Positions 1 to 64,000 of a stretch of DNA of 64,000 bases are shown in pieces (the first letter of the stretch is position 1; every line of letters starts with the position of its first letter). Made by a program: the position numbers and the translations under genes. The notes below the pieces were generated by a model that was given only the letters and a program-made list of their open reading frames with translations, was not told where the DNA came from and did not search any database. Source of the stretch: Pseudomonas sp. 10S4 (lineage in GTDB: Bacteria; Pseudomonadota; Gammaproteobacteria; Pseudomonadales; Pseudomonadaceae); NCBI RefSeq assembly GCF_034344865.1, contig NZ_CP133774.1:124001-188000 (forward strand), written 5' to 3'.

Positions 1-23
1 TCTGTGGCACACAGGCGATCATA

Positions 24-51
24 TGTGGGAGCCGGGCTTGCTCGCGAAGAG
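24..51. repeat. Partial REP element (GTGGGAGC family)
   Basis: Half of a REP sequence of the family that recurs through the window (TGTGGGAGC...GCTTGCTCGCGAA), here with one extra C. No inverted partner is visible downstream, so this is a solitary or edge-truncated copy lying just past the end of the ECF42 sigma gene. Confidence 0.7.
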
Positions 52-78
52 GCCGGCAATCATAAAGCACCTCCCGAA

Positions 79-1320
79 TCATTCCAGATCCCTGAGCCGC
101 CCCTCGATAAACCGCCGCTCCGGCTCTTGCTGCGTCAGTTCAAGCGCCCGTTGATACGCCTCCCGCGCCTCTTCCACCCGTCCCAACTGCCGACAAAACT
201 GTGCTCGCGCCGAGTGCACCAAGTGGTAATCGCGCAACTCCCCGCGCGCCAGTATCCCTTCCACCACCGTCAACCCCGCCAACGGTCCATCGCGCATGGC
301 CAGCGCCACCGCACGGTTCAGTTCGATTACCGGCGACGGCACCGCCCGCAGCAACAAGTCATACAAGCCAACAATCTGCGGCCAATCGGTCTCCCCCGCC
401 GTCGGTGCTTCGGCATGCACCGCCGCAATCGCCGCTTGCAGGCAATACGGCCCGAAGCGCCGCAAAGTCAGCGCCCGCTCCACCAATGCACAACCTTCGG
501 CAATCATCCCGGCGTCCCACAAAGAACGATCCTGCTCATCCAGCAGGATCAGCTCGCCAGTGTCCGAGGTCCGGGCCGGGCGCCGCGATTCATGCAACAG
601 CATCAGCGCCAGCAACCCCATTACCTCGGGCTCGGGCAACAATTCCATCAACAAGCGCCCAAGGCGAATCGCTTCGCGGGTCAGATCTTCCCGGGTCAGT
701 TCGGCGCCGATGGACGCCGAGTAACCTTCGTTGAACACCAGGTAAATCACTCGTAACACGCTGTCGAGGCGCTCGGGCAACTCGGCCAGTGACGGTACTT
801 GATAAGGGATTTTCGCGTCACGAATCTTCGCTTTGGCCCGCTGACGATCGGGCGCTGGGCGATGGTGGCCGGCGCCGAGAGGAAGGCCCGGGCGATTTCT
901 TCCGTGGTCAGGTCACAGACTTCGCGCAAGGTCAGCGGCACTTGGGCGTCGGCCGCGAGCGCCGGATGGCAGCAGGTGAAGATCAGCCGCAAGCTGGTCG
1001 TCTTCCACGTCTTCGTCACTCCAGTCGGCCTGTTCCAGCGCTTCCAACTGAGCGATCAACATCGGTCGCGACGCGTTGAAACGAGCGCGCCGACGCAACA
1101 CGTCGATGGCCTTGAAGCGCCCGGTGGACACCAGCCAGGTCCGTGGATTGTCCGGCACACCATCGCGCTGCCAGCGCTCGACCGCGACGAAGAAGGCCTC
1201 GTGCAAGGCCTCTTCGGCGAGGTCGAAATCGCCGAGCAAACGGATCAGCGTCGCGAGAATCCGCCGCGAGTCTTCGCGGTAGACCTGCTCGACCCGCGCC
1301 TTGACGGCCTCGGCCGACAT
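79..1320 (-). pseudogene. ECF42-type RNA polymerase sigma factor with TPR tail (frame broken twice as written)
   Basis: Sigma-70 family ECF factor of about 410 residues. The first 130 residues hold the sigma-2 region (RILATLIRLLGDFDLAEEAL, then WLVSTGRFKAIDVLRRR). Sigma-4 follows in a second frame (LTLREVCDLTTEEIARAFL). The long C-terminal part in the first frame again (ERLDSVLRVIYLVFNEGYS, then helical TPR-like repeats) is the extension that marks the ECF42 group. An extra base near 990 and about five extra bases near 841-851 shift the frame and then restore it. Conserved residues continue on both sides of each break, which suggests sequence error rather than decay. The start codon overlaps the stop of the AHSA1 gene (TGATG), so it is the last gene of a four-gene operon. 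Family identity is firm; whether the protein is made depends on the indels. Confidence 0.85.
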
Positions 1321-1811
1321 CAGTCCGGCATGCCTTCAGTCACCAGTGTCACCAGGCGATCGAGGCTCTGCCCCCAGCCGTCGTGGAAACCCATGGCCTC
1401 ATGGGCCTGGCGATCTTCTTCGCTCCAGTGCATGGCGCGGGCGGTGTAGAGGGTTTTGCCGCCCTGGTCTTCGAGGGTCACTTCGGCACTCATGAACGGT
1501 TTGCCCGACGGAATCCAGCCGGGGATAAACGCGTCGGTGAACACCAGTCGCTCAGGCGCGACGATCTCCAGAAACACGCCCATTGTCGGGTACTCGCTGC
1601 CGTCCGGGGCGCGCATCAAGGTGCGAAACTGGCCGCCGACCCACAGGTCCATTTCGCACTCCGGCGTGGTCATGCCGTGCGGCCCCCACCATTGGACGAG
1701 CAAGGCCGGCTCGGTCCAGGCACGAAAGATTTTGCGGCGTGGCGCGTCGATCAGGCGGCTGATCGACAACTCAAATGGGGCAGGTTGTTTTTTAATCGGT
1801 TGTGGGCTCAT
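1320..1811 (-). CDS. SRPBCC / AHSA1 domain protein
   Basis: 163-residue protein of the START-like SRPBCC superfamily (activator of Hsp90 ATPase homologue 1 C-terminal type). It begins with the typical SISRLIDAPRRKIFRAWTEP and WWGPHGMTTP motifs and has the late WGQSLDRLVTLV helix that closes the hydrophobic cavity. Members often bind small hydrophobic ligands; no substrate can be read from the sequence. It sits between the DGPF protein and the sigma factor and overlaps the sigma start by one base. Such proteins are a usual part of ECF42 loci. A good ribosome binding site (GGAGATCTGC) precedes the ATG. Confidence 0.85.
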   Translation of the reverse strand: MSPQPIKKQPAPFELSISRLIDAPRRKIFRAWTEPALLVQWWGPHGMTTPECEMDLWVGGQFRTLMRAPDGSEYPTMGVFLEIVAPERLVFTDAFIPGWIPSGKPFMSAEVTLEDQGGKTLYTARAMHWSEEDRQAHEAMGFHDGWGQSLDRLVTLVTEGMPD

Positions 1812-1838
1812 GCAGATCTCCTGTTTATTTTTGATTGT

Positions 1839-2183
1839 TCAGGGATTCAACTGGCGAACGGGACGGACCTCGACGCAGCCGACCCGGGCCGCCGGAATAT
1901 TGCCGGCGACCTGGATGGCTTCATTAAGGTCTTTGGCATCGATCAGGTAGAAGCCGGCCAACTGCTCCTTGGTTTCGGCAAACGGGCCATCGGTGATCGA
2001 TAGTTTGCCGTTGCGCATACGCACGGTAGTGGCGGTCTGCACCGACTCCAGCGCCTCGGCGGCGAGCATCCGGCCGCTGCCCTGGATCGACTCGGCATAG
2101 GCCATGCATTCGGCGTCTTCGGGGCTGTCGGGCAGTGAGTGCAGCGCCTGCTCGTTGCTGTAAACCAGGCATAGGTATTTCAT
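1839..2183 (-). CDS. YCII-related DGPF-domain protein
   Basis: 114-residue member of the YCII-related family (DGPF subgroup). It starts MKYLCLVYSNEQ, has the eponymous DGPF in ITDGPFAETKEQLAGFYLI, and ends with the conserved VEVRPV strand. The fold is a small ferredoxin-like dimer; the biochemical role is unknown. DGPF proteins are the signature partner of ECF42 sigma factors and are reported as their direct target in Streptomyces. It is gene two of the leftward operon, 27 bases before the AHSA1 gene. Confidence 0.9.
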   Translation of the reverse strand: MKYLCLVYSNEQALHSLPDSPEDAECMAYAESIQGSGRMLAAEALESVQTATTVRMRNGKLSITDGPFAETKEQLAGFYLIDAKDLNEAIQVAGNIPAARVGCVEVRPVRQLNP

Positions 2184-2276
2184 GGGGCTCTCCGTGATCG
2201 GCTGATCAACTATGGCTGCTGTTGGGTGGGGTGGCTGCTTTTCCGACGAATAAGCTCGACGAATTGGCCCGGGCGA

Positions 2277-2702
2277 TCAGGGTTGCAGGCCGAACAGCGC
2301 AGTGCCGGTCATCATGTCGAACGGCGCCGACCAGTGCTCATGGATGATCTGCCAGAGCCCCGACTCTTGCCGATAGCACGCGGTGACGCGCATCCAGCAG
2401 GCCTGGGTTTCGCCCTTGTCATTGGTGCCACCGCAATGGGCCAGCCAATGAGCGAACGCGACTTCTTGCGACGCCTCGATGTCGAGTTCATGGAATTCGA
2501 AGATGTGCGGGCCGGGGCACATTTCCAGGCATTCCTGCCAATGCGCGCGGTACGCCGCTTTACCCTTGAATTGCAGGGCCTTGACCGCGTCGAAGGAGAC
2601 GATGTCGTCGGCGTACAAGGCCATGACTTTTTCCACGTCCTTGGCGATGACAGCCTGGCGGTAGGTTTCGATCAGGTTGCGAATTTGGGTTTGCGCATTC
2701 AT
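2277..2702 (-). CDS. SnoaL-like (NTF2 superfamily) protein
   Basis: About 141 residues from MNAQTQIRNLIETYRQAV; the next upstream in-frame start would place 22 non-conserved residues inside the promoter. The sequence has the alternating fold of SnoaL-like ketosteroid-isomerase-type proteins: ALYADDIVSFDAV, FKGKAAYRAHWQECLEM, FAHWLAHCGGTND, and the WQIIHEHWSAPFD ending common in polyketide-cyclase-like members. No catalytic assignment can be made. It is the first gene of the ECF42 operon, with GGAGAAC as ribosome binding site and a candidate ECF42 promoter about 40 bases upstream. Confidence 0.85.
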   Translation of the reverse strand: MNAQTQIRNLIETYRQAVIAKDVEKVMALYADDIVSFDAVKALQFKGKAAYRAHWQECLEMCPGPHIFEFHELDIEASQEVAFAHWLAHCGGTNDKGETQACWMRVTACYRQESGLWQIIHEHWSAPFDMMTGTALFGLQP

Positions 2703-2740
2703 GGCGGTTCTCCATGTTTTTTGTTGTGAAGACACCCTTA

Positions 2741-2767
2741 GTCGTTCGGCGAAAAGCCAAATCGACA
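2741..2767 (-). promoter_or_regulatory. Candidate ECF42-dependent promoter
   Basis: On the minus strand TGTCGA (2767-2762) is followed after 17 bases by CGAC (2744-2741). This agrees with the -35 TGTCGA and -10 CG(A/T)C elements I recall for ECF42 targets. It lies about 40 bases before the SnoaL-like gene, the first gene of the operon that ends with the sigma factor, which suggests autoregulation. Motif match is seen; function is inferred. Confidence 0.6.
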
Positions 2768-2843
2768 ACCAAAATAAAAATAATCCAACAACGCAAACTC
2801 GCTAGAATCCGAAGCTCATTTCTATTGGGAAAAGGACACTCCA

Positions 2844-3329
2844 GTGACAGCCCTACTTGTGCCATACGAAAGCCTGAATGCGTTGCAGCGCCAACAGGTC
2901 GAGGCCATTGAAGTCCATTCGGAACAGATCAAGTTTAGCGGCGACATCCATGGTGCATTGCACACCCTGCTGTCCAAACCCGGCCCCGGCGTCAAAGGCT
3001 TTGCCTTATTGGTCGAAGAGATTCCCGTGGCGTTCCTGCTGCTCAAGCGCCCACCGGTTTTACCCGCCTGGGCGAATGAACACAGCGCCACGTTGCACGC
3101 CTTGCAGGTCGATCAACGCGCCCAGGGCAAAGGTTACGGCAAGGCCTGCCTGCAAGCCCTGCCCACAGCCGCGCGCCAGGCGTTCCCGGAAATAAAAGGG
3201 CTGGAATTGTCGGTGGATGCCGACAATGAAGCGGCTATTGCGTTGTATGCCCGATATGGCTTTGTCGACAGCGGCGAGGCGTACAAGGGCCGGATCGGTT
3301 ACGAGCGGCGGATGGGTTTGGTTTTCTGA
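2844..3329 (+). CDS. GNAT family N-acetyltransferase
   Basis: 161-residue GNAT protein with a GTG start after AAAAGGACACTCCA. The acetyl-CoA pyrophosphate loop is seen as LQVDQRAQGKGYGKACLQA (R/Q-x-x-G-x-G/A), followed by LELSVDADNEAAIALYARYG, the usual beta5-alpha4 segment ending in the alpha4 Tyr-Gly-Phe. The substrate cannot be predicted. It is transcribed away from the ECF42 operon, and a short REP pair follows it. Confidence 0.85.
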   Translation: MTALLVPYESLNALQRQQVEAIEVHSEQIKFSGDIHGALHTLLSKPGPGVKGFALLVEEIPVAFLLLKRPPVLPAWANEHSATLHALQVDQRAQGKGYGKACLQALPTAARQAFPEIKGLELSVDADNEAAIALYARYGFVDSGEAYKGRIGYERRMGLVF

Positions 3330-3424
3330 ATCGCTTAGGGAAAAACGATGCCGAAGACTACGATCGGGAGGCGTCGGCTCGGGTGCGCGACAGCCTCTAT
3401 TAGAGATTGAGATCTTCCGATCGC

Positions 3425-3491
3425 CTTCGCGGGCAAGCCTCGCTCCTACAGGATCGCGCGGGACCTGTAGGAGCGAGGCTTGCCCGCGAAA
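3425..3491. repeat. REP pair (GTAGGAGCGAGGCTTGCCCGCGAA family)
   Basis: Two inverted copies of the CTTCGCGGGCAAGCCTCGCT element separated by about 16 bases, forming a REPIN-like palindrome between two acetyltransferase genes whose 3' ends face each other. Confidence 0.8.
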
Positions 3492-3515
3492 GCAATTTAC
3501 GCTGCACCGAATCAA

Positions 3516-4004
3516 TCAGAGCTCAAGCACCATCTCATGCCACGCCATCCCGCCATGATCCGACGCCGAGGGCTTGATGTAGGCAAACCCGAACCCGGCA
3601 TACAGCGGAACATGCCGTTCCTTGCACATCAGGTGGATGCTGGCCTTGCCCATCGCGCGCATCCGCTCGATGAACTCACCCATCAAGCGCTTTGCCAAGC
3701 CAAGCCCCTGATAATCCGGATGCACCACCACCGACATGATCACCACATGGGGACCTGCCGGGTCGTGGCCGATCAGTTCCTTGAACGCTTCGTCCGACAT
3801 TTCCACCTCAAACGCCGCACCGGAATTGACGAAACCGGCTACAACGCCATCGACTTCAGCCACGATAAAGCCCTCTGGCCAGGTGGCGATGCGGGTGGCG
3901 ATTTTTTCCCGAGTGGCGGCTTCGTCGCCTTCGTAGGCGACGGTTTCGATGGCGTAGCAGCGTTCCAGATCGGCAGGCGTGACGTGGCGGATGACGGTGT
4001 TCAT
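3516..4004 (-). CDS. GNAT family N-acetyltransferase (AANAT-like)
   Basis: 162 residues. It starts MNTVIRHVTPADLERCYAIE and carries the acetyl-CoA site VVVHPDYQGLGLAKRLMGEF followed by HLMCKERHVPLYAGFGF. The spacing and the Tyr-Ala-Gly-Phe-Gly-Phe end resemble arylalkylamine N-acetyltransferase-like GNATs, so an amine acceptor is plausible but unproven. It stands alone, convergent with the previous acetyltransferase across a REP pair. Confidence 0.85.
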   Translation of the reverse strand: MNTVIRHVTPADLERCYAIETVAYEGDEAATREKIATRIATWPEGFIVAEVDGVVAGFVNSGAAFEVEMSDEAFKELIGHDPAGPHVVIMSVVVHPDYQGLGLAKRLMGEFIERMRAMGKASIHLMCKERHVPLYAGFGFAYIKPSASDHGGMAWHEMVLEL

Positions 4005-4167
4005 GGCAGCTCGGTTTCAGCGATGGAAAGGTGGGAGATCATAAATTAATAAGGTGTTCATATCGATCACCGCAAGCGCCGTAAAGCCTGCGTATAGGCG
4101 CTGTCATTGCTCAATAATTCAGACTATTTGTGTTTCCTGTCTCTGATCATCAATAGGGAAACACACC

Positions 4168-4278
4168 ATGAGCAGCGTTCAGATCGGCCTTCTTATGCTG
4201 TTGGGCATCAGCACCTTTGGCTTCATTACCTTGTCTGTCGACCTGTTGCGGGCGCGACGGATGAAGCAAGGTAAATGA
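4168..4278 (+). CDS. Small single-pass membrane protein
   Basis: 36 codons starting MSSVQIGLLMLLGISTFGFI and ending with a basic tail (LLRARRMKQGK). The middle 20 residues are a clean transmembrane helix with positive charges after it, which predicts an N-out, C-in inner-membrane peptide. AGGGA lies 12 bases before the ATG. A strong hairpin follows the stop. There is no known family I can name; the ordered architecture and terminator-like hairpin argue for a real gene. Confidence 0.55.
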   Translation: MSSVQIGLLMLLGISTFGFITLSVDLLRARRMKQGK

Positions 4279-4283
4279 GAAGT

Positions 4284-4312
4284 CGAGAGGCGGACGCGTG
4301 GTCCGCCTCTCG
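4284..4312. terminator. Hairpin between converging genes
   Basis: A 12-bp perfect stem (CGAGAGGCGGAC with GTCCGCCTCTCG, loop GCGTG) sits between the stops of the small membrane protein and the leftward GyrI-like gene. There is no U tract on either side, so it may act as an RNA 3'-end stabiliser rather than a classic terminator. Confidence 0.5.
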
Positions 4313-4318
4313 CGGTAT

Positions 4319-4807
4319 TCATTCGGGTTTGAGCGGCAGCCAGATTTCCAGCACGCCGGTATTGAGCTTCGGGTTGAAGTCCTCGCTGTAGCGTTCAAAC
4401 TCCGGGGCATCCGCCGCCGCGCGACCAGACTGCGGCAACCAGGTTTTCCAGATGTACTGAAAGGTCTGCGCCAAGGTGTCCAGTGAACCCTGGTGTTCGA
4501 AGACTGCGTAATGCTGTGGCTGAACCTCGACCCAGCGATACTTCTCAGGCAGGTCGTCGAGCTTGCTGATTTCGACGCCGGCGATGTACTCGAAACCGCC
4601 CTTGCCGTCGGGATTGCAGCAGATGCCGTAGGTCACTTCGCCTTTTTGACCTGGAATTTTGCCAATCTCGGGAATGAATTTGTCCCAGAGATCGGGGATT
4701 TTCTTCGAGGTTTCCTGGGTAAATCGCCCGCCAAACCCGGCAATGAGCAGGAAATGCCCGCTCTCGAATCGTGGCTCGGCCGGTTTGACGCGTGTTTGCT
4801 CATCCAT
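4319..4807 (-). CDS. GyrI-like / AraC effector-binding domain protein
   Basis: 162 residues of a stand-alone GyrI-like small-molecule-binding domain. Landmarks are FLLIAGFGGRFTQETSKKIP, the YGICCNPDGKGGFEYIAGVE strand-loop, the YAVFEHQGSLDTLAQTFQYI segment and the C-terminal FNPKLNTGVLEIWLPLKP, the hallmark ending of the family. Members bind hydrophobic or cationic compounds or act as regulators without a DNA-binding domain. No helix-turn-helix is present here. The ligand is unknown. Confidence 0.8.
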   Translation of the reverse strand: MDEQTRVKPAEPRFESGHFLLIAGFGGRFTQETSKKIPDLWDKFIPEIGKIPGQKGEVTYGICCNPDGKGGFEYIAGVEISKLDDLPEKYRWVEVQPQHYAVFEHQGSLDTLAQTFQYIWKTWLPQSGRAAADAPEFERYSEDFNPKLNTGVLEIWLPLKPE

Positions 4808-4874
4808 GACTCGACTCCTGGTACAAAAAAGTGGGTTCGGCTGGAAGTATAGAAGCCAAACCCGATTCGCCCAA

Positions 4875-5540
4875 TCAGAGGCCGGGAAGCTGCCCGACGG
4901 CAGCCTTTTCGATGAACTCGTTATAGCCCGATAGAATCACGTAAACCGCGAAATAGCAGAAGATCGCTGCTGATGCCATATAGGAATAGCGCAGTAACTT
5001 GTCACCCAGCAATTTGCCGCCATGGCTCGCAGCGAAGCACAAACCGGCACTCCAGAGCAGACCGGCACAGAGAAACCCACCAAGGAACAACGCAGAACTG
5101 AGTGCACCACCACCGCCGGAACGCGCGATCAGCGTGCCGCCCACCGCGGCGAACCAGAGAATCGCGCTAGGCGACGACATCGCCAGGAAAATGCCACGAA
5201 AAAATTCTTTGCGGTGCGAGTTCTGACCGACTTCGGCGGTCTGGGCCAACGCTGCTTCGTGGTGAATCGCCGAATAAATCATCTTCGCCGCGAAGTACAC
5301 CAGCAGCGCCGAACCACCGATCCACAGTACCCAGCGCACGGTTTCGTATTGCAGCAAAACGGTCATACCGGCCAGAGCCAGCACGGCGTAGATCAGGTCG
5401 CCGACACACGTCCCCAACCCCAGCGCAAAGCCTTGAAAATAGCCGCGCTGCATCGCCAAAGTGATCATTGCAATGTTGGCCACGCCGATATCCAGGCACA
5501 GCGAAAGGCTCAGCAAGAAGCCGCTGCTAAATTCCATCAA
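4875..5540 (-). CDS. LysE family amino-acid exporter
   Basis: 221 residues, six predicted membrane helices in the LysE/RhtB pattern. The N-terminus FLLSLSLCLDIGVANIAMIT is a close variant of the LysE signature, followed by GFALGLGTCVGDLIYAVLAL. LysE/RhtB carriers export amino acids or homoserine lactone-like molecules across the inner membrane; the substrate is unknown here. It is divergent from alaC with a 136-base gap, and exporter and aminotransferase may be functionally linked (inference). Confidence 0.88.
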   Translation of the reverse strand: MMEFSSGFLLSLSLCLDIGVANIAMITLAMQRGYFQGFALGLGTCVGDLIYAVLALAGMTVLLQYETVRWVLWIGGSALLVYFAAKMIYSAIHHEAALAQTAEVGQNSHRKEFFRGIFLAMSSPSAILWFAAVGGTLIARSGGGGALSSALFLGGFLCAGLLWSAGLCFAASHGGKLLGDKLLRYSYMASAAIFCYFAVYVILSGYNEFIEKAAVGQLPGL

Positions 5541-5676
5541 CCCGTTTCCTTCGGAAAAAATTGTTCACATAGTCGCTGGACAGTGTGCCACATCAGCCCT
5601 TACATTCCGCCACAGGCCACCGCAGTGGCCAGCGTCGCTCGGACGGTTCCGGGCGCTCACGTTATCCGAGGCAACA

Positions 5677-6893
5677 ATGGCTAACCCAGGTTCGCCGCGC
5701 CGCTTTGCGCGCATAGATCGACTCCCCCTTACGTATTCAACATCACTGCCGAGCTGAAGATGGCCGCCCGTCGTCGTGGCGAAGACATCATCGACTTCAG
5801 CATGGGCAACCCTGATGGCCCGACCCCGCCGCACATCGTCGAAAAACTGGTGACCGTCGCCCAGCGCGAAGACACCCACGGTTATTCAACGTCCAAAGGC
5901 ATTCCACGTCTGCGCCGGGCGATTTCCAATTGGTACAAGGATCGCTACGAGGTCGACATCGACCCGGAAACCGAAGCCATTGTCACCATCGGCTCCAAGG
6001 AAGGCCTGGCACACTTGATGCTGGCCACCCTCGACCAGGGCGACACCGTGCTGGTGCCAAACCCGAGCTACCCGATTCACATCTACGGCGCGGTGATTGC
6101 CGGCGCCCAGGTGCGTTCGGTGCCGTTGATACCGGGCGTGGACTTCTTCGCCGAACTGGAAAGCGCGATTCGCGGCTCGATCCCGAAACCGAAGATGATG
6201 ATCCTTGGCTTCCCGTCGAACCCTACCGCTCAATGCGTAGAGCTGGATTTCTTCGAACGAGTGATCGCCCTCGCCAAACAGTACGACGTTTTGGTGGTGC
6301 ACGACCTCGCCTACGCCGACATCGTCTACGACGGCTGGAAAGCCCCGTCGATCATGCAAGTGCCAGGCGCCAAGGACATCGCAGTGGAGTTTTTCACCCT
6401 GTCCAAGAGCTACAACATGGCGGGCTGGCGGATTGGTTTCATGGTCGGTAACGCTGAACTGGTCAACGCCTTGGCGCGGATCAAGAGTTACCACGACTAC
6501 GGCACCTTCACTCCGCTACAAGTTGCAGCGATTGCCGCGCTCGAAGGCGATCAGCAGTGCGTCAAAGACATCGCCGAGCAGTACCGCCAGCGTCGCAACG
6601 TGCTGGTCAAAGGCCTGCATGAACTGGGCTGGATGGTCGAAAATCCGAAAGCATCGATGTACGTCTGGGCCAAAATTCCCGAGGCCTATGCACATTTGGG
6701 CTCGCTGGAATTCGCCAAGAAAATGCTCGCCGAGGCGAAGGTTTGCGTCTCGCCGGGGGTAGGATTCGGCGAATACGGGGATGATCATGTGCGCTTCGCA
6801 CTGATCGAAAACCAGGACCGGATTCGTCAGGCCGTGCGCGGGATTCGCGGGATGTTCCGGGCGGATGGGTTGGTAGCAAAAACCAACGCCTGA
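5677..6893 (+). CDS. alaC: Glutamate-pyruvate aminotransferase AlaC (one-base frameshift near the start)
   Basis: Class I PLP aminotransferase of about 405 residues. The start [17 protein letters not shown] lies in one frame and the rest, from [20 protein letters not shown], in another. One C appears missing in the run at 5724-5728; restoring it gives [14 protein letters not shown], the expected N-terminus. PLP-binding features are [13 protein letters not shown] with the catalytic Lys and the [20 protein letters not shown] segment. AlaC makes alanine from pyruvate and glutamate. If the deletion were real, translation from 5760 would give a 377-residue form lacking the N-terminal arm. A REPIN follows the stop. 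Confidence 0.88.
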
Positions 6894-6903
6894 CACACAC
6901 CAA

Positions 6904-6992
6904 TGTGGGAGCGGGCTTGCTCGCGAAGAGGGCCTGACATTCAACGATGATGTTGACTGTCAGACCGCTTTCGCGAGCAAGCCCGCTCCCAC
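6904..6992. repeat. REPIN (GTGGGAGCGGGCTTGCTCGCGAA family)
   Basis: Two complete inverted REP copies around a variable 40-base centre, between the converging alaC and gntP genes. Confidence 0.85.
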
Positions 6993-7011
6993 ATTTGGTT
7001 TTGCGGTGTAC

Positions 7012-8365
7012 TTAGACCACCAGCGACAACAACATAATGAAGCCCAGCGCGACCACAGACAGGATGGTTTCCATCGCAGTCCAGGTCTTGAAGGTTTCCG
7101 CTACGGTCATGTTGAAGTACTGCTTCACCAGCCAGAAACCCGCGTCGTTGACGTGAGACAGCACCAACGAACCGGCACCGGTGGCCAACACCAGCAGCTC
7201 ACGGTTCACACCTGGAATCATCCCCACCACCGGCACCACGATGCCCGCGCCAGTAATGGTCGCCACGGTCGCCGAACCCGTTGCTACGCGAATCACCGCC
7301 GCTACCAGCCAGGCCAGAAGGATCGGCGAGATCTGCGCGTTCACTGCCATGTGGCCGATCACGTCACCCACACCGCTGGTGACCAGCATCTGCTTGAAAC
7401 CACCACCGGCACCGATGATCAGAATGATCGCCGCAGTCGGCGCAAGACTCGAATCCAGCAGTTTGAGAATCTGTTTGGAGCCGATGCCCTGACGATGGCC
7501 GAAGGTGTACAGCGACAACAGTAACGCCAGCAACAGTGCCGAAATCGGGTGACCGATCAGGTCCATCCAGTTGCGGAAGAAATGCCCGTCCGGCAGTGCC
7601 ACGTCGGCAAAAGTCTTGAGCAGCATCAGGAACACCGGCAGCAGCACGGTGATCAGGGTGATGGCGAAGCTCGGCAGGGTCGTGGCTTGTGGCTCGCGCG
7701 CCAGTTGATCCACCAGTTCCTGGTTAGCATGGCCGGGAATGTACTTGGCGATGAACGTGCCGTAGATCGGGCCGGCAATGATGGCCGTCGGCAACGCAAC
7801 GATCAGGCCGTACAGAATGGTTTTACCGATGTCGGCACCGAACACGCCGATGGCCAGCAGCGGACCGGGGTGCGGAGGCACCAGGCCGTGCACCGCCGAC
7901 AGACCGGCCAACAGCGGGATACCGATCTTGATGATCGACACGCCGGTACGCCGGGCAACGATGAACACCAATGGAATCAGCAACACGAAGCCGATTTCGA
8001 AGAACAGCGGAATACCGACCAGGAACGCCGCGAACATCATGGCCCACTGCACGCGTTCTTTACCGAACGCGCGAATCAGCGTCTGGGCAATCTGATCCGC
8101 CCCGCCTGATTCGGCCATCATTTTGCCGAGCATGGTGCCCAGCGCCAGGATGATCCCGACAAAACCAAGCACACCACTCGAAGCCGTCCTGGAACGCCTT
8201 GAGAATGGTGCCTACCGGCATGCCGGAAGTCAGGCCGAGGAAACCGGCGGCAATGATCAGGGCAATGAACGGGTGCAGCTTGAACTTGGTGATCAGGAAG
8301 ATAAGCCCGATCACAGTGACCACTGCATCTAGCAGTAGAAAGGTTTCATGGGACATGCCAAACAT
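7012..8365 (-). CDS. gntP: Gluconate permease GntP (one-base frameshift near residue 60)
   Basis: Gluconate:H+ symporter of the GntP family, about 450 residues with 12 or more membrane helices. The start MFGMSHETFLLLDAVVTVIG has a strong AGGAGAC ribosome site. After ILKAFQDGF an extra base at about 8178 breaks the frame; removing it yields FGGVLGFVGIILALGTMLGK, the standard family sequence. The remaining 386 residues are intact, including VHGLVPPHPGPLLAIGVF and the conserved HVNDAGFWLVKQYF near the C-terminus. It follows gntK in the same direction, with its own GntR-like operator and a CA motif in the leader. Confidence 0.9.
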
Positions 8366-8380
8366 GGGGGGTGTCTCCTG

Positions 8381-8392
8381 TTTGTTGTTGTT
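8381..8392 (-). promoter_or_regulatory. CA motif (Hfq/Crc target) in the gntP leader
   Basis: Minus-strand AACAACAACAAA, an AANAANAA repeat, lies directly 5' of the gntP ribosome binding site. Such motifs bind Hfq-Crc in pseudomonads and repress translation during growth on preferred carbon sources. Seen in sequence; function inferred. Confidence 0.6.
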
Positions 8393-8421
8393 ATGAAAGC
8401 AATTATTCAAAAGCTATCAGG

Positions 8422-8437
8422 ACAGCGCTATCTCTTG
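8422..8437. promoter_or_regulatory. GntR-like operator upstream of gntP
   Basis: ACAGCGCTATCTCTTG contains the AGCGCT core shared with two further sites in the gntK-gntR intergenic region. It lies between gntK and gntP and is the most divergent of the three copies. Confidence 0.55.
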
Positions 8438-8446
8438 GAGCAAGAC

Positions 8447-8980
8447 TTAACCGGCGAGTTTCAAACCGTGTTTGAGCCACCAGGCTTGAGCTTGTTGAGC
8501 CAATTCGTCGACGCTGTGATTCGAGGCGTCGAGGGCCAGGGTCAAGGGTTCGCCGACTGGCGACTCAAGGGTGGCGAACTGGCTGTCGATCAGGGTCGAC
8601 GGCATGAAGTGGCCCGGTCGATGGGACACCCGCTCGGCGGCGACTTCAGGGGTCAGCTCAAGGAACACAAAGCCCAGGCCCGGCAAGGCACTGCGCAGTA
8701 CTTCGCGGTAACTGTGTTTGAGGGCCGAACAGGTCAGCACCGGGCGTTCGCCCTTGGCATCGACGCGGCGCAGTTCATCGCACAGGCTGTCGAGCCAGCC
8801 GGCACGGTCTTCGTCATTCAGGGGAATACCCGCGCTCATCTTTTCGATATTGGCGGCAGGGTGGAAAGTATCGCCTTCAATGGCAGTCGCGCCGCTGAGT
8901 TGGCACAAGGCCTCGCTGACGCAAGTCTTGCCGCAACCGGCAACGCCCATGATGACCAGGGCGGTGATGGGATGATTCAT
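8447..8980 (-). CDS. gntK: Gluconokinase
   Basis: 177-residue thermoresistant-type gluconokinase that phosphorylates gluconate to 6-phosphogluconate, feeding the Entner-Doudoroff pathway. Walker A is VIMGVAGCGKT. GDTFHPAANIEKMSAGIPL is the family gluconate-site motif, and CSALKHSYREVLR and GHFMPSTLIDSQFATLE complete the fold. The length is normal. GAGGTG is the ribosome site. Divergent from gntR, co-oriented with gntP. Confidence 0.95.
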   Translation of the reverse strand: MNHPITALVIMGVAGCGKTCVSEALCQLSGATAIEGDTFHPAANIEKMSAGIPLNDEDRAGWLDSLCDELRRVDAKGERPVLTCSALKHSYREVLRSALPGLGFVFLELTPEVAAERVSHRPGHFMPSTLIDSQFATLESPVGEPLTLALDASNHSVDELAQQAQAWWLKHGLKLAG

Positions 8981-8999
8981 GAAACACCTCAGCGCGCAG

Positions 9000-9013
9000 A
9001 CAGCGCTACCTTT
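9000..9013. promoter_or_regulatory. GntR-like operator at gntK
   Basis: ACAGCGCTACCTTT, on the minus strand AAAGGTAGCGCTGT, sits about 20 bases before the gntK start. It shares AAGGTAGCGCT exactly with the site at 9151-9166. Confidence 0.65.
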
Positions 9014-9150
9014 GCCAGTTATGACACTAGACCAAAAGTAGAAGTTGCCGACGCCTTCTTGTCATTTTTGTGGGTTGCAGCATGTTCGTTCCCAACGCCA
9101 AAAAGCGAGGATCAGGCAAAACTCGCTTACGCATTTGCAGCTGCTTCGGG

Positions 9151-9166
9151 ACAGCGCTACCTTAGT
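9151..9166. promoter_or_regulatory. GntR operator upstream of gntR
   Basis: The minus strand reads ACTAAGGTAGCGCT, an exact fit to AC-N-AAG-N-TAGCGCT, the operator pattern I recall for Pseudomonas aeruginosa GntR. It lies 30 bases before the gntR ATG, consistent with autorepression. Confidence 0.7.
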
Positions 9167-9195
9167 GCCTTGAATTTTGTTTGGCAAGCCGCCCG

Positions 9196-10227
9196 ATGAC
9201 CTCCCCTAAAAACGACAAAAATACACGCACCACCGGCCGCCCTACCCTCAATGAAGTCGCGCGCCTGGCCGGCGTCAGTCCGATTACCGCTTCCCGGGCC
9301 TTGCGCGGTGTCAGCACCGTGGCCACCGAACTGGTGGAAAAAGTCCAGAAAGCGGCGCTTGAGCTGAACTACGTGGTCAACCCCGCCGCCCGCGCCCTCG
9401 CCTCGGCCCAGAGCCATTCGGTGGTGGTGTTGGTGCCGTCGCTGTCCAACCTGTTGTTCATCGACACCCTGGAAGCCATTCATCAGGTTCTTCGGCCCAA
9501 GGGCTTTGAAGTGCTGATCGGCAACTTCCATTACTCGCGCGATGAAGAAGAAAACCTGCTGCGTAACTACATGGCCTATCAGCCACGCGGCTTGCTGCTG
9601 ACCGGTTTCGACCGCACCGAAAGCTCGCGACGGATGATCGAGGCGAGCAATATTCCCTGCGTGTATATGATGGAACTGGACAGCGGCGCGGGCCTTAATT
9701 GCGTCGGTTTCTCGCAACTGGCCGCTGGCGAAACGGCAGCCGAGCATCTGCTGTCCCGCGGTCGCAAACGCCTGGCCTACATCGGCGCGCAGCTCGACCA
9801 ACGCACCTTGTTGCGCGGCGAAGGTTTCCGCAAATCCCTGCAAAAGGCCGGCTTGTATGACCCGGACCTCGAAGTGCTGACCCCGCGCGCGTCCTCCGTC
9901 GGTTTGGGCGGCGAACTGTTCCTGCAACTGCTGGCCAGCCATCCGGACGTCGATGCGATCTTCTTTGGCAACGACGACCTGGCCCAGGGTGCACTGCTCG
10001 AAGCCATGCGTTGCGGGATCAAGATCCCCGAGCAAGTGGCGATCCTCGGCTTCAACGACCTGCCGGCCTCGGCGCACATGGTGCCGCGCCTGAGCAGCAT
10101 CAGCACCCCACGCGAAGCCATCGGCCGGCGCGCGGCGGAACAGATGCTGACGCTGATGGCCGGCAATGCAGTGGCCAAACCGGTGCAGGACATGGGGTTT
10201 GAGTTGAAGGTGCGGGAAAGCACCTAA
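9196..10227 (+). CDS. gntR: LacI-family gluconate repressor GntR
   Basis: About 343 residues from MTSPKNDKNTRTTGRP; a TTG 15 bases upstream is the alternative start. The N-terminal helix-turn-helix is LNEVARLAGVSPITASRALR with the LacI hinge AALELNYVVNPAARALAS. The periplasmic-binding-protein-like sensor domain runs from SHSVVVLVPSLSNLLFIDTL to the end, with FFGNDDLAQGALLEAMRCGI and FNDLPASAHMVPRLSSIS. GntR releases gntK/gntP in the presence of gluconate or 6-phosphogluconate. It is divergent from gntK, with operators in the shared intergenic region. Confidence 0.93.
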   Translation: MTSPKNDKNTRTTGRPTLNEVARLAGVSPITASRALRGVSTVATELVEKVQKAALELNYVVNPAARALASAQSHSVVVLVPSLSNLLFIDTLEAIHQVLRPKGFEVLIGNFHYSRDEEENLLRNYMAYQPRGLLLTGFDRTESSRRMIEASNIPCVYMMELDSGAGLNCVGFSQLAAGETAAEHLLSRGRKRLAYIGAQLDQRTLLRGEGFRKSLQKAGLYDPDLEVLTPRASSVGLGGELFLQLLASHPDVDAIFFGNDDLAQGALLEAMRCGIKIPEQVAILGFNDLPASAHMVPRLSSISTPREAIGRRAAEQMLTLMAGNAVAKPVQDMGFELKVREST

Positions 10228-10244
10228 GGCCAACCGCAGTCCAT

Positions 10245-10374
10245 TGTGGCGAGGGGGCTTGCCCCGTTGGGTTGCGAAGCAGCCCCAGAACCTACGACCG
10301 CATTTTTTCAGGTAGTCCGCATGCACCGGTCTACGACTGCTTCGCAGCCGAACGGGGGCAAGCCCCTCGCCACA
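10245..10374. repeat. REPIN (TGTGGCGAGGGGGCTTGCCCC family)
   Basis: Long palindrome of two inverted copies, including the GTTGCGAAGCAGC / GACTGCTTCGCAGCC inner arms, between gntR and the DUF6124 gene. Confidence 0.85.
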
Positions 10375-10402
10375 GGTTAACTCTCAGCCCTGGATTCAGC
10401 GG

Positions 10403-10651
10403 TTAGTCTTGCGAATCGAGGTTATCCAGCACCCGGTTCACCGCCAGTTCAGCCTGCAGAATGATCTGGGCAATCCCCTGCGCCGTGTTGCGCTGCGTAC
10501 CTTCCAGAAACGCAGCGAAGTCATGGGCAATGACACACGCCGAGGCCAGTGATTCGCAGGCGTGGGCCAGCAGGGTCTCGTTGTCGATATTGGGATTGAT
10601 GGCGAAGATTGGACTGGGTTTACGCGGGGGATTGGGGGTTGGCTTGAACAT
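10403..10651 (-). CDS. DUF6124 family protein (short form)
   Basis: 82 residues, starting MFKPTPNPPRKPSPIF and ending AELAVNRVLDNLD. It has the DUF6124 core TLLAHACESLASACVIAHDF. Most members I know are near 120 residues with a Ser/Pro-rich segment and an amphipathic helix after MFKPTPNPP; that part is absent here, so this is a short form. Function is unknown. The start is fixed by AGGAG seven bases upstream. Its leader RNA folds strongly and its hairpin loop is complementary to this ribosome site, which suggests translational control. Confidence 0.8.
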   Translation of the reverse strand: MFKPTPNPPRKPSPIFAINPNIDNETLLAHACESLASACVIAHDFAAFLEGTQRNTAQGIAQIILQAELAVNRVLDNLDSQD

Positions 10652-10658
10652 GATCACG

Positions 10659-10779
10659 CTCCTAGAGTCATGGAGCTGCCACGATTCGCTGCTAGACGAA
10701 AATAAGGTGACAGCTGTGCGCGGGCTAGCAGACCGGGACTCTAGAGACCGGTAGACCCGAAGGTCTTCCCACGCACAGC
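10659..10779 (-). ncRNA. Structured leader RNA with loop-to-Shine-Dalgarno complementarity
   Basis: Read on the minus strand, a 12-bp stem (GCTGTGCGTGGG, 10779-10768, with CCCGCGCACAGC, 10724-10713) encloses two hairpins. One is AGACC-TTCG-GGTCT (10766-10753). The other is ACCGG...CCGGT (10752-10732) with an 11-nt loop. That loop contains CTAGAGTC (10744-10737), perfectly complementary over 8 nt to GACTCTAG (10669-10662), which overlaps the first two bases of the AGGAG ribosome site of the DUF6124 gene. The fold predicts a pseudoknot that blocks translation. No known riboswitch class was recognised. Confidence 0.6.
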
Positions 10780-11149
10780 CGCCATAACGTGAACGGATCA
10801 CGAACGGTGAACGCTATGCGTCTAAAGTACCCAGGCTGCTAGACCCGATCGCTGAATTGCAGCGACACGGGAACGATAGTGTCCGGATGCCAGGCACACA
10901 AGCCGGCGGATTCTGGCGTAGTTGTAGGCAATGGAGCAAGAACCTGTAGCCTTCGGCAACCTGCTGAAACCTCTTTCCTACGGAGCATTCCTACATGCTT
11001 GTCTGTGGCGAGAGAAGCTGAGACCGGCGACTGATCATCCGCATTCTGAAACACCTTTTATCGGACACTCTATCGGCACGCGTGCAGAATCCTCGGCACT
11101 CGTGACCTGACTCAACAACGGCCCCCGGCACTTCCCCCCGGACACCTCC
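10780..11149. other. Intergenic region without a recognisable gene
   Basis: Divergent spacer between the DUF6124 leader and the secreted hypothetical. It holds direct repeats of GTGAACG near 10789 and 10806, a hairpin CGCTG-AATTG-CAGCG near 10850, and a second copy of CTGCTAGAC that also occurs near 10689. Promoters for both flanking genes are expected here but none is clear. Open frames across it lack codon bias and ribosome sites. Confidence 0.5.
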
Positions 11150-11695
11150 ATGCGCAAAACATCCCTTTTTAACCCACTCCTGCTGCTCTGCATCAGCCAG
11201 CCACTCCACGCCGCAGAGCCAGACAACTGGACGCACCTTTTGAACGAACCAGGCTTCATGCCGGCGATCAAAAGCTGCCTCGCCGTTCATCCGCAAGGTC
11301 AGGGACCGGCCGTTGTCATGAATGTCTGGCATGCCAGTCTCGAAGAGGCCGGCGTCATGACCACCGATCTGGGCGGAGGCCGACAGGTATGTTACGCCAG
11401 TAAACAAACGGGCCAGGTCAGTCGATCCGAGACGTTGTTCGATCTGCCCGGGCCGTTGTTTGTTTCCGTTGATCAGGTTTCGGTCGCCCCCAAGGGAACG
11501 TGCATCGAATCCACCCCGGTGTACGTCAACCTAAAACTCCAGGGCTGGATTCTCAGGCAACCCGTACTCGACCCCAACCTTCCCAGCGCCTGTTCGTCTC
11601 CAATCTGGGACGAACTGCTCAACACTGAACGGGCTAAGTCCGCCCCATCAACTCAACAAACGCCAACGCGCCCTTCTGCAACGGCTGGCTCTTGA
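11150..11695 (+). CDS. Secreted hypothetical protein
   Basis: 181 residues. The N-terminus MRKTSLFNPLLLLCISQPLH is a signal peptide with probable cleavage after HAA, so the mature protein is periplasmic. It has four or more Cys (KSCLAVHP, QVCYASK, GTCIESTP, SACSSP) that could form disulfides. No family was recognised. The last 62 bases overlap the 3' end of the converging LysR gene, and the C-terminal tail (PSTQQTPTRPSATAGS) is low-complexity; a lost base near 11635 turning a nearby TAA out of frame could explain this. Confidence 0.65.
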   Translation: MRKTSLFNPLLLLCISQPLHAAEPDNWTHLLNEPGFMPAIKSCLAVHPQGQGPAVVMNVWHASLEEAGVMTTDLGGGRQVCYASKQTGQVSRSETLFDLPGPLFVSVDQVSVAPKGTCIESTPVYVNLKLQGWILRQPVLDPNLPSACSSPIWDELLNTERAKSAPSTQQTPTRPSATAGS

Positions 11696-12509
11696 GCCAC
11701 ACCGCATGCACCGGCAACACCAAGCCGTTTTCGATGTTCCTGAACCTCAGGCGCTTGAGCCTTCCAGCGTCCAGCAACGGCTGCACAACCGACAACGGAA
11801 AGTTGCCCCAGCCCAACCCGGCTTCGACCATTTCCAGTGCCGCCGCCAAGGTGTCGGTGCGCCAGTAAGACTCAGCCACCAAGGGCCGGGTTTCGCTGAT
11901 CGGCAAGTCTCGGCTGGCGACGATGATCTGCCGTACATGCACTAGGTCTTCCAGAAACAAACCCTGCCCCTGGAACAGCGGATTGTCCGCCGCCAGCGTG
12001 GCGATCATCCGCTCGGTGCCGACGAACTGAAACCGCTCCAGCACGTTCATGCTCAACCCGGCGAATGCCGGGCACACGCTGACCCGTCCACTGTGAAGCA
12101 TCGCCAGCACATCATCCTGGGGCGCACTGAGCACTTCGATTTCCAGCAGCGGATGACGCTCGGCAATGACCTTGATCGCCGCCATCAAACCGCGCTTGTC
12201 GATGTCCGCCACCACCCCGATCGATAACTTGCTTTCCAGCCCCAACGACAACTCGACCGCATGCACCTGCAACTGCTTGAGCTGATCAAAAATCAGCCGG
12301 GCATGAGGCACCAAGGCACTGGCCATGGCGGTCGGCACCGGTTCGCGATGACTGCGGTCAAACAGCGGATAACCGAGCTCGGCTTCGAGGTTGCCGATGC
12401 CCATGCTCACCGCCGACGGTACTTTGCCTAACGCCCGGGCAGCGGCGGAAAACGAGCCGCGCTCGATCACCGCGAGAAACAATTCGATGCTGTCGCTGTT
12501 GAAGTTCAT
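11634..12509 (-). CDS. LysR-family transcriptional regulator
   Basis: About 291 residues from MNFNSDSIELFLAVIERGSF; five extra residues are possible from an upstream ATG. The winged helix-turn-helix is FSAAARALGKVPSAVSMGIG followed by LEAELGYPLFDRSHREPVPT. The C-terminal effector domain has the usual LSIGVVADIDKRGLMAAIKV start. It is divergent from a PACE efflux gene with a 120-base gap, the standard arrangement in which the LysR protein regulates its neighbour. The effector is unknown. Confidence 0.9.
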   Translation of the reverse strand: MNFNSDSIELFLAVIERGSFSAAARALGKVPSAVSMGIGNLEAELGYPLFDRSHREPVPTAMASALVPHARLIFDQLKQLQVHAVELSLGLESKLSIGVVADIDKRGLMAAIKVIAERHPLLEIEVLSAPQDDVLAMLHSGRVSVCPAFAGLSMNVLERFQFVGTERMIATLAADNPLFQGQGLFLEDLVHVRQIIVASRDLPISETRPLVAESYWRTDTLAAALEMVEAGLGWGNFPLSVVQPLLDAGRLKRLRFRNIENGLVLPVHAVWLKSQPLQKGALAFVELMGRT

Positions 12510-12629
12510 CCGACGTCCTATCAATAAAACTGAAAGCTACTGACTTTTTCTATCAGCCATATTGAAGCTATCTTTTGTCGCCTTCGCCAGCGCTGCTGGC
12601 ATTTGTTCGCAAGAAAGAGGCAAAACCCT

Positions 12630-13061
12630 ATGCAAGGCGTTAAACGCAAACTGGTCTACGTGTCGCTGTATGAAGTCATCGGCATGACCTTCTCGGCCCT
12701 CGGTCTAGCGCTGTTGTCCGGCACTTCGACCGGCAGCACTGGCCCGCTGGCGGTGATCATCACCACCCTCGCCGTGACCTGGAATTTCATTTACACCGCG
12801 CTGTTCGAACGCTGGGAAAGCCGCCAGCCCTCGCGCACCCGCACCGTTAAACGGCGCATCGCCCATGCCGTGGGTTTTCAACTAACCTTGATTGTGTTCC
12901 TCATCCCGTTGATCGCCTGGTGGATGAACATCAGCCTGGTCCAGGCGTTTCTCCTCGACCTGGCGCTGATCATCTTCATCCCGTGCTACACCTTCGCGTT
13001 CAATTGGTTGTTCGATCGCACGTTTGGCTTGCCGGCGTCGGCGCTGCCGGACCCCGCTTAA
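12630..13061 (+). CDS. PACE family multidrug efflux transporter
   Basis: 143 residues with four membrane helices built from two bacterial transmembrane pair units (RKLVYVSLYEVIGMTFSALG and RIAHAVGFQLTLIVFLIPLI). Glu15 in SLYEVIG occupies the position of the essential Glu15 of AceI, the chlorhexidine efflux protein that defines the family. FERWE after helix 2 and FNWLFDRTFG after helix 4 are the conserved unit ends. It likely exports biocides or short-chain diamines. The start at 12630 is preferred over an upstream one because it aligns with AceI. Confidence 0.88.
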   Translation: MQGVKRKLVYVSLYEVIGMTFSALGLALLSGTSTGSTGPLAVIITTLAVTWNFIYTALFERWESRQPSRTRTVKRRIAHAVGFQLTLIVFLIPLIAWWMNISLVQAFLLDLALIIFIPCYTFAFNWLFDRTFGLPASALPDPA

Positions 13062-13103
13062 TGTTAGATTCCCGAGGCGTCGATTCGCTAAAGGAGTAGC
13101 TCC

Positions 13104-13736
13104 ATGGAACATGCACTGAAGATTCTCGGTAAAGCGTCGTCCATCAACGTCAGAAAAGTCCTGTGGACCTGTGATGAGCTGGGCGTTTCCTACGAACGTG
13201 AGGATTGGGGCAGCGGTTTTGCCTCGACCCACAGCCCCGAGTTCACCCGTCTCAACCCCAACGCCCAAGTGCCGGTGATCATCGATGAGGCCGGGGTGTT
13301 GTGGGAGTCCAATACCATTTGCCGTTACCTGGCCGGCAAGCATCACAACCACGATTTGCTGCCCAGCGAACCGGCCGCGCGCGCGCGGGTAGAACAGTGG
13401 ATGGATTGGCAGGCCACCGAGCTCAATCGGTCCTGGGGCTATGCGTTTACCGCGTTGGTGCGCAAGGACCCGGAATGCCAGGACCAGCACCAGATTGTCG
13501 TCGGCGTCAATGACTGGAACCACAAGATGGGCATCCTCGAACATCAACTCGCGACCACCAAAGCCTACGTCGCCGGACCACGCTTCACACTGGCCGACAT
13601 CGTTATCGGTTTGTCGGTCAACCGCTGGTTGATGACGCCGATGGAGCGGCCCGACTACCCCGCTGTCGACGAGTATTTCCAACGGTTGGCGCAGCGTCCG
13701 GGCTTCATGAAGCACGGCTGCAACGGCTTGCCATAA
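13104..13736 (+). CDS. Glutathione S-transferase family protein
   Basis: 210 residues. The thioredoxin-fold N-terminal domain includes KILGKASSINVRKVLWTCDE and the gamma-Glu binding motif VPVIIDEAGVLWESNTICRY. The all-helical C-terminal domain contains FTLADIVIGLSVNRWL with the conserved N-capping Asp. The Ser in KASSINVRK is the probable catalytic residue. It has a good AAGGAG ribosome site. The substrate is unknown. Confidence 0.88.
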   Translation: MEHALKILGKASSINVRKVLWTCDELGVSYEREDWGSGFASTHSPEFTRLNPNAQVPVIIDEAGVLWESNTICRYLAGKHHNHDLLPSEPAARARVEQWMDWQATELNRSWGYAFTALVRKDPECQDQHQIVVGVNDWNHKMGILEHQLATTKAYVAGPRFTLADIVIGLSVNRWLMTPMERPDYPAVDEYFQRLAQRPGFMKHGCNGLP

Positions 13737-13779
13737 CGACTGTCATCGCCCAAAAAGATAAAGCTGACAATGAATACCC

Positions 13780-13883
13780 TGTGGCGAGGGAGCTTGCTCC
13801 CGTTGGACTGCGCAGCAGTCCCCTTCTTTTGGATAAAGAGAGGGGCCGCTTCGCAGCCCAGCGGGAGCAAGCTCCCTCGCCAC
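13780..13883. repeat. REPIN (TGTGGCGAGGGAGCTTGCTCCC family)
   Basis: Two inverted copies with inner arms GGACTGCGCAGCAGTC and GGCCGCTTCGCAGCCC, between the GST and the epimerase genes. Confidence 0.85.
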
Positions 13884-13946
13884 TGGTTCGGTGTCAGGCT
13901 TAACTGATCGGCATTACCACCGCCCCTTTTCCAAAAAGAGAGATTC

Positions 13947-14687
13947 ATGAACGGACTCAACGTACTGCTGACCGGTGCCTGCGGCAGAATCGGCAAAACC
14001 TTTTTCGAAGCCTCGAAGGATCGCTACACCTTCGTGCTGACTGATCGCATCAAACCCGACTTCCCAATCGAGGCTCCCCACCGCTTTGCACGGGTGGATC
14101 TGACCGATCCCACCGCCATAAGTGAAGCGCTGAAAGGCATCGACGTCATCGTCCACCTGGCCGGAATCCCCCACGCCACCGCGACCTTCGATGAACTGTT
14201 GCCCAACAACATTCTGGCCACCACCTACCTGTTCGAAGCGGCAGTGGCGGCGGGTTGCAAGCGACTGGTGTTCGCCAGCAGCGCGCAAACCATCGAAGGC
14301 TACCCGGTGGACCGGCAGATCACCCCTGGCATGCAGGTCATGCCGGCCAATCTGTATGGCGTCAGCAAATGTTATGGCGAAGCGTTGTGCGCGTTTTACG
14401 CCACAAAACGCGGGCTCTCGACCATCGCCATTCGCATCGGCGCATTCGAATTCCCGGATCGTCATGAGCTGACCAACGCCCGAGACTTGAGCGCCTGGCT
14501 CAGTCCTCGGGATGCGGTGCAGTTGCTGCAGCGTTCCGTGGAAGTCGAAGGCGTGCAGCACCTGATCGCCCATGGGATTTCCAACAACCGGTTCAAACGT
14601 CTCGATCTCAGTGAAACCACGCGGGTGCTCGGTTATCTGCCAGTGGATGATGCGTTTCGCGAGTTTGATATCCCGATCGCGCCATAA
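13947..14687 (+). CDS. NAD-dependent epimerase/dehydratase (uronate dehydrogenase-like)
   Basis: 246-residue extended short-chain dehydrogenase. The Rossmann motif is NVLLTGACGRIGKTFFE, the catalytic YxxxK is YGVSKCYGE, and a Ser lies in VFASSAQTIEG. DLTDPTAISEALKGIDVIVH is the usual second coenzyme motif. The size and the IRIGAFEF segment resemble hexuronate dehydrogenases, which oxidise glucuronate or galacturonate to lactones, but the assignment is tentative. It lies 125 bases before a co-oriented MFS carrier, which could supply its substrate. Confidence 0.8.
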   Translation: MNGLNVLLTGACGRIGKTFFEASKDRYTFVLTDRIKPDFPIEAPHRFARVDLTDPTAISEALKGIDVIVHLAGIPHATATFDELLPNNILATTYLFEAAVAAGCKRLVFASSAQTIEGYPVDRQITPGMQVMPANLYGVSKCYGEALCAFYATKRGLSTIAIRIGAFEFPDRHELTNARDLSAWLSPRDAVQLLQRSVEVEGVQHLIAHGISNNRFKRLDLSETTRVLGYLPVDDAFREFDIPIAP

Positions 14688-14812
14688 CCCCTTAAAACGT
14701 AAGCCGTTATTGCAATAAATAAGCGAGTTTCGGGATAACGCCGCCAAGATTCACAACCATTCATTTCCGATAGCAGGCTAAGCTTCCTCTTCAACAAAAA
14801 TCGGATCAGCCC

Positions 14813-16237
14813 ATGCCTGCTCACTCCCCCGCCGCTGCTCAGTCAGACGGCATCGACCCTGTTCGTGCCGCACAGATTTCCGCCCGCATCGACCGCCTCC
14901 CCGCCGTCTCCACGATATGGAGACTGGTGGCATTACTGTCGATTGGTGGTTTTTTCGAGCTGTATGACCTGTTCCAGACCGCATACATCAGCCCCGGCCT
15001 GATCCGCGACGGGATCTTCGCCACCGGCAGTCAGGGTGTGTTCGGTTTCTCCGATCAGGCAGCGTTTGCCTCGGCGACATTTCTTGGACTGTTCCTTGGC
15101 GCGAGCTTGCTGAGCCCTTTGGCTGACCGCTTCGGGCGGCGTGCGATCTTCACGTTTGCGCTGATCTGGTACACCATCGCGACCGTGGCCATGGGCGTGC
15201 AGAGTTCGGCATTGGGCATCATCTGCATGCGCTTTCTGGTGGGCATTGGTCTGGGCATTGAGTTGGTGACCATCGACGCCTACCTCTCGGAATTAGTGCC
15301 CAAACGCATGCGCAGTTCGGCGTTTGCCTTCGCGTTTTTCGTGCAGTTTCTGTCGGTGCCGGCGGTGGCACTGATGTCCTGGTGGCTGGTGCCGCAGGCG
15401 CCGTTCGGGGTCTCCGGCTGGCGCTGGGTGGTGTTGGCCAGTGCGGTGTTTGCCTTGTTCATCTGGTGGTTGCGTTCGCGCTTGCCGGAGTCGCCGCGGT
15501 GGTTGGCCCAGCATGGCCGTTTTGATGAGGCCAGCCGGATTCTGGATGGCGTCGAAGCGCGTTGTGTGAAGGATCAGGGCAAGCCACTGGACGAGCCGGA
15601 ACTCGCGGCGGTCGACGTTCAGGGCCCGGGCCGTTTTGCCGATATCTGGCAGCCACCCTATCGTCGTCGGGCGTTGATGCTGATTGTCTTCCACGTGTTC
15701 CAGGCCATCGGCTTCTTCGGTTTCGGCAACTGGTTGCCGGCGCTGCTTTCGGGCCAAGGCGTGAGCGTGACCCACAGCCTGATGTACGCCTTCATCATCA
15801 CGCTGGCCTACCCGCTCGGGCCGCTGCTGTTCGTGAAGTTTGCCAACCGCTTCGAGAACAAATGGCAGATCGTCGGTTCGGCCTTGGGCGCCATGACCTT
15901 CGGCACGCTGTTCGCGCTGCAGACCAGCGCTGTCGGACTGATCGTCTGTGGGGTGATGATCACCTTCTGCAACGCCTGGCTGAGCTTCGCCTATCACTCC
16001 TACCAAAGCGAACTGTTCCCCACCAACATCCGTGCCCGGGCCGTGGGCTTCTGCTATTCGTTCAGCCGTTTGTCGACGGTGTTCAGCAGTTTGCTGATCG
16101 GGATCTTTCTCGAACACTTCGGCACGCCGGGGGTGCTGGCGTTTATTGTCAGCAGCATGCTGATCGTGATGATCACCATCGGCTACTTCGGGCCGCGCAC
16201 CCGGAACCTGGCACTGGAGAACATTGCTCACCGCTGA
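14813..16237 (+). CDS. MFS transporter (sugar/organic acid porter type)
   Basis: 474 residues with 12 predicted helices. The loop 2-3 motif is SPLADRFGRRAIFT, preceded by GGFFELYDLFQTAYISPGLI, a motif of the sugar-porter/NiaP-like group. RLPESPRWLAQHGRFDEASR after helix 6 is the sugar-porter PESPR motif. SELFPTNIRARAVGFCYSFS after helix 10 is also typical. The substrate could be a sugar acid, aromatic acid or nicotinate; the neighbouring dehydrogenase favours a sugar acid weakly. Confidence 0.88.
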   Translation: MPAHSPAAAQSDGIDPVRAAQISARIDRLPAVSTIWRLVALLSIGGFFELYDLFQTAYISPGLIRDGIFATGSQGVFGFSDQAAFASATFLGLFLGASLLSPLADRFGRRAIFTFALIWYTIATVAMGVQSSALGIICMRFLVGIGLGIELVTIDAYLSELVPKRMRSSAFAFAFFVQFLSVPAVALMSWWLVPQAPFGVSGWRWVVLASAVFALFIWWLRSRLPESPRWLAQHGRFDEASRILDGVEARCVKDQGKPLDEPELAAVDVQGPGRFADIWQPPYRRRALMLIVFHVFQAIGFFGFGNWLPALLSGQGVSVTHSLMYAFIITLAYPLGPLLFVKFANRFENKWQIVGSALGAMTFGTLFALQTSAVGLIVCGVMITFCNAWLSFAYHSYQSELFPTNIRARAVGFCYSFSRLSTVFSSLLIGIFLEHFGTPGVLAFIVSSMLIVMITIGYFGPRTRNLALENIAHR

Positions 16238-16276
16238 CGCCTGCGCGGTTGCCGCCCAGCGGCAAAGTTTGACCGC

Positions 16277-16322
16277 TGCCGTCGCTCAAACGCCCCAAAT
16301 ACAGGGCGATTCAGCGACGGCA
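16277..16322. other. Stable two-tier hairpin in the leader of the next gene
   Basis: TGCCGTCGCT pairs perfectly with AGCGACGGCA, and inside it CGCCC pairs with GGGCG around an 8-nt loop; the internal bulges are 4 nt on each side. It lies 50 bases before the following gene. No U tract follows, so it may be a leader structure or an RNA 3' end of the MFS transcript. Confidence 0.55.
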
Positions 16323-16373
16323 CGCTAATTGCTCCGACACACCCGACAGCAATTACCTACAGGCTTACCCATC

Positions 16374-16922
16374 ATGTTGGTCAACGCCCAGAAAGCTTCC
16401 ATCATTCAACCGACGCAACGCACGGACATGGACCCGACCACGGCCGCCGCCAGCGCGCTGTACAGTGGTTTGATCCAGAACGCGCAGAACACCGTCGCGC
16501 AGATCAAGCAGGACAGCACCAACGTCCAGGCCTCCGGACTGACATCTGCCACCCAACAAGTCAGCGCCGCGAGCACCATCAGCGACAACGTTGATGAAGC
16601 GTTCGCCAAAACCCGCGTAGGCCTGCAAACCGCTGTCCCGGATGACTCCACCACCAAGTCCACCGACAGCACTGCGATGACCGACTTCAAGGACTACATG
16701 AGCAAATCCCCGGAACAGCGGATGCGCGACAGTATCCTGCAAGGGATGGGCATTACCGAAGACCAATTGAGTGCCATGCCACCGGCGCAACAACTGGCCA
16801 TCGGCAAAGAGATCGCCCAGCGCCTCGAAGATAAAATGAAAGTGGCGCAGACAGAGAAAGCAAATAGCAGTACCTCGAGTGACACGACTCAGGCGACTGA
16901 CAAGTTTCTTGCTTCGCTGTAA
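16374..16922 (+). CDS. Hypothetical protein, Ser/Thr/Gln-rich
   Basis: 182 residues from MLVNAQKASIIQPTQRTDMD. There is no signal peptide or membrane segment. The N-terminal half is Ala/Ser/Thr/Gln-rich and helical (YSGLIQNAQNTVAQIKQDST), the middle is Thr/Ser/Asp-rich (PDDSTTKSTDSTAMTDFKDY), and the C-terminal third has a compact helical part (RDSILQGMGITEDQLSAMPP). This composition is reminiscent of flagellar or type III-associated small proteins, but I recognise no family. Codon use matches the neighbours. Confidence 0.7.
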   Translation: MLVNAQKASIIQPTQRTDMDPTTAAASALYSGLIQNAQNTVAQIKQDSTNVQASGLTSATQQVSAASTISDNVDEAFAKTRVGLQTAVPDDSTTKSTDSTAMTDFKDYMSKSPEQRMRDSILQGMGITEDQLSAMPPAQQLAIGKEIAQRLEDKMKVAQTEKANSSTSSDTTQATDKFLASL

Positions 16923-16939
16923 GCCAAAGTACAAAACCT

Positions 16940-17028
16940 GTGGGAGCGGGCTTGCTCGCGAAAGCGGTATGACAGTCAACGTAGATGTTGAATGTAATTA
17001 CGCCTTCGCGAGCAAGCCCGCTCCCACA
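16940..17028. repeat. REPIN (GTGGGAGCGGGCTTGCTCGCGAA family)
   Basis: Two inverted copies between the converging hypothetical and chemotaxis genes. Confidence 0.85.
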
Positions 17029-17051
17029 TTTGATTTGCGGTGTTCCTGGGA

Positions 17052-18371
17052 TCAGTTCAGTTGCAGGGTTGAGTTGAACTGACTGATCGCATCCACCACA
17101 TGCCGCGACCCTTGCTGAATCTCCAGAATCACCTCCCCCGCCTCGTTCGCCAGTTCCACGCCTAGCCCGGTTCGGCTCAAACTCGATTGCATGCTCGACA
17201 CCGCGCTCAGCGACAAATCATGGTTTTTGCGCACCACCTCGACAATCTCCAGCGTTGCCTGACTGGTTCGGGCCGCGAGGCTGCGGACTTCATCCGCCAC
17301 CACCGCGAACCCGCGCCCATGCTCCCCGGCCCGGGCCGCTTCGATCGCGGCGTTGAGCGCCAGCAGGTTGGTCTGGTCGGCGATGCCGCGAATGGTCTGG
17401 ACGATGGTGCCGATGATGTCGGACTGCTTGCTCACCGCATCGATGCTCAGGGCCGCTTCGTTGAGGTCGCGGGAAATGTCCTGAATGATCTGCACCGTTT
17501 GCTGAACCACCAGGGAACCTTTCTGCGCACAGGCGTCGTTTTGTACCGAGGTGCTGTGGGCCGATTCCGCGGCGGTTTGCAGGGTCGTGACCTGTTGAGT
17601 GATATCGCTGGCGAACTTGACCACTTTGTACAACCGGCCCTTGGTATCGAACAGTGGGTTGTAGGACGCTTCCAGGAATACCGTATGACCGTACTTGTCT
17701 TTGCGCTCGAAACGGTGCGAGTGATATTCGCCGCGATTGAGTGACGCCCAGAACGCTTTGTACTGCGCGGACTCGGCTTCGGCACGGTGGCAGAACAGGC
17801 TGTGGTGTTGACCCACTACTTCGTGGAGCGAGTAATGCATGGTTTTGAGGAAGTTTTCATTGGCGGTAATAACGCGACCGTCCGGGGTGAATTCGATTAC
17901 CGCCATGGACCGCCCGATGGCCGCCAGCATGCTCTCCTCTTCGTGCTCTTTATAGATTCGGCCAGAGATGTCCGAGGCCACTTTCATCACACTTTTAATC
18001 TGGCGATCGGGTCCGAATACCGGCATGTAACTGGCTTCAAGCCAGATCTCTTTGCCCGCCTTGTTCAATCGCAGGAAGGTGCCACTGACCGGTTCGCCAC
18101 GAGCGAGGTCGCGCCACAACTTGGCGTAGGCTTCACTGCGATAGAACGCTTCTTCACAGAAAATGCGGTGGTGTTTACCGCGAACTTCTTCGACGCTGTA
18201 GCCCATGGCGGCGCAAAAGTTTTCGTTGGCGTCGAGCACGATGCCTTCGGGGCTGAACTCGATCATCGCCATCGAACGACTGACCGCCGCCAACTTGGCG
18301 TTGGTCTCGGTCAATGCACAGTTGAAGCGTTCGATCTCCAGCAAGTCAGCCTTGTGATGTAGGTTGAACAT
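17052..18371 (-). CDS. Soluble PAS-PAS methyl-accepting chemotaxis protein (BdlA-like)
   Basis: 439 residues without membrane helices. Two PAS domains in tandem ([20 protein letters not shown] near residue 32 and [20 protein letters not shown] near 153), each ending in the PAC pattern (VMKVASDIS and VVKFASDIT), precede an MCP signalling domain with the hairpin tip [20 protein letters not shown]. This order, size and cytoplasmic location match BdlA of P. aeruginosa, which senses redox or nutrient state and promotes biofilm dispersal. Orthology is likely but not proven. It is a single gene with a long leader. Confidence 0.88.
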
Positions 18372-18808
18372 GGCTCTATCACCTTAAGCGCGTTTTTTTG
18401 ATTGATGAAAGTTCTTGGTCTTTCAAGATCCACCACTACGTTCCACGGAACAGGCGCACGCATCCCTCCACAGGAAGGATTTGTCAGGTGATAAATGATG
18501 TTTAATCGGAGAGTCCCTGCTGCGACGCTCTTATCAAGGCATCCTTCTCTTGATAGCCCGGTCGGGCCAACCTAACGTTTTGCTAAGTAACTCCATTTAC
18601 CGGATGGCTCCATGTTGTTCAGTGTCGGTGCCTTGAGTTGCGCACTCTGCGGCTTATGTCACGGGCTCACTTTTGCAGTCACGAACCATTCATTTTTGCG
18701 ACTGAAATAGTTAGTTACGACTGAGCATAGCCAGTGAAATGTCGGATGCAATGCCATTAGTCGGCCAGTATTCAGCACAAAATCGGTTCAGCATCCATTC
18801 ATTGCCGA
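18372..18808 (-). other. Long leader/intergenic region with adjoining hairpins
   Basis: 437 bases with no recognisable gene. On the strand of the BdlA-like gene, GCCC-GACC-GGGC (18567-18556) abuts TATCAAG-N10-CTTGATA (18555-18532), whose loop reads AGAAGGATGC and so presents a GGA as in RsmA/CsrA sites. Several further GGA triplets follow on the way to the start codon. A ribosome site AAGGTG precedes the ATG. Its role as leader RNA is inferred. Confidence 0.4.
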
Positions 18809-19681
18809 TCATTGATCGGCGAGCATGCCCAGCAACGCTTGTACTGCGGCCGACGGTGCCTTGTGTGCCGCCACCACCAGGGCAAACTCGCGATCGATCC
18901 GCGGGGTTAACGGAACAACCCGCAGGCCCTGGCGATTGGCTGGCAGTGTCATTTCTGGCACCAGCGTCACCCCGATGTTTTCTCGCACCAGGGTGAACGC
19001 GCTGCTCCACTCGCGGACCTCGGCCCGCACGTCCAGCAATTGCAACCCGGCGTCGGCCGCCAGGCTGCGGGCATTGGTCGAACAACCGCCGGTGGCCAGT
19101 ACAAAGGGTTGCGCCACCAATTGAGCGAGACTGATACCGTCTTCAATGCAGCCACGCGCCAGAGGGTGGCCGGCGGGCAGCACCGCCACCCAGGCATCGC
19201 GCCCCAAGCGCCCGACGCTGCGCCCGGACGCCGGGTTCAACACCACGCCGACATCCACCAAACCGGCTTCGAGCAAGGTTTCGACTTCATCGTCGCTGAC
19301 TTCCAGGGCCACTACTTGAATGCCGGGGTAGAGACGATTGAACTGGCGTAGCAGCGGCGGTAGAAACGTTGCCAGCACCATCGGAAAACTGGCCAGCCGA
19401 ATGCTCCCGCGCTGGACGTCCCTGGCGGCATCGACGGTGCTGCGAATGTTCTCCAGGGCACCGAGCATGGTGCGTGCCTGCTCGATCACCGGCAGGCCGA
19501 TGGCGGTCGGCAGGGTCTGGCGGTTTTCCCGGCTGAACAGTTGAACGCCCAGGGTCTCCTCGATCAGCGCCAACGCCTGACTGGCGCCGGACTGCGTCAT
19601 GCCGACCCGCTCGGCCGCCCGGGTGATGTTGCCGGTATCGGCCACCGCCACCACCATTCGCCAATGCATCAGATTCATCAT
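18809..19681 (-). CDS. LysR-family transcriptional regulator
   Basis: 290 residues. The helix-turn-helix is ITRAAERVGMTQSGASQALA, then LFSRENRQTLPTAIG. The effector domain starts IRLASFPMVLATFLPPLLRQ and contains the LysR substrate-binding core DVGVVLNPASGRSVGRLGRD. It is divergent from the following glutathione transferase with a 99-base gap, so that gene is its probable target. Two adjacent ATGs are possible starts. Confidence 0.9.
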   Translation of the reverse strand: MMNLMHWRMVVAVADTGNITRAAERVGMTQSGASQALALIEETLGVQLFSRENRQTLPTAIGLPVIEQARTMLGALENIRSTVDAARDVQRGSIRLASFPMVLATFLPPLLRQFNRLYPGIQVVALEVSDDEVETLLEAGLVDVGVVLNPASGRSVGRLGRDAWVAVLPAGHPLARGCIEDGISLAQLVAQPFVLATGGCSTNARSLAADAGLQLLDVRAEVREWSSAFTLVRENIGVTLVPEMTLPANRQGLRVVPLTPRIDREFALVVAAHKAPSAAVQALLGMLADQ

Positions 19682-19780
19682 GGCAGTAGCTGTCCTTATG
19701 GCAGTGTTCTGAAAGATTAATTTTACGAAGCCCGGCGCGCACTATGACACTGGCCTAAACCCCCAACCAGAGCCCTGCCC

Positions 19781-20383
19781 ATGAAGTTGTATTACGCACC
19801 CCAAGCCTGTTCGATGGCGCCGCACATTGTGTTGCGCGAACTGGGTCTGCCCTTCGCATTGATTCGTGTCGATAACAGCACCAAGCAAACCGTCGCCGGT
19901 GAAGACTTCCTCGCCATCAACCCCAAGGGCTACGTCGCGGCGCTGCAACTGGACAACGGCGAGGTGTTGACCGAAGGCCCGGCGATCCTGCAATACCTGG
20001 CGGACCTGCGGCCCGAAGCGAATCTGGCGCCGGCGAACGGGAGTTTCGAGCGAGTGCGATTGCAGGAATGGCTGAACTTCGTCTCGACCGAGATTCATGG
20101 CGGGCTCGGTGCATTGTTCAATGCGCAGTTTCCCGATGAGGTGAAAGTGCTGATCAAGGCGAAACTGTTCAAGCGTTTTGGGGTGTTGAGCCAGACGCTG
20201 GAGCGACAGGATTATTTGATGGCGGGTGGGTTCAGTGTTGTCGATGCGTATCTGTTTACGGTGTTGCGCTGGACCGGTTTTTTTGGCATCGATCTAAACG
20301 AATGGCCAGCATTGGCGCGGTTTCAGGCAAGGATTGATGCGCGTCCGACGGTGAAAGCGGCGTTGGCGGCGGAATTGGCGTAG
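19781..20383 (+). CDS. Glutathione S-transferase, beta class (GstA-like)
   Basis: 200 residues. The N-terminus MKLYYAPQACSMAPHIVLRE is the bacterial beta-class signature with the catalytic Cys10 and flanking Ser. It also has NPKGYVAALQLDNGEVLTEG (glutathione site) and FSVVDAYLFTVLRWTGFFGI in the helical domain. It conjugates glutathione to electrophiles or acts in thiol redox. The divergent LysR gene is its likely regulator. A REP pair follows. Confidence 0.92.
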   Translation: MKLYYAPQACSMAPHIVLRELGLPFALIRVDNSTKQTVAGEDFLAINPKGYVAALQLDNGEVLTEGPAILQYLADLRPEANLAPANGSFERVRLQEWLNFVSTEIHGGLGALFNAQFPDEVKVLIKAKLFKRFGVLSQTLERQDYLMAGGFSVVDAYLFTVLRWTGFFGIDLNEWPALARFQARIDARPTVKAALAAELA

Positions 20384-20392
20384 GGCTGAAGG

Positions 20393-20490
20393 CCATTCGC
20401 GAGCAAGCCCGCTCCCACAGGGGATCTCCAGTGAACACAGACTTTGTGAACACCAAAAATCCAATGTGGGAGCGGGCTTGCTCGCGAAGG
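20393..20490. repeat. REP pair in everted (tail-out) arrangement
   Basis: TTCGCGAGCAAGCCCGCTCC comes first and GTGGGAGCGGGCTTGCTCGC second, the reverse of the head order of the other GTGGGAGC pairs in this window. The centre of about 40 bases is unrelated to their spacers. Confidence 0.75.
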
Positions 20491-20526
20491 CTATCGCTCA
20501 AACACCACAAAAACATCAGAAAGAAC

Positions 20527-21540
20527 CTACAAACTCCCACTCACCTTGGTCGCCACCTCCCCCGGCACCCAAGCCTTCCATACCTGCGGCTGATCACGCA
20601 AAAACGCTTCGGCCACCTGACGCGGTTGCTGACGTTTTTCGCTCATCTGCGCCAGGGTCTGGTTCAGCAGACCAATCGGCAAGTCGACCTTTTCAAAGAA
20701 CGCCACCAGGTCCGGGTACTGCGTCTTGAACGGCGCGGACACGCCAATCGCCAAGCTGGCCGGCATTGAACGGGTGCCCTTCGGATGCGGGTTGTTGGCA
20801 TCGGCCAGGGTCTTCCAGGCTTCGGCATCGAACGGCGGCTCTTCAAGTTTCACCAGTTTGAAACGGCCCAACAACGGTGTCGGCGACCAGTAGTAGAACA
20901 GCACCGGTTTGCCACGGCGGATCGACGACGCCACCTCGGCATCCAGCGCCGCACCGGAGCCGGTACGGAAGTTGACGTAGTCGGCAGTCAGGTCATAGGC
21001 CTTGAGTTTCTGGCTGTTGACGATCTCCGAAGTCCAGCCAGTAGGGCTATTGAGAAAGCGCCCGCGGCTCGGGTCTTCAGGGTCGCGGAACACGTCCTTG
21101 TAGCGGGCCAGGTCAGCAACGGACTTCAGCTCCGGGGCCAACGGTTTGATGCCGCGTTCCGGGTCACCCTTGATCACGTATTCCGGCACCCACCAACCTT
21201 CGGTGGCGCCTTTGACCGTGTCGCCGAGGCCGAACACTTTGCCTTCGGCCGAGGCCTTGACCCACGCCGGACTGCGCCCGGCCCATTCTTCGCCGATCAC
21301 CTGGATATCGTTCTTGGACAGCGCCGCTTCGAGGCTGACGGTGCTGCCGGGCAAGGTGTCGGTCGGGTAGCCGTAACCTTTCTCGACGATCAGTCGCAGG
21401 ACTTCGGTGATGAAACTGCCGCTTTCCCAGGCAATGTCGCCAAAGTGGATCGGCGTGGGTTTTTCGGCGGCAGGAACGTGGGTAGCCACGAGGCTCAGGG
21501 CCAGCAGCGAACTGCCGAGCAGGGTTTTGATCGATCTCAT
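20527..21540 (-). CDS. ABC transporter substrate-binding protein, glycine betaine type
   Basis: 337 residues. The signal peptide is MRSIKTLLGSSLLALSLVAT... with cleavage near VPAAEK. The mature part is an OpuAC/ProX-like domain: IHFGDIAWESGSFITEVLRL, TEGWWVPEYVIKGDPERGIK, and VLFYYWSPTPLLGRFKLVKL with Trp/Tyr residues that usually form the quaternary-amine cage. No permease or ATPase lies nearby, so it must work with distant partners or as a sensor. Its ATG overlaps the stop of the upstream ECF sigma gene (ATGA), predicting translational coupling. This pairing is unusual. Confidence 0.88.
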   Translation of the reverse strand: MRSIKTLLGSSLLALSLVATHVPAAEKPTPIHFGDIAWESGSFITEVLRLIVEKGYGYPTDTLPGSTVSLEAALSKNDIQVIGEEWAGRSPAWVKASAEGKVFGLGDTVKGATEGWWVPEYVIKGDPERGIKPLAPELKSVADLARYKDVFRDPEDPSRGRFLNSPTGWTSEIVNSQKLKAYDLTADYVNFRTGSGAALDAEVASSIRRGKPVLFYYWSPTPLLGRFKLVKLEEPPFDAEAWKTLADANNPHPKGTRSMPASLAIGVSAPFKTQYPDLVAFFEKVDLPIGLLNQTLAQMSEKRQQPRQVAEAFLRDQPQVWKAWVPGEVATKVSGSL

Positions 21541-22085
21541 GCGGACCTCTGGGTCAAAGGTGTTCGATTGATGGATTCATTGGCGCTGTGCTGGACGCAC
21601 AAAGCCTGGGAGCGGGTCATGTAGACGCTGACCGAACGCTGGGAAATGCCCAGTTCCGCGGCGATTTGCGGGTAGGTCAGGCCATCGATTCGCGACAACA
21701 GGAACGTTGCCCGGACCTTGCCCGGCAAGCGTTCAAGCGTGCGGTCGAGGCCATGCAAGGCTTGGGTCAGTTGCAGCAGGTCTTCGGGCGATCCCGCCTG
21801 ATGCGGGTCGAGTTGCTGCAATTGATCGAGGTGCTGGCGCTCCAGATCCCGGCGGCGCCAAAGCTGATAGATCAAGCGCTGGGCGATGGTGGTCAGCAAG
21901 GCGCGGGGCTCGCGAATTGGCGTCAGCCCTGGGGATTCCAGCAGTTGGGTGAAGGTTTCGGCGGCAATGTCTTCGACGCTTGCGCTGGCGCCCAACTGCC
22001 GGCGCAACCGTGCGCACAGCCAGGCGTAATGCGCGCGGAACAATCCGCCCACGTGGTGACGATGGGAAAGGTCGGCGCCGGACAT
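21537..22085 (-). CDS. FecI-like ECF sigma factor, orphan
   Basis: 182 residues. Sigma-2 spans LFRAHYAWLCARLRRQLGAS to IAQRLIYQLWRRRDLERQHL. Sigma-4 is LPGKVRATFLLSRIDGLTYP followed by QIAAELGISQRSVSVYMTRS, as in iron-starvation (FecI) sigma factors. Unlike those, no FecR-type anti-sigma or TonB receptor is adjacent; instead it is coupled by a 4-base overlap to a betaine-type binding protein. No Fur box was seen upstream. The signal and regulon are unknown. Confidence 0.88.
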   Translation of the reverse strand: MSGADLSHRHHVGGLFRAHYAWLCARLRRQLGASASVEDIAAETFTQLLESPGLTPIREPRALLTTIAQRLIYQLWRRRDLERQHLDQLQQLDPHQAGSPEDLLQLTQALHGLDRTLERLPGKVRATFLLSRIDGLTYPQIAAELGISQRSVSVYMTRSQALCVQHSANESINRTPLTQRSA

Positions 22086-22229
22086 AGGGGCTCCTGGGGT
22101 TAGGGGTCGCTGAATGTCCGGTGATCCGGTGGCGCGATTCTAGCCAAGAGCCTTATTCTTTAATAAGACTTAAAAGGCATTTTTATATTCGATTATGGAA
22201 TTTAAAGAGATAAAGTCAAAAGATCGTAC

Positions 22230-23021
22230 CTAACGCAACCGCCCATACCCCAACGCCTCGGCCTCTTGCTGGTAATCGAGCACGATCTGATAGTCGCTTT
22301 CCGTCGCGGGTAACACCTCTCGCAAACCCAGGATCTCGGCAACGTCCGGCAACTCCCGCAACGCCTCATTCATCACCCGCCGAAGCCTCTCGATCTGCTC
22401 ATCGCTGGCACTGGCAGCGGTGATGTAAGGCAAGGTCGGACTGAAGGCACTTCGAGCGATAACGCGCAAGCCGGCCACTTCCGCTTCGGCGTGCCGCGCC
22501 AGGTAGGCGAAGGTCACGCTGTCGATGGCCGCCAGGTCAGCCAGGTCTTCACGCAGCCAGCGCAGGCTTTCGCGGTGGCCACCGCTGATGCCGACACTGG
22601 CGAAGAACTGGCCGTCGCGGTGCAACGGCGCCAGTCGATGACGCAGCAGGTTCATGCCGCTGTTGGATCCTTCGTCGTTGATCACCCCGCGACTGTTGTG
22701 AAAGGCCGGCAAGCTGCGGCGCGGATCGTCGGCGCGGCAGAGCAACAGGCTGCAATGGTTGCCGGTGTTGCTGTCCGGCAGTTCATAACGCGGGCGACCA
22801 ACGACCCGGACCTGACCGCGTAACAAGGTCATCAGCGGATAGCCGCAGGTTTGGGTCAGCAGCAGGTTCGGGGAGCACCAGAGGTCTGGCAGTGACAGCC
22901 CTTCGGCGGTTTGGCGGGACACGCCCAGTCGCTCGATCATTCGGGTCAGCCAGACTTCATTGGCCTGGCGGATTGGCTCGGGGGCGACGTACATCAGTAG
23001 TTCGGCGATGCGTTGTGTCAT
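22230..23021 (-). CDS. PhnD-like phosphate/phosphonate-binding family protein without signal peptide
   Basis: About 263 residues from MTQRIAELLMYVAPEPIRQA, with GGAGATTTCG before the ATG. Family features are LPDLWCSPNLLLTQTCGYPL, the GVINDEGSNSGMNLLRHRLA ligand loop and FASVGISGGHRESLRWLRED with VTFAYLARH downstream. PhnD-type proteins are normally exported; no signal peptide is visible here, so this one looks cytoplasmic or relies on an unusual route. No transport partners are adjacent. The ligand is unknown. Confidence 0.8.
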   Translation of the reverse strand: MTQRIAELLMYVAPEPIRQANEVWLTRMIERLGVSRQTAEGLSLPDLWCSPNLLLTQTCGYPLMTLLRGQVRVVGRPRYELPDSNTGNHCSLLLCRADDPRRSLPAFHNSRGVINDEGSNSGMNLLRHRLAPLHRDGQFFASVGISGGHRESLRWLREDLADLAAIDSVTFAYLARHAEAEVAGLRVIARSAFSPTLPYITAASASDEQIERLRRVMNEALRELPDVAEILGLREVLPATESDYQIVLDYQQEAEALGYGRLR

Positions 23022-23049
23022 CGAAATCTCCCATACAACGAATATCCAA

Positions 23050-23138
23050 TGTGGGAGCGGGCTTGCTCGCGAATGCGCTGTGTCAGTCGACATCTTGGGT
23101 GCCTGATACGCCGCATTCGCGAGCAAGCCCGCTCCCAC
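23050..23138. repeat. REPIN (GTGGGAGCGGGCTTGCTCGCGAA family)
   Basis: Two inverted copies, between the desaturase stop and the PhnD-like gene start. Confidence 0.85.
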
Positions 23139-23154
23139 AAGGGATCACCTTCAA

Positions 23155-24096
23155 TCAATAGAATGGATGCTGCGGGCTGTCGATCGCCTTCACGCCATTT
23201 TGGCGCCACAACTGCCCATAACCCTGCACCAAAAACCCGCCACTGCGCGCCAGCCATTGCTCACGACGTGCGTGATAAGCCGTGGGCAAGTCATACCAGG
23301 GCAGGCTCGGCAAGTCGTGATGCACCAGGTGCAGGTTGTTGTTCAGGAACAGCCAGCTCCACGGCCACGCCGCTTCATTGAGCACGGTACGTTGCTCGGG
23401 TTGGGCGTTCGGGCGGTGTTCATAGTAGGAGCGAATCATTGCAATCGACAGCGCCGGCACGCTGATCAGCAACAGGTAATGCCACACCGGCAGCACGCTG
23501 AAGTGCGCGATGAACGCCAGCATCAACACCGTAAGCGTGCTGTGGGTCAACCACATCAGCCAGGCTTGGCGCTCGCCCGTGCGCAGGCGTCGCAGTTCTT
23601 TGCGGGCCAGGGCCTGCAACGCCATGGGCGCGCCAACCATGACGCGCCCGAGCACGGTTTTGTTCAGCCGGTGCAGGGCCTGTTTGAACACCGAGCTGCG
23701 TTGCCAGTGCGCGGCGCTGAGGTAACGGCTTTCCGGGTCGCGACCGGGGACGGTCAGGTCTTCGTCGTGGTGATGCAGCAAATGGCTGTCGCGATAGAGG
23801 GTGTACGGAAACCACACTGCAAACGGTGCGTAACCGAGGAGTTTGTTCAGGGCCAGCCTGCGCGTGGGGTGCCCGTGGAGCAATTCGTGTTGCACCGACA
23901 ACCAGAGCACCACCAACGGAATCAGCAACAGCGTGCTCCACCAAAGGCCCAGCCGGTCACTGGCCAAGACAATGCTGAACCAGGCCGCGTACACGCCAAT
24001 CAGCAACAACCAGGTGGGCCATTCGGTGCGAGCGGTCAGGCGTTGGCGCAGGGTTTCGATTTCTTCTCGATGGGCGGCGTCGAAGTAATGGGACAT
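23155..24096 (-). CDS. Fatty acid desaturase family membrane protein
   Basis: 313 residues with about four membrane helices and the three histidine boxes of membrane di-iron enzymes: HELLHGH near residue 70, HLLHHH near 106, and HLVHHDLP near 258. These bind the di-iron centre that inserts a double bond or hydroxyl group. Chain-length and position specificity cannot be read. It is co-oriented with the PhnD-like gene across a REPIN. Confidence 0.9.
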   Translation of the reverse strand: MSHYFDAAHREEIETLRQRLTARTEWPTWLLLIGVYAAWFSIVLASDRLGLWWSTLLLIPLVVLWLSVQHELLHGHPTRRLALNKLLGYAPFAVWFPYTLYRDSHLLHHHDEDLTVPGRDPESRYLSAAHWQRSSVFKQALHRLNKTVLGRVMVGAPMALQALARKELRRLRTGERQAWLMWLTHSTLTVLMLAFIAHFSVLPVWHYLLLISVPALSIAMIRSYYEHRPNAQPEQRTVLNEAAWPWSWLFLNNNLHLVHHDLPSLPWYDLPTAYHARREQWLARSGGFLVQGYGQLWRQNGVKAIDSPQHPFY

Positions 24097-24195
24097 GGCT
24101 TTGCTCAGAACGGGACTTGTCCCTCTCTGTGCAATAGCGTGGGGAAATCTTGCAGATTATTTGGTTAGGTCGTCAGAGTGTGTTGGTTAAGCATT

Positions 24196-24313
24196 TGTGG
24201 CGAGGGGCTTGCCCCCGTTCGGCTGCGCAGCAGTCGCAAAGGCGATGACCATTCTTCAGGTCAACCGCAGGGGAGCGCTTCGCGCTCCAACGGGGGCAAG
24301 CCCCCTCACCACA
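24196..24313. repeat. REPIN (TGTGGCGAGGGGCTTGCCCCC family)
   Basis: Two inverted copies with inner arms TTCGGCTGCGCAGCAG and GAGCGCTTCGCGCTCC; located between the desaturase start and a small lysine-rich gene. Confidence 0.8.
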
Positions 24314-24345
24314 AAAAGCCCCTTAGCCACAGGGTGATTCAGGTC

Positions 24346-24456
24346 TCAGTGCCCGAACACGTCCACCTTCTTGGCCTTCTTGTCCGCGCGCTTTTCATCG
24401 GCGGTTTTTGCCGGTTTTTTCTTCGCAGCTTTCTTTGAATCCATGCCTTTGGCCAT
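24346..24456 (-). CDS. Small lysine-rich protein
   Basis: 36 codons, starting MAKGMDSKKAAKKKPAKTAD and ending KKVDVFGH. About a third of the residues are Lys, with Ala, Asp and Glu; it resembles histone-H1-like or ribosome-associated tails. TGGAG lies 10 bases before the ATG. No domain is recognised. The composition and good ribosome site support a real small gene. Confidence 0.6.
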   Translation of the reverse strand: MAKGMDSKKAAKKKPAKTADEKRADKKAKKVDVFGH

Positions 24457-24559
24457 GATACGTACTCCACTCATACGGGATGTGAAGTCAGGTATACACC
24501 TATCGCGCCGCTCGCGTTCTTTTATAATCGCCCGCTCAGCCAACCGACAGCCAAAGCCC

Positions 24560-24997
24560 ATGCCAGACACCCAATACACCTTGCTCGACGAGCCGTTATG
24601 GCCGTTGATGAACAAGTTTTACCGCGCCCACCAATCGCCAATGAAAGCGGTGCGCGATGCTCAACTCTGGGTGGCCAGGCGCGGGGAAATCGTCGCCGCG
24701 CTGTGCTTGCGCCCCGTGTCGGGCGGGCATTGGTTGACGGGGTTGTTTGTCGATCCGGCCTGTCGCGAGCAAGGCGTGGCGGCGGCGCTGATCGCCGCAG
24801 CCGTCAAGGACCTCGACAGCCCGGCGTGGCTGTTCTGCCACCCGGATTTGCGCGGATTTTACGAGCGTCGCGGCTTTTATTTCGACCCGCAAATGCCCTA
24901 CGCCATGGTCGAGCGCTTGAGCCGTTACGCGCGTAGCAAACCCATGATCGCCATGGGCTTAGAACCGTTGGCGAGGTCGACCATCGATAATGTGTGA
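24560..24997 (+). CDS. GNAT family N-acetyltransferase
   Basis: 145 residues from MPDTQYTLLDEPLWPLMNKF. The acetyl-CoA loop is GLFVDPACREQGVAAALIAA, and the C-terminal part is FCHPDLRGFYERRGFYFDP, the GNAT Tyr-Glu-Arg-Arg-Gly-Phe signature. It is a single gene divergent from the lysine-rich small gene. The substrate is unknown. Confidence 0.85.
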   Translation: MPDTQYTLLDEPLWPLMNKFYRAHQSPMKAVRDAQLWVARRGEIVAALCLRPVSGGHWLTGLFVDPACREQGVAAALIAAAVKDLDSPAWLFCHPDLRGFYERRGFYFDPQMPYAMVERLSRYARSKPMIAMGLEPLARSTIDNV

Positions 24998-25057
24998 TCG
25001 CCCGTCGATGGCTGCGTGCTAGCCTCGTGGTCGACTTCGACTTCGCCAGGATGCGCC

Positions 25058-25879
25058 ATGAAACCTGCCCTACTCGCCTTGACCCTCACCGCCCTGCTCG
25101 CCCCTGTTTTGGCTCACGCTGCCGACACGCAACCCGTCTCGGCCAAGCAATACGCCGAGGTGCTAAAAGGCACTTGGCGCGCGCCGCAGAACGTGGTGCG
25201 CGACGTCTACCGTCACCCGCACCAGAGTCTGCAATTCTTCGGTTTGCGGCCGAATCAAACAGTCATCGAAATCACCCCCGGCAGCGGTTGGTACAGCGAA
25301 TTGCTCGCCCCGCTGCTCAAGGATCACGGCACCTATATTGCCGCTGTCCAGGCGCCGACGGTCAGTGACTCGGCGCGCAAGAACGAAGAAACGCTGAAGA
25401 CGAAATTCGCCGTCGCGCCTGCCCAATATGCCAAGGCCCGGGTGGTCGAGTTCGACCCCAAGGCCCCGGTGTTGGGCAAACCCGGTTCAGCCGATACCGT
25501 GCTGACCTTTCGCAACGTGCACAACTGGGTGCTGGCGGACACGGCGCCGTTGATGTTCGAGTCGTTCTTCAAGGTGTTGAAACCGGGTGGCGTGCTCGGT
25601 GTGGTGGATCATCGGGCCAAGGACGGGGCGTCGCTGGAGGACATCAAGCACAGCGGTTACCTGACCACGGCGTATGTGGTGAAACTAGCGACCGATGCCG
25701 GGTTCAAGCTTGAGGGACAAAGCGAGATCAATGCCAACCCGAAGGACACCAAGGATTACCCTGAAGGCGTCTGGACCTTGCCGCCGACGTTGACGTTGGG
25801 GGAGAAGGACAAGGCTAAATATCTGGCGATTGGTGAGTCGGACCGGATGACGTTGCGGTTCATCAAACCCGCGAAATAA
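25058..25879 (+). CDS. Secreted methyltransferase-like protein
   Basis: 273 residues. A clear signal peptide (MKPALLALTLTALLAPVLAH, cleavage after AHA) is followed by a class I methyltransferase fold: VIEITPGSGWYSELLAPLLK is the SAM motif I, TVLTFRNVHNWVL is the motif IV region, and FKVLKPGGVLGVVDHRAKDG is motif V. SAM is cytoplasmic, so an exported methyltransferase fold is odd; it may have lost catalysis or bind another ligand. A close REPIN follows. Confidence 0.82.
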   Translation: MKPALLALTLTALLAPVLAHAADTQPVSAKQYAEVLKGTWRAPQNVVRDVYRHPHQSLQFFGLRPNQTVIEITPGSGWYSELLAPLLKDHGTYIAAVQAPTVSDSARKNEETLKTKFAVAPAQYAKARVVEFDPKAPVLGKPGSADTVLTFRNVHNWVLADTAPLMFESFFKVLKPGGVLGVVDHRAKDGASLEDIKHSGYLTTAYVVKLATDAGFKLEGQSEINANPKDTKDYPEGVWTLPPTLTLGEKDKAKYLAIGESDRMTLRFIKPAK

Positions 25880-25904
25880 AGATTCAGAGCACACCTAAAT
25901 CAAC

Positions 25905-25992
25905 TGTGGGAGCGGGCTTGCTCGCGAAGAGGGAGTGTCAGTCGATATCTTTTCGCCTGACACACCGCTTTCGCGAGCAAGCCCGCTCCCAC
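25905..25992. repeat. REPIN (GTGGGAGCGGGCTTGCTCGCGAA family)
   Basis: Two inverted copies between the converging methyltransferase-like and deformylase genes. Confidence 0.85.
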
Positions 25993-26008
25993 ATTGTTTT
26001 GTGGTGAT

Positions 26009-26548
26009 TCAGTCGTCGGCGTTGGGGTCGAGGTCCGGAAACATCACTTCAGTGAAGCCGAACTTAGTGAAGTCACTGATCCGCGACGGGTACAACCGAC
26101 CGATCAAATGATCGCACTCATGCTGCACCACCCGCGCATGAAACCCCGAGGCAATACGCACGATCGGCTGGCCCCTCGGGTCAACGCCTTCATAACGAAT
26201 GTGCTGGTAACGATCCACCGCGCCGCGCAGGCCGGGCACCGACAGGCAACCTTCGAAGCCCTCTTCCAGGGTCGGACTCAACGGCGTGATCAGCGGGTTG
26301 ATCAGAATCGTCTGCGGCACGGCTTCGGCGTCGGGATAGCGTTCGCTGTGCTCGAAACCGAAGATCACCAGTTGCAGGTCGACGCCGATCTGCGGCGCGG
26401 CCAGGCCAACGCCACCCACGCTTTCCATGGTCTGGAACATGTCGTCGATCAGTTGCCACAACTCGGGGCTGTCGAACATTTCGGCCGGCACGGGAGGGGC
26501 AATGCGCAGCAGGCGTTCATCGCCCATTTTCAGGATTTCACGGATCAT
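26009..26548 (-). CDS. def: Peptide deformylase
   Basis: 179 residues with all three metal-site motifs: [20 protein letters not shown] with the metal Cys, and QHECDHLIG with the two His ligands and catalytic Glu. It removes the formyl group from nascent N-terminal Met. It is not next to fmt, the usual housekeeping partner, so it is probably a second deformylase copy. It starts 2 bases after the stop of the YihY-like gene, suggesting co-transcription. Confidence 0.93.
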
Positions 26549-26550
26549 GT

Positions 26551-27497
26551 TCAGGCTTCGTCAGAGGTCGGTTTGAGCGAGTGGTCCCGTCCCAGTCCCG
26601 AAACGTGTTGTTTGGGTTCGTCGTTCTCGCCAGGGACCTTTTCGCCAGGGTCCTTGCCTTCGCTCGACATATGCTCGATCACCGCATTCATCTCCGCGCC
26701 GAGCAACAGCACCGCCGAGGAAATGTAGAAGTACAGCAACAGCACGATGATCGCGCCGATACTGCCATACATGGCGTTGTAGTTGGCGAAGGTCTTGACG
26801 TAAAACGCGAAACCCAACGACGCGATAATCCACACCACCACGGCCAGTACCGAGCCTGGGGTGATGAAGCGAAACTCTTGTTTGACGTCAGGCATGACGT
26901 AATAGATCAATGCCACCGCGACCATCATCAGGATCACGATGACCGGCCAGCGCGCGATGGTCCAAACCGTGACGATGAAATCTTCCAGCCCGACCTGCGA
27001 CGCGATCCAGCCCATCACCTGCGGCCCGAGCACCATCAATGCGGCAGCGGCCAGCAGCATGCCAGCAATGCCGACGGTGTAGAAAATCGACAGTGGAAAA
27101 CGCTTCCAGAGCGGACGACCCTCGACCACATCGTAGGCGGCGTTCATCGCGTTCATCATCAGCCGCACACCGGCAGAAGCGGTGTACAGGGCGATGACGA
27201 TACCGACCGAGAGTAACCCCCCTTGGATTGCTGGAGTTGATCAATGACCGGGTTCACTTGTTCCAGGGCCTGGGGCGGCAATACCAGTTCCGATTGCAGA
27301 CGCAGCCAGGAGAAGAAGTCCGGCAGGTGCAGGAAACCGATCAGGGCAATCAGGAACAGAATGAAGGGGAACAACGAGAACAGCATTTGATAGGCCAGCG
27401 CCGAGGCGTAGGTCGACATTTCATCGTCGATGAACTCTTTGACCGTACGCACCATCACGTGGTGCAGGGGCAGACCTTTCATGTCCGGGAAAATCAT
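26551..27497 (-). CDS. YihY/BrkB family inner-membrane protein (one-base frameshift)
   Basis: About 315 residues once the frame is restored. The start [20 protein letters not shown] has GGAGACG as ribosome site. The N-terminal third ([20 protein letters not shown]) and the rest ([40 protein letters not shown]) are in different frames. One G is missing in the run near 27217-27222; adding it gives [20 protein letters not shown]. The family has six helices and was once misnamed ribonuclease BN; its function is not settled. The tail is hydrophilic and acidic. Confidence 0.85.
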
Positions 27498-27620
27498 TAG
27501 CGTCTCCTTTCGCCGCAAAAAGGTTGAAGTCGGGGCGACTCAGAGGCCGTTTTCTACATCAAAGTAGCCTACTTGGCGACTCTGAAACAATTTCGTTGTT
27601 TTAACCGGGGCGGCTGACGC

Positions 27621-27648
27621 AAAAACGGCCATCCGCGGATGGCCGTTT
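27621..27648 (-). terminator. Rho-independent terminator of the CsbD gene
   Basis: Minus strand AACGGCCATCC-GC-GGATGGCCGTT followed by a T tract, 25 bases after the CsbD stop. Confidence 0.85.
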
Positions 27649-27673
27649 CAGTGTGCCTTGAAGGGGCGGCACG

Positions 27674-27865
27674 TCAGGACTTATCGACCGCTTTCTTGAT
27701 CGCGTCCTTGGCTTTGCCGACTGCTTGCTGTGCCTCGCCTTTCTTCTCCTGCATCTTGCCTTCAACTTGCAGTTTGGTGTTGTCAGTGGCCTTGCCGACG
27801 CCTTGCTTGACGTTGCCGACCGCTTCGTTTGTCACGCCTTTAACTTTATCGCCAGTGCTGCTCAT
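27674..27865 (-). CDS. CsbD family stress protein
   Basis: 63 residues, hydrophilic, Lys/Ala/Gly-rich: MSSTGDKVKGVTNEAVGNVK with two 11-mer-like repeats (GNVKQGVGKATDN and GEAQQAVGKAKDA). CsbD-like proteins are abundant general-stress proteins of unknown mechanism. AGGAG precedes the ATG, and it has its own terminator. Confidence 0.9.
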   Translation of the reverse strand: MSSTGDKVKGVTNEAVGNVKQGVGKATDNTKLQVEGKMQEKKGEAQQAVGKAKDAIKKAVDKS

Positions 27866-28064
27866 GGTGTTTCTCCTGTGAACAATTCAAAGGGCATAGT
27901 CGTTACACAAAGATTGACCGGCAGCGTTTGCACGGAGTTTCATTTATTTTTAACGCGACATTTCATCGCTGCGCGCAGGTTGGGCTTTATGTTTGCCGTC
28001 CAACCCCGAGAATGCGCAACGTATTCAGGCCATGGCGCTGAAGATCCAATCCCGTAGGAATGTT

Positions 28065-28442
28065 ATGAAACTCGATAAAAAGCAGGCCATTGCCCGCAGA
28101 AACCTGGAGCTCGGCGGTGCTGTGCTTGGCGTCAACAACTGCCATTTCACCGAATTGAACCGCAATCGCAACATCTGGTGGTTCGACATCCCGGTAGCGC
28201 GCCTTGCCGTTGGTCAGTACGAATGGGTTCACCTGCTGATGCACACACCGGACACCGACGAACTGGTGCACCTGAAAGTGCCGACGGTGTTCCTGCGCGA
28301 GAAGCTCGAAGGCCTGGTGGTGCGCAATGAAGGCAAACGCAAAGCAGCCCTGAGCCTGGAACTGAGCGCCGACAAGGACTCGTACCTGCAGGACATGCGT
28401 CCGGCGGGCACCAACGTCAACTTCGCGCCGTTCCGACTCTAA
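28065..28442 (+). CDS. Conserved hypothetical protein
   Basis: 125 residues from MKLDKKQAIARRNLELGGAV, chosen because TAGGAA lies 4 bases upstream; earlier ATG (28032) and TTG (27993) starts are less well supported. It is a soluble mixed alpha/beta protein with FTELNRNRNIWWFDIPVARL and a basic C-terminal half (FLREKLEGLVVRNEGKRKAA). I recognise no family with certainty. Confidence 0.7.
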   Translation: MKLDKKQAIARRNLELGGAVLGVNNCHFTELNRNRNIWWFDIPVARLAVGQYEWVHLLMHTPDTDELVHLKVPTVFLREKLEGLVVRNEGKRKAALSLELSADKDSYLQDMRPAGTNVNFAPFRL

Positions 28443-28459
28443 AAGCCAACGCGGACCAT

Positions 28460-28621
28460 TGTGGCGAGGGGCTTGTCGGAATGCCGCATCACCCCGTTCG
28501 GCTGCGAAGCAGTCGTAAAACCATCTTATGCGGTGCACCTGATGCACCGCGGTTGCAGGTTTTAGGGGCGCTTCGCACCCCAACGGGGTGGTGCGGCATT
28601 CCGACAAGCCCCCTCGCCACA
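28460..28621. repeat. REPIN, extended TGTGGCGAGGGGCTTGTCGG variant
   Basis: At about 160 bases, this is the longest palindrome of its family here. The arms run TGTGGCGAGGGGCTTGTCGG with AATGCCGCATCACCCCGTT and return as GGTGCGGCATTCCGACAAGC. Confidence 0.85.
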
Positions 28622-28666
28622 GAAAGCTCTTTACCCACAAGAGCGCGCCTGATATTTCGGGCAAAC

Positions 28667-28694
28667 AAAAAGCCCCGCATCTGCGGGGCTTTTG
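28667..28694 (-). terminator. Rho-independent terminator of fadD1
   Basis: Minus strand AAAAGCCCCGCAG-AT-GCGGGGCTTTTT, ending 16 bases after the fadD1 stop. Confidence 0.9.
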
Positions 28695-28709
28695 TGTTTT
28701 ACGCGGGGC

Positions 28710-30401
28710 TTACTTCTTCAGGCCCAGCTTTTTCAGCTCTTCGTCGCGCAGTTCGCGGCGCAGGATCTTGCCGACGTTGGTGGTCGGCAGCGCATCGCGG
28801 AACTCAACGGAACGCGGGACCTTGTACCCGGTGACGTTGGCGCGCATGTGCTCCATCACCGTTTCCTTGGTCAGCGTGACGCCCGGCTTGGCAACGATGA
28901 AGATCTTGATCGCCTCGCCCGACTTCTCGTCCGGAATACCGATGGCTGCACATTGCAGCACGCCCGGCAGGGTCGCGAGCACATCTTCCAGTTCATTCGG
29001 GTATACGTTGAAACCCGAGACCAGAATCATGTCTTTCTTGCGATCGACAATGCGCATGTAGCCATCAGGCTGGATCAGCGCGATGTCACCGGTCTTCAAC
29101 CAGCCTTCGCTGTCGAGCATTTCATCGGTGGCTTCCTGACGCTGCCAGTAGCCCTTCATGACTTGCGGACCTTTCACACACAGTTCGCCGATTTCGCCTA
29201 GCGGCTGTTCAACACCGGCATCGTCGATGACTTTGCACAGGGTCGATGGAACCGGAATACCGATGGTGCCGACCTGAATGTTCTGGATCGGGTTGACCGT
29301 GGCCACCGGGCTGGTTTCGGTCATGCCGTAACCTTCGCAGATGGCGCAACCGGTGACCGCTTTCCAGCGCTCGGCGGCGGCCAGTTGCAGGGCCATGCCA
29401 CCGGACAGGGTGACCTTCAGCGCCGAGAAATCCAGCTTGCGGAACGCTTCGTTATTGCACAGCGCCACGAACAAGGTGTTCAGGCCAACGAAACCGCTGA
29501 ACTTCCACTTCGACAGTTCCTTGACCATCGCCGTCAGGTCGCGTGGGTTGCTGATCAGGATGTTGTGGTTGCCGATCAGCATCATCGCCATGCAATGAAA
29601 GGTGAAGGCATAGATGTGGTACAGCGGCAGCGGCGTGATCAGGATCTCGCAACCTTCATTAAGGTTGGAACCCATCAGCGCCTTGCACTGCAGCATGTTC
29701 GCCACCAGGTTGCGGTGGGTCAGCATTGCGCCCTTCGCTACGCCGGTGGTACCGCCGGTGTATTGCAGCACCGCGACATCGCCGCTGTCCGGGTTGGCTT
29801 CAGCCACTGGCTGGCCGTGGCCCTTGCTCAGCACGTCGTTGAACTTGACGGCCTTGGGCAAGTGATACGCCGGGACCATCTTCTTCACATACTTGATGAC
29901 GCTGTTGATCAGCAGGCGCTTGAGTGGCGGCAGCAGGTCGGCGACTTCGGTGACGATGACGTGCTTGACGCCGGTTTTCGGCACCACGGTCTGGGCCAGA
30001 TGCGCCATGTTGGCCAGGCAGACCAGGGCTTTGGCACCGGAGTCGTTGAATTGGTGTTCCATCTCCCGCGCGGTGTACAGCGGGTTGGTGTTGACCACGA
30101 TCAGCCCGGCGCGGATCGCACCGAATACGGCGACCGGGTACTGCAACACGTTAGGCAGTTGCACGGCGATTCGATCACCGGGCTGCAAGTCGGTATGCTG
30201 TTGCAGGTAAGCGGCAAAGGCACCGGACAATTCGTACAGTTCACCGTAGGTGATTGTCTTGCCCAGGTTGCTGAATGCCGGTTTGTTGGCGAAGCGTTGG
30301 CAGGACTGCTTCAACACTGCCTGAATATTCGGATACTCGTCTGGATTGATGTCGGCAGCAATCCCGGCAGGGTACTTATCCTTCCAAAAGTCTTCGATCA
30401 T
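28710..30401 (-). CDS. fadD1: Long-chain-fatty-acid-CoA ligase FadD1
   Basis: 563 residues of the adenylate-forming acyl-CoA synthetase family. ATP/AMP motif YTGGTTGVAKGAMLTH near residue 213, GYGMTETSP near 361, GWLKTGDIALIQPDGYMRIV plus DRKKDMILVSGFNVYPNELE near 437-460 (the FACS motif), and catalytic VGKILRREL at the C-terminus. It activates exogenous fatty acids for beta-oxidation. It is downstream of fadD2 with a terminator between, so the two have separate promoters. The order fadD1-fadD2-lipase-MaoC is the same as PA3299-PA3302. Confidence 0.96.
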   Translation of the reverse strand: MIEDFWKDKYPAGIAADINPDEYPNIQAVLKQSCQRFANKPAFSNLGKTITYGELYELSGAFAAYLQQHTDLQPGDRIAVQLPNVLQYPVAVFGAIRAGLIVVNTNPLYTAREMEHQFNDSGAKALVCLANMAHLAQTVVPKTGVKHVIVTEVADLLPPLKRLLINSVIKYVKKMVPAYHLPKAVKFNDVLSKGHGQPVAEANPDSGDVAVLQYTGGTTGVAKGAMLTHRNLVANMLQCKALMGSNLNEGCEILITPLPLYHIYAFTFHCMAMMLIGNHNILISNPRDLTAMVKELSKWKFSGFVGLNTLFVALCNNEAFRKLDFSALKVTLSGGMALQLAAAERWKAVTGCAICEGYGMTETSPVATVNPIQNIQVGTIGIPVPSTLCKVIDDAGVEQPLGEIGELCVKGPQVMKGYWQRQEATDEMLDSEGWLKTGDIALIQPDGYMRIVDRKKDMILVSGFNVYPNELEDVLATLPGVLQCAAIGIPDEKSGEAIKIFIVAKPGVTLTKETVMEHMRANVTGYKVPRSVEFRDALPTTNVGKILRRELRDEELKKLGLKK

Positions 30402-30674
30402 GGAAGCCCACTCCTCAGCAACGCGAATTCATCACCGCATTTGATGCGATTATTATTGGTGTATGTTTTTTATTGGTGAGTCTGGCTTTTATATAGCCGA
30501 GATGTCACAAAGCGCGCCGAGAGTAGCAGCTTTGCAAAGGGCCGCCTAGAGCCCAAAACAGCCTCCACAGTCATATTAGTGACTCAAGACCAATCAATGG
30601 TCTTTTTTAGAGCAAAGATTCTATAGCGACAGAAAACGCTCTAAAACAAGCCTTACAGCCAAACAGCGAATACA
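30402..30674. other. fadD1 upstream region
   Basis: AT-rich spacer between fadD1 and the terminator of fadD2. It contains a direct repeat TTATTGGTG (near 30450 and 30470) and an inverted pair AGAGC / GCTCT. No GAAAC-N4-GTTTC-type PsrA operator was found. No open frame has a ribosome site. Confidence 0.4.
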
Positions 30675-30711
30675 AAAAAAGGGGCGACCGCATTTGGTCG
30701 CCCCTTTTTGC
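30675..30711 (-). terminator. Rho-independent terminator of fadD2
   Basis: Minus strand GGGGCGACC-AAATGC-GGTCGCCCC followed by seven Ts, 21 bases past the fadD2 stop. Confidence 0.9.
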
Positions 30712-30732
30712 TGTAGCTTCGCTAACAATTCA

Positions 30733-32421
30733 TTACGCGATATCGCGTAACTCCCGCCGCAAGATCTTGCCCACCGGCGTCATCGGTAACGACTCACGCA
30801 ACACAATATGCTTGGGCACTTTGTAGGCGGTGAAGTTTTCTTTGCAGTACGCCTTCAACTCTTCAAGGCTGACTCCCGACTCACGAGCCACCACAAACAA
30901 CTTCACCGCTTCCCCCGAACGTTCGTCCGGCACGCCGATGACTGCGCAGTTGGCGACTTTCGGGTGAGCCATCACCACGTCTTCGATTTCGTTCGGGTAC
31001 ACGTTGAAGCCCGAGACGATGATCATGTCTTTCTTGCGATCGACGATACGCACGAAACCGTCCGGGTCGATCACCGCGATGTCACCCGACTTGAACCAGC
31101 CCTCGGCATCCAGCACTTCGGCGGTGGCTTCGGGTTTCTGCCAGTAGCCCTTCATGATCTGCGGGCCCTTGATGCACAACTCGCCCCGCTCGCCCAACGG
31201 CTGCTCAATGCCGTCATCATTGATAATTTTGAGCGTAGTGCCCGGCACCGGCAGGCCGACCGTGCCGATTCGCGACTTATCGCCATACGGGTTGGTGCAG
31301 GCCACCGGTGAGGTTTCGGTCAGGCCGTAACCTTCGGTGATGCGGCAACCGGTGAGCTGTTCCCAACGCTCGGCGGTGGCCTTGACCAACGCGGTGCCGC
31401 CGGAGTTGGTGAGCTTGAGGCTGGAGAAGTCGAGGGTCTTGAAGTCCGGGTGATCCATCAGCGCCACGAACAATGTGTTGAGCCCCAGCAATGCCGAAAA
31501 CCGCCAGTTCTTGAGTTCCTTGATAAAGCCTTTGATGTCCCGTGGATTGGTGATCAGCACGTTATGGTTACCGGTCACCATCATGCACATGCAGTTCGCC
31601 GTGAATGCATAGATGTGGTACAGCGGCAGCGGCGCGATCATCACCTCCTGCCCTTCGCGCAGCAGCGGCTGACCGTCGTCGCCGAACTGCCCCAGGCACG
31701 CCCGCGCCTGCTGCATGTTTGCCACCAAGTTGCCATGAGTGAGCATCGCGCCCTTGGCCAGACCGGTGGTGCCGCCGGTGTATTGCAACACCGCGATGTC
31801 GTCGAGGCCGACGCTCAGTGGCTTGATGCCCAGGCCCCGGCCCAGACGCAGCGCGCTTTTGAAGGAAATAGCCTGGGGCAAGGAATAGTCCGGGACCATT
31901 TTCTTGACCTTGCTCACCATCGTGTTGACCAGCCAGCCTTTGGCGGTGGGCATCAGGTCGCCCATCTTCGCTTCGATCAAATACTGGATGTCGGTGTCGG
32001 CCAGCACTTCCTGAACCTTGGCGCCGAACATGTTCAGGTAGACCAGCGCCCGGGCACCGGAATCCTTGAACTGATGACGCATCTCCCGCGGGGTGTACAG
32101 CGGGTTGGTGTTGACCACGATCAGCCCGGCGCGCAAGGCACCAAACACCGCTATCGGGTAATGGAGGACGTTGGGCATCTGCACCGCGATGCGATCGCCC
32201 GGCAGCAGGTCGGTGTGGGCTTGCAGGTAACCGGCGAAGGCAGCGCTGTGGCGTTCGAGTTCGGCGTAGGTCAGGGTCACGCCCATGTTGCTGAACGCCG
32301 GGCGATCCGCGAACTTCTTGCAGGAACGCTCGAACACCTCGATCACCGACTTGTAAGCCCCAAGATCAATGTCCAGGGGCACGCCGGCCGGGCGTTTGTC
32401 ATTCCAGAAATCAGGTTGCAT
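30733..32421 (-). CDS. fadD2: Long-chain-fatty-acid-CoA ligase FadD2
   Basis: 562 residues from MQPDFWNDKRPAGVPLDIDL; a 12-residue longer frame starts upstream but lacks the conserved start. Motifs are YTGGTTGLAKGAMLTH, GYGLTETSP, GWFKSGDIAVIDPDGFVRIV, DRKKDMIIVSGFNVYPNEIE and VGKILRRELRDIA. It is a paralogue of FadD1, differing in the C-terminal lid and in a longer central loop (FGDDGQPLLREG). It likely overlaps in chain-length range. Divergent from the lipase gene. Confidence 0.96.
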   Translation of the reverse strand: MQPDFWNDKRPAGVPLDIDLGAYKSVIEVFERSCKKFADRPAFSNMGVTLTYAELERHSAAFAGYLQAHTDLLPGDRIAVQMPNVLHYPIAVFGALRAGLIVVNTNPLYTPREMRHQFKDSGARALVYLNMFGAKVQEVLADTDIQYLIEAKMGDLMPTAKGWLVNTMVSKVKKMVPDYSLPQAISFKSALRLGRGLGIKPLSVGLDDIAVLQYTGGTTGLAKGAMLTHGNLVANMQQARACLGQFGDDGQPLLREGQEVMIAPLPLYHIYAFTANCMCMMVTGNHNVLITNPRDIKGFIKELKNWRFSALLGLNTLFVALMDHPDFKTLDFSSLKLTNSGGTALVKATAERWEQLTGCRITEGYGLTETSPVACTNPYGDKSRIGTVGLPVPGTTLKIINDDGIEQPLGERGELCIKGPQIMKGYWQKPEATAEVLDAEGWFKSGDIAVIDPDGFVRIVDRKKDMIIVSGFNVYPNEIEDVVMAHPKVANCAVIGVPDERSGEAVKLFVVARESGVSLEELKAYCKENFTAYKVPKHIVLRESLPMTPVGKILRRELRDIA

Positions 32422-32648
32422 TGTTCTTGTCCTCTTTACCTGAATCACCTCGGCCACTTTTCTGTCACTTCTGAAAAAACAAAAAGTGAAAAGCGGAGCT
32501 TCACGGACACTAGCAGCTATGGCGAATCAGGCAAATACGGCCAACACCGTCATTGATCGTGTGAATCTTCCTAGCGTGCTGTGGGCTGATCAGACGCCGG
32601 GCGAGGGATGCGCTATACAATGCAACCACATCGTGCAAAGGAATCGCC

Positions 32649-33593
32649 ATGATCCACGACACTTTCTGGCTGACCGCGTCTGACCACAGCCGCCTCTTCG
32701 TCAACCAATGGTTGCCCGCCACGCCTTTAAAAGCCGTGATTCTGCTGGCCCATGGCATGGCCGAGCACAGCGGTCGCTACGGGCGTCTGGCAGAAAAACT
32801 CTGCGAGCAGGGCTACGGTGTCTGCGCGCCGGACCTGCGTGGACATGGCAAAACTGCCGAAAACGGGACACTGGGCCATTTCGCTGATGACGATGGCTGG
32901 TGCAAGGTCGTCGGCGACCTGGCCAGCCTCAACCAGCACATCGGCCAGCAGCACCCCGGGGTGCCGATTGTGCTGCTTGGCCACAGCATGGGCAGCTACA
33001 TCGCCCAAGCCTATCTGCTGCATCACAGCGCCAGCCTGCACGGGGCGATTCTCAGTGGTTCGAACTTCCAGCCCGTGGCGCTTTATCGCGCGGCGCGGCA
33101 GATTGCCCGTCTCGAACGGTTGCGTCAGGGGCCGAAGGGGCGCAGCGCGTTGATCGAGTTCCTGTCCTTTGGCTCGTTCAACAAGCAATTCAAACCGGCG
33201 CGCACGCGATTCGACTGGCTGAGCCGCGACCCGCTCGAAGTCGATAAATACGCCAACGACCCGCTCTGCGGCTTTCGCTGTACCAATCAGCTGTGGATCG
33301 ATTTGCTCGGCGGCTTGCAGCAAATCAGCAAAGCGTCCAATCTCGCCCAGGTCGATCCGGGCCTGCCCTTGCTCGTAATAGGCGGCGAATGTGATCCGGT
33401 AAGCGAAGGTAAGCGTCTCAAAGATCTGGCTCATGCGCTACGCGCGGCCGGCAGCCAGAACCTGCAATTGAATATTTACCCGCAGGCACGGCATGAGCTG
33501 TTCAACGAGAGCAACCGCGATGAAGTGACCGCTGACGTACTGAACTGGATCGCCCAGGCGCTCAGCCACCGCCGTCCGGCCAGAACCGAATAG
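32649..33593 (+). CDS. Alpha/beta hydrolase, monoacylglycerol lipase-like
   Basis: 314 residues. Oxyanion motif LAHGMAEHSGRYGRLAEKLC, nucleophile elbow LLGHSMGS with the catalytic Ser, Asp in GGECDPVSEGKRL and His in YPQARHELFNESNRDEV. The HGMAEHS and DLRGHGKTA motifs place it with serine aminopeptidase S33 / monoacylglycerol lipases (lysophospholipase type). It would release fatty acids for FadD activation. The RBS is AAGGAA. It is followed by the MaoC gene 54 bases on, probably one transcript. Confidence 0.9.
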   Translation: MIHDTFWLTASDHSRLFVNQWLPATPLKAVILLAHGMAEHSGRYGRLAEKLCEQGYGVCAPDLRGHGKTAENGTLGHFADDDGWCKVVGDLASLNQHIGQQHPGVPIVLLGHSMGSYIAQAYLLHHSASLHGAILSGSNFQPVALYRAARQIARLERLRQGPKGRSALIEFLSFGSFNKQFKPARTRFDWLSRDPLEVDKYANDPLCGFRCTNQLWIDLLGGLQQISKASNLAQVDPGLPLLVIGGECDPVSEGKRLKDLAHALRAAGSQNLQLNIYPQARHELFNESNRDEVTADVLNWIAQALSHRRPARTE

Positions 33594-33647
33594 TTTTTCG
33601 AATAGTTTTTTTGTGGATTTTTAAATTCGTCACAGGAATTGAGACAG

Positions 33648-34118
33648 ATGACCCAGGTTACCAACACCCCTTACGAAGCCCTTGAAGTCGGCCAGACCGC
33701 CAGTTACAGCAAGACCGTCGAAGAGCGCGACATTCAGTTGTTCGCCGCGATGTCCGGCGATCACAACCCGGTGCATCTGGACGCCGAATTCGCCGCCGGC
33801 ACCATGTTCAAGGAACGTATCGCCCACGGCATGTTCAGCGGCGCCCTGATCAGCGCTGCCGTCGCCTGCGAGTTGCCTGGGCCGGGCACTATTTATATCG
33901 GTCAACAGATGACCTTTCAGAAACCGGTGAAAATCGGCGACACCCTGACCGTGCGTCTGGAAATTCTCGAAAAGCTGCCCAAGTTTCGGGTGCGCATTGC
34001 CACTCGCGTGTTCAACCAGCGCGATGAGTTGGTAGTGGATGGCGAGGCGGAGATTCTGGCGCCGCGTAAGCAGCAGACGGTGAACTTGCCGGTTCTGCCG
34101 CCGATCAGCATTGGCTGA
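33648..34118 (+). CDS. phaJ4: MaoC-type (R)-specific enoyl-CoA hydratase, PhaJ4-like
   Basis: 156 residues with a hot-dog fold. The hydratase motif is MSGDHNPVHLDAEFAAGTMF with the catalytic Asp and His, followed by IAHGMFSGALISAAVA. It converts trans-2-enoyl-CoA into (R)-3-hydroxyacyl-CoA and can link beta-oxidation to polyhydroxyalkanoate synthesis. The gene order fadD1-fadD2-lipase-MaoC matches PA3299-PA3302, where the last is PhaJ4. The ATG after AGGAATTGAGACAG is used as start. Confidence 0.88.
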   Translation: MTQVTNTPYEALEVGQTASYSKTVEERDIQLFAAMSGDHNPVHLDAEFAAGTMFKERIAHGMFSGALISAAVACELPGPGTIYIGQQMTFQKPVKIGDTLTVRLEILEKLPKFRVRIATRVFNQRDELVVDGEAEILAPRKQQTVNLPVLPPISIG

Positions 34119-34131
34119 AACGCCGCTTATC

Positions 34132-34259
34132 TGTGGCGAGGGAGCTTGCTCCCGCTGGGGCGCGAAGCGGCCCTAGAGTCTGAAACAGTATCAGGTACAC
34201 CGAGTGCAATGGTTTTACGACTGCTGCGCAGCCGAGCGGGAGCAAGCTCCCTCGCCACA
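34132..34259. repeat. REPIN (TGTGGCGAGGGAGCTTGCTCCC family)
   Basis: Two inverted copies with GGGGCGCGAAGCGGCCC and ACTGCTGCGCAGCCGAG inner arms, after phaJ4. Confidence 0.85.
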
Positions 34260-34276
34260 GTGATTAGCAGGCACAA

Positions 34277-34304
34277 AAAAACGCCAGTCAGACTGGCGTT
34301 TTTT
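34277..34304. terminator. Bidirectional terminator
   Basis: AAAAACGCCAGTC-A-GACTGGCGTTTTTT, with A and T tracts on both sides, between the converging phaJ4 and DUF2383 genes. Confidence 0.9.
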
Positions 34305-34321
34305 ATTACAGCCAAGAACCC

Positions 34322-34789
34322 TTACGAACGAGCACGAGCCTGATTACGCAGGGCTTTCACCTGGTCGTGGTTGCGTTGCACGCCGTGATACTGACGCTCA
34401 ACCAGGTCACGAATACCCACCAAGTTGTGTTTGGTAATTTTTTCCAGCGCTTCCTTGTACGCCTTCAGCGCATGGTCTTCACCGCGCTCGGCTTCGTTGA
34501 GCACAGCCTCCTCGCCCTTGCCGGTAAACATTGCTTTCACATCGACCCAGCGACGATGCAAGTCACCGCTAACGCTGGTGGAGGTTTCCGGATCGCCACC
34601 CATGGAACGCACAGCGCTCTGCAGTTCGGCAGCAGCAGTCGCGCAATCGGCGGAACGCTGAACGAACAGGGTTTTGAGTTCTGGGTGTTTGATGTCTTCA
34701 GCGCAAGTCTTGAACCCTTCCTGACCGTCTTTGCTGGTTTCAATCAGGTCGTTGAGTACAGAGATCGCTTCTTTATTGAGGTCGGTCAT
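34322..34789 (-). CDS. PA2169-type four-helix-bundle protein (DUF2383)
   Basis: 155 residues, all helical. It starts MTDLNKEAISVLNDLIETSK with the family pattern SKDGQEGFKTCAEDIKHPEL, and has AERGEDHALKAYKEALEKI near residue 105, whose Glu/His residues suggest a ferritin-like metal site. DUF2383 proteins are stress- or biofilm-associated in Pseudomonas; the mechanism is unknown. Single gene with its own terminator. Confidence 0.88.
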   Translation of the reverse strand: MTDLNKEAISVLNDLIETSKDGQEGFKTCAEDIKHPELKTLFVQRSADCATAAAELQSAVRSMGGDPETSTSVSGDLHRRWVDVKAMFTGKGEEAVLNEAERGEDHALKAYKEALEKITKHNLVGIRDLVERQYHGVQRNHDQVKALRNQARARS

Positions 34790-34993
34790 TTTTCAATTCC
34801 TTGCGGGTTGATGAAAGATGCAATAGTTGTTGCAGCTCGCATGCCAGCCTTGAATTGATAATTTATTTGTTATTTTTCAATTGCTTAACCTTTAATCAGA
34901 AATCTGCATCCGCTTTATTTGCATGATCTGTCAATTGGCCTGCATGCAGAATGCCTGTATTTTCCAGACTGTTTGAATCAAGACGATTAATTG

Positions 34994-35229
34994 ATGAATC
35001 CTGAAAAGCTCGAACTGCTGATTACCCGCGAAATGCCCTTCGGCAAATACAAGGGCCGCATCATTGCCGACCTGCCCGGCCAGTACCTGAACTGGTTCGC
35101 TCGCGAAGGTTTCCCCCATGGCGAACTGGGGGATTGCTGGCGCTAATGCAGGAAATCGATCACAACGGTTTGTCGGAACTGCTCGAACCGCTGCGCGCCA
35201 AACATGGTAGACCAGCCCCCCGCCACTGA
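34994..35229 (+). CDS. DUF3820 family protein (one-base frameshift)
   Basis: About 78 residues once a missing G in the run at 35128-35132 is restored. Before it: MNPEKLELLITREMPFGKYK and IIADLPGQYLNWFAREGFPH; after it: LLALMQEIDHNGLSELLEPL. MPFGKYKG with LPxxYLxWF is the DUF3820 signature, found fused to or near exonuclease-like proteins; the function is unknown. As written, the frame stops after about 50 residues. It starts 17 bases before the next gene's ATG, so the two probably form an operon. Confidence 0.75.
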
Positions 35230-35245
35230 ATTGATTGAGTAGCCC

Positions 35246-36427
35246 ATGCCCGAGAATACTCGCCGTGCCCGTGATGAAGCCTTCTGGCAAACCTTTGCCG
35301 ACCGTTACGCAGTCGAACCTGGCCCCATCAACCTGGAGAACGGTTACTTCGGGCGCATGTCGCGCACGGTGGTCGAGGAGTACCAGCGCAATATCGAGCT
35401 GATCAATCGCAGCAACTCGGTCCATGTGCGCCAGCGTTTCGAACAGGGCGAAAGCCTGGACATTCGAGCGCAGCTGGCCGAGATGATTGGCGTGCGCGCT
35501 CAATCCGTCGCCTTCACCCGCAACGCCTCGGATGGCCTGCAGTCGCTGATCCGCAACTACAACCGTTTACAACCCGGCGATCAGGTGCTGCTGTGCGACC
35601 TGGAGTACGACACGGTCAAGGGCGCGATGCGCTGGCTGGCCCGGCATCGCGGCGTCGAAGTAATCGAAATCGACCACCAGCACCCCGCCACATTCGAGAG
35701 TTTGCTGGCCACTTACCGCGAAGCTTTCGTGCGCTATCCGCGACTCAAACTGATGGCCCTGACCCATGTCACCCACCGCACCGGCCTGGTAATGCCGGTG
35801 CAGGCGATTGCCGCACTCGCCAAGGAGCACGGCATTGATGTGATCCTCGACGGCGCTCATGCCCTGGGTCAGATCGACTTCGATCTGGAAACGCTGGGCA
35901 TCGCCTTTGCCGGCTACAACCTGCACAAATGGATCGGCGCGCCGCTAACCCTCGGGTTCATCTACATAGCTCCCCAACGCCTGGCCGATATCGACCCGGA
36001 CATGGGCGAGATGCATTTCCCGGTCAACGACATTCGCGCCCGCACGCCCTACAGCACGCCGAACATCCCGGCGCTTTTGACCTTGCCGCTGGTGTTCGAA
36101 GAACATCTGGCCATGGGCGGTTCCGCCGCCAAGGGTGCACGGCTCAACTACCTGCGAAATCGCTGGGTCAACGCCGTGCGCGAGCTGCCGGGGATTGAAG
36201 TCATGACCCCGGATGATCCTCGACTGTATTGCGCCATCACCTCGATGCGTTTTACCCGTCATGCCGATCAATACCTGATGGTCGAACGGCTGCTCAACGA
36301 CTACAACCTGTTCACCGTGGCCCGCAGCGGCGCGGCGTGCGGGCCGTGTATCCGCATTACTCCGGGGCTGACTACCACCGCGGCGCAAATGGACCTGCTT
36401 GTGCAGGCACTGACCGACCTGCGCTGA
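35246..36427 (+). CDS. Class V aminotransferase-fold PLP enzyme (isopenicillin N epimerase-like)
   Basis: 393 residues. The cofactor Lys is in AFAGYNLHKWIGAPL, the PLP-binding Asp in GIDVILDGAHALGQIDFDLE, and TRNASDGLQSLIRNYNRLQP supplies the phosphate-binding loop. This pattern is the CefD-like branch of the NifS/CsdA fold, which includes epimerases, desulfurases and kynureninase-like enzymes. There is no obvious desulfurase Cys loop, so it is likely a racemase, epimerase or lyase. The substrate is unknown. Confidence 0.85.
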   Translation: MPENTRRARDEAFWQTFADRYAVEPGPINLENGYFGRMSRTVVEEYQRNIELINRSNSVHVRQRFEQGESLDIRAQLAEMIGVRAQSVAFTRNASDGLQSLIRNYNRLQPGDQVLLCDLEYDTVKGAMRWLARHRGVEVIEIDHQHPATFESLLATYREAFVRYPRLKLMALTHVTHRTGLVMPVQAIAALAKEHGIDVILDGAHALGQIDFDLETLGIAFAGYNLHKWIGAPLTLGFIYIAPQRLADIDPDMGEMHFPVNDIRARTPYSTPNIPALLTLPLVFEEHLAMGGSAAKGARLNYLRNRWVNAVRELPGIEVMTPDDPRLYCAITSMRFTRHADQYLMVERLLNDYNLFTVARSGAACGPCIRITPGLTTTAAQMDLLVQALTDLR

Positions 36428-36445
36428 CGCACTGAGGACTGGCGC

Positions 36446-37169
36446 CTACACCGTGTACTTGTCGAAGTCCTCGGGCCTGATCTGGCTCGACACCGCAAAG
36501 GTGTCGATGCCAATGGTCAATTGCCCGAAAAAACCGTCGTCATGGGACTCTCGACCGATGGAGTGAACATCCAGGGTCGAAGCCTCACCGCCCATGCGTT
36601 CGTAGTAGTGGTCTTGATCGTTGGTCAGCCGCGACACGGTTCGGCCCCGATACTCCCGCGCATTGAGCACCGACCGGGACGCCACTTCGGGGAAGTAAAG
36701 CTGACCGACCCAGGCGACATGCCGCTCTTCCAGATAATTGTTGCCCGCCGTGATTCGAACCGCTACGTGAATGTGCAGCGCACGACCGGCATAAAAACCC
36801 GGGTAGATGGTGGTAAACCGCACGACGCCTTTGTTGTCGCTGAATTGCCCGCCGCGCAGGTAGGTGTGGTCATCCGTACGCGGAATCGAACCGATGGTGT
36901 CAGCGTCGACCTCTTTGTCCGGATCGACTTTGCTCCAGCCCGAGTAAGCCCCGCGAGCATTGCAATGCCAGATGTCCACCAACGCCGCCGATCACCGGCT
37001 CGCCGGTCATGGCATCGACAATCGCCAGCCGCATCACCAGGGGAATGCCATCCTGGCCTTCGCTGATGTTTCTTCTGATCAGTTTCGAATTGCGGAAATA
37101 GGGACCGGCGATTTGCTCCGGGGACAGCAGGCAGACGGTTTCGCGGGGAGTTGCAGTGTTGTAATCCAT
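36446..37169 (-). CDS. Intradiol ring-cleavage dioxygenase family protein (one-base frameshift)
   Basis: About 240 residues after removal of an extra base near 36984-36989, which restores TGEPVIGALVDIWHCNARGA. Family features are LLSPEQIAGPYFRNSKLIRR, WHCNARGAYSGW with the first iron Tyr, and YPGFYAGRALHIHVAVRI with the second Tyr and both His ligands of Fe(III). The compact size and lack of the catechol dioxygenase N-terminal helices put it with the protocatechuate 3,4-dioxygenase beta-like stand-alone group. No aromatic catabolic genes are nearby, so the substrate is open. Confidence 0.85.
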
Positions 37170-37254
37170 GAGGTTCTCTCTTCCATAAGATGATTCAAGG
37201 ATAGAGAGAGATGCTAGCGGGTATGCGGTAACTATGTATCGTCTGATGTTTTTG

Positions 37255-37346
37255 TGTAGGAGCGAAGCTTGCTCGCGAAGGCGGTCTGACATTCAACATT
37301 TTTGTTTGATGTGATGGCCTCTTCGCGGGCAAGCCTCGCTCCTACA
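37255..37346. repeat. REPIN (GTAGGAGCGAGGCTTG family)
   Basis: Imperfect inverted pair (TGTAGGAGCGAAGCTTGCTC / CGCGGGCAAGCCTCGCTCCT), a hybrid of the GTGGGAGC and GTAGGAGC families, between the dioxygenase start and the eda terminator. Confidence 0.75.
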
Positions 37347-37383
37347 GAGGAATTCTTGTGAGGGACACAGGCATTTTTTGGGC

Positions 37384-37413
37384 AAAAAAACGGTGCACCG
37401 ACCAAGTGCACCG
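37384..37413 (-). terminator. Rho-independent terminator of the zwf-pgl-eda operon
   Basis: Minus strand CGGTGCAC-TTGGTCG-GTGCACCG followed by seven Ts, about 50 bases after the eda stop. Confidence 0.9.
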
Positions 37414-37463
37414 CTAAAGCCGTAGAACACACAACGAAGTGTCAGGTAACAATCAGTCCAGCA

Positions 37464-38129
37464 TCAGTCCAGCAGCGCCAAGGCCTCGGCGGTGCATTCC
37501 TGAATGCGGGCCCAGTCGCCGTTCTTGATCCACTCCGGATCAAGCATCCAGCTACCGCCCACGCACATCACGTTTTTCAACGCCATGTAGCTTTTGATAT
37601 TGGCCGGGCTCACGCCGCCAGTCGGGCAGAATTTAACTTCGCCGAACGGACCGCCCAACGCCTTGATGGCCGCGACGCCACCGCTGACTTCCGCCGGGAA
37701 CAGCTTGAAGCGGCGATAGCCCAGGCCATAGCCTTCCATGATGCCGGAGGCGTTGCTGATGCCGGGTAACAGCGGGATCGAGCTGTCGACACTGGCTTCG
37801 AGCAAGTCACGGGTGATGCCCGGGGTCACGATGAACTGCGAACCGGCCCTTTCGGCGGCGGCCAACATAGTGCGGTCAAGCACGGTGCCAGCACCGGTCA
37901 CCAGTTCCGGACGCTGCTCGCGCAAGATCTGGATGGCTTTGAGGCCGAACTGCGAACGCAGGGTCACTTCCAGGGCTGTCAGGCCACCGGCGGCCAGGGC
38001 GTCGGCCAGAGGCAGAATGTCCTGTTCGCGAGCGATGGTGATCACCGGCAAAATCCGCGCTTTGGCGCAGAGGCTGTCGATCAGGGCAACTTTGTCCGCC
38101 ATGGAAACGGTCGGGGATGTGTTTGTCAT
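37464..38129 (-). CDS. eda: KDPG/KHG aldolase
   Basis: 221 residues from MTNTSPTVSMADKVALIDSL. It is a class I aldolase with a (beta/alpha)8 barrel: VTLRSQFGLKAIQILREQRP with the catalytic Glu region upstream, VTGAGTVLDRTMLAAAERAG, and the Schiff-base Lys in RRFKLFPAEVSGG, followed by CPTGGVSPANI. It splits 2-keto-3-deoxy-6-phosphogluconate into pyruvate and glyceraldehyde-3-phosphate. Last gene of the zwf-pgl-eda operon, with a clean terminator downstream. Confidence 0.97.
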   Translation of the reverse strand: MTNTSPTVSMADKVALIDSLCAKARILPVITIAREQDILPLADALAAGGLTALEVTLRSQFGLKAIQILREQRPELVTGAGTVLDRTMLAAAERAGSQFIVTPGITRDLLEASVDSSIPLLPGISNASGIMEGYGLGYRRFKLFPAEVSGGVAAIKALGGPFGEVKFCPTGGVSPANIKSYMALKNVMCVGGSWMLDPEWIKNGDWARIQECTAEALALLD

Positions 38130-38146
38130 AGCGGCTGATCCTTGGC

Positions 38147-38860
38147 TCATGGGCACCAGTAAATCTCTAACGTAGGTTGCAGAAACGCGCGAATCGGCAT
38201 GGCGGCGACATCGTCACCGGCCAATGCGGCACTCAGGGTGGTCAGCTTGGACTGACCGGAAATCGATAGAACGGTGTTCTTCGCCGAAGCCAGCAGCGCC
38301 AGGCTCATGGTCAGGCGCTGATGCGGCACGGTCGGCGCCAGCATCGGCCAGCAACGACGGCTGCCGTCGACTTTCAAGGCGTCGGCCAGGTTCGGGCTGT
38401 TGGGGAACAGCGAGGCGGTGTGACCGTCGTCGCCCATGCCCAGGATTAGTACGTCGATCGCCGGTAGTTCGGCGAGCAAACGGTCGGCCTGCTCGGCTGC
38501 CAGTTCAAGGTTGGCCGTGGCGCTATAGAGGCTCAGAAACTTCGCCTTCGACGCCGGGCCTTGCAACAAGTACCGCTTGAGCAAACCAGCATTGCTGTCG
38601 GCGTGCTCGACGGGTACCCAGCGCTCGTCAGCCAGGGTCACGACAACCTTGGACCAGTCCAGCGTCTGCTTGGCCAGATGCTGGAAGAACGCTACCGGGC
38701 TGCGACCACCGGAAACCACCAGGGTCGCGGTGCCGCGAGCGTCGACCGCCTCACTCAGTTGCTTGGCCACGCTCAGCGCGAGGCCTTCGGCCAACAACGC
38801 CGGGCTCTTGAACTCATGGGCGCTGACGCCCTGAGGCAGTTTCAAATTAGATATCGCCAT
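38147..38860 (-). CDS. pgl: 6-phosphogluconolactonase
   Basis: 237 residues from [20 protein letters not shown]. Motifs are [40 protein letters not shown] and [16 protein letters not shown] with catalytic His, as in DevB-type lactonases. It hydrolyses the product of Zwf to 6-phosphogluconate. Its start lies inside the end of zwf (14-base overlap), indicating coupled translation. Confidence 0.96.
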
Positions 38861-40316
38861 ACCACGACCTCCCATCCCGCGTGATCAGTGCAATGGAGCT
38901 CATCGGCCCCCAGGACCCGGCCGCGTACGGCTTGGGCGCATCACCGGATTTTTTCCACCCGGCGATCAACTGGTCACACCACTTCCACGCGGCTTCGATT
39001 TCATCTTTACGGACAAACAGGTTCTGATTGCCGCGCATCACTTCCAGCAACAACCGCTCGTAGGCATCGGGAATCCGCGCGCTGCGATAAGTGTCGGAAA
39101 AATTCAGCTGCAACGGACCGCTGCGCAGCTGCATGCCCTTGTCCAGGCCTTGTTCTTTGGTCATCACGCGCAAGGAGATGCCTTCGTCCGGTTGCAGGCG
39201 GATAATCAGCTTGTTGCTGATTTGCAGGCGCTGCTCGGGAGCGAAGATGTAGTGCGACGGCTCCTTGAAGTGGATGACGATCTGCGACAGCTTCTGCGGC
39301 ATGCGCTTGCCGGTACGCAAGTAAAACGGCACGCCGGCCCAGCGCCAGTTGCGGATGTCGGCACGCAGGGCGACGAAGGTTTCGGTGTCACTCTGGGTAT
39401 TGGAATTCGGCTCTTCCAGATAACCCGGCACCGGTTTGCCTTCGCTGTAACCGGCAATGTACTGACCGCGTACGACCTGAGTGGTCAGGCCTTCCGGACT
39501 GATCGGCGCCAGCGCCTTGAGCACTTTGACTTTCTCGTCACGGATGCTGTCGGCGGACAGGTCGGCCGGTGGGTCCATGGCGATCAGGCAGAGCAGTTGC
39601 AGCAGGTGATTCTGGATCATGTCCCGCAGCTGGCCGGCCTTGTCGAAGTAACCCCAGCGGCCTTCGATCCCGACCTTCTCGGCCACGGTAATTTCCACGT
39701 GGGAGATGTAATTCTGGTTCCACTGGGTTTCGAACAGACTGTTGGCAAACCGCAGGGCGATCAGGTTCTGGACGGTCTCTTTGCCCAGGTAATGGTCGAT
39801 GCGGTAGGTGCGGTTCTCCGGGAAGAACTGCGCCACAGCGTCGTTGACCTTGCGCGAGGATTCCAGGTCCGAACCGATGGGTTTTTCCAGAACGACACGG
39901 GTGTTTTCAGTCAGACCGACCTTCGACAGGTTGTCGCAGATGGCGCCGTAGACCGCTGCCGGGGTGGCGAAGTAAGCAATGACTCGCTGAGCGGTCCCGG
40001 CCTGTTCGGCCAGGGCGACGTAGTCGTCAGCCTTGAGGAAGTCGACGTGCAGGTAGCTCAACCGAGCGAGGAAGCGTTCGAGCACGGCCTCGTCCAGCTC
40101 TTTGGCGTCGACGTAGCGGCGCAGCTCCGAGGCGATGAACGCCAGGTGTTGCTGCTCGCTGCCGGGTTCACGGGCCAGCGCGATGATTCGCGAGTCCTCG
40201 TGCAACAGGCCGGCGCCGTCGAGTTGATAAAGGGCAGGAAACAGCTTGCGCAAGGCCAGATCGCCAAGGGCGCCGAACAAGGCAAAGGTGCACGGTTCAA
40301 CCGTAATCGAAGGCAT
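38847..40316 (-). CDS. zwf: Glucose-6-phosphate 1-dehydrogenase
   Basis: 489 residues, normal length. The coenzyme motif is [20 protein letters not shown]. The active site is [20 protein letters not shown] with catalytic His and Lys. [20 protein letters not shown] and the C-terminal [12 protein letters not shown] are also conserved. It oxidises glucose-6-phosphate to 6-phosphogluconolactone. Divergent from its repressor gene hexR, with a HexR-like operator between them. Confidence 0.97.
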
Positions 40317-40381
40317 GATGTTTGTTCTTTTATCAAGTTAAGCTACAAATACCTTTTTTCAAGGCATCACTCAAGGGAAAA

Positions 40382-40397
40382 TGTAGTAATAACCACA
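40382..40397. promoter_or_regulatory. HexR operator candidate in the zwf-hexR intergenic region
   Basis: TGTAGTAATAACCACA is a near-palindrome with one weak half, close to the HexR consensus TTGT-N7/8-ACAA / TGTA(A/G)T...A(C/T)TACA. It lies 66 bases before zwf and 137 before hexR. HexR is released by 2-keto-3-deoxy-6-phosphogluconate in Pseudomonas. Confidence 0.6.
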
Positions 40398-40533
40398 ACA
40401 TTTTCTCAAAATACAGATTCCGAGTGGTGGTCGGTCGGAGCCATCAGTAGGATAGGCCACCGTTACGGGCCACATCAAAGGCCCTTTTTGCATAGCAGAC
40501 TGCGTGTTTGCGCTGCTGACTCAAGGAACATCT

Positions 40534-41403
40534 ATGGACCGCGTGCGAAATTTACTGGAACAAATCCAGAGTCGCCTTGAAGACCTGAACAAGGCCGAAC
40601 GCAAAGTCGCCGAAGTGATCCTGCTCAACCCACAGCAGGCCACCCGGTTCAGCATTGCCGCCCTCGCCCAGGCCTCAAAGGTCAGCGAGCCGACGGTCAA
40701 CCGTTTCTGCCGCTCATTCGGCGTCAGCGGCTACCCGGAACTCAAACTGCAACTGGCCCAGAGCCTGGCCAGTGGCGCGGCGTATGTCAGCCGTGCGGTT
40801 GAGGCCGATGACAATCCTGAAGCCTACACCCAGAAGATCTTCGGCAGCGCCATCGCCTCGCTGGACAGTGCTTTGCAGGCCCTGGACCCAAGCCTGATCA
40901 GCCGCGCCGTCGACCTGCTGATCCAGGCCCGGCAGATCCACTTTTTCGGCCTCGGTGCTTCGGCCCCGGTGGCGCTGGATGCGCAGCACAAGTTCTTCCG
41001 TTTCAATCTGGCCGTTACCGCCCACGCCGATGTGCTGATGCAACGGATGATTGCCTCCGTGGCGCACACCGGCGAGTTGTTCGTGATTATTTCCTACACC
41101 GGCCGCACCCGCGAACTGGTGGAAGTGGCGCGCATCGCCCGGGCGAACGGTGCTTCGGTGCTGGGTTTGACCGCCGAAGGTTCGCCATTGGCCAAGGCCA
41201 GTACCCTGAGCTTGAACATTCCGCTGCCAGAAGACACCGACATCTATATGCCGATGACGTCGCGGATTATTCAACTGACCGTGCTGGACGTGTTGGCGAC
41301 CGGCATGACCTTGCGCCGCGGGGTGGATTTCCAGCCGCATTTGCGCAAGATCAAAGAGAGTTTGAATGCAAGCCGATATCCGGTGGGTGACGAGTTCAAC
41401 TAG
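40534..41403 (+). CDS. hexR: RpiR-family repressor HexR
   Basis: 289 residues from [20 protein letters not shown], with AAGGAA as ribosome site. The N-terminal HTH_6 domain is [20 protein letters not shown] with [16 protein letters not shown]. The C-terminal SIS domain starts [20 protein letters not shown] and has [20 protein letters not shown], which binds phosphosugars. It represses zwf-pgl-eda, edd-glk-gltR-gtrS and gap until KDPG rises. Confidence 0.96.
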
Positions 41404-41432
41404 TCAGATATCTTCATTGGCTGTCCCGGCCT

Positions 41433-41500
41433 CTTCGCGGGCAAGCCTCGCTCCTACAGGGATAGGTGATCTTCTGTAGGAGCGAGGCTTGCCCGCGAAG
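41433..41500. repeat. REP pair (GTAGGAGCGAGGCTTGCCCGCGAA family)
   Basis: Inverted copies of CTTCGCGGGCAAGCCTCGCT 15 bases apart, between converging hexR and the mutarotase gene. Confidence 0.8.
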
Positions 41501-41529
41501 GCGTCAGTAGCAACACCGCAGATTTTCGC

Positions 41530-42384
41530 CTACACCCCAACCCGCGCCTGCAAACTCAAATGCGCCCTCTCCCCCGGCGCCAGGCTCAGGCTGTCGGTCC
41601 CGCCACTCGCCGCTTCCACACAGACAAATTCCAACACCTCGTTCCAGCTCACTCCCAGCAACGGCCGCGCCCCCGGATGCCAGACCACCGTGTCTGCATG
41701 GTCACCGGTGTCGATGCACAATTCGCGCTGCCAGGCGTGATCCTTGAGCTGCAATTCGCCGTCATGCTGGAACACTCGCTGACAGCCGCCGTCGACCCGC
41801 AACTCGCCTTCCTGATGACAAACCTGGCGGTTCAACTGATCGTAACCTTGCGCCCCATCAAGCCCGGACAGCGCTACCTCACCCACGTCACCAATACGCC
41901 AGTAAGCATGCAATGCCTGACTCAGTTGGCACGGTAAGGTGTCTTGATGCTCAGTGCTCAGGCGCAAATCCATGCGTTCGCCCAGGTGCGCATGCAGGTC
42001 CACCGTCCAGTCGCACAGCTGCAATTGCCAATGCAGGCGCACACCATCGTCGTCATGACTGCTGTCGAGCAGCTTCCAGTCAATCAGCCGCGCCCAACCA
42101 TGGGACGGCCAGGCGTTTTCGCTCGGATGACGACCAAACCACGGCCAGCACACCGGCACGCCGCCCCGAATGGCACCCACCTGCGGCCATTTCGCTGCGC
42201 ACCATAACCAGGGTTTCTGCCCCTTTGGCTGAAAGTGCAACAACTGCGCGCCCTGGCGACTGAACACCGCCTGGCACAGCGGATGATCGATCACCAGCAC
42301 ATCGCGCATCTGATAGCGTTCCCACGCAAACACCGGACGTTCGCGCAAGGATTTGAAGAAGCGTTGTAGCGGATGCTCATGCAT
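41530..42384 (-). CDS. D-hexose-6-phosphate mutarotase
   Basis: 284 residues of the aldose-1-epimerase-like galactose mutarotase fold: FSRQGAQLLHFQPKGQKPWL, IRGGVPVCWPWFGRHPSENA with the phosphate-binding Arg/Trp region, ALHAYWRIGDVGEVALSGLD with the catalytic His, and WNEVLEFVCVEAASGG with the catalytic Glu. It speeds anomer exchange of glucose-6-phosphate for Zwf. It follows oprB, separated by that gene's terminator. Confidence 0.92.
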   Translation of the reverse strand: MHEHPLQRFFKSLRERPVFAWERYQMRDVLVIDHPLCQAVFSRQGAQLLHFQPKGQKPWLWCAAKWPQVGAIRGGVPVCWPWFGRHPSENAWPSHGWARLIDWKLLDSSHDDDGVRLHWQLQLCDWTVDLHAHLGERMDLRLSTEHQDTLPCQLSQALHAYWRIGDVGEVALSGLDGAQGYDQLNRQVCHQEGELRVDGGCQRVFQHDGELQLKDHAWQRELCIDTGDHADTVVWHPGARPLLGVSWNEVLEFVCVEAASGGTDSLSLAPGERAHLSLQARVGV

Positions 42385-42431
42385 GTGCCGCGGTCCTGAA
42401 AATCATCTTTTACCCGGGGTGCGCAGCCCCC

Positions 42432-42459
42432 AAAAAAGCGGATAGCCTTGGCCATCCGC
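42432..42459 (-). terminator. Rho-independent terminator after oprB
   Basis: Minus strand GCGGATGGCC-AA-GGCTATCCGC followed by six Ts, about 39 bases after the oprB stop. Confidence 0.88.
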
Positions 42460-42497
42460 AAATATGCGCACATAGAGAGGAGCTTATCGCAACAGCG

Positions 42498-43847
42498 TTA
42501 GAACACCGACTGAATTTTCAGACCGGCCACCAGCGCGTTGTCGACTTCATCAACACCGCCCGGGTGAGTGATGTATTGCAGGTTAGGACGCACAGTCAGC
42601 CAGTTAGTAACGTGGAAGCCGTAGTTGATCTCGTAGTTGTATTCGGTGGAACGCAGCGGCGAGAACAGCGGATCGTCGTAGTTGGTGGCACCATCGGCGG
42701 CGTTGACCAACTCGGCGTTTTTCTTCACGTCATCGTTGACATGGATACGGGCGAAACCGATCCCGACGTCATCTTTTGGACGTGCATCAAACGGACCTTT
42801 GTAGACAAACATCAGCGACTGATAGTTGTCGACGACGTTGGTGTCTTTGTCGTGGAAGGTGGCGTTGGCCGCAACGTTCAGACCGCGGGAAGCGTCGCCG
42901 TTGTGGGTCGTAAGTTGCTGTTGGATGACGCCCCAGTAGCCGTGCTTGCTGTCGTGAACGCGATAGGCTTCACCGGTGGTCGCTGCGTCATTGCCGTTGC
43001 TGTCCTTGAGAACGTCATTGGCGTTGGCCGTGCTCTTGTAGTAACCCACACGGTATTCACCCGGCAGGCCGTTGAGCTTCGGCGACCAGACCAATTCGAC
43101 CGGCAACACGGTGCCCGCGGTACCACTGCCGCTGAGTTTGAAACCGTTGCCGTGTTCCAGTTGCGACGGGTTCTGGTTGTACGCACCGATCTGCGCATAC
43201 AACTCAGGTGTGATGTTGTACTTCACACGCAGCGCGGCTTGGCTGACTGGCCAGTTGTACCAGATACCGGTCGCCCAGTTCCCCGCCTGGGAACCGCAGA
43301 ACGCCAGGTTCTGGAACTCGCACGGGAAGGTGTTGAAGTCTTCGCCTTCGCCGAAGTAACCGGCCTTGACGTCCAGCTTGCCGTCGAGGAACTGGTGCTG
43401 AACCCACAACTGGGTCAGACGGACCATATGGCCACGGCCGTAGACTTCCTGGGAGGAACTCAAGGTGCCGGCACGCGGGTCGCCCACACGGTCATTGGAG
43501 ATGTTCTGACCGTTACGGCTGGTAAGCTCGATCTTGGCCTGGGTGTTATCCCAGCCCATCAGTTTTTGCAGGTCCAGCGCCACGCCCAAGCCAAACTGGT
43601 CGGCGTAACGCGCGGTCTTGTCGTTGTTGTAGCCGCCATGAAGGTTGCCGCCCACTTCACCGACGTAGTCAGCCTTGATGTCGACACCCTGCTCAAGCAG
43701 CTTGGTCCGCTCGCCACCCCAGTCACCGGTCATCCACTTGGAATCGGCGCTGAACGCGTCAGCCGCGTGAACGCTACCGGCCAGGGTTAATGCCGCCGCA
43801 ACAGCAGACAACTGGCAGATAAGCTGAGCGTTGTTCTTCTTCTTCAT
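42498..43847 (-). CDS. oprB: Carbohydrate porin OprB
   Basis: 449 residues. The signal peptide MKKKNNAQLICQLSAVAAAL ends at SVHAADAF. The mature OprB-type beta-barrel starts KWMTGDWGGERTKLLEQGVD, has YGRGHMVRLTQLWVQHQFLD, and ends in the outer-membrane insertion signal ALVAGLKIQSVF with a terminal Phe. Two Cys (EFQNLAFCGSQ and TFPCEF) form the usual disulfide loop. It lets glucose cross the outer membrane. It sits after gtsD, with a REPIN between and a CA motif in the leader. Confidence 0.96.
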   Translation of the reverse strand: MKKKNNAQLICQLSAVAAALTLAGSVHAADAFSADSKWMTGDWGGERTKLLEQGVDIKADYVGEVGGNLHGGYNNDKTARYADQFGLGVALDLQKLMGWDNTQAKIELTSRNGQNISNDRVGDPRAGTLSSSQEVYGRGHMVRLTQLWVQHQFLDGKLDVKAGYFGEGEDFNTFPCEFQNLAFCGSQAGNWATGIWYNWPVSQAALRVKYNITPELYAQIGAYNQNPSQLEHGNGFKLSGSGTAGTVLPVELVWSPKLNGLPGEYRVGYYKSTANANDVLKDSNGNDAATTGEAYRVHDSKHGYWGVIQQQLTTHNGDASRGLNVAANATFHDKDTNVVDNYQSLMFVYKGPFDARPKDDVGIGFARIHVNDDVKKNAELVNAADGATNYDDPLFSPLRSTEYNYEINYGFHVTNWLTVRPNLQYITHPGGVDEVDNALVAGLKIQSVF

Positions 43848-43860
43848 CCCTACATCCTCG

Positions 43861-43873
43861 TTTTATTGTTATT
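43861..43873 (-). promoter_or_regulatory. CA motif in the oprB leader
   Basis: Minus strand AATAACAATAAAA, a fit to AANAANAA, just upstream of the GAGGATG ribosome site of oprB. It implies Hfq/Crc repression, as known for glucose uptake genes in pseudomonads. Confidence 0.5.
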
Positions 43874-43939
43874 AACTGTTTTTATCTAACGCGGTTTACA
43901 TTGAATGCAACGGATGTCCCCATCCGTCGCGTATCCCCT

Positions 43940-44028
43940 TGTGGGAGCGGGCTTGCTCGCGAAAACGGTGTATCTGTCGACATCACAGGTGAATGTCAGA
44001 CCGCTTTCGCGAGCAAGCCCGCTCCCAC
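43940..44028. repeat. REPIN (GTGGGAGCGGGCTTGCTCGCGAA family)
   Basis: Two inverted copies between gtsD and oprB; it may help separate the levels of the two. Confidence 0.85.
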
Positions 44029-44037
44029 ATTTGATCT

Positions 44038-45202
<1,165 letters not shown>

Positions 45203-45204
45203 GA

Positions 45205-46050
45205 TTACCCCTTGACTGCGCCGGCCGTCAGCCCGCGCACGAAATACTTGCCTGCGACCACATAGACCAGCAGGGTCGGCAGCCCGGCGATCATCGCCGC
45301 CGCCATATCAACGTTGTATTCCTTGGCACCGGTACTGGTGTTGACCAAGTTATTCAGCGCCACTGTGATGGGTTGCGAGTCACCGCTGGAGAACACCACG
45401 CCGAACAGGAAGTCGTTCCAGATCTGGGTGAACTGCCAGATCAGGCAGACCATGATGATCGGGGTGGACATCGGCAGGATGATCAAACGGAAGATGGTGA
45501 AGAAACCCGCGCCATCCAGCCGCGCCGCTTTCACCAACGCATCCGGAACGCTGACGTAGTAGTTACGGAAAAACAGCGTGGTGAACGCCAGGCCGTAGAC
45601 CACGTGCACAAACACCAGGCCGGTGGTGGTGCTGGCCAGGCCCATTTTGCCGAGGGTGAACGAGGCTGGCAGCAGGACTGTCTGGAACGGCAGGAAGCAA
45701 CCGAACAGCAACAGGCCGAAGAACAGCTGCGACCCACGAAAGCGCCACATCGACAGCACATAGCCGTTCAGCGCACCGATGGCCGTGGAGATCAAAACCG
45801 CCGGGACGGTGATCTTGATCGAGTTCCAGAAATACCCGTCGACCGTGGCCCAGGCCTTGACCCAGCCAATGCCGCTGACCACGGTCGGCCAGCTCAGCAG
45901 GTTGCCGGTGTTGATGTCTTCCGGCGTCTTGAAACTGGTCAACAGCATGACCACCAGCGGTATCAGGTAAAGAAATACCGCAAGGATCAGCACCGCGTAG
46001 ATCGCGATGCGACTCAGGCTGATGGAAGGTTTCGCGGCGAAACTAGTCAT
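45205..46050 (-). CDS. gtsC: Glucose ABC transporter permease GtsC
   Basis: 281 residues, six helices, MalG type. The N-terminus [20 protein letters not shown] leads into the EAA loop [20 protein letters not shown] and [20 protein letters not shown], which contacts GtsD. It overlaps gtsB by 8 bases and precedes gtsD by 2, so the three are co-translated. Confidence 0.95.
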
Positions 46051-46951
46051 GACGCTTGGTCCTCAGCTCGGAGTACAGGTAAGGCACGATGATTGCGAGA
46101 ATCGCACCGAGCATCAGAATCGCACTGGCCGAACCCATGCCCATCTGGCCGCGACTGAAGGTGAAGGAATACATGAACATCGCAGGCAGGTCGGAGGAGT
46201 AACCCGGACCACCGGCAGTCATTGCCGCCACCAGGTCGAAACTCTTGATCGCGATGTGGGCCAGGATCATCACGGCGCTGAAGAACACCGGGCGCAGGCT
46301 TGGCAACACCACTTTCAGGTAAATGCGCGGCATGCTCGCGCCATCGATCTGGGCGGCACGGATGATCGATTGATCAACGCCACGCAGGCCGGCGAGGAAC
46401 ATCGCCATGATAAAACCCGAGGCTTGCCATACCGCAGCGATCACCAGGCAATACACAACGCGATCCGGGTCGATCAGCCAGTCCAGGCGGAAGCCTTCCC
46501 AACCCCAGTCACGCAGCAATTTGTCCAGGCCCATGCCCGGGTTGAGCAGCCATTTCCAGGCCGTACCGGTGACGATCATCGAGAGCGCCATCGGGTACAG
46601 GTAAATGGTGCGAATGAAACCTTCGCGACGAATGCGCTGATCCAGGAACACCGCCAGCAGCACACCGATCACCAAGGTGATGCCGATAAACATGCCGCCG
46701 AAAACCGCGAGGTTCTTGCTTGCTACCCACCAACGGTCGTTCTCGAACAGCCGCTGGTATTGCGCCAAACCGGCCCATTTATAAGTCGGCAGGAAGGTCG
46801 AAGTGGTGAACGACAGGACGAACGTCCACAGGATATAGCCATAGAAGCCCACCAGGACGATGAACATGCTAGGCGCCAGCACCAGTTTTGGGAGCCAGCG
46901 CTGCAGTGCATCTAACGGCGAGGCCTTGCTGAACACAGCAACAGAACTCAT
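46043..46951 (-). CDS. gtsB: Glucose ABC transporter permease GtsB
   Basis: 302 residues, MalF-type permease: FIVLVGFYGYILWTFVLSFT is the first helix, TIYLYPMALSMIVTGTAWKW lies centrally, and the EAA loop is LRGVDQSIIRAAQIDGASMP with RIYLKVVLPSLRPVFFSAVM. It pairs with GtsC. The gap from gtsA (183 bases) is filled by a nested REP element. Confidence 0.95.
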   Translation of the reverse strand: MSSVAVFSKASPLDALQRWLPKLVLAPSMFIVLVGFYGYILWTFVLSFTTSTFLPTYKWAGLAQYQRLFENDRWWVASKNLAVFGGMFIGITLVIGVLLAVFLDQRIRREGFIRTIYLYPMALSMIVTGTAWKWLLNPGMGLDKLLRDWGWEGFRLDWLIDPDRVVYCLVIAAVWQASGFIMAMFLAGLRGVDQSIIRAAQIDGASMPRIYLKVVLPSLRPVFFSAVMILAHIAIKSFDLVAAMTAGGPGYSSDLPAMFMYSFTFSRGQMGMGSASAILMLGAILAIIVPYLYSELRTKRHD

Positions 46952-46995
46952 GGGAAGATCCAGTACGTAGAGAAAGGATTACAAGCGCATTCCCT

Positions 46996-47115
46996 TGTGG
47001 GAGCGGGCTTCTGTGGGAGCTGGCTTGCCTGCGATGGCATTACCTCGGTGCAACTGATAAACCGAGTTGTCTGCATCGCGGGCAAGCCCGGCTCCCACAA
47101 AAGCCACTCCCACAG
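46996..47115. repeat. Nested REP cluster between gtsA and gtsB
   Basis: A GTGGGAGCGGGCTT half-element is interrupted after 17 bases by a second palindrome (TGTGGGAGCTGGCTTGCCTG / GCGGGCAAGCCCGGCTCCCA), and a short CCACTCCCACAGG remnant of the outer element returns on the far side. This looks like one REPIN inserted into another. Confidence 0.7.
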
Positions 47116-47134
47116 GGGGCTGCGGCTCTAACAG

Positions 47135-48436
47135 TTACTTGGCAGACTTGACCGCTGCGCCGAGTTTCTTGGCAGCATCGGCCGGATCGGCTTTCGGGTC
47201 GTTGATGAAGTTGGTCACGACATCAAAGAACGCACCCTGTACCGCCAGCGTGGTCGCCATGTTGTGCGCCATGCTCGGCTGCAGGCCGCCGGACTTGGCG
47301 TCCGCCAGGAAGTCCTTGGCAGCGGTCTGGGCGCAGGAGTCGAAGCCGTACTTGGCCATGTCGTTCAGCATGTCGATTCGAACCGGGATCGAGCCCTTGT
47401 TGATGCTGAAGACTTTCTGGAAGTTCTCACCCAGCACGACCTTGGCAATGTCCTGCTGACCGGCAGCAGTGCCCGCGTTTTTCTGCTTGAACACGGCCAG
47501 GGAGTCGATGTTGTAGGTGAATGCCTTGTCGGTGCCCGGGAAGGCTACGCACTCGTAGTCCTTGCCGGCGACTTTCTTGGCCGCTGTCCACTCGCTCTTG
47601 GCCCAGTCACCCATGATCTGCATGCCGGCCTTGCCGTTGATGACTTTGGCCGCTTCCAGGTTCCAGTCCTGGCCTTTGCCGTCGACGTCCATGTAGGTCG
47701 CGACTTTCTTCAGCTCGGTCAGCGACTTGACCATTTCAGGACCGGTCAGAGCAGCGTTGTCCAGGTCGACCAGGGCTTTCTTGTAACCGTCGACGCCCAT
47801 GACAGAAAGAACCACCGCTTCAAACACGGTGCTGTCCTGCCAAGGCTGGCCGCCGTGGGCAAGCGCGATGAAGCCCGCTGCTTTCAGCTTGTCGCCGGCT
47901 GCGTAGAATTCCTGAAGGGTGGTTGGGGCTTTTTCGATGCCGGCTTTCTTGAAGACTTCCGGGTTGATCCACAGCCAGTTGACGCGGTGGATATTCACCG
48001 GCACGGCCACGTAGTCGCCGTTGTACTTCACGGTATCAGAGACTTTCTTGTCGAGCAGGCTGTCCCACTTCTCTGATTTGGAAACGTCTTTCAAGACGTC
48101 GGTGTCGAGCAGACCGGTAGACGCCCATTCCTGGATGTCTGGACCTTTGATCTGTGCGACACCCGGCGGGTTACCGGCAACGGCGCGGCTCTTGAGCACG
48201 GTCATGGCCGTAGCTCCGCCACCACCGGCGACAGCGCCGTCCTTCCAGGTGAAACCGTCTTTTTCGACTTGGGCTTTGAGCACGTCAACGGCAGCTTTTT
48301 CGCCACCGGAGGTCCACCAGTGAACGACTTCTACCGAACCTTTGGATTCGGCGGCAAGCGCACTGACAGGGAATGCAGAGATAGGAAGCAATGAGGCAAG
48401 AGAAATGACAGTAGCGAGGCGAGAAATCGCATTCAT
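47135..48436 (-). CDS. gtsA: Glucose ABC transporter substrate-binding protein GtsA
   Basis: 433 residues. The signal peptide [20 protein letters not shown] ends near ALAAES. The extracellular-solute-binding family 1 domain starts [20 protein letters not shown] and has [40 protein letters not shown] and [20 protein letters not shown]. It delivers glucose (and mannose) to GtsBC. It has a CA motif in its leader, and the epimerase gene lies upstream in the same direction. Confidence 0.96.
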
Positions 48437-48448
48437 CTAGAATTACCT

Positions 48449-48459
48449 TTCTTGTTGTT
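48449..48459 (-). promoter_or_regulatory. CA motif in the gtsA leader
   Basis: Minus strand AACAACAAGAA about 12 bases before the gtsA start, overlapping the AAAGG ribosome site region. It predicts Hfq/Crc translational repression of glucose uptake. Confidence 0.65.
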
Positions 48460-48553
48460 ATGCATGCAAGTCTGGTGCTTGCGCTGCATGGGATTTTAAA
48501 CAGGAGTTATCCCTTCGCAGGTAACGAAGGGACGCTTGAATGTCACCACATGG

Positions 48554-49813
48554 TTACACAGGAGCGCTCTGGGACAACTGCCCCAAGGCAGTCGCCATGC
48601 TCGGCGCCAGCGGCAGGCGCGGAATCAGCACGGCTTGCCAGGCGTGATACAGATCCGGTTTGCCGGCCCAGATATCGGCGCTCGGGCGGTTTTGCGGGTC
48701 GAGTTCATGGTGCCAACTGCCATCGCAGCGGTCGATGAAATGACTGTCACAGAATTCCCAGAACAGTCGGTACCAGGCTTCGTATTGCTCCTCGCCGGTG
48801 CGTTTGAGCAGCGCACTGGCAGCGGCGCTGGCTTCGCAATGGGTCCAGTGCAAGCGATGGCGAACCACCGCGCGGTTGTTCCAGTCGAGGGTGTAGACAA
48901 TCCCCGGCAGCCCGTCGACATCCCAGCCGTGACGGCAGTTGTGATCGAAGAGTTTTTGCGCATCGGTCGCCAGCCAACCCGGCGTGAGCATCCCCGCCTG
49001 CACTCGCGCGGCTTCGAGGTGCAGCAACAGCCGCGCCCATTCAAAACCGTGGCCCGGCGTGGTGCCGTAGGGGCGAAAACCGTCGGCAGGGTTGTCGTGG
49101 TTGTACTCGCGCAGCGGCTGCCAATCGCGATCGAAATGCTCGACCACCAGGTAATCGTTGGCGGCGGCGTGAGCGTGGATCACTCGCTCGACAATCCGCT
49201 GGGCGCGGACCAGCCAGCGGTTGTCCTCGGTGACATCCGCCAGCGCGAGGAAGGCTTCGGTGGCGTGCATGTTGCTGTTGGCGCCGCGGTAGGCTTCTTC
49301 GCAACTGAAGTCGCGATTGAAGGATTCGCGCATCGCGCCCTCCTCCTCGCTCCAGAAATGCGTGTCGATGATGTGGATGGCATCATCGAGCAAGGCGTGT
49401 GCGCCGGGCCGTTGCGCGACTACAGCGGAACTTGCGGCGAGGGCGACGAAGGCGTGCAGGTAAGCAGCTTTGCCGGTGTTGTCATCACGATGATGGGCGG
49501 TGGCGAACCAGCCACCGTGCTCGGCATCCTTTAGCGGGCCGCTGAGCGCCTGGACGCCGTGATCCACCAACTCGGCAAACCCTGGCAGGCCCTGGATGTG
49601 AGCCATGGCGAAGCTGTGGGTCATGCGTGCGGTGTTCATGGTTTCGGCTTGGGCATTGGCCGGGAGGCGGCCCTTTTCATCGAGATTGCCGAAGCCTTCA
49701 GGGAGCTTCGAAGCCTTGGCGAACGCCAGCAGGCGCAGCCCTTCGGCGGCGAGCCATTGCTGGTGGGCAGGCGCGTTCAGCCAACTGCTGAAAGCGGGTT
49801 GGAAGGTGTCCAT
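48554..49813 (-). CDS. AGE family epimerase/isomerase
   Basis: 419 residues with an (alpha/alpha)6-barrel like N-acylglucosamine 2-epimerase and the aldose-ketose isomerase YihS. Features are the early Arg/His residues in NTARMTHSFAMAHIQG, EAYRGANSNMHATEAFLALA, and FRPYGTTPGHGFEWARLLLH with the catalytic His pair, plus THCEASAAASALLKRTG. It may interconvert mannose, glucose and fructose for the uptake operon. The position between gtrS and gtsA matches PP_1014 in P. putida. Start fixed by a CA motif and AAGG ribosome site upstream. Confidence 0.9.
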   Translation of the reverse strand: MDTFQPAFSSWLNAPAHQQWLAAEGLRLLAFAKASKLPEGFGNLDEKGRLPANAQAETMNTARMTHSFAMAHIQGLPGFAELVDHGVQALSGPLKDAEHGGWFATAHHRDDNTGKAAYLHAFVALAASSAVVAQRPGAHALLDDAIHIIDTHFWSEEEGAMRESFNRDFSCEEAYRGANSNMHATEAFLALADVTEDNRWLVRAQRIVERVIHAHAAANDYLVVEHFDRDWQPLREYNHDNPADGFRPYGTTPGHGFEWARLLLHLEAARVQAGMLTPGWLATDAQKLFDHNCRHGWDVDGLPGIVYTLDWNNRAVVRHRLHWTHCEASAAASALLKRTGEEQYEAWYRLFWEFCDSHFIDRCDGSWHHELDPQNRPSADIWAGKPDLYHAWQAVLIPRLPLAPSMATALGQLSQSAPV

Positions 49814-49821
49814 GGGGTACC

Positions 49822-49832
49822 TTTTTGTTGTT
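49822..49832 (-). promoter_or_regulatory. CA motif in the epimerase leader
   Basis: Minus strand AACAACAAAAA about 10 bases before the epimerase ATG, next to the AAGG ribosome site. A match to the Hfq/Crc target pattern AANAANAA. Confidence 0.6.
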
Positions 49833-49923
49833 ATGACTGGAGGGCAGTCTAAACAACGGTTGAGGCGAGGCAGGTAACGAAGGGGGCGAGTTATGTCACT
49901 GAGCCGTGACAAAGCAAAAGCCA

Positions 49924-50008
49924 GATCAAAGATCGCAGCCTTCGGCAGCTCCTACAGGGTGTAAACAATTCCAGTGTAGGAGCTGCCGAAGGCTGCGATC
50001 TTTTGATC
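49924..50008. repeat. Inverted repeat pair (GTAGGAGCTGCCGAAGGCTGCGATC family)
   Basis: GATCGCAGCCTTCGGCAGCT and its reverse complement flank a 16-base centre. This is a fourth palindromic family, distinct from the REP families, located between gtrS and the epimerase. Confidence 0.8.
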
Positions 50009-50011
50009 TTT

Positions 50012-51481
50012 TCAATCGATTGATCGAGGAAGCTGCAACGTCACCCGCAATCCGCCTTCGCGCAGATTCTGCAGGCTGACCTCGCCACCATGGCTATGGG
50101 CAATATTGCGCGCAATCCCCAACCCCAACCCATAACCCTGCTGCTGTCCGGCCAGGCGGAAGTGCGGCTCGAACACCTGCTCCATCCGCTGCTCCGGCAC
50201 TCCGGGCCCTTCATCATCCACATGCAGGATGAACGCGCTCTGGTCGTCATCGATGTGCAGGTGCGCGTTCTGTCCGTACTTCAAGGCGTTGTCGATCAGG
50301 TTGCCGATGCAGCGCTTGAGCGCCAGCGGCTTGCCGGGGTATGCCGCCAGTGCCCGGCCCTGCTGGGTCACGCGACCATTGCCGTTGGGCGCCAGGTACG
50401 GCTCGACCAAACAATCGAGCACGTGATTGAGGTCCACCGGCTCAATGTTTTCGTGGATGTCGGTGTCTTTCACGCATTGCAGCGCGCCTTTGACCAGCAA
50501 CTCCAGCTCATCCAGATCGCGGCCGAACTTGGCTTGCAGCTTTTCGTCTTCGAGCAATTCGACCCGCAGTCGCAACCGGGTGATCGGCGTGCGCAAGTCG
50601 TGGGAGATCGCACTGAACAACTGACTGCGCTCGGTCAGGTAGCGGCTGATGCGCTCGCGCATCGCATTGAAGGCGCGGCCAACCTCGACCACTTCACTGC
50701 CGCCACCTTCGGGCACCGGCTCGACTTCCGCACCGAGGGACATGTCCCGTGCCGCCCGCGCCAGGCGCTTGAGCGGACGGCTCTGCCAGTGCACCAGCAG
50801 GCCGATGAACAACAGCAAAAAGCCGCTGGTGAGCACGATGAACCAGACTTGCTGCGCCGGCAGGCCTTGCTCTTCAAGACTGGTGTAGGGCTCAGGCAGC
50901 AGCGAAGCGATGTACAGCCATTCGCCCGGCGCCATCTGGATTTGCGTGACCAGCACCGGCGGGTTCACCGGTTCCAGGGTCAACGCGTAGTGCGCCCAGG
51001 ACCGCGGCAATTCATCGAGTTTCAGCCCGCTGTTGAAGATCCGCAGGTCTTCGGGGCTGACGAAGGTCACCGAGATATCCGTGTCGTGGCCCAGGGACTC
51101 GCGCAGCACCTCGTCCACCGCTTTGAGCACCGCTTCTTTGCGCGGGGTGATCGGCAGCACTTCCATGCCCAAGGGTTTGTCGTTGAGGGTCACCACGAAC
51201 CGGGTGCCGCCCATGCTGCGTAATTGATCGAGTACCAGCGGCCGAAACGCCACCGGCAACGAACGGAAGTAGCTGACGCTGGCGGTCATCGAATGCGCCA
51301 GGCTACGGGCGCTGGTGACCAGGCCTTCGAGCTGAGTAGCGCGCAGCTGCGAAACCCAGATCACGCTCGACAGCGCCTGAGCGAAAAGCACCACCAACAG
51401 CGTCAGCAGCAACATCCGCCCGAGCAACGAGCGTGGCACCGGCACCTTGGCGGCGAGCCGGCGCAACCACTCAGTGGCCAT
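50012..51481 (-). CDS. gtrS: Sensor histidine kinase GtrS
   Basis: 489 residues from MATEWLRRLAAKVPVPRSLL. The first helix is MLLLTLLVVLFAQALSSVIW, followed by a periplasmic sensor of about 150 residues, a second helix WFIVLTSGFLLLFIGLLVHW and HAMP. HisKA has SHDLRTPITRLRLRVELLE with the phospho-His; the ATPase domain has NLIDNALKYGQ (N box), DDEGPGVP (G1) and GYGLGLGIARN (G2). GtrS senses 2-ketogluconate or 6-phosphogluconate in Pseudomonas and signals to GltR. It overlaps gltR by 11 bases. Confidence 0.95.
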   Translation of the reverse strand: MATEWLRRLAAKVPVPRSLLGRMLLLTLLVVLFAQALSSVIWVSQLRATQLEGLVTSARSLAHSMTASVSYFRSLPVAFRPLVLDQLRSMGGTRFVVTLNDKPLGMEVLPITPRKEAVLKAVDEVLRESLGHDTDISVTFVSPEDLRIFNSGLKLDELPRSWAHYALTLEPVNPPVLVTQIQMAPGEWLYIASLLPEPYTSLEEQGLPAQQVWFIVLTSGFLLLFIGLLVHWQSRPLKRLARAARDMSLGAEVEPVPEGGGSEVVEVGRAFNAMRERISRYLTERSQLFSAISHDLRTPITRLRLRVELLEDEKLQAKFGRDLDELELLVKGALQCVKDTDIHENIEPVDLNHVLDCLVEPYLAPNGNGRVTQQGRALAAYPGKPLALKRCIGNLIDNALKYGQNAHLHIDDDQSAFILHVDDEGPGVPEQRMEQVFEPHFRLAGQQQGYGLGLGIARNIAHSHGGEVSLQNLREGGLRVTLQLPRSID

Positions 51482-52201
51482 TGCTGGCAACCACATTGGC
51501 GGCCAGTTGGTAGCCACTGCCCCGCACGGTACGGATCAGCCGCGGTGGTTTTTCGGTGTCGCGCAGGCGCTGGCGCAAACGGCTGACCGCCATGTCGACG
51601 ATCCGATCCAACGGCATCAAATCGCGGCCACGGGTGGCGTTACCGATGGTGTCGCGGTCGAGAATTTCCTGGGGATGATCGAGGAACAGTTTCAGCAGCG
51701 CGAAGTCGGCGCCGGAGAGAATCACTTCTTCGCCATCGATGTGGAACAGCCGATGGCTGACCATGTCCAGCCGCCAGTCATCGAAGGCCAGTACTTCACT
51801 GCCGGAGCGTTCCTGACCGAACTGCGCACGGCGCAACAACGCCTTGATCCGCGCCTGCAATTCCCGGGGCTGAAGGGTTTGCCGAGGTAATCGTCGGCAC
51901 CCAGTTCCAGGCCAATAACGCGATCGGCCTCGTCGGAGCTGGCGGTGAGCATGATGATCGGCACCTGGGCCTGACGCGGGTGCTGGCGAATCCAGCGGCA
52001 AAGGCTGAAACCGTCTTCGTCCGGCAGCATCACATCGAGGATCACCAGATCACTCGGCGCCTCGTTCATCGCCTGGCGAAAGCCTGCGCCATCGGGCGTG
52101 GTGCGCACCTGAAAACCTGCACGGGTCAGGTAGGTGTCCAGCAACTCGCGTATCTCTTGATCGTCATCGACCAACAAAATCGACTTGTTGACTGAGCTCA
52201 C
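51471..52201 (-). CDS. gltR: OmpR-family response regulator GltR (one-base frameshift)
   Basis: About 243 residues, with a GTG start (VSSVNKSILLVDDDQEIREL). The receiver has acidic DDD, phospho-Asp in DLVILDVMLPDEDGF, and Lys in GADDYLGKPFSP. The C-terminal winged helix (DFALLKLFLDHPQEILDRDT ... VDMAVSRLRQRLR ... IRTVRGSGYQLAAN) is in another frame. One base is missing in the run near 51868; restoring it gives FSPRELQARIKALLRRAQFG. GltR represses gts and oprB genes and is released by phosphorylation via GtrS. Operon glk-gltR-gtrS is interrupted by a REPIN. Confidence 0.9.
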
Positions 52202-52275
52202 AGGGGCGGCATCCTTGTTGTTTGAATTGGGCGGATTATGCCTTACCACAGAATCTACAAACACCGCAGATCCCA

Positions 52276-52365
52276 TGTGGGAGCGGACTTGCTCGCGAAA
52301 GCGGTGTATCAGTCGACATCAATGTTGAATGTCAGTCCGCTTTCGCGAGCAAGCCCGCTCCCACA
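52276..52365. repeat. REPIN (GTGGGAGCGGACTTGCTCGCGAA variant)
   Basis: Two inverted copies, one with a G-to-A change, between glk and gltR inside the operon. Confidence 0.85.
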
Positions 52366-52376
52366 GTTGATCGTGT

Positions 52377-53327
52377 TCAGGCCTGTTCGAGCGCCACACC
52401 CGCGCCCATCAGGCCGGAATACGGCGCCGTCACCAGCCACACCGGAATGCCTTTGAAGTAATCGCTCATGCAGCCCTTGTCGGCGAAGCATCGGGCAAAA
52501 CCGCTTTCAACGAAGAAATCGGCAAACCGAGGAATCACCCCGCCCACGATATACACGCCACCGCGCCCACCCACCGTCAGCACGTTGTTGCCGGCCACGC
52601 GACCGAGCCAGCAGCAGAACTGCTCCAGCACTTCCAGCGCGACCGGATCACCGGCCAGTCCTGCCGCCGTAATGGCTTCGGGAGTGTGGAACTGCGGTTC
52701 ATGACCATCCACCGCGCAGATCGCCCGATAGACCCGCGGCAAGCCGCTGCCACTCAAGGCTGTCTCGGCACTGACATGGCCAATCTCATTGAAGATGTGT
52801 TGCCACAGTTGGGTTTCCCGCGGGCTGCTGAGCGGCAAGTCGACGTGACCGCCCTCCCCCGGCAACGCGGCAAATCGGCCTTCGCCGAGGTCCAGCAACG
52901 TGCCAACGCCGAGCCCGGTGCCCGGGCCGATTACCACCGCCGGCCGCAACGGTTCCGGCGTACCTTCGCAGACCACCCGAAACTCGTCCGGCTGCAAACG
53001 GGTCATGCCCAGGGCCATGGCCGAGAAGTCGTTGACCAGCAGCAGTTGATCCACCTGCAAGGTCTGGCAGAACGCCTTGCGGCTCAGGCGCCAGTGATTG
53101 TTGGTGAACTTGAATTCATCACCGCTCACCGGACCTGCCACCGACAGGCACACCGAACCGATCGCGCCAGGCGCCAGGCCCAACCCGCTCAGGTAGACAG
53201 CGATAGCCTCCTCCGGGCTGGTGTGATCTGCCGTCGGCAACACCTGGATCGATTCCAGTTGCTGGTTTTTCCACAACGCGAAACGTGCGTTGGTCCCACC
53301 GATGTCACCGACCAAAGCCAGTTTCAA
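52377..53327 (-). CDS. glk: Glucokinase
   Basis: 316 residues of the bacterial GlkA/ROK-independent glucokinase family. Phosphate-binding [17 protein letters not shown], catalytic [16 protein letters not shown] with the base Asp, and [16 protein letters not shown]. It phosphorylates imported glucose to glucose-6-phosphate. Its start overlaps the edd stop by 4 bases, so the two are coupled. Confidence 0.96.
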
Positions 53328-55160
53328 TTAAGCGTCTCCAGGGCAGAAGTAAAGGCGCTGGCGCCCTGCTCTGCGGAGCTGAAGGCCATGCGCATGAAAC
53401 CAAACAGTTCGCGCCCGCTGCCGATGTTGTTGCCCAACAGGCCTTTGGCTGGCGTGCGCGCTGCGAATTCTTCGGCGTCCACCTTAAGCTCCAGGGTGCC
53501 TTTGACGCCATCGACGCGGATGATATCGCCCTCTTGCACGCGCGCCAAAGCGCCGCCCACAAACGCTTCGGGACTGACGTGGATCGCCGCCGGGATTTTT
53601 CCCGAGGCGCCGGACATGCGCCCGTCGGTGACCAGCGCGACTTTGAAGCCGCGATCCTGCAGCACACCGAGGAACGGCGTCATCTTGTGCAGTTCCGGCA
53701 TGCCGTTGGAGCGCGGCCCCTGGAAGCGCATCACCGCGACGAAATCCTTCTCCAGCAAACCGGCCTTGAACGCATCGGCCAGATCCTGTTGATCCTGGAA
53801 CACCATGGCCGGTGCTTCGACGACCTGGTTTTCCAGGGCCACGGCGGAGACTTTCATCACCCCGCGACCAAGGTTGCCTTCCATTACCCGCAGGCCACCC
53901 TCGGGCGAGAACGCACGGGCGACCGGACGCAGAATAGTTTCGTCGAGGCTTTCAATCGGGCCTTCGCGCCAGACCAGTTCGCCGTTATCGAGGAACGGTT
54001 CCACGGTATAGCGGCTCAGACCATGGCCGAGCACGGTATTGACGTTTTCGTGGAGCAGGCCGGCTTCCAGCAGTTCGCGGATCAGGAACGCCGTGCCGCC
54101 CGGCGGCGTGGAAGTGGTTGATGTCGGCAGGGCCGTTGGGGTAGATGCGGACAAGCAGGGGAACGACCTCGGACAGGTCCGCGAAGTCCTGCCAGGTGAG
54201 CTGGATCCCCGCGGCGGCCGCGATTGCCGGGAGGTGCAGCGCGTGGTTGGTCGACCCTCCGGTGGCAAGCAGGGCAACGATCGCCGTTGATGATCGACCG
54301 CTCGTCCACCACTGCGTCCGATCGGGGTGTAGCCGGTCTTTCAGCTCGGTCAGTCGCGACCACCTGGCGGGCCGCGGCGGCGGTGAGGGCCTCGCGCAAC
54401 GGGGAGTCCGGGCTGACGAAAGCGTCGCGCCGGGAAGGTGGAGTCCCATGACCTCCATCAGCATCTGGTTGGAGTTCGCCGTCCCGTAGAAGGTACAGGT
54501 GCCTGCGGCAATGGTACGACGCCGTCTCGGCCTCGAGCAAGTTGCTTCGCGGTCGGCCAGGCCTTCGGCGTAGAGCTGGCGGATGCGGCTCTTTTCCTTG
54601 TTCGGAATCCCGGAACTCATCGGTCCGGTCGGCACCAGGATGGCCGGGAGGTGACCGAAGGCCAGCGCGCCGATGACCAGGCCTGGCACGATCTTGTCGC
54701 AGACGCCGAGCATCAGCGCACCGTCGAACATGTTGTGAGACAGCGCCACGGCGGTGGACAACGCGATCACTTCACGGCTCGGCAGGCTCAGTTCCATGCC
54801 GGGCTCGCCCTGGGTCACGCCATCGCACATGGCCGGGGTGCCGCCAGCGAACTGGCCGACCGAGCCGATTTCGCGCAGGGCTTTTTTGATCTGTTCAGGA
54901 AAGACTTCGTACGGCTGATGCGCCGAGAGCATGTCGTTATATGACGAAACAATTGCGATGTTCGCGGAATTCATCATCCGCAGGCTGTTCTTGTCGTCAG
55001 TGCCGCACCCGGCCACGCCGTGGGCGAAGTTGGCGCATTGCAGCTTGCCGCGCATCGGACCATCGCTGGCAGCGCCGCGAATGAGCGCAAGGTAAGCCTC
55101 GCGAGTTGCACGGCTGCGGGCGATAAGCCGTTCGGTGACCTCAAGGACGCGGGGATGCAT
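53324..55160 (-). pseudogene. edd: Phosphogluconate dehydratase Edd (mosaic centre with several frameshifts)
   Basis: About 608 residues of the IlvD/Edd iron-sulfur dehydratase family that makes KDPG from 6-phosphogluconate. The N-terminal part (CANFAHGVAGCGTDDKNSLR, GGTPAMCDGVTQGEPGMELS) and the C-terminal part ([40 protein letters not shown]) are intact. Between about 54080 and 54590 the frame changes at least five times, though familiar pieces remain ([40 protein letters not shown]). The same block uses GGG, CTC and GTC codons more than its flanks, suggesting foreign origin or chimeric assembly. No replacement edd is in the window. Confidence 0.9.
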
Positions 55161-55280
55161 GTGTAGAACTCCAGGCTAACGGATGTGGCGACCTGATTGT
55201 CTATGCTGATCAAGGGCCGTTGTCGATGGGCTGACGGGCGGCTTTCTTGATCGATCGGACCAGTTGATTCAGGTCACTCG

Positions 55281-55295
55281 TTGTAGATTGAACAA
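55281..55295. promoter_or_regulatory. HexR operator candidate 1 at edd/gap
   Basis: TTGT-AGATTGA-ACAA, a perfect fit to the HexR pattern TTGT-N7-ACAA, in the 220-base intergenic region between divergent edd and gap. Confidence 0.75.
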
Positions 55296-55342
55296 AATAT
55301 TGCCATTAAAAAGGCTTGTTTTCTATTTTTATGCGAATAATC

Positions 55343-55357
55343 TTGTAATTCCAACAA
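55343..55357. promoter_or_regulatory. HexR operator candidate 2 at edd/gap
   Basis: TTGT-AATTCCA-ACAA, a second perfect TTGT-N7-ACAA, 24 bases before the gap start. Spaced 62 bases from the first, so the two could serve edd and gap separately or jointly. Confidence 0.7.
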
Positions 55358-55380
55358 CAAAACGACGGCGGCGCTGTTAA

Positions 55381-56382
55381 ATGACTCTTCGAATCGCAAT
55401 CAATGGTTTTGGCCGAATTGGCCGTAATGTCCTGCGCGCACTGTATACCCAAGGTTATCGTCAGGATCTGCAGATCGTCGCCATCAATGACTTGGGCGAC
55501 AGCTCGATCAACGCTCATCTGCTCAAGTACGACACCGTTCACGGCACTTTCGACGCTGATGTCCAGCACGATAACGAAAGCCTGACGGTCAATGGCGACC
55601 GCATTTCGGTCAGCGCCATCCGCAACCCGGCTGAACTGCCGTGGGCTGCCGAGAAGATCGATGTGGTCTTCGAATGCACCGGTCTGTTCACCGACCGTGC
55701 CAAAGCCGCCGCGCATATTACGGCCGGCGCGCGCAAAGTGATTATCTCGGCCCCGGCCAAAGGCGCCGACGCCACCGTGGTTTACGGTGTTAACCACGAC
55801 ATTCTGCGCCAGTCGCACCAGATTATTTCCAACGCCTCGTGCACCACCAACTGCCTGGCCCCGGTGGCCCAGGTGCTGCACCGCGAGTTGGGCATCGAAA
55901 GCGGTCTGATGACCACGATCCACGCCTACACCAACGACCAGAACCTGACTGACGTCTACCACACCGACCCGTACCGCGCCCGTTCCGCCACCCAGAACAT
56001 GATCCCGAGCAAGACTGGCGCTGCCGAAGCCGTCGGCCTGGTGCTGCCGGAGCTGGCGGGCAAACTGACCGGCATGGCGGTGCGTGTTCCGGTGATCAAC
56101 GTGTCGCTGGTGGACCTGACCGTGCAGCTAAAACGTGAGGCGAGCGCAGAGCAAGTGAACGCGCTGCTGAAAGAAGCGGCCCAGCACTCGAAGATTCTCG
56201 GCTACAACACCCTGCCGCTGGTCTCCAGCGACTTCAACCACAACCCGCTGTCGTCGATCTTCGACGCCAACCACACCAAGTCCAGCGGCAAACTGCTCAA
56301 GGTGTTGGCCTGGTACGACAACGAATGGGGCTTCTCCAACCGTATGCTCGATAACTGCCTGGCGCTGTGCAACGCGGAATAA
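55381..56382 (+). CDS. gap: Glyceraldehyde-3-phosphate dehydrogenase, type I
   Basis: 333 residues, standard length. Coenzyme motif [15 protein letters not shown], catalytic [12 protein letters not shown] with Cys near residue 155, [17 protein letters not shown], and the C-terminal [17 protein letters not shown]. It oxidises glyceraldehyde-3-phosphate made by Eda. It is divergent from edd, with two HexR-like sites between; this is the HexR-controlled gap-1 position of P. putida. Confidence 0.96.
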
Positions 56383-56428
56383 GCAACGTGATGGGGCACG
56401 TCGCCTCATGACGGGTTGACGCGGACCT

Positions 56429-56454
56429 GTAGGAGCTGCCGAAGGCTGCTCCTA
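56429..56454. repeat. Solitary GTAGGAGCTGCCGAAGGCTGC element
   Basis: One copy of the fourth repeat family, fused to a reverse GCTCCTAC end so that it forms a small 8-bp hairpin after gap. Confidence 0.6.
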
Positions 56455-56492
56455 CGCGATATTTGCAAGGCCCCCACCGAGAGCAACATTCA

Positions 56493-56957
56493 ATGATCGG
56501 TATCAGCTTTACGCAAAAGACCCTGGCGGCGCGCAAGCGTATCGCCCTGGTCGCCCATGACCACTGCAAAGTGTTTTTGCTGGACTGGGCCGAGCGGCAG
56601 AAAGACAAGCTGGCGCAACATGAACTGGTCGCGACCGGCACCACCGGGTTGTTGTTGCAACAACGCCTCGACCTGCCCGTGGAAAGCATGATCAGCGGCC
56701 CGTTGGGCGGCGATCAGCAACTTGGCGCGCGTATCGCCGAGCAACGGGTCGACATGCTGGTGTTCTTCTGGGACCCGTTCGAACCGCAGCCCCACGACCC
56801 GGATATCAAGGCGTTGCTGCGAGTCGCGGCGGTCTGGAACATCCCGGTCGCCTGCAATGAATGCAGCGCCGACTACCTGCTGAGCAGTCCGTTGATGAAT
56901 CAGGCGCACGAGCACCGGATCCCGGATTACGCGACCTATCTGTTGGGCCGCGCCTAG
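56493..56957 (+). CDS. mgsA: Methylglyoxal synthase
   Basis: 154 residues. Phosphate loop IALVAHDHCKVFLLDWAERQ, GTTGLLLQQ, ESMISGPLGGDQQLGARIAE and the catalytic Asp in FFWDPFEPQPHDPDIKALLR, followed by IPVACNECSADYL. It converts dihydroxyacetone phosphate to methylglyoxal as an overflow bypass of Gap. Position next to gap fits that role. The ATG at 56493 is preferred; the upstream TTG adds ten non-conserved residues. Confidence 0.94.
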   Translation: MIGISFTQKTLAARKRIALVAHDHCKVFLLDWAERQKDKLAQHELVATGTTGLLLQQRLDLPVESMISGPLGGDQQLGARIAEQRVDMLVFFWDPFEPQPHDPDIKALLRVAAVWNIPVACNECSADYLLSSPLMNQAHEHRIPDYATYLLGRA

Positions 56958-56991
56958 CCCTCCGCAAATCAGCACTTGACCATTTGAGTGG

Positions 56992-57008
56992 ATGATAAGC
57001 ATTATCAT
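56992..57008. promoter_or_regulatory. Fur box upstream of the heme-uptake sigma gene
   Basis: ATGATAA-GCA-TTATCAT, a perfect 7-bp inverted repeat within GATGATAAGCATTATCATTC, a good Fur-box match. It lies 27 bases before the sigma start, so iron would repress it. Confidence 0.85.
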
Positions 57009-57034
57009 TCGCTCAAAATGGATCAGGTCCTCCC

Positions 57035-57553
57035 GTGAGTCAATCGCGCTTCAATCACGTCTTCATCGCTCAGCGGGTTTCGCTGCTGCGCACCTTGGAG
57101 CGGATGGTCAACAATCACAGCACCGCCGAAGACCTGTTGCAGGAAACCTACCTGCGCGTGACCCGGGCGCTCAGTGAGCGGGCCATCGATCACCTTGAAC
57201 CCTTCGTCTTCCAGACCGCCCGCAACCTGGCGCTGGATCATTTGCGTGCGCGGCGCATTCAGTCGCGCACCCTGCTCGATGACGTCCCGCTGGACGTGGT
57301 GGAAAGCATCGCCGCCCCGGTCAGCAGTGCCGAGGACGCCGCCCATGCCGAACAATTGCTGGAGCGTTTGAACGTGAGCCTCAGTGAACTTAGCAGCCGT
57401 CAGCAGCAGATTTTCATCCTCAGTCGCCTGCACGGCCACAGCTATCTGGAGATCGCCGAACAACTCCGCGTGTCCCTAAGCACTGTGCAAAAAGAACTGA
57501 AGCTGATCATGGCGATCTGCATTGGCGTCGCGCAACGGTTAAACGGCGACTGA
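57035..57553 (+). CDS. FecI-type ECF sigma factor of heme-uptake system
   Basis: 172 residues, GTG start. Sigma-2 spans RTLERMVNNHSTAEDLLQET to FVFQTARNLALDHLRARRIQ; sigma-4 has LSELSSRQQQIFILSRLHGH followed by SYLEIAEQLRVSLSTVQKEL. Iron-starvation sigma of the kind activated by a TonB receptor through FecR (HasI/HxuI type). A Fur box covers its promoter, and its FecR partner follows after about 125 bases. Confidence 0.92.
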   Translation: MSQSRFNHVFIAQRVSLLRTLERMVNNHSTAEDLLQETYLRVTRALSERAIDHLEPFVFQTARNLALDHLRARRIQSRTLLDDVPLDVVESIAAPVSSAEDAAHAEQLLERLNVSLSELSSRQQQIFILSRLHGHSYLEIAEQLRVSLSTVQKELKLIMAICIGVAQRLNGD

Positions 57554-57678
57554 GTCTGTAGGTTTACTCGCTACCTGCCGAGATCGACTGCGCAGGGCCT
57601 TCGAGCTTTGCTACCCTTGCCGCACTTCCACGCTCTACTAAAAAAACAGCGGTGCACAGACACTGCCGAGGAAACACC

Positions 57679-58643
57679 GTGACGGACACCCGCCGCTCCC
57701 AAACGCCTGACCCGGCGCGGGACACTGCAAGCGCGATGGACCAGGCCCTGGACTGGCTGATCGTGCTGGGCAGTCCGAGTGCGGAACAGAGCCGACAGTT
57801 CCACGAATGGCTCGCCGCCGATCCATTGCATGCCGAGGCGTTCGCCAAGGCCCAGGCGATCTGGGACGGCCCATTGGTCCTCCAGTGCGCACAAAACCTG
57901 GCCGCTAAACCTGCGAAAGTCACCGTGTTGTCGCGCTTGCGTCCGCACTGGAAACCACTGGCCACGGCGGCGGTGTTGATCCTCGGTTTGTTCAGTTTCA
58001 GCAATCTGCCGATGCGTCTTCAGGCCGATCACCTGACCGTGGTCGGTGAACGCCAGCGTCTGCAATTGGAAGACGGCTCGAAGGTCCTGCTCAATACCAA
58101 TTCGGCGTTTTCCAGCACCATCAACGATCAGCAGCGCGTCGCTCGCTTATATCAGGGCGAGGCGTATTTCGAGGTGCCGGCCAATCGAGGCCAACCGCTG
58201 GAGATCGACGCCGGGCCGGTGAAGGCCAGTGTCCGCGATACTGCGTTTGCCGTGCGTTACCTCGATGGCGTGGCCCAGGTTCGGGTGCAGCGCGGCGACG
58301 TGGATTTGCGTGCCACCCGTGACGATGCGCGAGTACGGCTGTCGGCCGGTGAAAGCATCCGCATCGGCCCCAACGGTTTCGACCGCCCGGCCAAGCTCGA
58401 CGCCGCCACCGACCTGGCGTGGGTTCAGGGCCGACTGGTGTTCGAGAACTGCCCGCTGAGCCAGGTGCTGGCGGAGCTGCGGCGCTACTATCCAGGCTGG
58501 ATCATCAACAACAACGAGCAGTTGGCCGACGTCGCCGTCACCGGCAATTACCACCTCGACCAGCCGCTGGACGTGGTCCGCTCCTCGCTCACATCACCTC
58601 GGCCAAGCTTCAGGAATTTCCGGCGCTGGTGATCTTGAACTAA
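57679..58643 (+). CDS. FecR-type anti-sigma/sigma regulator (one-base frameshift near the end)
   Basis: About 321 residues with a GTG start (VTDTRRSQTPDPARDTASAM) after GAGGAAACACC. The N-terminal DUF4880 segment (DQALDWLIVLGSPSAEQSRQ) holds the sigma. One helix (PLATAAVLILGLFSFSNLPM) crosses the membrane. The periplasmic FecR domain (LTVVGERQRLQLEDGSKVLL, RQRGDVDLR-like repeats, DDARVRLSAGESIRIGPNGF) reads the receptor. A C appears missing near 58583; restoring it gives SLAHITSAKLQEFPALVILN at the C-terminus. The gene ends 11 bases before the -35 of the receptor promoter. Confidence 0.9.
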
Positions 58644-58659
58644 ATGAGAATTATTTTTA
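58643..58659. promoter_or_regulatory. Second Fur-like site upstream of the receptor
   Basis: AATGAGAATTATTTTTA, a looser Fur-box match, overlaps the fecR stop and the -35 of the ECF promoter, giving iron control on top of sigma control. Confidence 0.5.
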
Positions 58660-58689
58660 CTCGATAGCCGAAGCTCGTTCGTCTCGTTA
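58654..58689 (+). promoter_or_regulatory. Candidate ECF promoter of the heme receptor
   Basis: TTTTTACT, then 15 bases, then GTTCGTCTCGTTA. The same two blocks with exactly the same spacing occur before the heme oxygenase gene (61379-61414), while the spacers differ. CGTCT is typical of the -10 of FecI-type promoters. Confidence 0.75.
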
Positions 58690-58765
58690 TAGCCAATGCA
58701 ATTGATTCGCATCTATCGATGCCAATCTGCACCTATAAAGATTCGTGCGACACGGAGCGCTATCG

Positions 58766-61330
58766 ATGTCCTCTCGCCATACCCGCCAGTCCTCTTCACC
58801 TTCCCGCGTGCTGTCATTGCTGACCGCCGCCATCCTGATGGCCGGTGCCGCGCCGCTGATGGCAGCCACTGCCGCCGAGCAGCCGAGCCGCAACATGGGC
58901 GATTACTCGTTCGCGATTCCTCAGCAGTCGCTGGTTTCGGCACTCAATGCCTTTACCGCCGTGACCGGCTGGCAGGTCGGCTTGCCAGCAGAACTGGCTG
59001 AAGGCATCGCCTCGCCGGGTGTGCGCGGATCCTTGCCACCGGAAAAAGCCCTGGATCGCCTGTTGGTGGGGACCAACCTGAGCTATCGCAAACTGGGCGC
59101 TAACAACATCGTGCTGGAAAAACGCAACGGCGGCGGCGCCCTCAACCTGCAACAGGTGACCATCAGCGCCACCCGTCAGGAACAAAGCATCGACAGCGTG
59201 CCGGCCACTGTCAGTGTCCAGACCCGCGAAGAACTGGACCGCAACAACGTCAACAACATCAAGGATCTGGTGCGCTACGAGCCGGGTGTTTCGGTGGGCG
59301 GCGCCGGCCAACGTGCCGGGCTGACCGGCTACAACATCCGTGGTATCGACGGCGACCGCGTGCTGACCCAGGTCGACGGCGTGCAAGTGCCCGACAGCTT
59401 CTTCAACGGCCCGTACGCCCAGACCAACCGCAACTACGTCGACCCGGAAATCGTCAAACGCGTGGAAATCCTCCGTGGCCCGGCGTCGGTGCTCTACGGC
59501 AGCAACGCCATTGGCGGCGCCGTCAGCTACTACACCCTCGATCCGGACGACATCATCAAGCCTGGCAAAGACGTCGGCGCACGTTTGAAAACCGGCTACA
59601 GCTCGGCCGATGACAGCTGGCTGACCTCCGGCACCGTCGCCGGTCGCACTGGCGACTTCGACGGCTTGCTGCATTTGAGCCAACGCAATGGGCATGAAAC
59701 CGAATCCTACGGCGAAACCGGCGGCACCGGCCTGAACCGCACCGAGGCCAACCCCGAGGACGTGCGCACCACCAACGTGTTGGCCAAACTCGGCTGGAAC
59801 TACGCCGACGACGCGCGCCTGGGCCTGACCTACGAGCACTACAAGGACGACCGCGACACCAATCAATTGAGCGCGGTCGGCGGTCCGTTCAACGCCGGAC
59901 GCGGTTTCGGCTTCTACAAATCCCGTACTGGCAACGACACCGTGACCCGCGAACGCTTCGGCCTGGAACACAGCTTCGCGCTGGACACGGCGTTGGCCGA
60001 CAACATCAAGTGGTCGCTGAACTACCAGATCGCCAAGACCGACCAGTCCACCGAAGAAATCTACGCGCCATCGCGCACCGTGTTGCGCGAACGCAATACC
60101 AATTACAAGGATCGCCAATGGGTGCTCGATGCCCAGGCTGACAAGTCCTTCGCTATCGCCGACACCAACCACACGGTCACTTACGGCACCACCATCAAAC
60201 AGGACAAGGTCACCGGCCTGCGCACCGGCACTGGCACCTGCCTGACCGTGGCCGGCGCCTGCCGAGTGATCGGTGCACCGAGCGCCGCGGATACCCTGAA
60301 ACCGGCCAGCGACTTCCCGGACCCGACCATCAACAGCTACAGCCTGTTTGCCCAGGATCAGATCAGTTGGGGCAACTGGACCTTCCTGCCCGGCGCTCGC
60401 TACGACTACACCCAGCTCAAGCCGCACATCACCGACGAGTTCCTGGCTACCGCCGACCAGAGCGGCAACGGCGTGGTGAGCGACGACACCAAGACCTGGC
60501 ATCGTCTGTCGCCGAAGTTCGGCACCACCTACAGCTTCAACGACAACTACACCTGGTATGGCCAATACGCCGAAGGCTTCCGCACGCCGACCGCCAAGGC
60601 GTTGTACGGTCGCTTCGAAAACCTGGCCGGTGGTTATCAGGTCGCGCCGAATCCGGACCTGGAACCGGAAAAGAGCAAAAGCTACGAAACCGGCCTGCGC
60701 GGCCGATTCGAGGCAGGCACCTTCGATGTGGCGGTGTTCTACAACAAGTACCGCGACTTCATCGACGAGAACGCGATCACTCCCGGCTACACCGAGACCA
60801 CGTTCCAGAGCAACAACATCAAGCACGCCACCATCAAGGGCGTGGAGCTCAAGGGGCGCCTGAACCTGGACAGCTTCGGTGCGCCGACCGGCCTCTACAC
60901 CCAAGGCTCGATGGCGTACCTGTATGGCCGTAACGATGACAGCGGCCAGCCACTGAACAGCATCAACCCGCTGACCGGCGTGTTCGGCCTCGGTTACGAC
61001 CGGGACAACTACGGCGCCCTATTGAGCTGGACACTGGTCAAACGCAAGGACCGCGTCGACAGCACCAGCTTCAAGACCCCGGACGGCACCAGCACCCAGT
61101 TCAAGACCCCGGGTTATGGCGTGCTCGACCTGGCCGGTTTCTACAAGGTCACCGACGATGTGACCGTCAATGCCGGCCTCTACAACCTGACCGACAAGAA
61201 ATACTGGCAGTGGGATGACGTGCGCGGCTACGACAGTGTCGGCGAAGCCTCGGTGACCCAACCGGCCAACCTGGATCGCCTGACCCAGCCGGGTCGCAAC
61301 TTCGCGATCAATCTGGTCTGGGACATCTGA
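58766..61330 (+). CDS. TonB-dependent heme/hemoglobin receptor with STN signalling domain
   Basis: 854 residues from MSSRHTRQSSSPSRVLSLLT, a signal peptide ending near AATAAEQ. The STN domain (YSFAIPQQSLVSALNAFTAV, LPPEKALDRLLVGTNLSYRK) talks to FecR. The TonB box/plug part has VTISATRQEQSIDSVPATVS and VEILRGPASVLYGSNAIGGA. The barrel has YAEGFRTPTAKALYGRF and NPDLEPEKSKSYETGLRGRF, the heme-receptor FRAP-like and NPNL-like motifs, and ends in NFAINLVWDI. It belongs to the hemoglobin/transferrin receptor family (HxuA/HasR-like). It imports heme and signals its presence. The exact ligand (free heme or hemophore) is not readable. Confidence 0.93.
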   Translation: MSSRHTRQSSSPSRVLSLLTAAILMAGAAPLMAATAAEQPSRNMGDYSFAIPQQSLVSALNAFTAVTGWQVGLPAELAEGIASPGVRGSLPPEKALDRLLVGTNLSYRKLGANNIVLEKRNGGGALNLQQVTISATRQEQSIDSVPATVSVQTREELDRNNVNNIKDLVRYEPGVSVGGAGQRAGLTGYNIRGIDGDRVLTQVDGVQVPDSFFNGPYAQTNRNYVDPEIVKRVEILRGPASVLYGSNAIGGAVSYYTLDPDDIIKPGKDVGARLKTGYSSADDSWLTSGTVAGRTGDFDGLLHLSQRNGHETESYGETGGTGLNRTEANPEDVRTTNVLAKLGWNYADDARLGLTYEHYKDDRDTNQLSAVGGPFNAGRGFGFYKSRTGNDTVTRERFGLEHSFALDTALADNIKWSLNYQIAKTDQSTEEIYAPSRTVLRERNTNYKDRQWVLDAQADKSFAIADTNHTVTYGTTIKQDKVTGLRTGTGTCLTVAGACRVIGAPSAADTLKPASDFPDPTINSYSLFAQDQISWGNWTFLPGARYDYTQLKPHITDEFLATADQSGNGVVSDDTKTWHRLSPKFGTTYSFNDNYTWYGQYAEGFRTPTAKALYGRFENLAGGYQVAPNPDLEPEKSKSYETGLRGRFEAGTFDVAVFYNKYRDFIDENAITPGYTETTFQSNNIKHATIKGVELKGRLNLDSFGAPTGLYTQGSMAYLYGRNDDSGQPLNSINPLTGVFGLGYDRDNYGALLSWTLVKRKDRVDSTSFKTPDGTSTQFKTPGYGVLDLAGFYKVTDDVTVNAGLYNLTDKKYWQWDDVRGYDSVGEASVTQPANLDRLTQPGRNFAINLVWDI

Positions 61331-61378
61331 CCCTGAGTGCCTCACTGCGACACATTTGTTAATGGGTTGCCGTGAGGT

Positions 61379-61414
61379 TTTTTACTGTTTGGCGCCTTGT
61401 TGTTCGTCTCGTTA
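61379..61414 (+). promoter_or_regulatory. Candidate ECF promoter of the heme oxygenase
   Basis: TTTTTACT-N15-GTTCGTCTCGTTA, identical in both blocks and spacing to the receptor promoter. It lies about 30 bases before the heme oxygenase start, and its spacer GTTTGGCGCCTTGTT shares little with the other. Confidence 0.75.
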
Positions 61415-61445
61415 CCAAGCGCCTCTTTTTTCTCAAGGACTTCCC

Positions 61446-62048
61446 ATGACCTCCCAGGACACTGCTCAACGCCATGCTCTGCGTTCGCAACGCTTGAACC
61501 AGATCACCAACGAGCCACACACCAAACTCGACGCGTTGGTCAAAGCTCATGCGCCGTTCGAAACCCAGGCTAATTTCGCCCGTTTCGTGGTCGCGCAGTA
61601 TTTGTTCCAGTCGGAATTGGTGTCGCTGTACAACGATACTGAACTGACTACGATCGTCCCGGACCTGCCGGCACGCTGCCGTGCCGAAGCGGCCAAGGCT
61701 GACCTGGCCGATCTGGACACTGACGTTCCGGCAGCGGTGGCTGACGCGGTGAAGAATCCAACCAAAGCCGCGGCCCTGGGCTGGTTATTTGTCTCCGAAG
61801 GCTCGAAGCTCGGCGCTGCGTTTTTGATCAAGCGTGCCGTGGGCCTGGGTTTGAGCGACACCTTCGGCGCCCGCCACCTGGGCGAGCCGGCCGGTGGTCG
61901 TGCGCAAGGCTGGAAGAGTTTCGTCAGAACCCTCGACTCGCTGGAATTCAGCGCTCAGGAAGAAGCCGAAATCGAGCAAGCGGCGGTTGATGCGTTCAAC
62001 CGCTTCACCGTGTTGCTGGAACAGGCCTACACCCCGGAACTCGCCTGA
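61446..62048 (+). CDS. hemO: Biliverdin-producing heme oxygenase
   Basis: 200 residues of the bacterial heme oxygenase fold: LNQITNEPHTKLDALVKAHA with the proximal His, FVVAQYLFQSELVSLYNDTE, and the distal-helix GWLFVSEGSKLGAAFLIKRA with its Gly-rich kink. It opens heme to release iron, CO and biliverdin. It follows the receptor after 115 bases, with its own copy of the ECF promoter, so the sigma factor drives both uptake and breakdown. PigA/HemO-like. Confidence 0.93.
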   Translation: MTSQDTAQRHALRSQRLNQITNEPHTKLDALVKAHAPFETQANFARFVVAQYLFQSELVSLYNDTELTTIVPDLPARCRAEAAKADLADLDTDVPAAVADAVKNPTKAAALGWLFVSEGSKLGAAFLIKRAVGLGLSDTFGARHLGEPAGGRAQGWKSFVRTLDSLEFSAQEEAEIEQAAVDAFNRFTVLLEQAYTPELA

Positions 62049-62063
62049 CAAACCACATTCCCC

Positions 62064-62153
62064 TGTGGGAGCGGGCTTGCTCGCGAAGACGGAGTGTCAG
62101 TCAATATCAATGTTGCCTGTCACACCGCTTTCGCGAGCAAGCCCGCTCCCACA
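62064..62153. repeat. REPIN (GTGGGAGCGGGCTTGCTCGCGAA family)
   Basis: Two inverted copies after the heme oxygenase gene. Confidence 0.85.
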
Positions 62154-62226
62154 ATGGATCTGTGTGTACCTGCAGACATCAATCAACACTTGCCGATCAC
62201 GCATCACACTGGTCACCATACGCCCC

Positions 62227-62622
62227 ATGCCTCACCTCGCCGCCTCCAAACTCGCCCGAATCCTCTTCGGCCTGCTGGCCTACGTCAGCCTGGGCATCGG
62301 CCTGATCGCGATTGTCGTGCCGGGCCTGCCGACCACCGAGTTCATCCTCCTGGCCGCCTGGGCCGCCACCAAGAGTTCGCCGCGCCTGAGTGCCTGGCTG
62401 GAAAACCATCGCTTGTTCGGGCCGATCCTGTGCAATTGGCGAAACGGCAAAATCATCGTCCGCCGGGCCAAGGTCAGCGCCACCGTCAGCATGCTGCTGT
62501 GTGCAGGCTTGATGCTGGTGATGCTCGATCACGGCTGGCCGGTTTACCTGGCGATTACTGGCATGAGCCTGGGCAACCTGTGGATCTGGTCGCGCCCGGA
62601 ATCGGCACCGCAACCGTCCTGA
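62227..62622 (+). CDS. DUF454 (YbaN) inner-membrane protein
   Basis: 131 residues from MPHLAASKLARILFGLLAYV. Three or four membrane helices; IGLIAIVVPGLPTTEFILLA is the family signature (P-G-L-P-T-T-x-F), followed by FGPILCNWRNGKIIVRRAKV. Function is unknown; in other bacteria it is often near heme or peptidoglycan genes. Here it lies next to the heme oxygenase, co-oriented, across a REPIN. Confidence 0.88.
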   Translation: MPHLAASKLARILFGLLAYVSLGIGLIAIVVPGLPTTEFILLAAWAATKSSPRLSAWLENHRLFGPILCNWRNGKIIVRRAKVSATVSMLLCAGLMLVMLDHGWPVYLAITGMSLGNLWIWSRPESAPQPS

Positions 62623-62637
62623 CAAATAAAAATCCCC

Positions 62638-62756
62638 TGTGGCGAGGGAGCTTGCTCCCGCTGGGCTGCGAAGCGGCCCCAAAATTCTCCAGACGCACCC
62701 GCTACACCGAATTGCGACTGCTACGCAGCCGAACGGGAGCAAGCTCCCTCGCCACA
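62638..62756. repeat. REPIN (TGTGGCGAGGGAGCTTGCTCCC family)
   Basis: Two inverted copies with GGGCTGCGAAGCGGCCC and ACTGCTACGCAGCCGAAC inner arms, between the DUF454 gene and the chemoreceptor. Confidence 0.85.
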
Positions 62757-62955
62757 GAATCAACGAAATTCTCCTGAATCCCAGCCCTTTTCAGGGCATT
62801 CCCCTGCGCAAACGTTCACCTGTTACCGCTCGTCGGCTTGCCATTCATGCACGCCCTGCCCACGCCGATGTGGATTAAATGGCGCTGAATGGACTTGGCG
62901 GATGGGAGTACCCCCGTCTCTTGGCCAACACCTCATCCATTTGCGAGTTCGCCCT

Positions 62956-64000
62956 ATGTTCGACTCCCTGTCCATCCGCCTGAAAATCGTCCTGTTGTCC
63001 GGTCTGTGCCTGCTCGGTGTCGTCGCCCTGATCGTCGGCATGAACATGTACCAGACCAACCGCAACAACGAACTGGTCAGCGCCTCCAGCAGCAAAATGC
63101 TCACCGCCAGCGTCCAGGACCTGCTCCAGGCCAAAGCCGCCGAGCAAGCCGTGCGGGTGCAGAAGACCTTCGGTGAAAGCCTGTTGGTGGTCACGGCGTT
63201 GGCCGATCAGATCAAGGACATGCGCACCATGGCCGCCAAGCGTTCGCTGGACGCCGGCGCCCTGCGCGAGGAGTTGAACCAGAGCCTGAAAACCGCTTTC
63301 GAGCGCAACGGCAAAGTGCTGGGGATCTGGCTGGCGTTCGAGCCCAACGGCCTGGACGGCAAGGACAGCGAATTCGTCAATGACGCTGTCAGGCAGTCCA
63401 ACGAGGTGGGACGTTTCGCCAGTTACTGGAGCCGCGCGGGCGGGGTCGGGCTCAACACGATCATGGTCGAAGACGACATGACCAAAACCACCCTCAGCCT
63501 CAGCGGTACGCCATACAACAGCTGGTACACCTGCCCTCGCGACAACAAACGCACCTGCTTGCTCGACCCGTATTCCGACACCGTGGGCGGCAAGGAAGTG
63601 CTGATGACCACCATTTCCGTGCCGTTGCTGGTGGATGGCAAGGCCATCGGCGTGGTTGGCGTCGACATCGCCCTCGATGCGTTGCAAGCAGCGGCGATGG
63701 ATTCCCAGCGTGACCTGTTCAATGGTGCCGGCCACATGCTGATCGTCTCCGGCAGCGGTGTGCTTGCCGGTTACAGCGTTGATGCCGGCAAGGTGGGTAA
63801 AAGCATCGGCGACACCCTCGGTGCCGACGGCAAGGAAGTCCTGCAACTGCTCGGCAACGGCTCGCCGAAGATTCTCGAACAGGGTGACCTGATCCGCGCG
63901 GTGTACCCGGTCAGCCCGATCACCGATTCCAAGGCCTGGGGTGTGGTGATCGACCTGCCCAAACAAGTGCTGCTGGCCGATTCGGTGAAGCTGCAAACGG
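62956..64000 (+). CDS. Methyl-accepting chemotaxis protein with dCache sensor (3' end beyond the window)
   Basis: The first 348 codons. It starts MFDSLSIRLKIVLLSGLCLL, the first membrane helix, followed by a large periplasmic domain: AFERNGKVLGIWLAFEPNGL, FASYWSRAGGVGL, YNSWYTCPRDNKRTCLLDPY and VPLLVDGKAIGVVGVDIALD, as in double-Cache ligand-binding domains. The ligand is unknown. The second helix, HAMP and signalling domains lie past 64000. A frame without stops runs to the edge. Confidence 0.88.
   Translation, partial: MFDSLSIRLKIVLLSGLCLLGVVALIVGMNMYQTNRNNELVSASSSKMLTASVQDLLQAKAAEQAVRVQKTFGESLLVVTALADQIKDMRTMAAKRSLDAGALREELNQSLKTAFERNGKVLGIWLAFEPNGLDGKDSEFVNDAVRQSNEVGRFASYWSRAGGVGLNTIMVEDDMTKTTLSLSGTPYNSWYTCPRDNKRTCLLDPYSDTVGGKEVLMTTISVPLLVDGKAIGVVGVDIALDALQAAAMDSQRDLFNGAGHMLIVSGSGVLAGYSVDAGKVGKSIGDTLGADGKEVLQLLGNGSPKILEQGDLIRAVYPVSPITDSKAWGVVIDLPKQVLLADSVKLQT

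Follow-up and report, generated by a model that had tools for sequence, protein, structure and literature searches.

The small DUF6124 gene of Pseudomonas sp. 10S4 is preceded by a strongly folded leader, and the question is what kind of RNA this leader is and what it does to the gene. The gene (82 aa; PF19619, E 6.1e-22), the predicted target of the RNA described below, lies on the minus strand at 10403..10651 of the window, by which we mean the whole 64-kb stretch of DNA analysed, and its start codon begins at 10651. An initial annotation had described in the leader a basal stem, a UUCG-capped hairpin and a second hairpin, eight of whose 11 loop bases can pair over the ribosome site, and had proposed an undescribed element, perhaps a pseudoknot switch responding to temperature, a ligand or a competing RNA.

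The leader contains a C4 element

All the parts described were found to be present on the minus strand. The UUCG-capped hairpin occupies 10753-10766, and the second hairpin, CCGG-UCUCUAGAGUC-CCGG with its 11-nt loop, occupies 10733-10751. Eight bases of this loop, CUAGAGUC, are exactly complementary to GACUCUAG at 10662-10669, which overlaps the AGGAG ribosome site (10659-10663). When the loop was compared with 200,000 shuffled versions of the 54-nt target, a run of at least 8 was obtained in only 0.23% of them; a chance match between loop and ribosome site is therefore unlikely. The basal stem is 17 bp long by Rfam alignment and fold, not 12 bp as first given, and the interval first assigned to the element, 10659-10779, was too short, as the 5′ end of the RNA lies at 10789 and an upstream half (a1b1 and a promoter-like site) extends to ~10900. 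Folding of the opposite, plus strand over 10640-10800 was unremarkable (z -1.1).

The element proved to be a described one. The Rfam model of the C4 antisense RNA (RF01695) matched the minus strand at 10703..10789 over its full length, 1-87, with 68.8 bits (E 2.8e-11; cut-off 45). The model of c4-a1b1 (RF03163) matched the same strand at 10828..10879 with 52.6 bits (cut-off 46.7). These were the only Rfam matches above cut-off in the 64-kb window; IsrK (RF01394), also considered, scored 26.1 bits against a cut-off of 50. Three stems of C4 are seen in the fold and in stem covariation, and the 87-nt element folded alone gave -45.8 kcal/mol. A GG is located at the 5′ base of the C4 stem, as in the RNase P sites described in PMC5320573, according to which C4 is an antisense RNA that is processed from a larger transcript and pairs with target mRNAs.

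In the order of transcription, and all on the minus strand, the module begins with a promoter-like site at 10872..10901 (TTGTGT, a 17-nt spacer, TATCGT), which stops 6 nt short of the first a1b1 hairpin. When the upstream regions of the 47 modules were aligned, three columns of TAnnnT (T, A and the final T) each proved at least 80% conserved, while a generic scan of the locus for consensus promoters and terminators gave nothing above threshold. The c4-a1b1 match begins at 10879, its first, unpaired positions overlapping the promoter-like site; these positions may be promoter instead of RNA. As judged from sequence only, the site is upstream of the entire element and not downstream of the stem. 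The c4-a1b1 element consists of a hairpin followed by a1 (CTAGCAG, within 10834-10842) in the loop of CGGG/CCTG. Next to it is b1 (ACTTTAGA, 10821..10828), recognized by eye in the window module only, which can pair with the b′ loop of C4, including one G-U.

Within C4, the a′ segment (CTGCTAG, 10725..10731) lies between stems and is unpaired in the predicted fold, and the b′ loop (TCTCTAGAGTC) is at 10737..10747. C4 is followed by the a2 hairpin (10685..10700), with CTAGCAG complementary to a′, and by a tentative element c (GTGGCAGCT, 10674..10682), whose complement is found in the 3′ arm of the basal stem of C4 and which overlaps an anti-ribosome-site GCTCC. The ribosome-site hairpin, GCTCC-ATGACTCTA-GGAGC, spans 10658..10676 and has both b2 (GACTCTAG, 10662-10669) and the AGGAG site inside it. 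The a′/a2 contact comprises 7 exact bases and the b′/b2 contact 8. Only the latter had been seen in the initial annotation, which missed a′/a2 and the upstream a1 and b1. Together, the a2 and b2 contacts, a1, b1 and the promoter-like site make up a complete P1/P4-type layout.

Downstream of the DUF6124 gene there is a convergent ORF on the plus strand (9181-10227), which we take to be LacI-like. In the immI operon of phages P1/P7, C4 is followed by icd and ant. The window locus, where C4 is followed by DUF6124 and then by the convergent ORF, is not an immunity operon of this kind. REP-like palindromic repeats, marked by repeated BLAST matches of related loci, are found near the module at 10221-10379 and 13777-13891.

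C4 modules throughout the chromosome

When the 7.27-Mb single-contig genome was searched with the C4 model, 48 matches were obtained at E<=10, and 46 of these were over the cut-off. We counted 47 modules, retaining L077 (40.6 bits) for its layout and leaving out L078 (16.1 bits). The same loose search of 14 control genomes gave matches in 5, none over cut-off. The 47 modules are distributed all round the chromosome, 24 on the plus and 23 on the minus strand.

A DUF6124 match was found within 600 bases downstream for 30 of the 47 C4s and a DUF3077 match for 4, leaving 13 with neither. After two of these 13, Bro-N proteins are encoded (E 9.1e-11 and 3.8e-8); Bro-N is found in phage antirepressors. 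The remaining 11 are followed by nameless ORFs, by decayed ORFs or, at L028, by none that could be found. The ORFs of L004, L009, L017, L070 and L075 gave nothing over cut-off against Pfam, and several ORFs after C4 look frameshifted or shortened. Five of the 36 DUF6124 matches in this genome are without a C4. These were considered as trans targets of other C4s; none of the five had both contacts, and L053 gave no start. At L044, a DUF6124 gene without C4, an a1-like hairpin lies directly before the ribosome site, and this locus is possibly a module that lost its C4.

The C4 stems were aligned for 45 of the 47 modules, L074 and L077 being left out. It was observed that 96.1% of cells were paired and that 19 of 25 pairs were changed on both sides. 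The third stem was weaker (83.9% of cells paired, changes on both sides in 1 of 4 pairs), which is due in part to slippage of the alignment at this point. The three-stem structure of C4 is conserved with compensatory changes.

RNA and predicted target change together

The b′ loops of the 47 modules are all different. At least 7 Watson-Crick bases at both contacts were found for 25 of the 47 own pairs of C4 and target, and for none of the 2162 foreign pairs. Two further genomes gave 28/42 own against 1/1722 foreign pairs and 24/35 own against 3/1190 foreign pairs, respectively. All 42 matches were used in the former; in the latter, G010, 35 of 36 were used, without a partial match (35.6 bits, model positions 22-66), and two b′ loops occur twice there (33 distinct among 35). 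The b′ loops of six modules were assigned by hand. In 10,000 shuffles, the observed totals for a2, b2 or a1 were never reached in any of the three genomes. The joint exact-match test took the place of a first-pass ranking by duplex energy, which was weaker (own b best in 29/47 rows, own a in 10/47), given that a′ types recur among the modules and that b has a part in common at the ribosome site.

Taken singly, a′ matched a2 over at least 7 bases in 43 of the 47 modules, and a1 matched a′ to the same extent in 46 of 47 own modules, compared with 104 of 2162 non-cognate pairs. For b′ and b2, at least 6 exact bases were obtained in 33/47, 33/42 and 28/35 modules of the three genomes; in the 14, 9 and 7 modules that fall below 6, the contact is weak or lost. 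Some copies have their a′ segment in common (26 types occur among the 47 modules), and when a was considered by itself, 7 bases were reached by 78 foreign pairs. The joint two-contact address is more private than a contact taken singly. From the separate rates, and given the shared a′, the foreign double matches expected in the three genomes were calculated by hand as ~1.4, 2.0 and 2.5, and 0, 1 and 3 were seen. Within-genome cross-talk is rare, yet not rarer than chance, so that the insulation may stem from a large address space and not from selection for it. When 148 distinct modules of several genomes were pooled, both tests were passed by 88 own pairs and also by 247 of 21,756 foreign ones, as relatives located in different genomes have loops in common.

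Same-genome pairs of modules with coding identity of at least 85% were also compared, and own b′/b2 runs exceeded crossed runs in 33 of 33. In L001 and L007, for instance, the 35-base spacer 5′ of C4 is identical, but the b′ loops differ and the b2 segments differ correspondingly. When b′ divergence within genomes was set against that between genomes at equal backbone identity, no difference was found. A synteny version of this comparison looked favourable and is not relied on, as window-family pairs dominate it and flanks were matched via repeats. A tight C4-DUF6124 cluster was noted in genome G019 at 1.821-1.827 Mb (L227, L228, L248 and L285); its proteins are 96-98% alike, and its b′ loops differ.

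Among 154 modules, 42 are related to that of the window in sharing its b′ core. Their a′ segment reads CTGCTAG, CTGCTAA or CTGCGA(A/C), and in 41 of the 42 the matching version, of 6 or 7 bases, is carried by a1 and a2; only L114 departs from this, as its a2 pairing is limited to 5 bases and a match at a1 is missing. In 107 further loci, a′/a2 reached at least 6 bases in 104 (the failures being L174, L178 and L114) and b′/b2 did so in 93. Flanking sequence is common to the window and 4 of 5 compared window-related loci, which places the module at the same chromosomal position there. These results support the core of the initial annotation, namely masking of the DUF6124 ribosome site by the exposed loop: loop and site co-vary across the modules of this genome and of two others, the a′/a2 contact co-varies too in relatives of the window module, and related leaders retain both the stem and the complementarity.

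A tentative third contact

Element c, lying between a2 and b2, forms a run of 9, including one G-U, with the C4 3′ arm. In three genomes the own C4 3′ arm matches element c better than swapped arms do (z 3.8, 3.6 and 3.2), and the observed total was reached by 0, 0 and 10 of 10,000 shuffles. Runs of at least 8 were found in only 17/47, 9/42 and 10/35 modules. Pairing of element c with this arm would disrupt the C4 stem and engage part of the GCTCC by which the ribosome site is closed, so that the two folds would be mutually exclusive.

Distribution of C4 and DUF6124

C4 was detected in 110 of 119 sampled Pseudomonas genomes, with at least 10 copies in 73 and at least 33 in 17. Outside Pseudomonas, 273 genomes of the class were sampled, and 17 of them have 1 to 6 C4s. 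It may be noted that one genome of another family of the class (G379, 1.5 Mb; loci L096, L101 and L087) has six C4 matches, four of which follow one another within 1.4 kb amid short repeated ORFs. DUF6124 was found in 95 of 118 Pseudomonas genomes and in none of the 273 others sampled in the class. Over the 119 genomes, the counts of C4 and DUF6124 gave a Spearman correlation of 0.89, with the 17 genomes having at least 33 C4s entered as 33 and genomes missing from the DUF6124 listing entered as zero; without those 17 (102 genomes) the value was 0.87. None of the 95 DUF6124-bearing genomes is without C4, and fifteen genomes have C4 (1 to 4 copies) and no DUF6124. Among the closest 79 of 425 named DUF6124 loci, all from Pseudomonas, C4 lies just upstream in 78, the exception being L186.

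When phage and plasmid records were searched for DUF6124 by tblastn, a single one of 50,697 phage records contained it, in a position where this prophage-type record ends, and none of 72,556 plasmid records did. A stretch resembling the window C4 is present in 32 phage records, some of them duplicates. In phage PAShipCat1, C4 lies just before the annotated anti-repressor Ant, and phage PAJU2 has the same arrangement with a nameless ORF. Four other records were read, two with nameless ORFs and two small, which we read as satellite-like. The layout is the same in the six records (two nearly identical), all of which have a T7 run separating b1 from C4. Among the 124 modules of three genomes, 11 have a T run of at least 6 before C4, as do 18 of 107 other loci.

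The six phage C4s matched their own targets with runs of 9, 7, 7, 4, 4 and 7 at a and of 9, 9, 7, 7, 7 and 8 at b, L300 and L301 being weak at a. When 231 chromosomal C4 modules were compared with the targets of the six phage loci, none had both contacts of at least 7. In the reverse direction, the C4 of phiAH14b (L298) matched both contacts of the leader of a chromosomal Bro-N gene (L002), the sole double match for the six phage loci.

The DUF6124 protein

Comparison of the window DUF6124 protein with 15 relatives gave dN/dS values of 0.14 to 0.35; the protein is under purifying selection. The structure of a full-length relative, P0116, was predicted from 42 sequences (pLDDT 77, pTM 0.47). 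The model has three helices, the last two long and confident, and its comparison with PDB and viral structures gave no match with E <= 0.001.

Discussion

We consider it likely that the folded leader is a C4 antisense RNA, predicted to be cut from the DUF6124 transcript, which would silence that gene through b′/b2 and a′/a2. The identity of C4 and c4-a1b1, the complementarity of a1, a′ and a2 and of b′ and b2, their joint change and the 47 different loops are established at the level of the sequence itself. The working of the module is drawn from analogy with phage P1/P7 C4 and P4 CI. One transcript would start from the promoter-like site at ~10872-10901, and RNase P would free from it a C4 RNA of ~77 nt. 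The freed RNA would pair in trans with the leader, b′ on b2 and a′ on a2, and ribosome entry would be blocked; the upstream a1b1 copy would serve as a competing or termination target, like seqA in P4. Each module would be a self-contained lock, with decoy, key RNA and locked small gene on one transcript. As the addresses differ, each lock would act almost independently of the others, the predicted effect of an RNA being to switch off the gene next to it and few others, if any.

Such trans pairing cannot be told from a cis pseudoknot by complementarity alone. In a pseudoknot, b′ and a′ would pair with b2 and a2 of the same unprocessed leader, something would shift the fold, and no free C4 would be needed. 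All the complementarity does lie within one leader, compensatory drift of a cis contact would also yield 47 different loops, and the pairing of the C4 3′ arm with element c gives two exclusive folds. However, the full C4 covariance profile is retained, and a separate upstream a1 copy is present in 46 of 47 modules. Moreover, PMC5320573 describes a processed form of ~77 nt for phage C4 and processing-like reads for the multicopy C4 RNAs of A. baumannii. We regard a purely cis-acting leader as unlikely. Even less probable, in our opinion, is that the modules are decaying relics of phages or satellites, their pairing kept by recent descent alone and serving no present function. Such an origin would agree with the place of C4 in phage immunity loci, with the ORFs that look frameshifted or shortened, and with the T7 run of the phage loci (6/6) that is mostly missing from chromosomal modules. 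It agrees poorly with purifying selection on the window protein, with three separate sites changing in concert, with modules scattered over both strands of the chromosome (24/47 on the plus strand), and with the near absence of DUF6124 from phage and plasmid records.

The temperature- or ligand-sensing switch of the initial annotation, by which the DUF6124 gene would be governed by a riboswitch or RNA thermometer of an undescribed kind, found no support in the analysis. The leader position, the stable stems and the exposed loop complementary to the ribosome site would suit a sensor. The Rfam class, in contrast, is that of an antisense RNA, and the would-be sensing loop differs in all 47 copies, unlike a ligand pocket; we find such a sensor scarcely credible.

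The modules are predicted to have their origin in phage or satellite immunity: six phage records share the layout, with a T7 run that is mostly missing from the chromosomal copies. A bolder proposal, which we put forward tentatively and hold to be doubtful, is that in some Pseudomonas chromosomes 35 to 47 mutually insulated locks form a bank, in which every lock keeps one DUF6124, DUF3077 or Bro-N gene silent. The two-part address would have been re-coded after duplication, and through the exclusive fold (C4 stem versus element c) RNA release would be coupled to closure of the ribosome site. A phage or satellite that enters with a matching address would spring one lock and release the protein, the modules acting as address-specific phage alarms.

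Type I toxin-antitoxin systems have an antisense RNA, made from the opposite strand or from a separate gene, and a small toxic protein, and occur in many copies per genome. Like these, the Pseudomonas modules occur in many copies per genome and have an antisense RNA with complementarity to the site where translation of a small protein begins; unlike these, the C4 RNA would arise from the leader of its own target, and the helices modelled for DUF6124 have no known match. With the C4 of P1/P7 (RF01695 and RF03163) the modules share a three-stem RNA in the leader of its own target, a′ and b′ directed against sites at or before the ribosome site, and an upstream a1b1. They differ in being chromosomal and multicopy, in addresses that vary within a genome, and in having DUF6124, not icd/ant, as the target. 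Weinberg et al. 2010 (PMC2864571) list both C4 and c4-a1b1 for phages; among bacteria, C4 is listed for Proteobacteria and c4-a1b1 for gammaproteobacteria.

The closest parallel for number is provided by the group 1 C4-like sRNAs of A. baumannii AB5075, described in the accessible text of PMC5320573 as 21 members with variable loops and a processing-like read pattern. There too, many C4-derived RNAs with variable loops occur in one chromosome. Their targets, as far as that text goes, are proposed and not identified, whereas the Pseudomonas copies have a target site directly downstream, and the pairing was compared computationally. For P4 CI, the order given in PMC4825925 is an upstream target (seqA), the antisense RNA and a downstream target (seqC), and this is also the order of the window module; for Gifsy-1 IsrK, the same paper states that a short upstream RNA can counteract silencing. 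Unlike P4 CI and IsrK, the window module has no T run of at least 5 before C4, and its target gene is unrelated.

The C4 RNA class, the phage layout and multicopy C4-like RNAs in A. baumannii are already known; the new part is the Pseudomonas array, which lies outside the window. In the open-access literature searched (titles and abstract openings, with most subscription-journal papers falling outside it), no account of such a C4 array and no paper naming DUF6124 was found; DUF3077 is mentioned in a single paper. A phage immunity RNA has seemingly been multiplied into a large set of RNAs and targets within single chromosomes, with addresses that hardly overlap. The array offers a natural and directly testable case of RNA regulators that become orthogonal following duplication, and the DUF6124 and DUF3077 families gain a first regulatory context, in which their genes are probably kept off.
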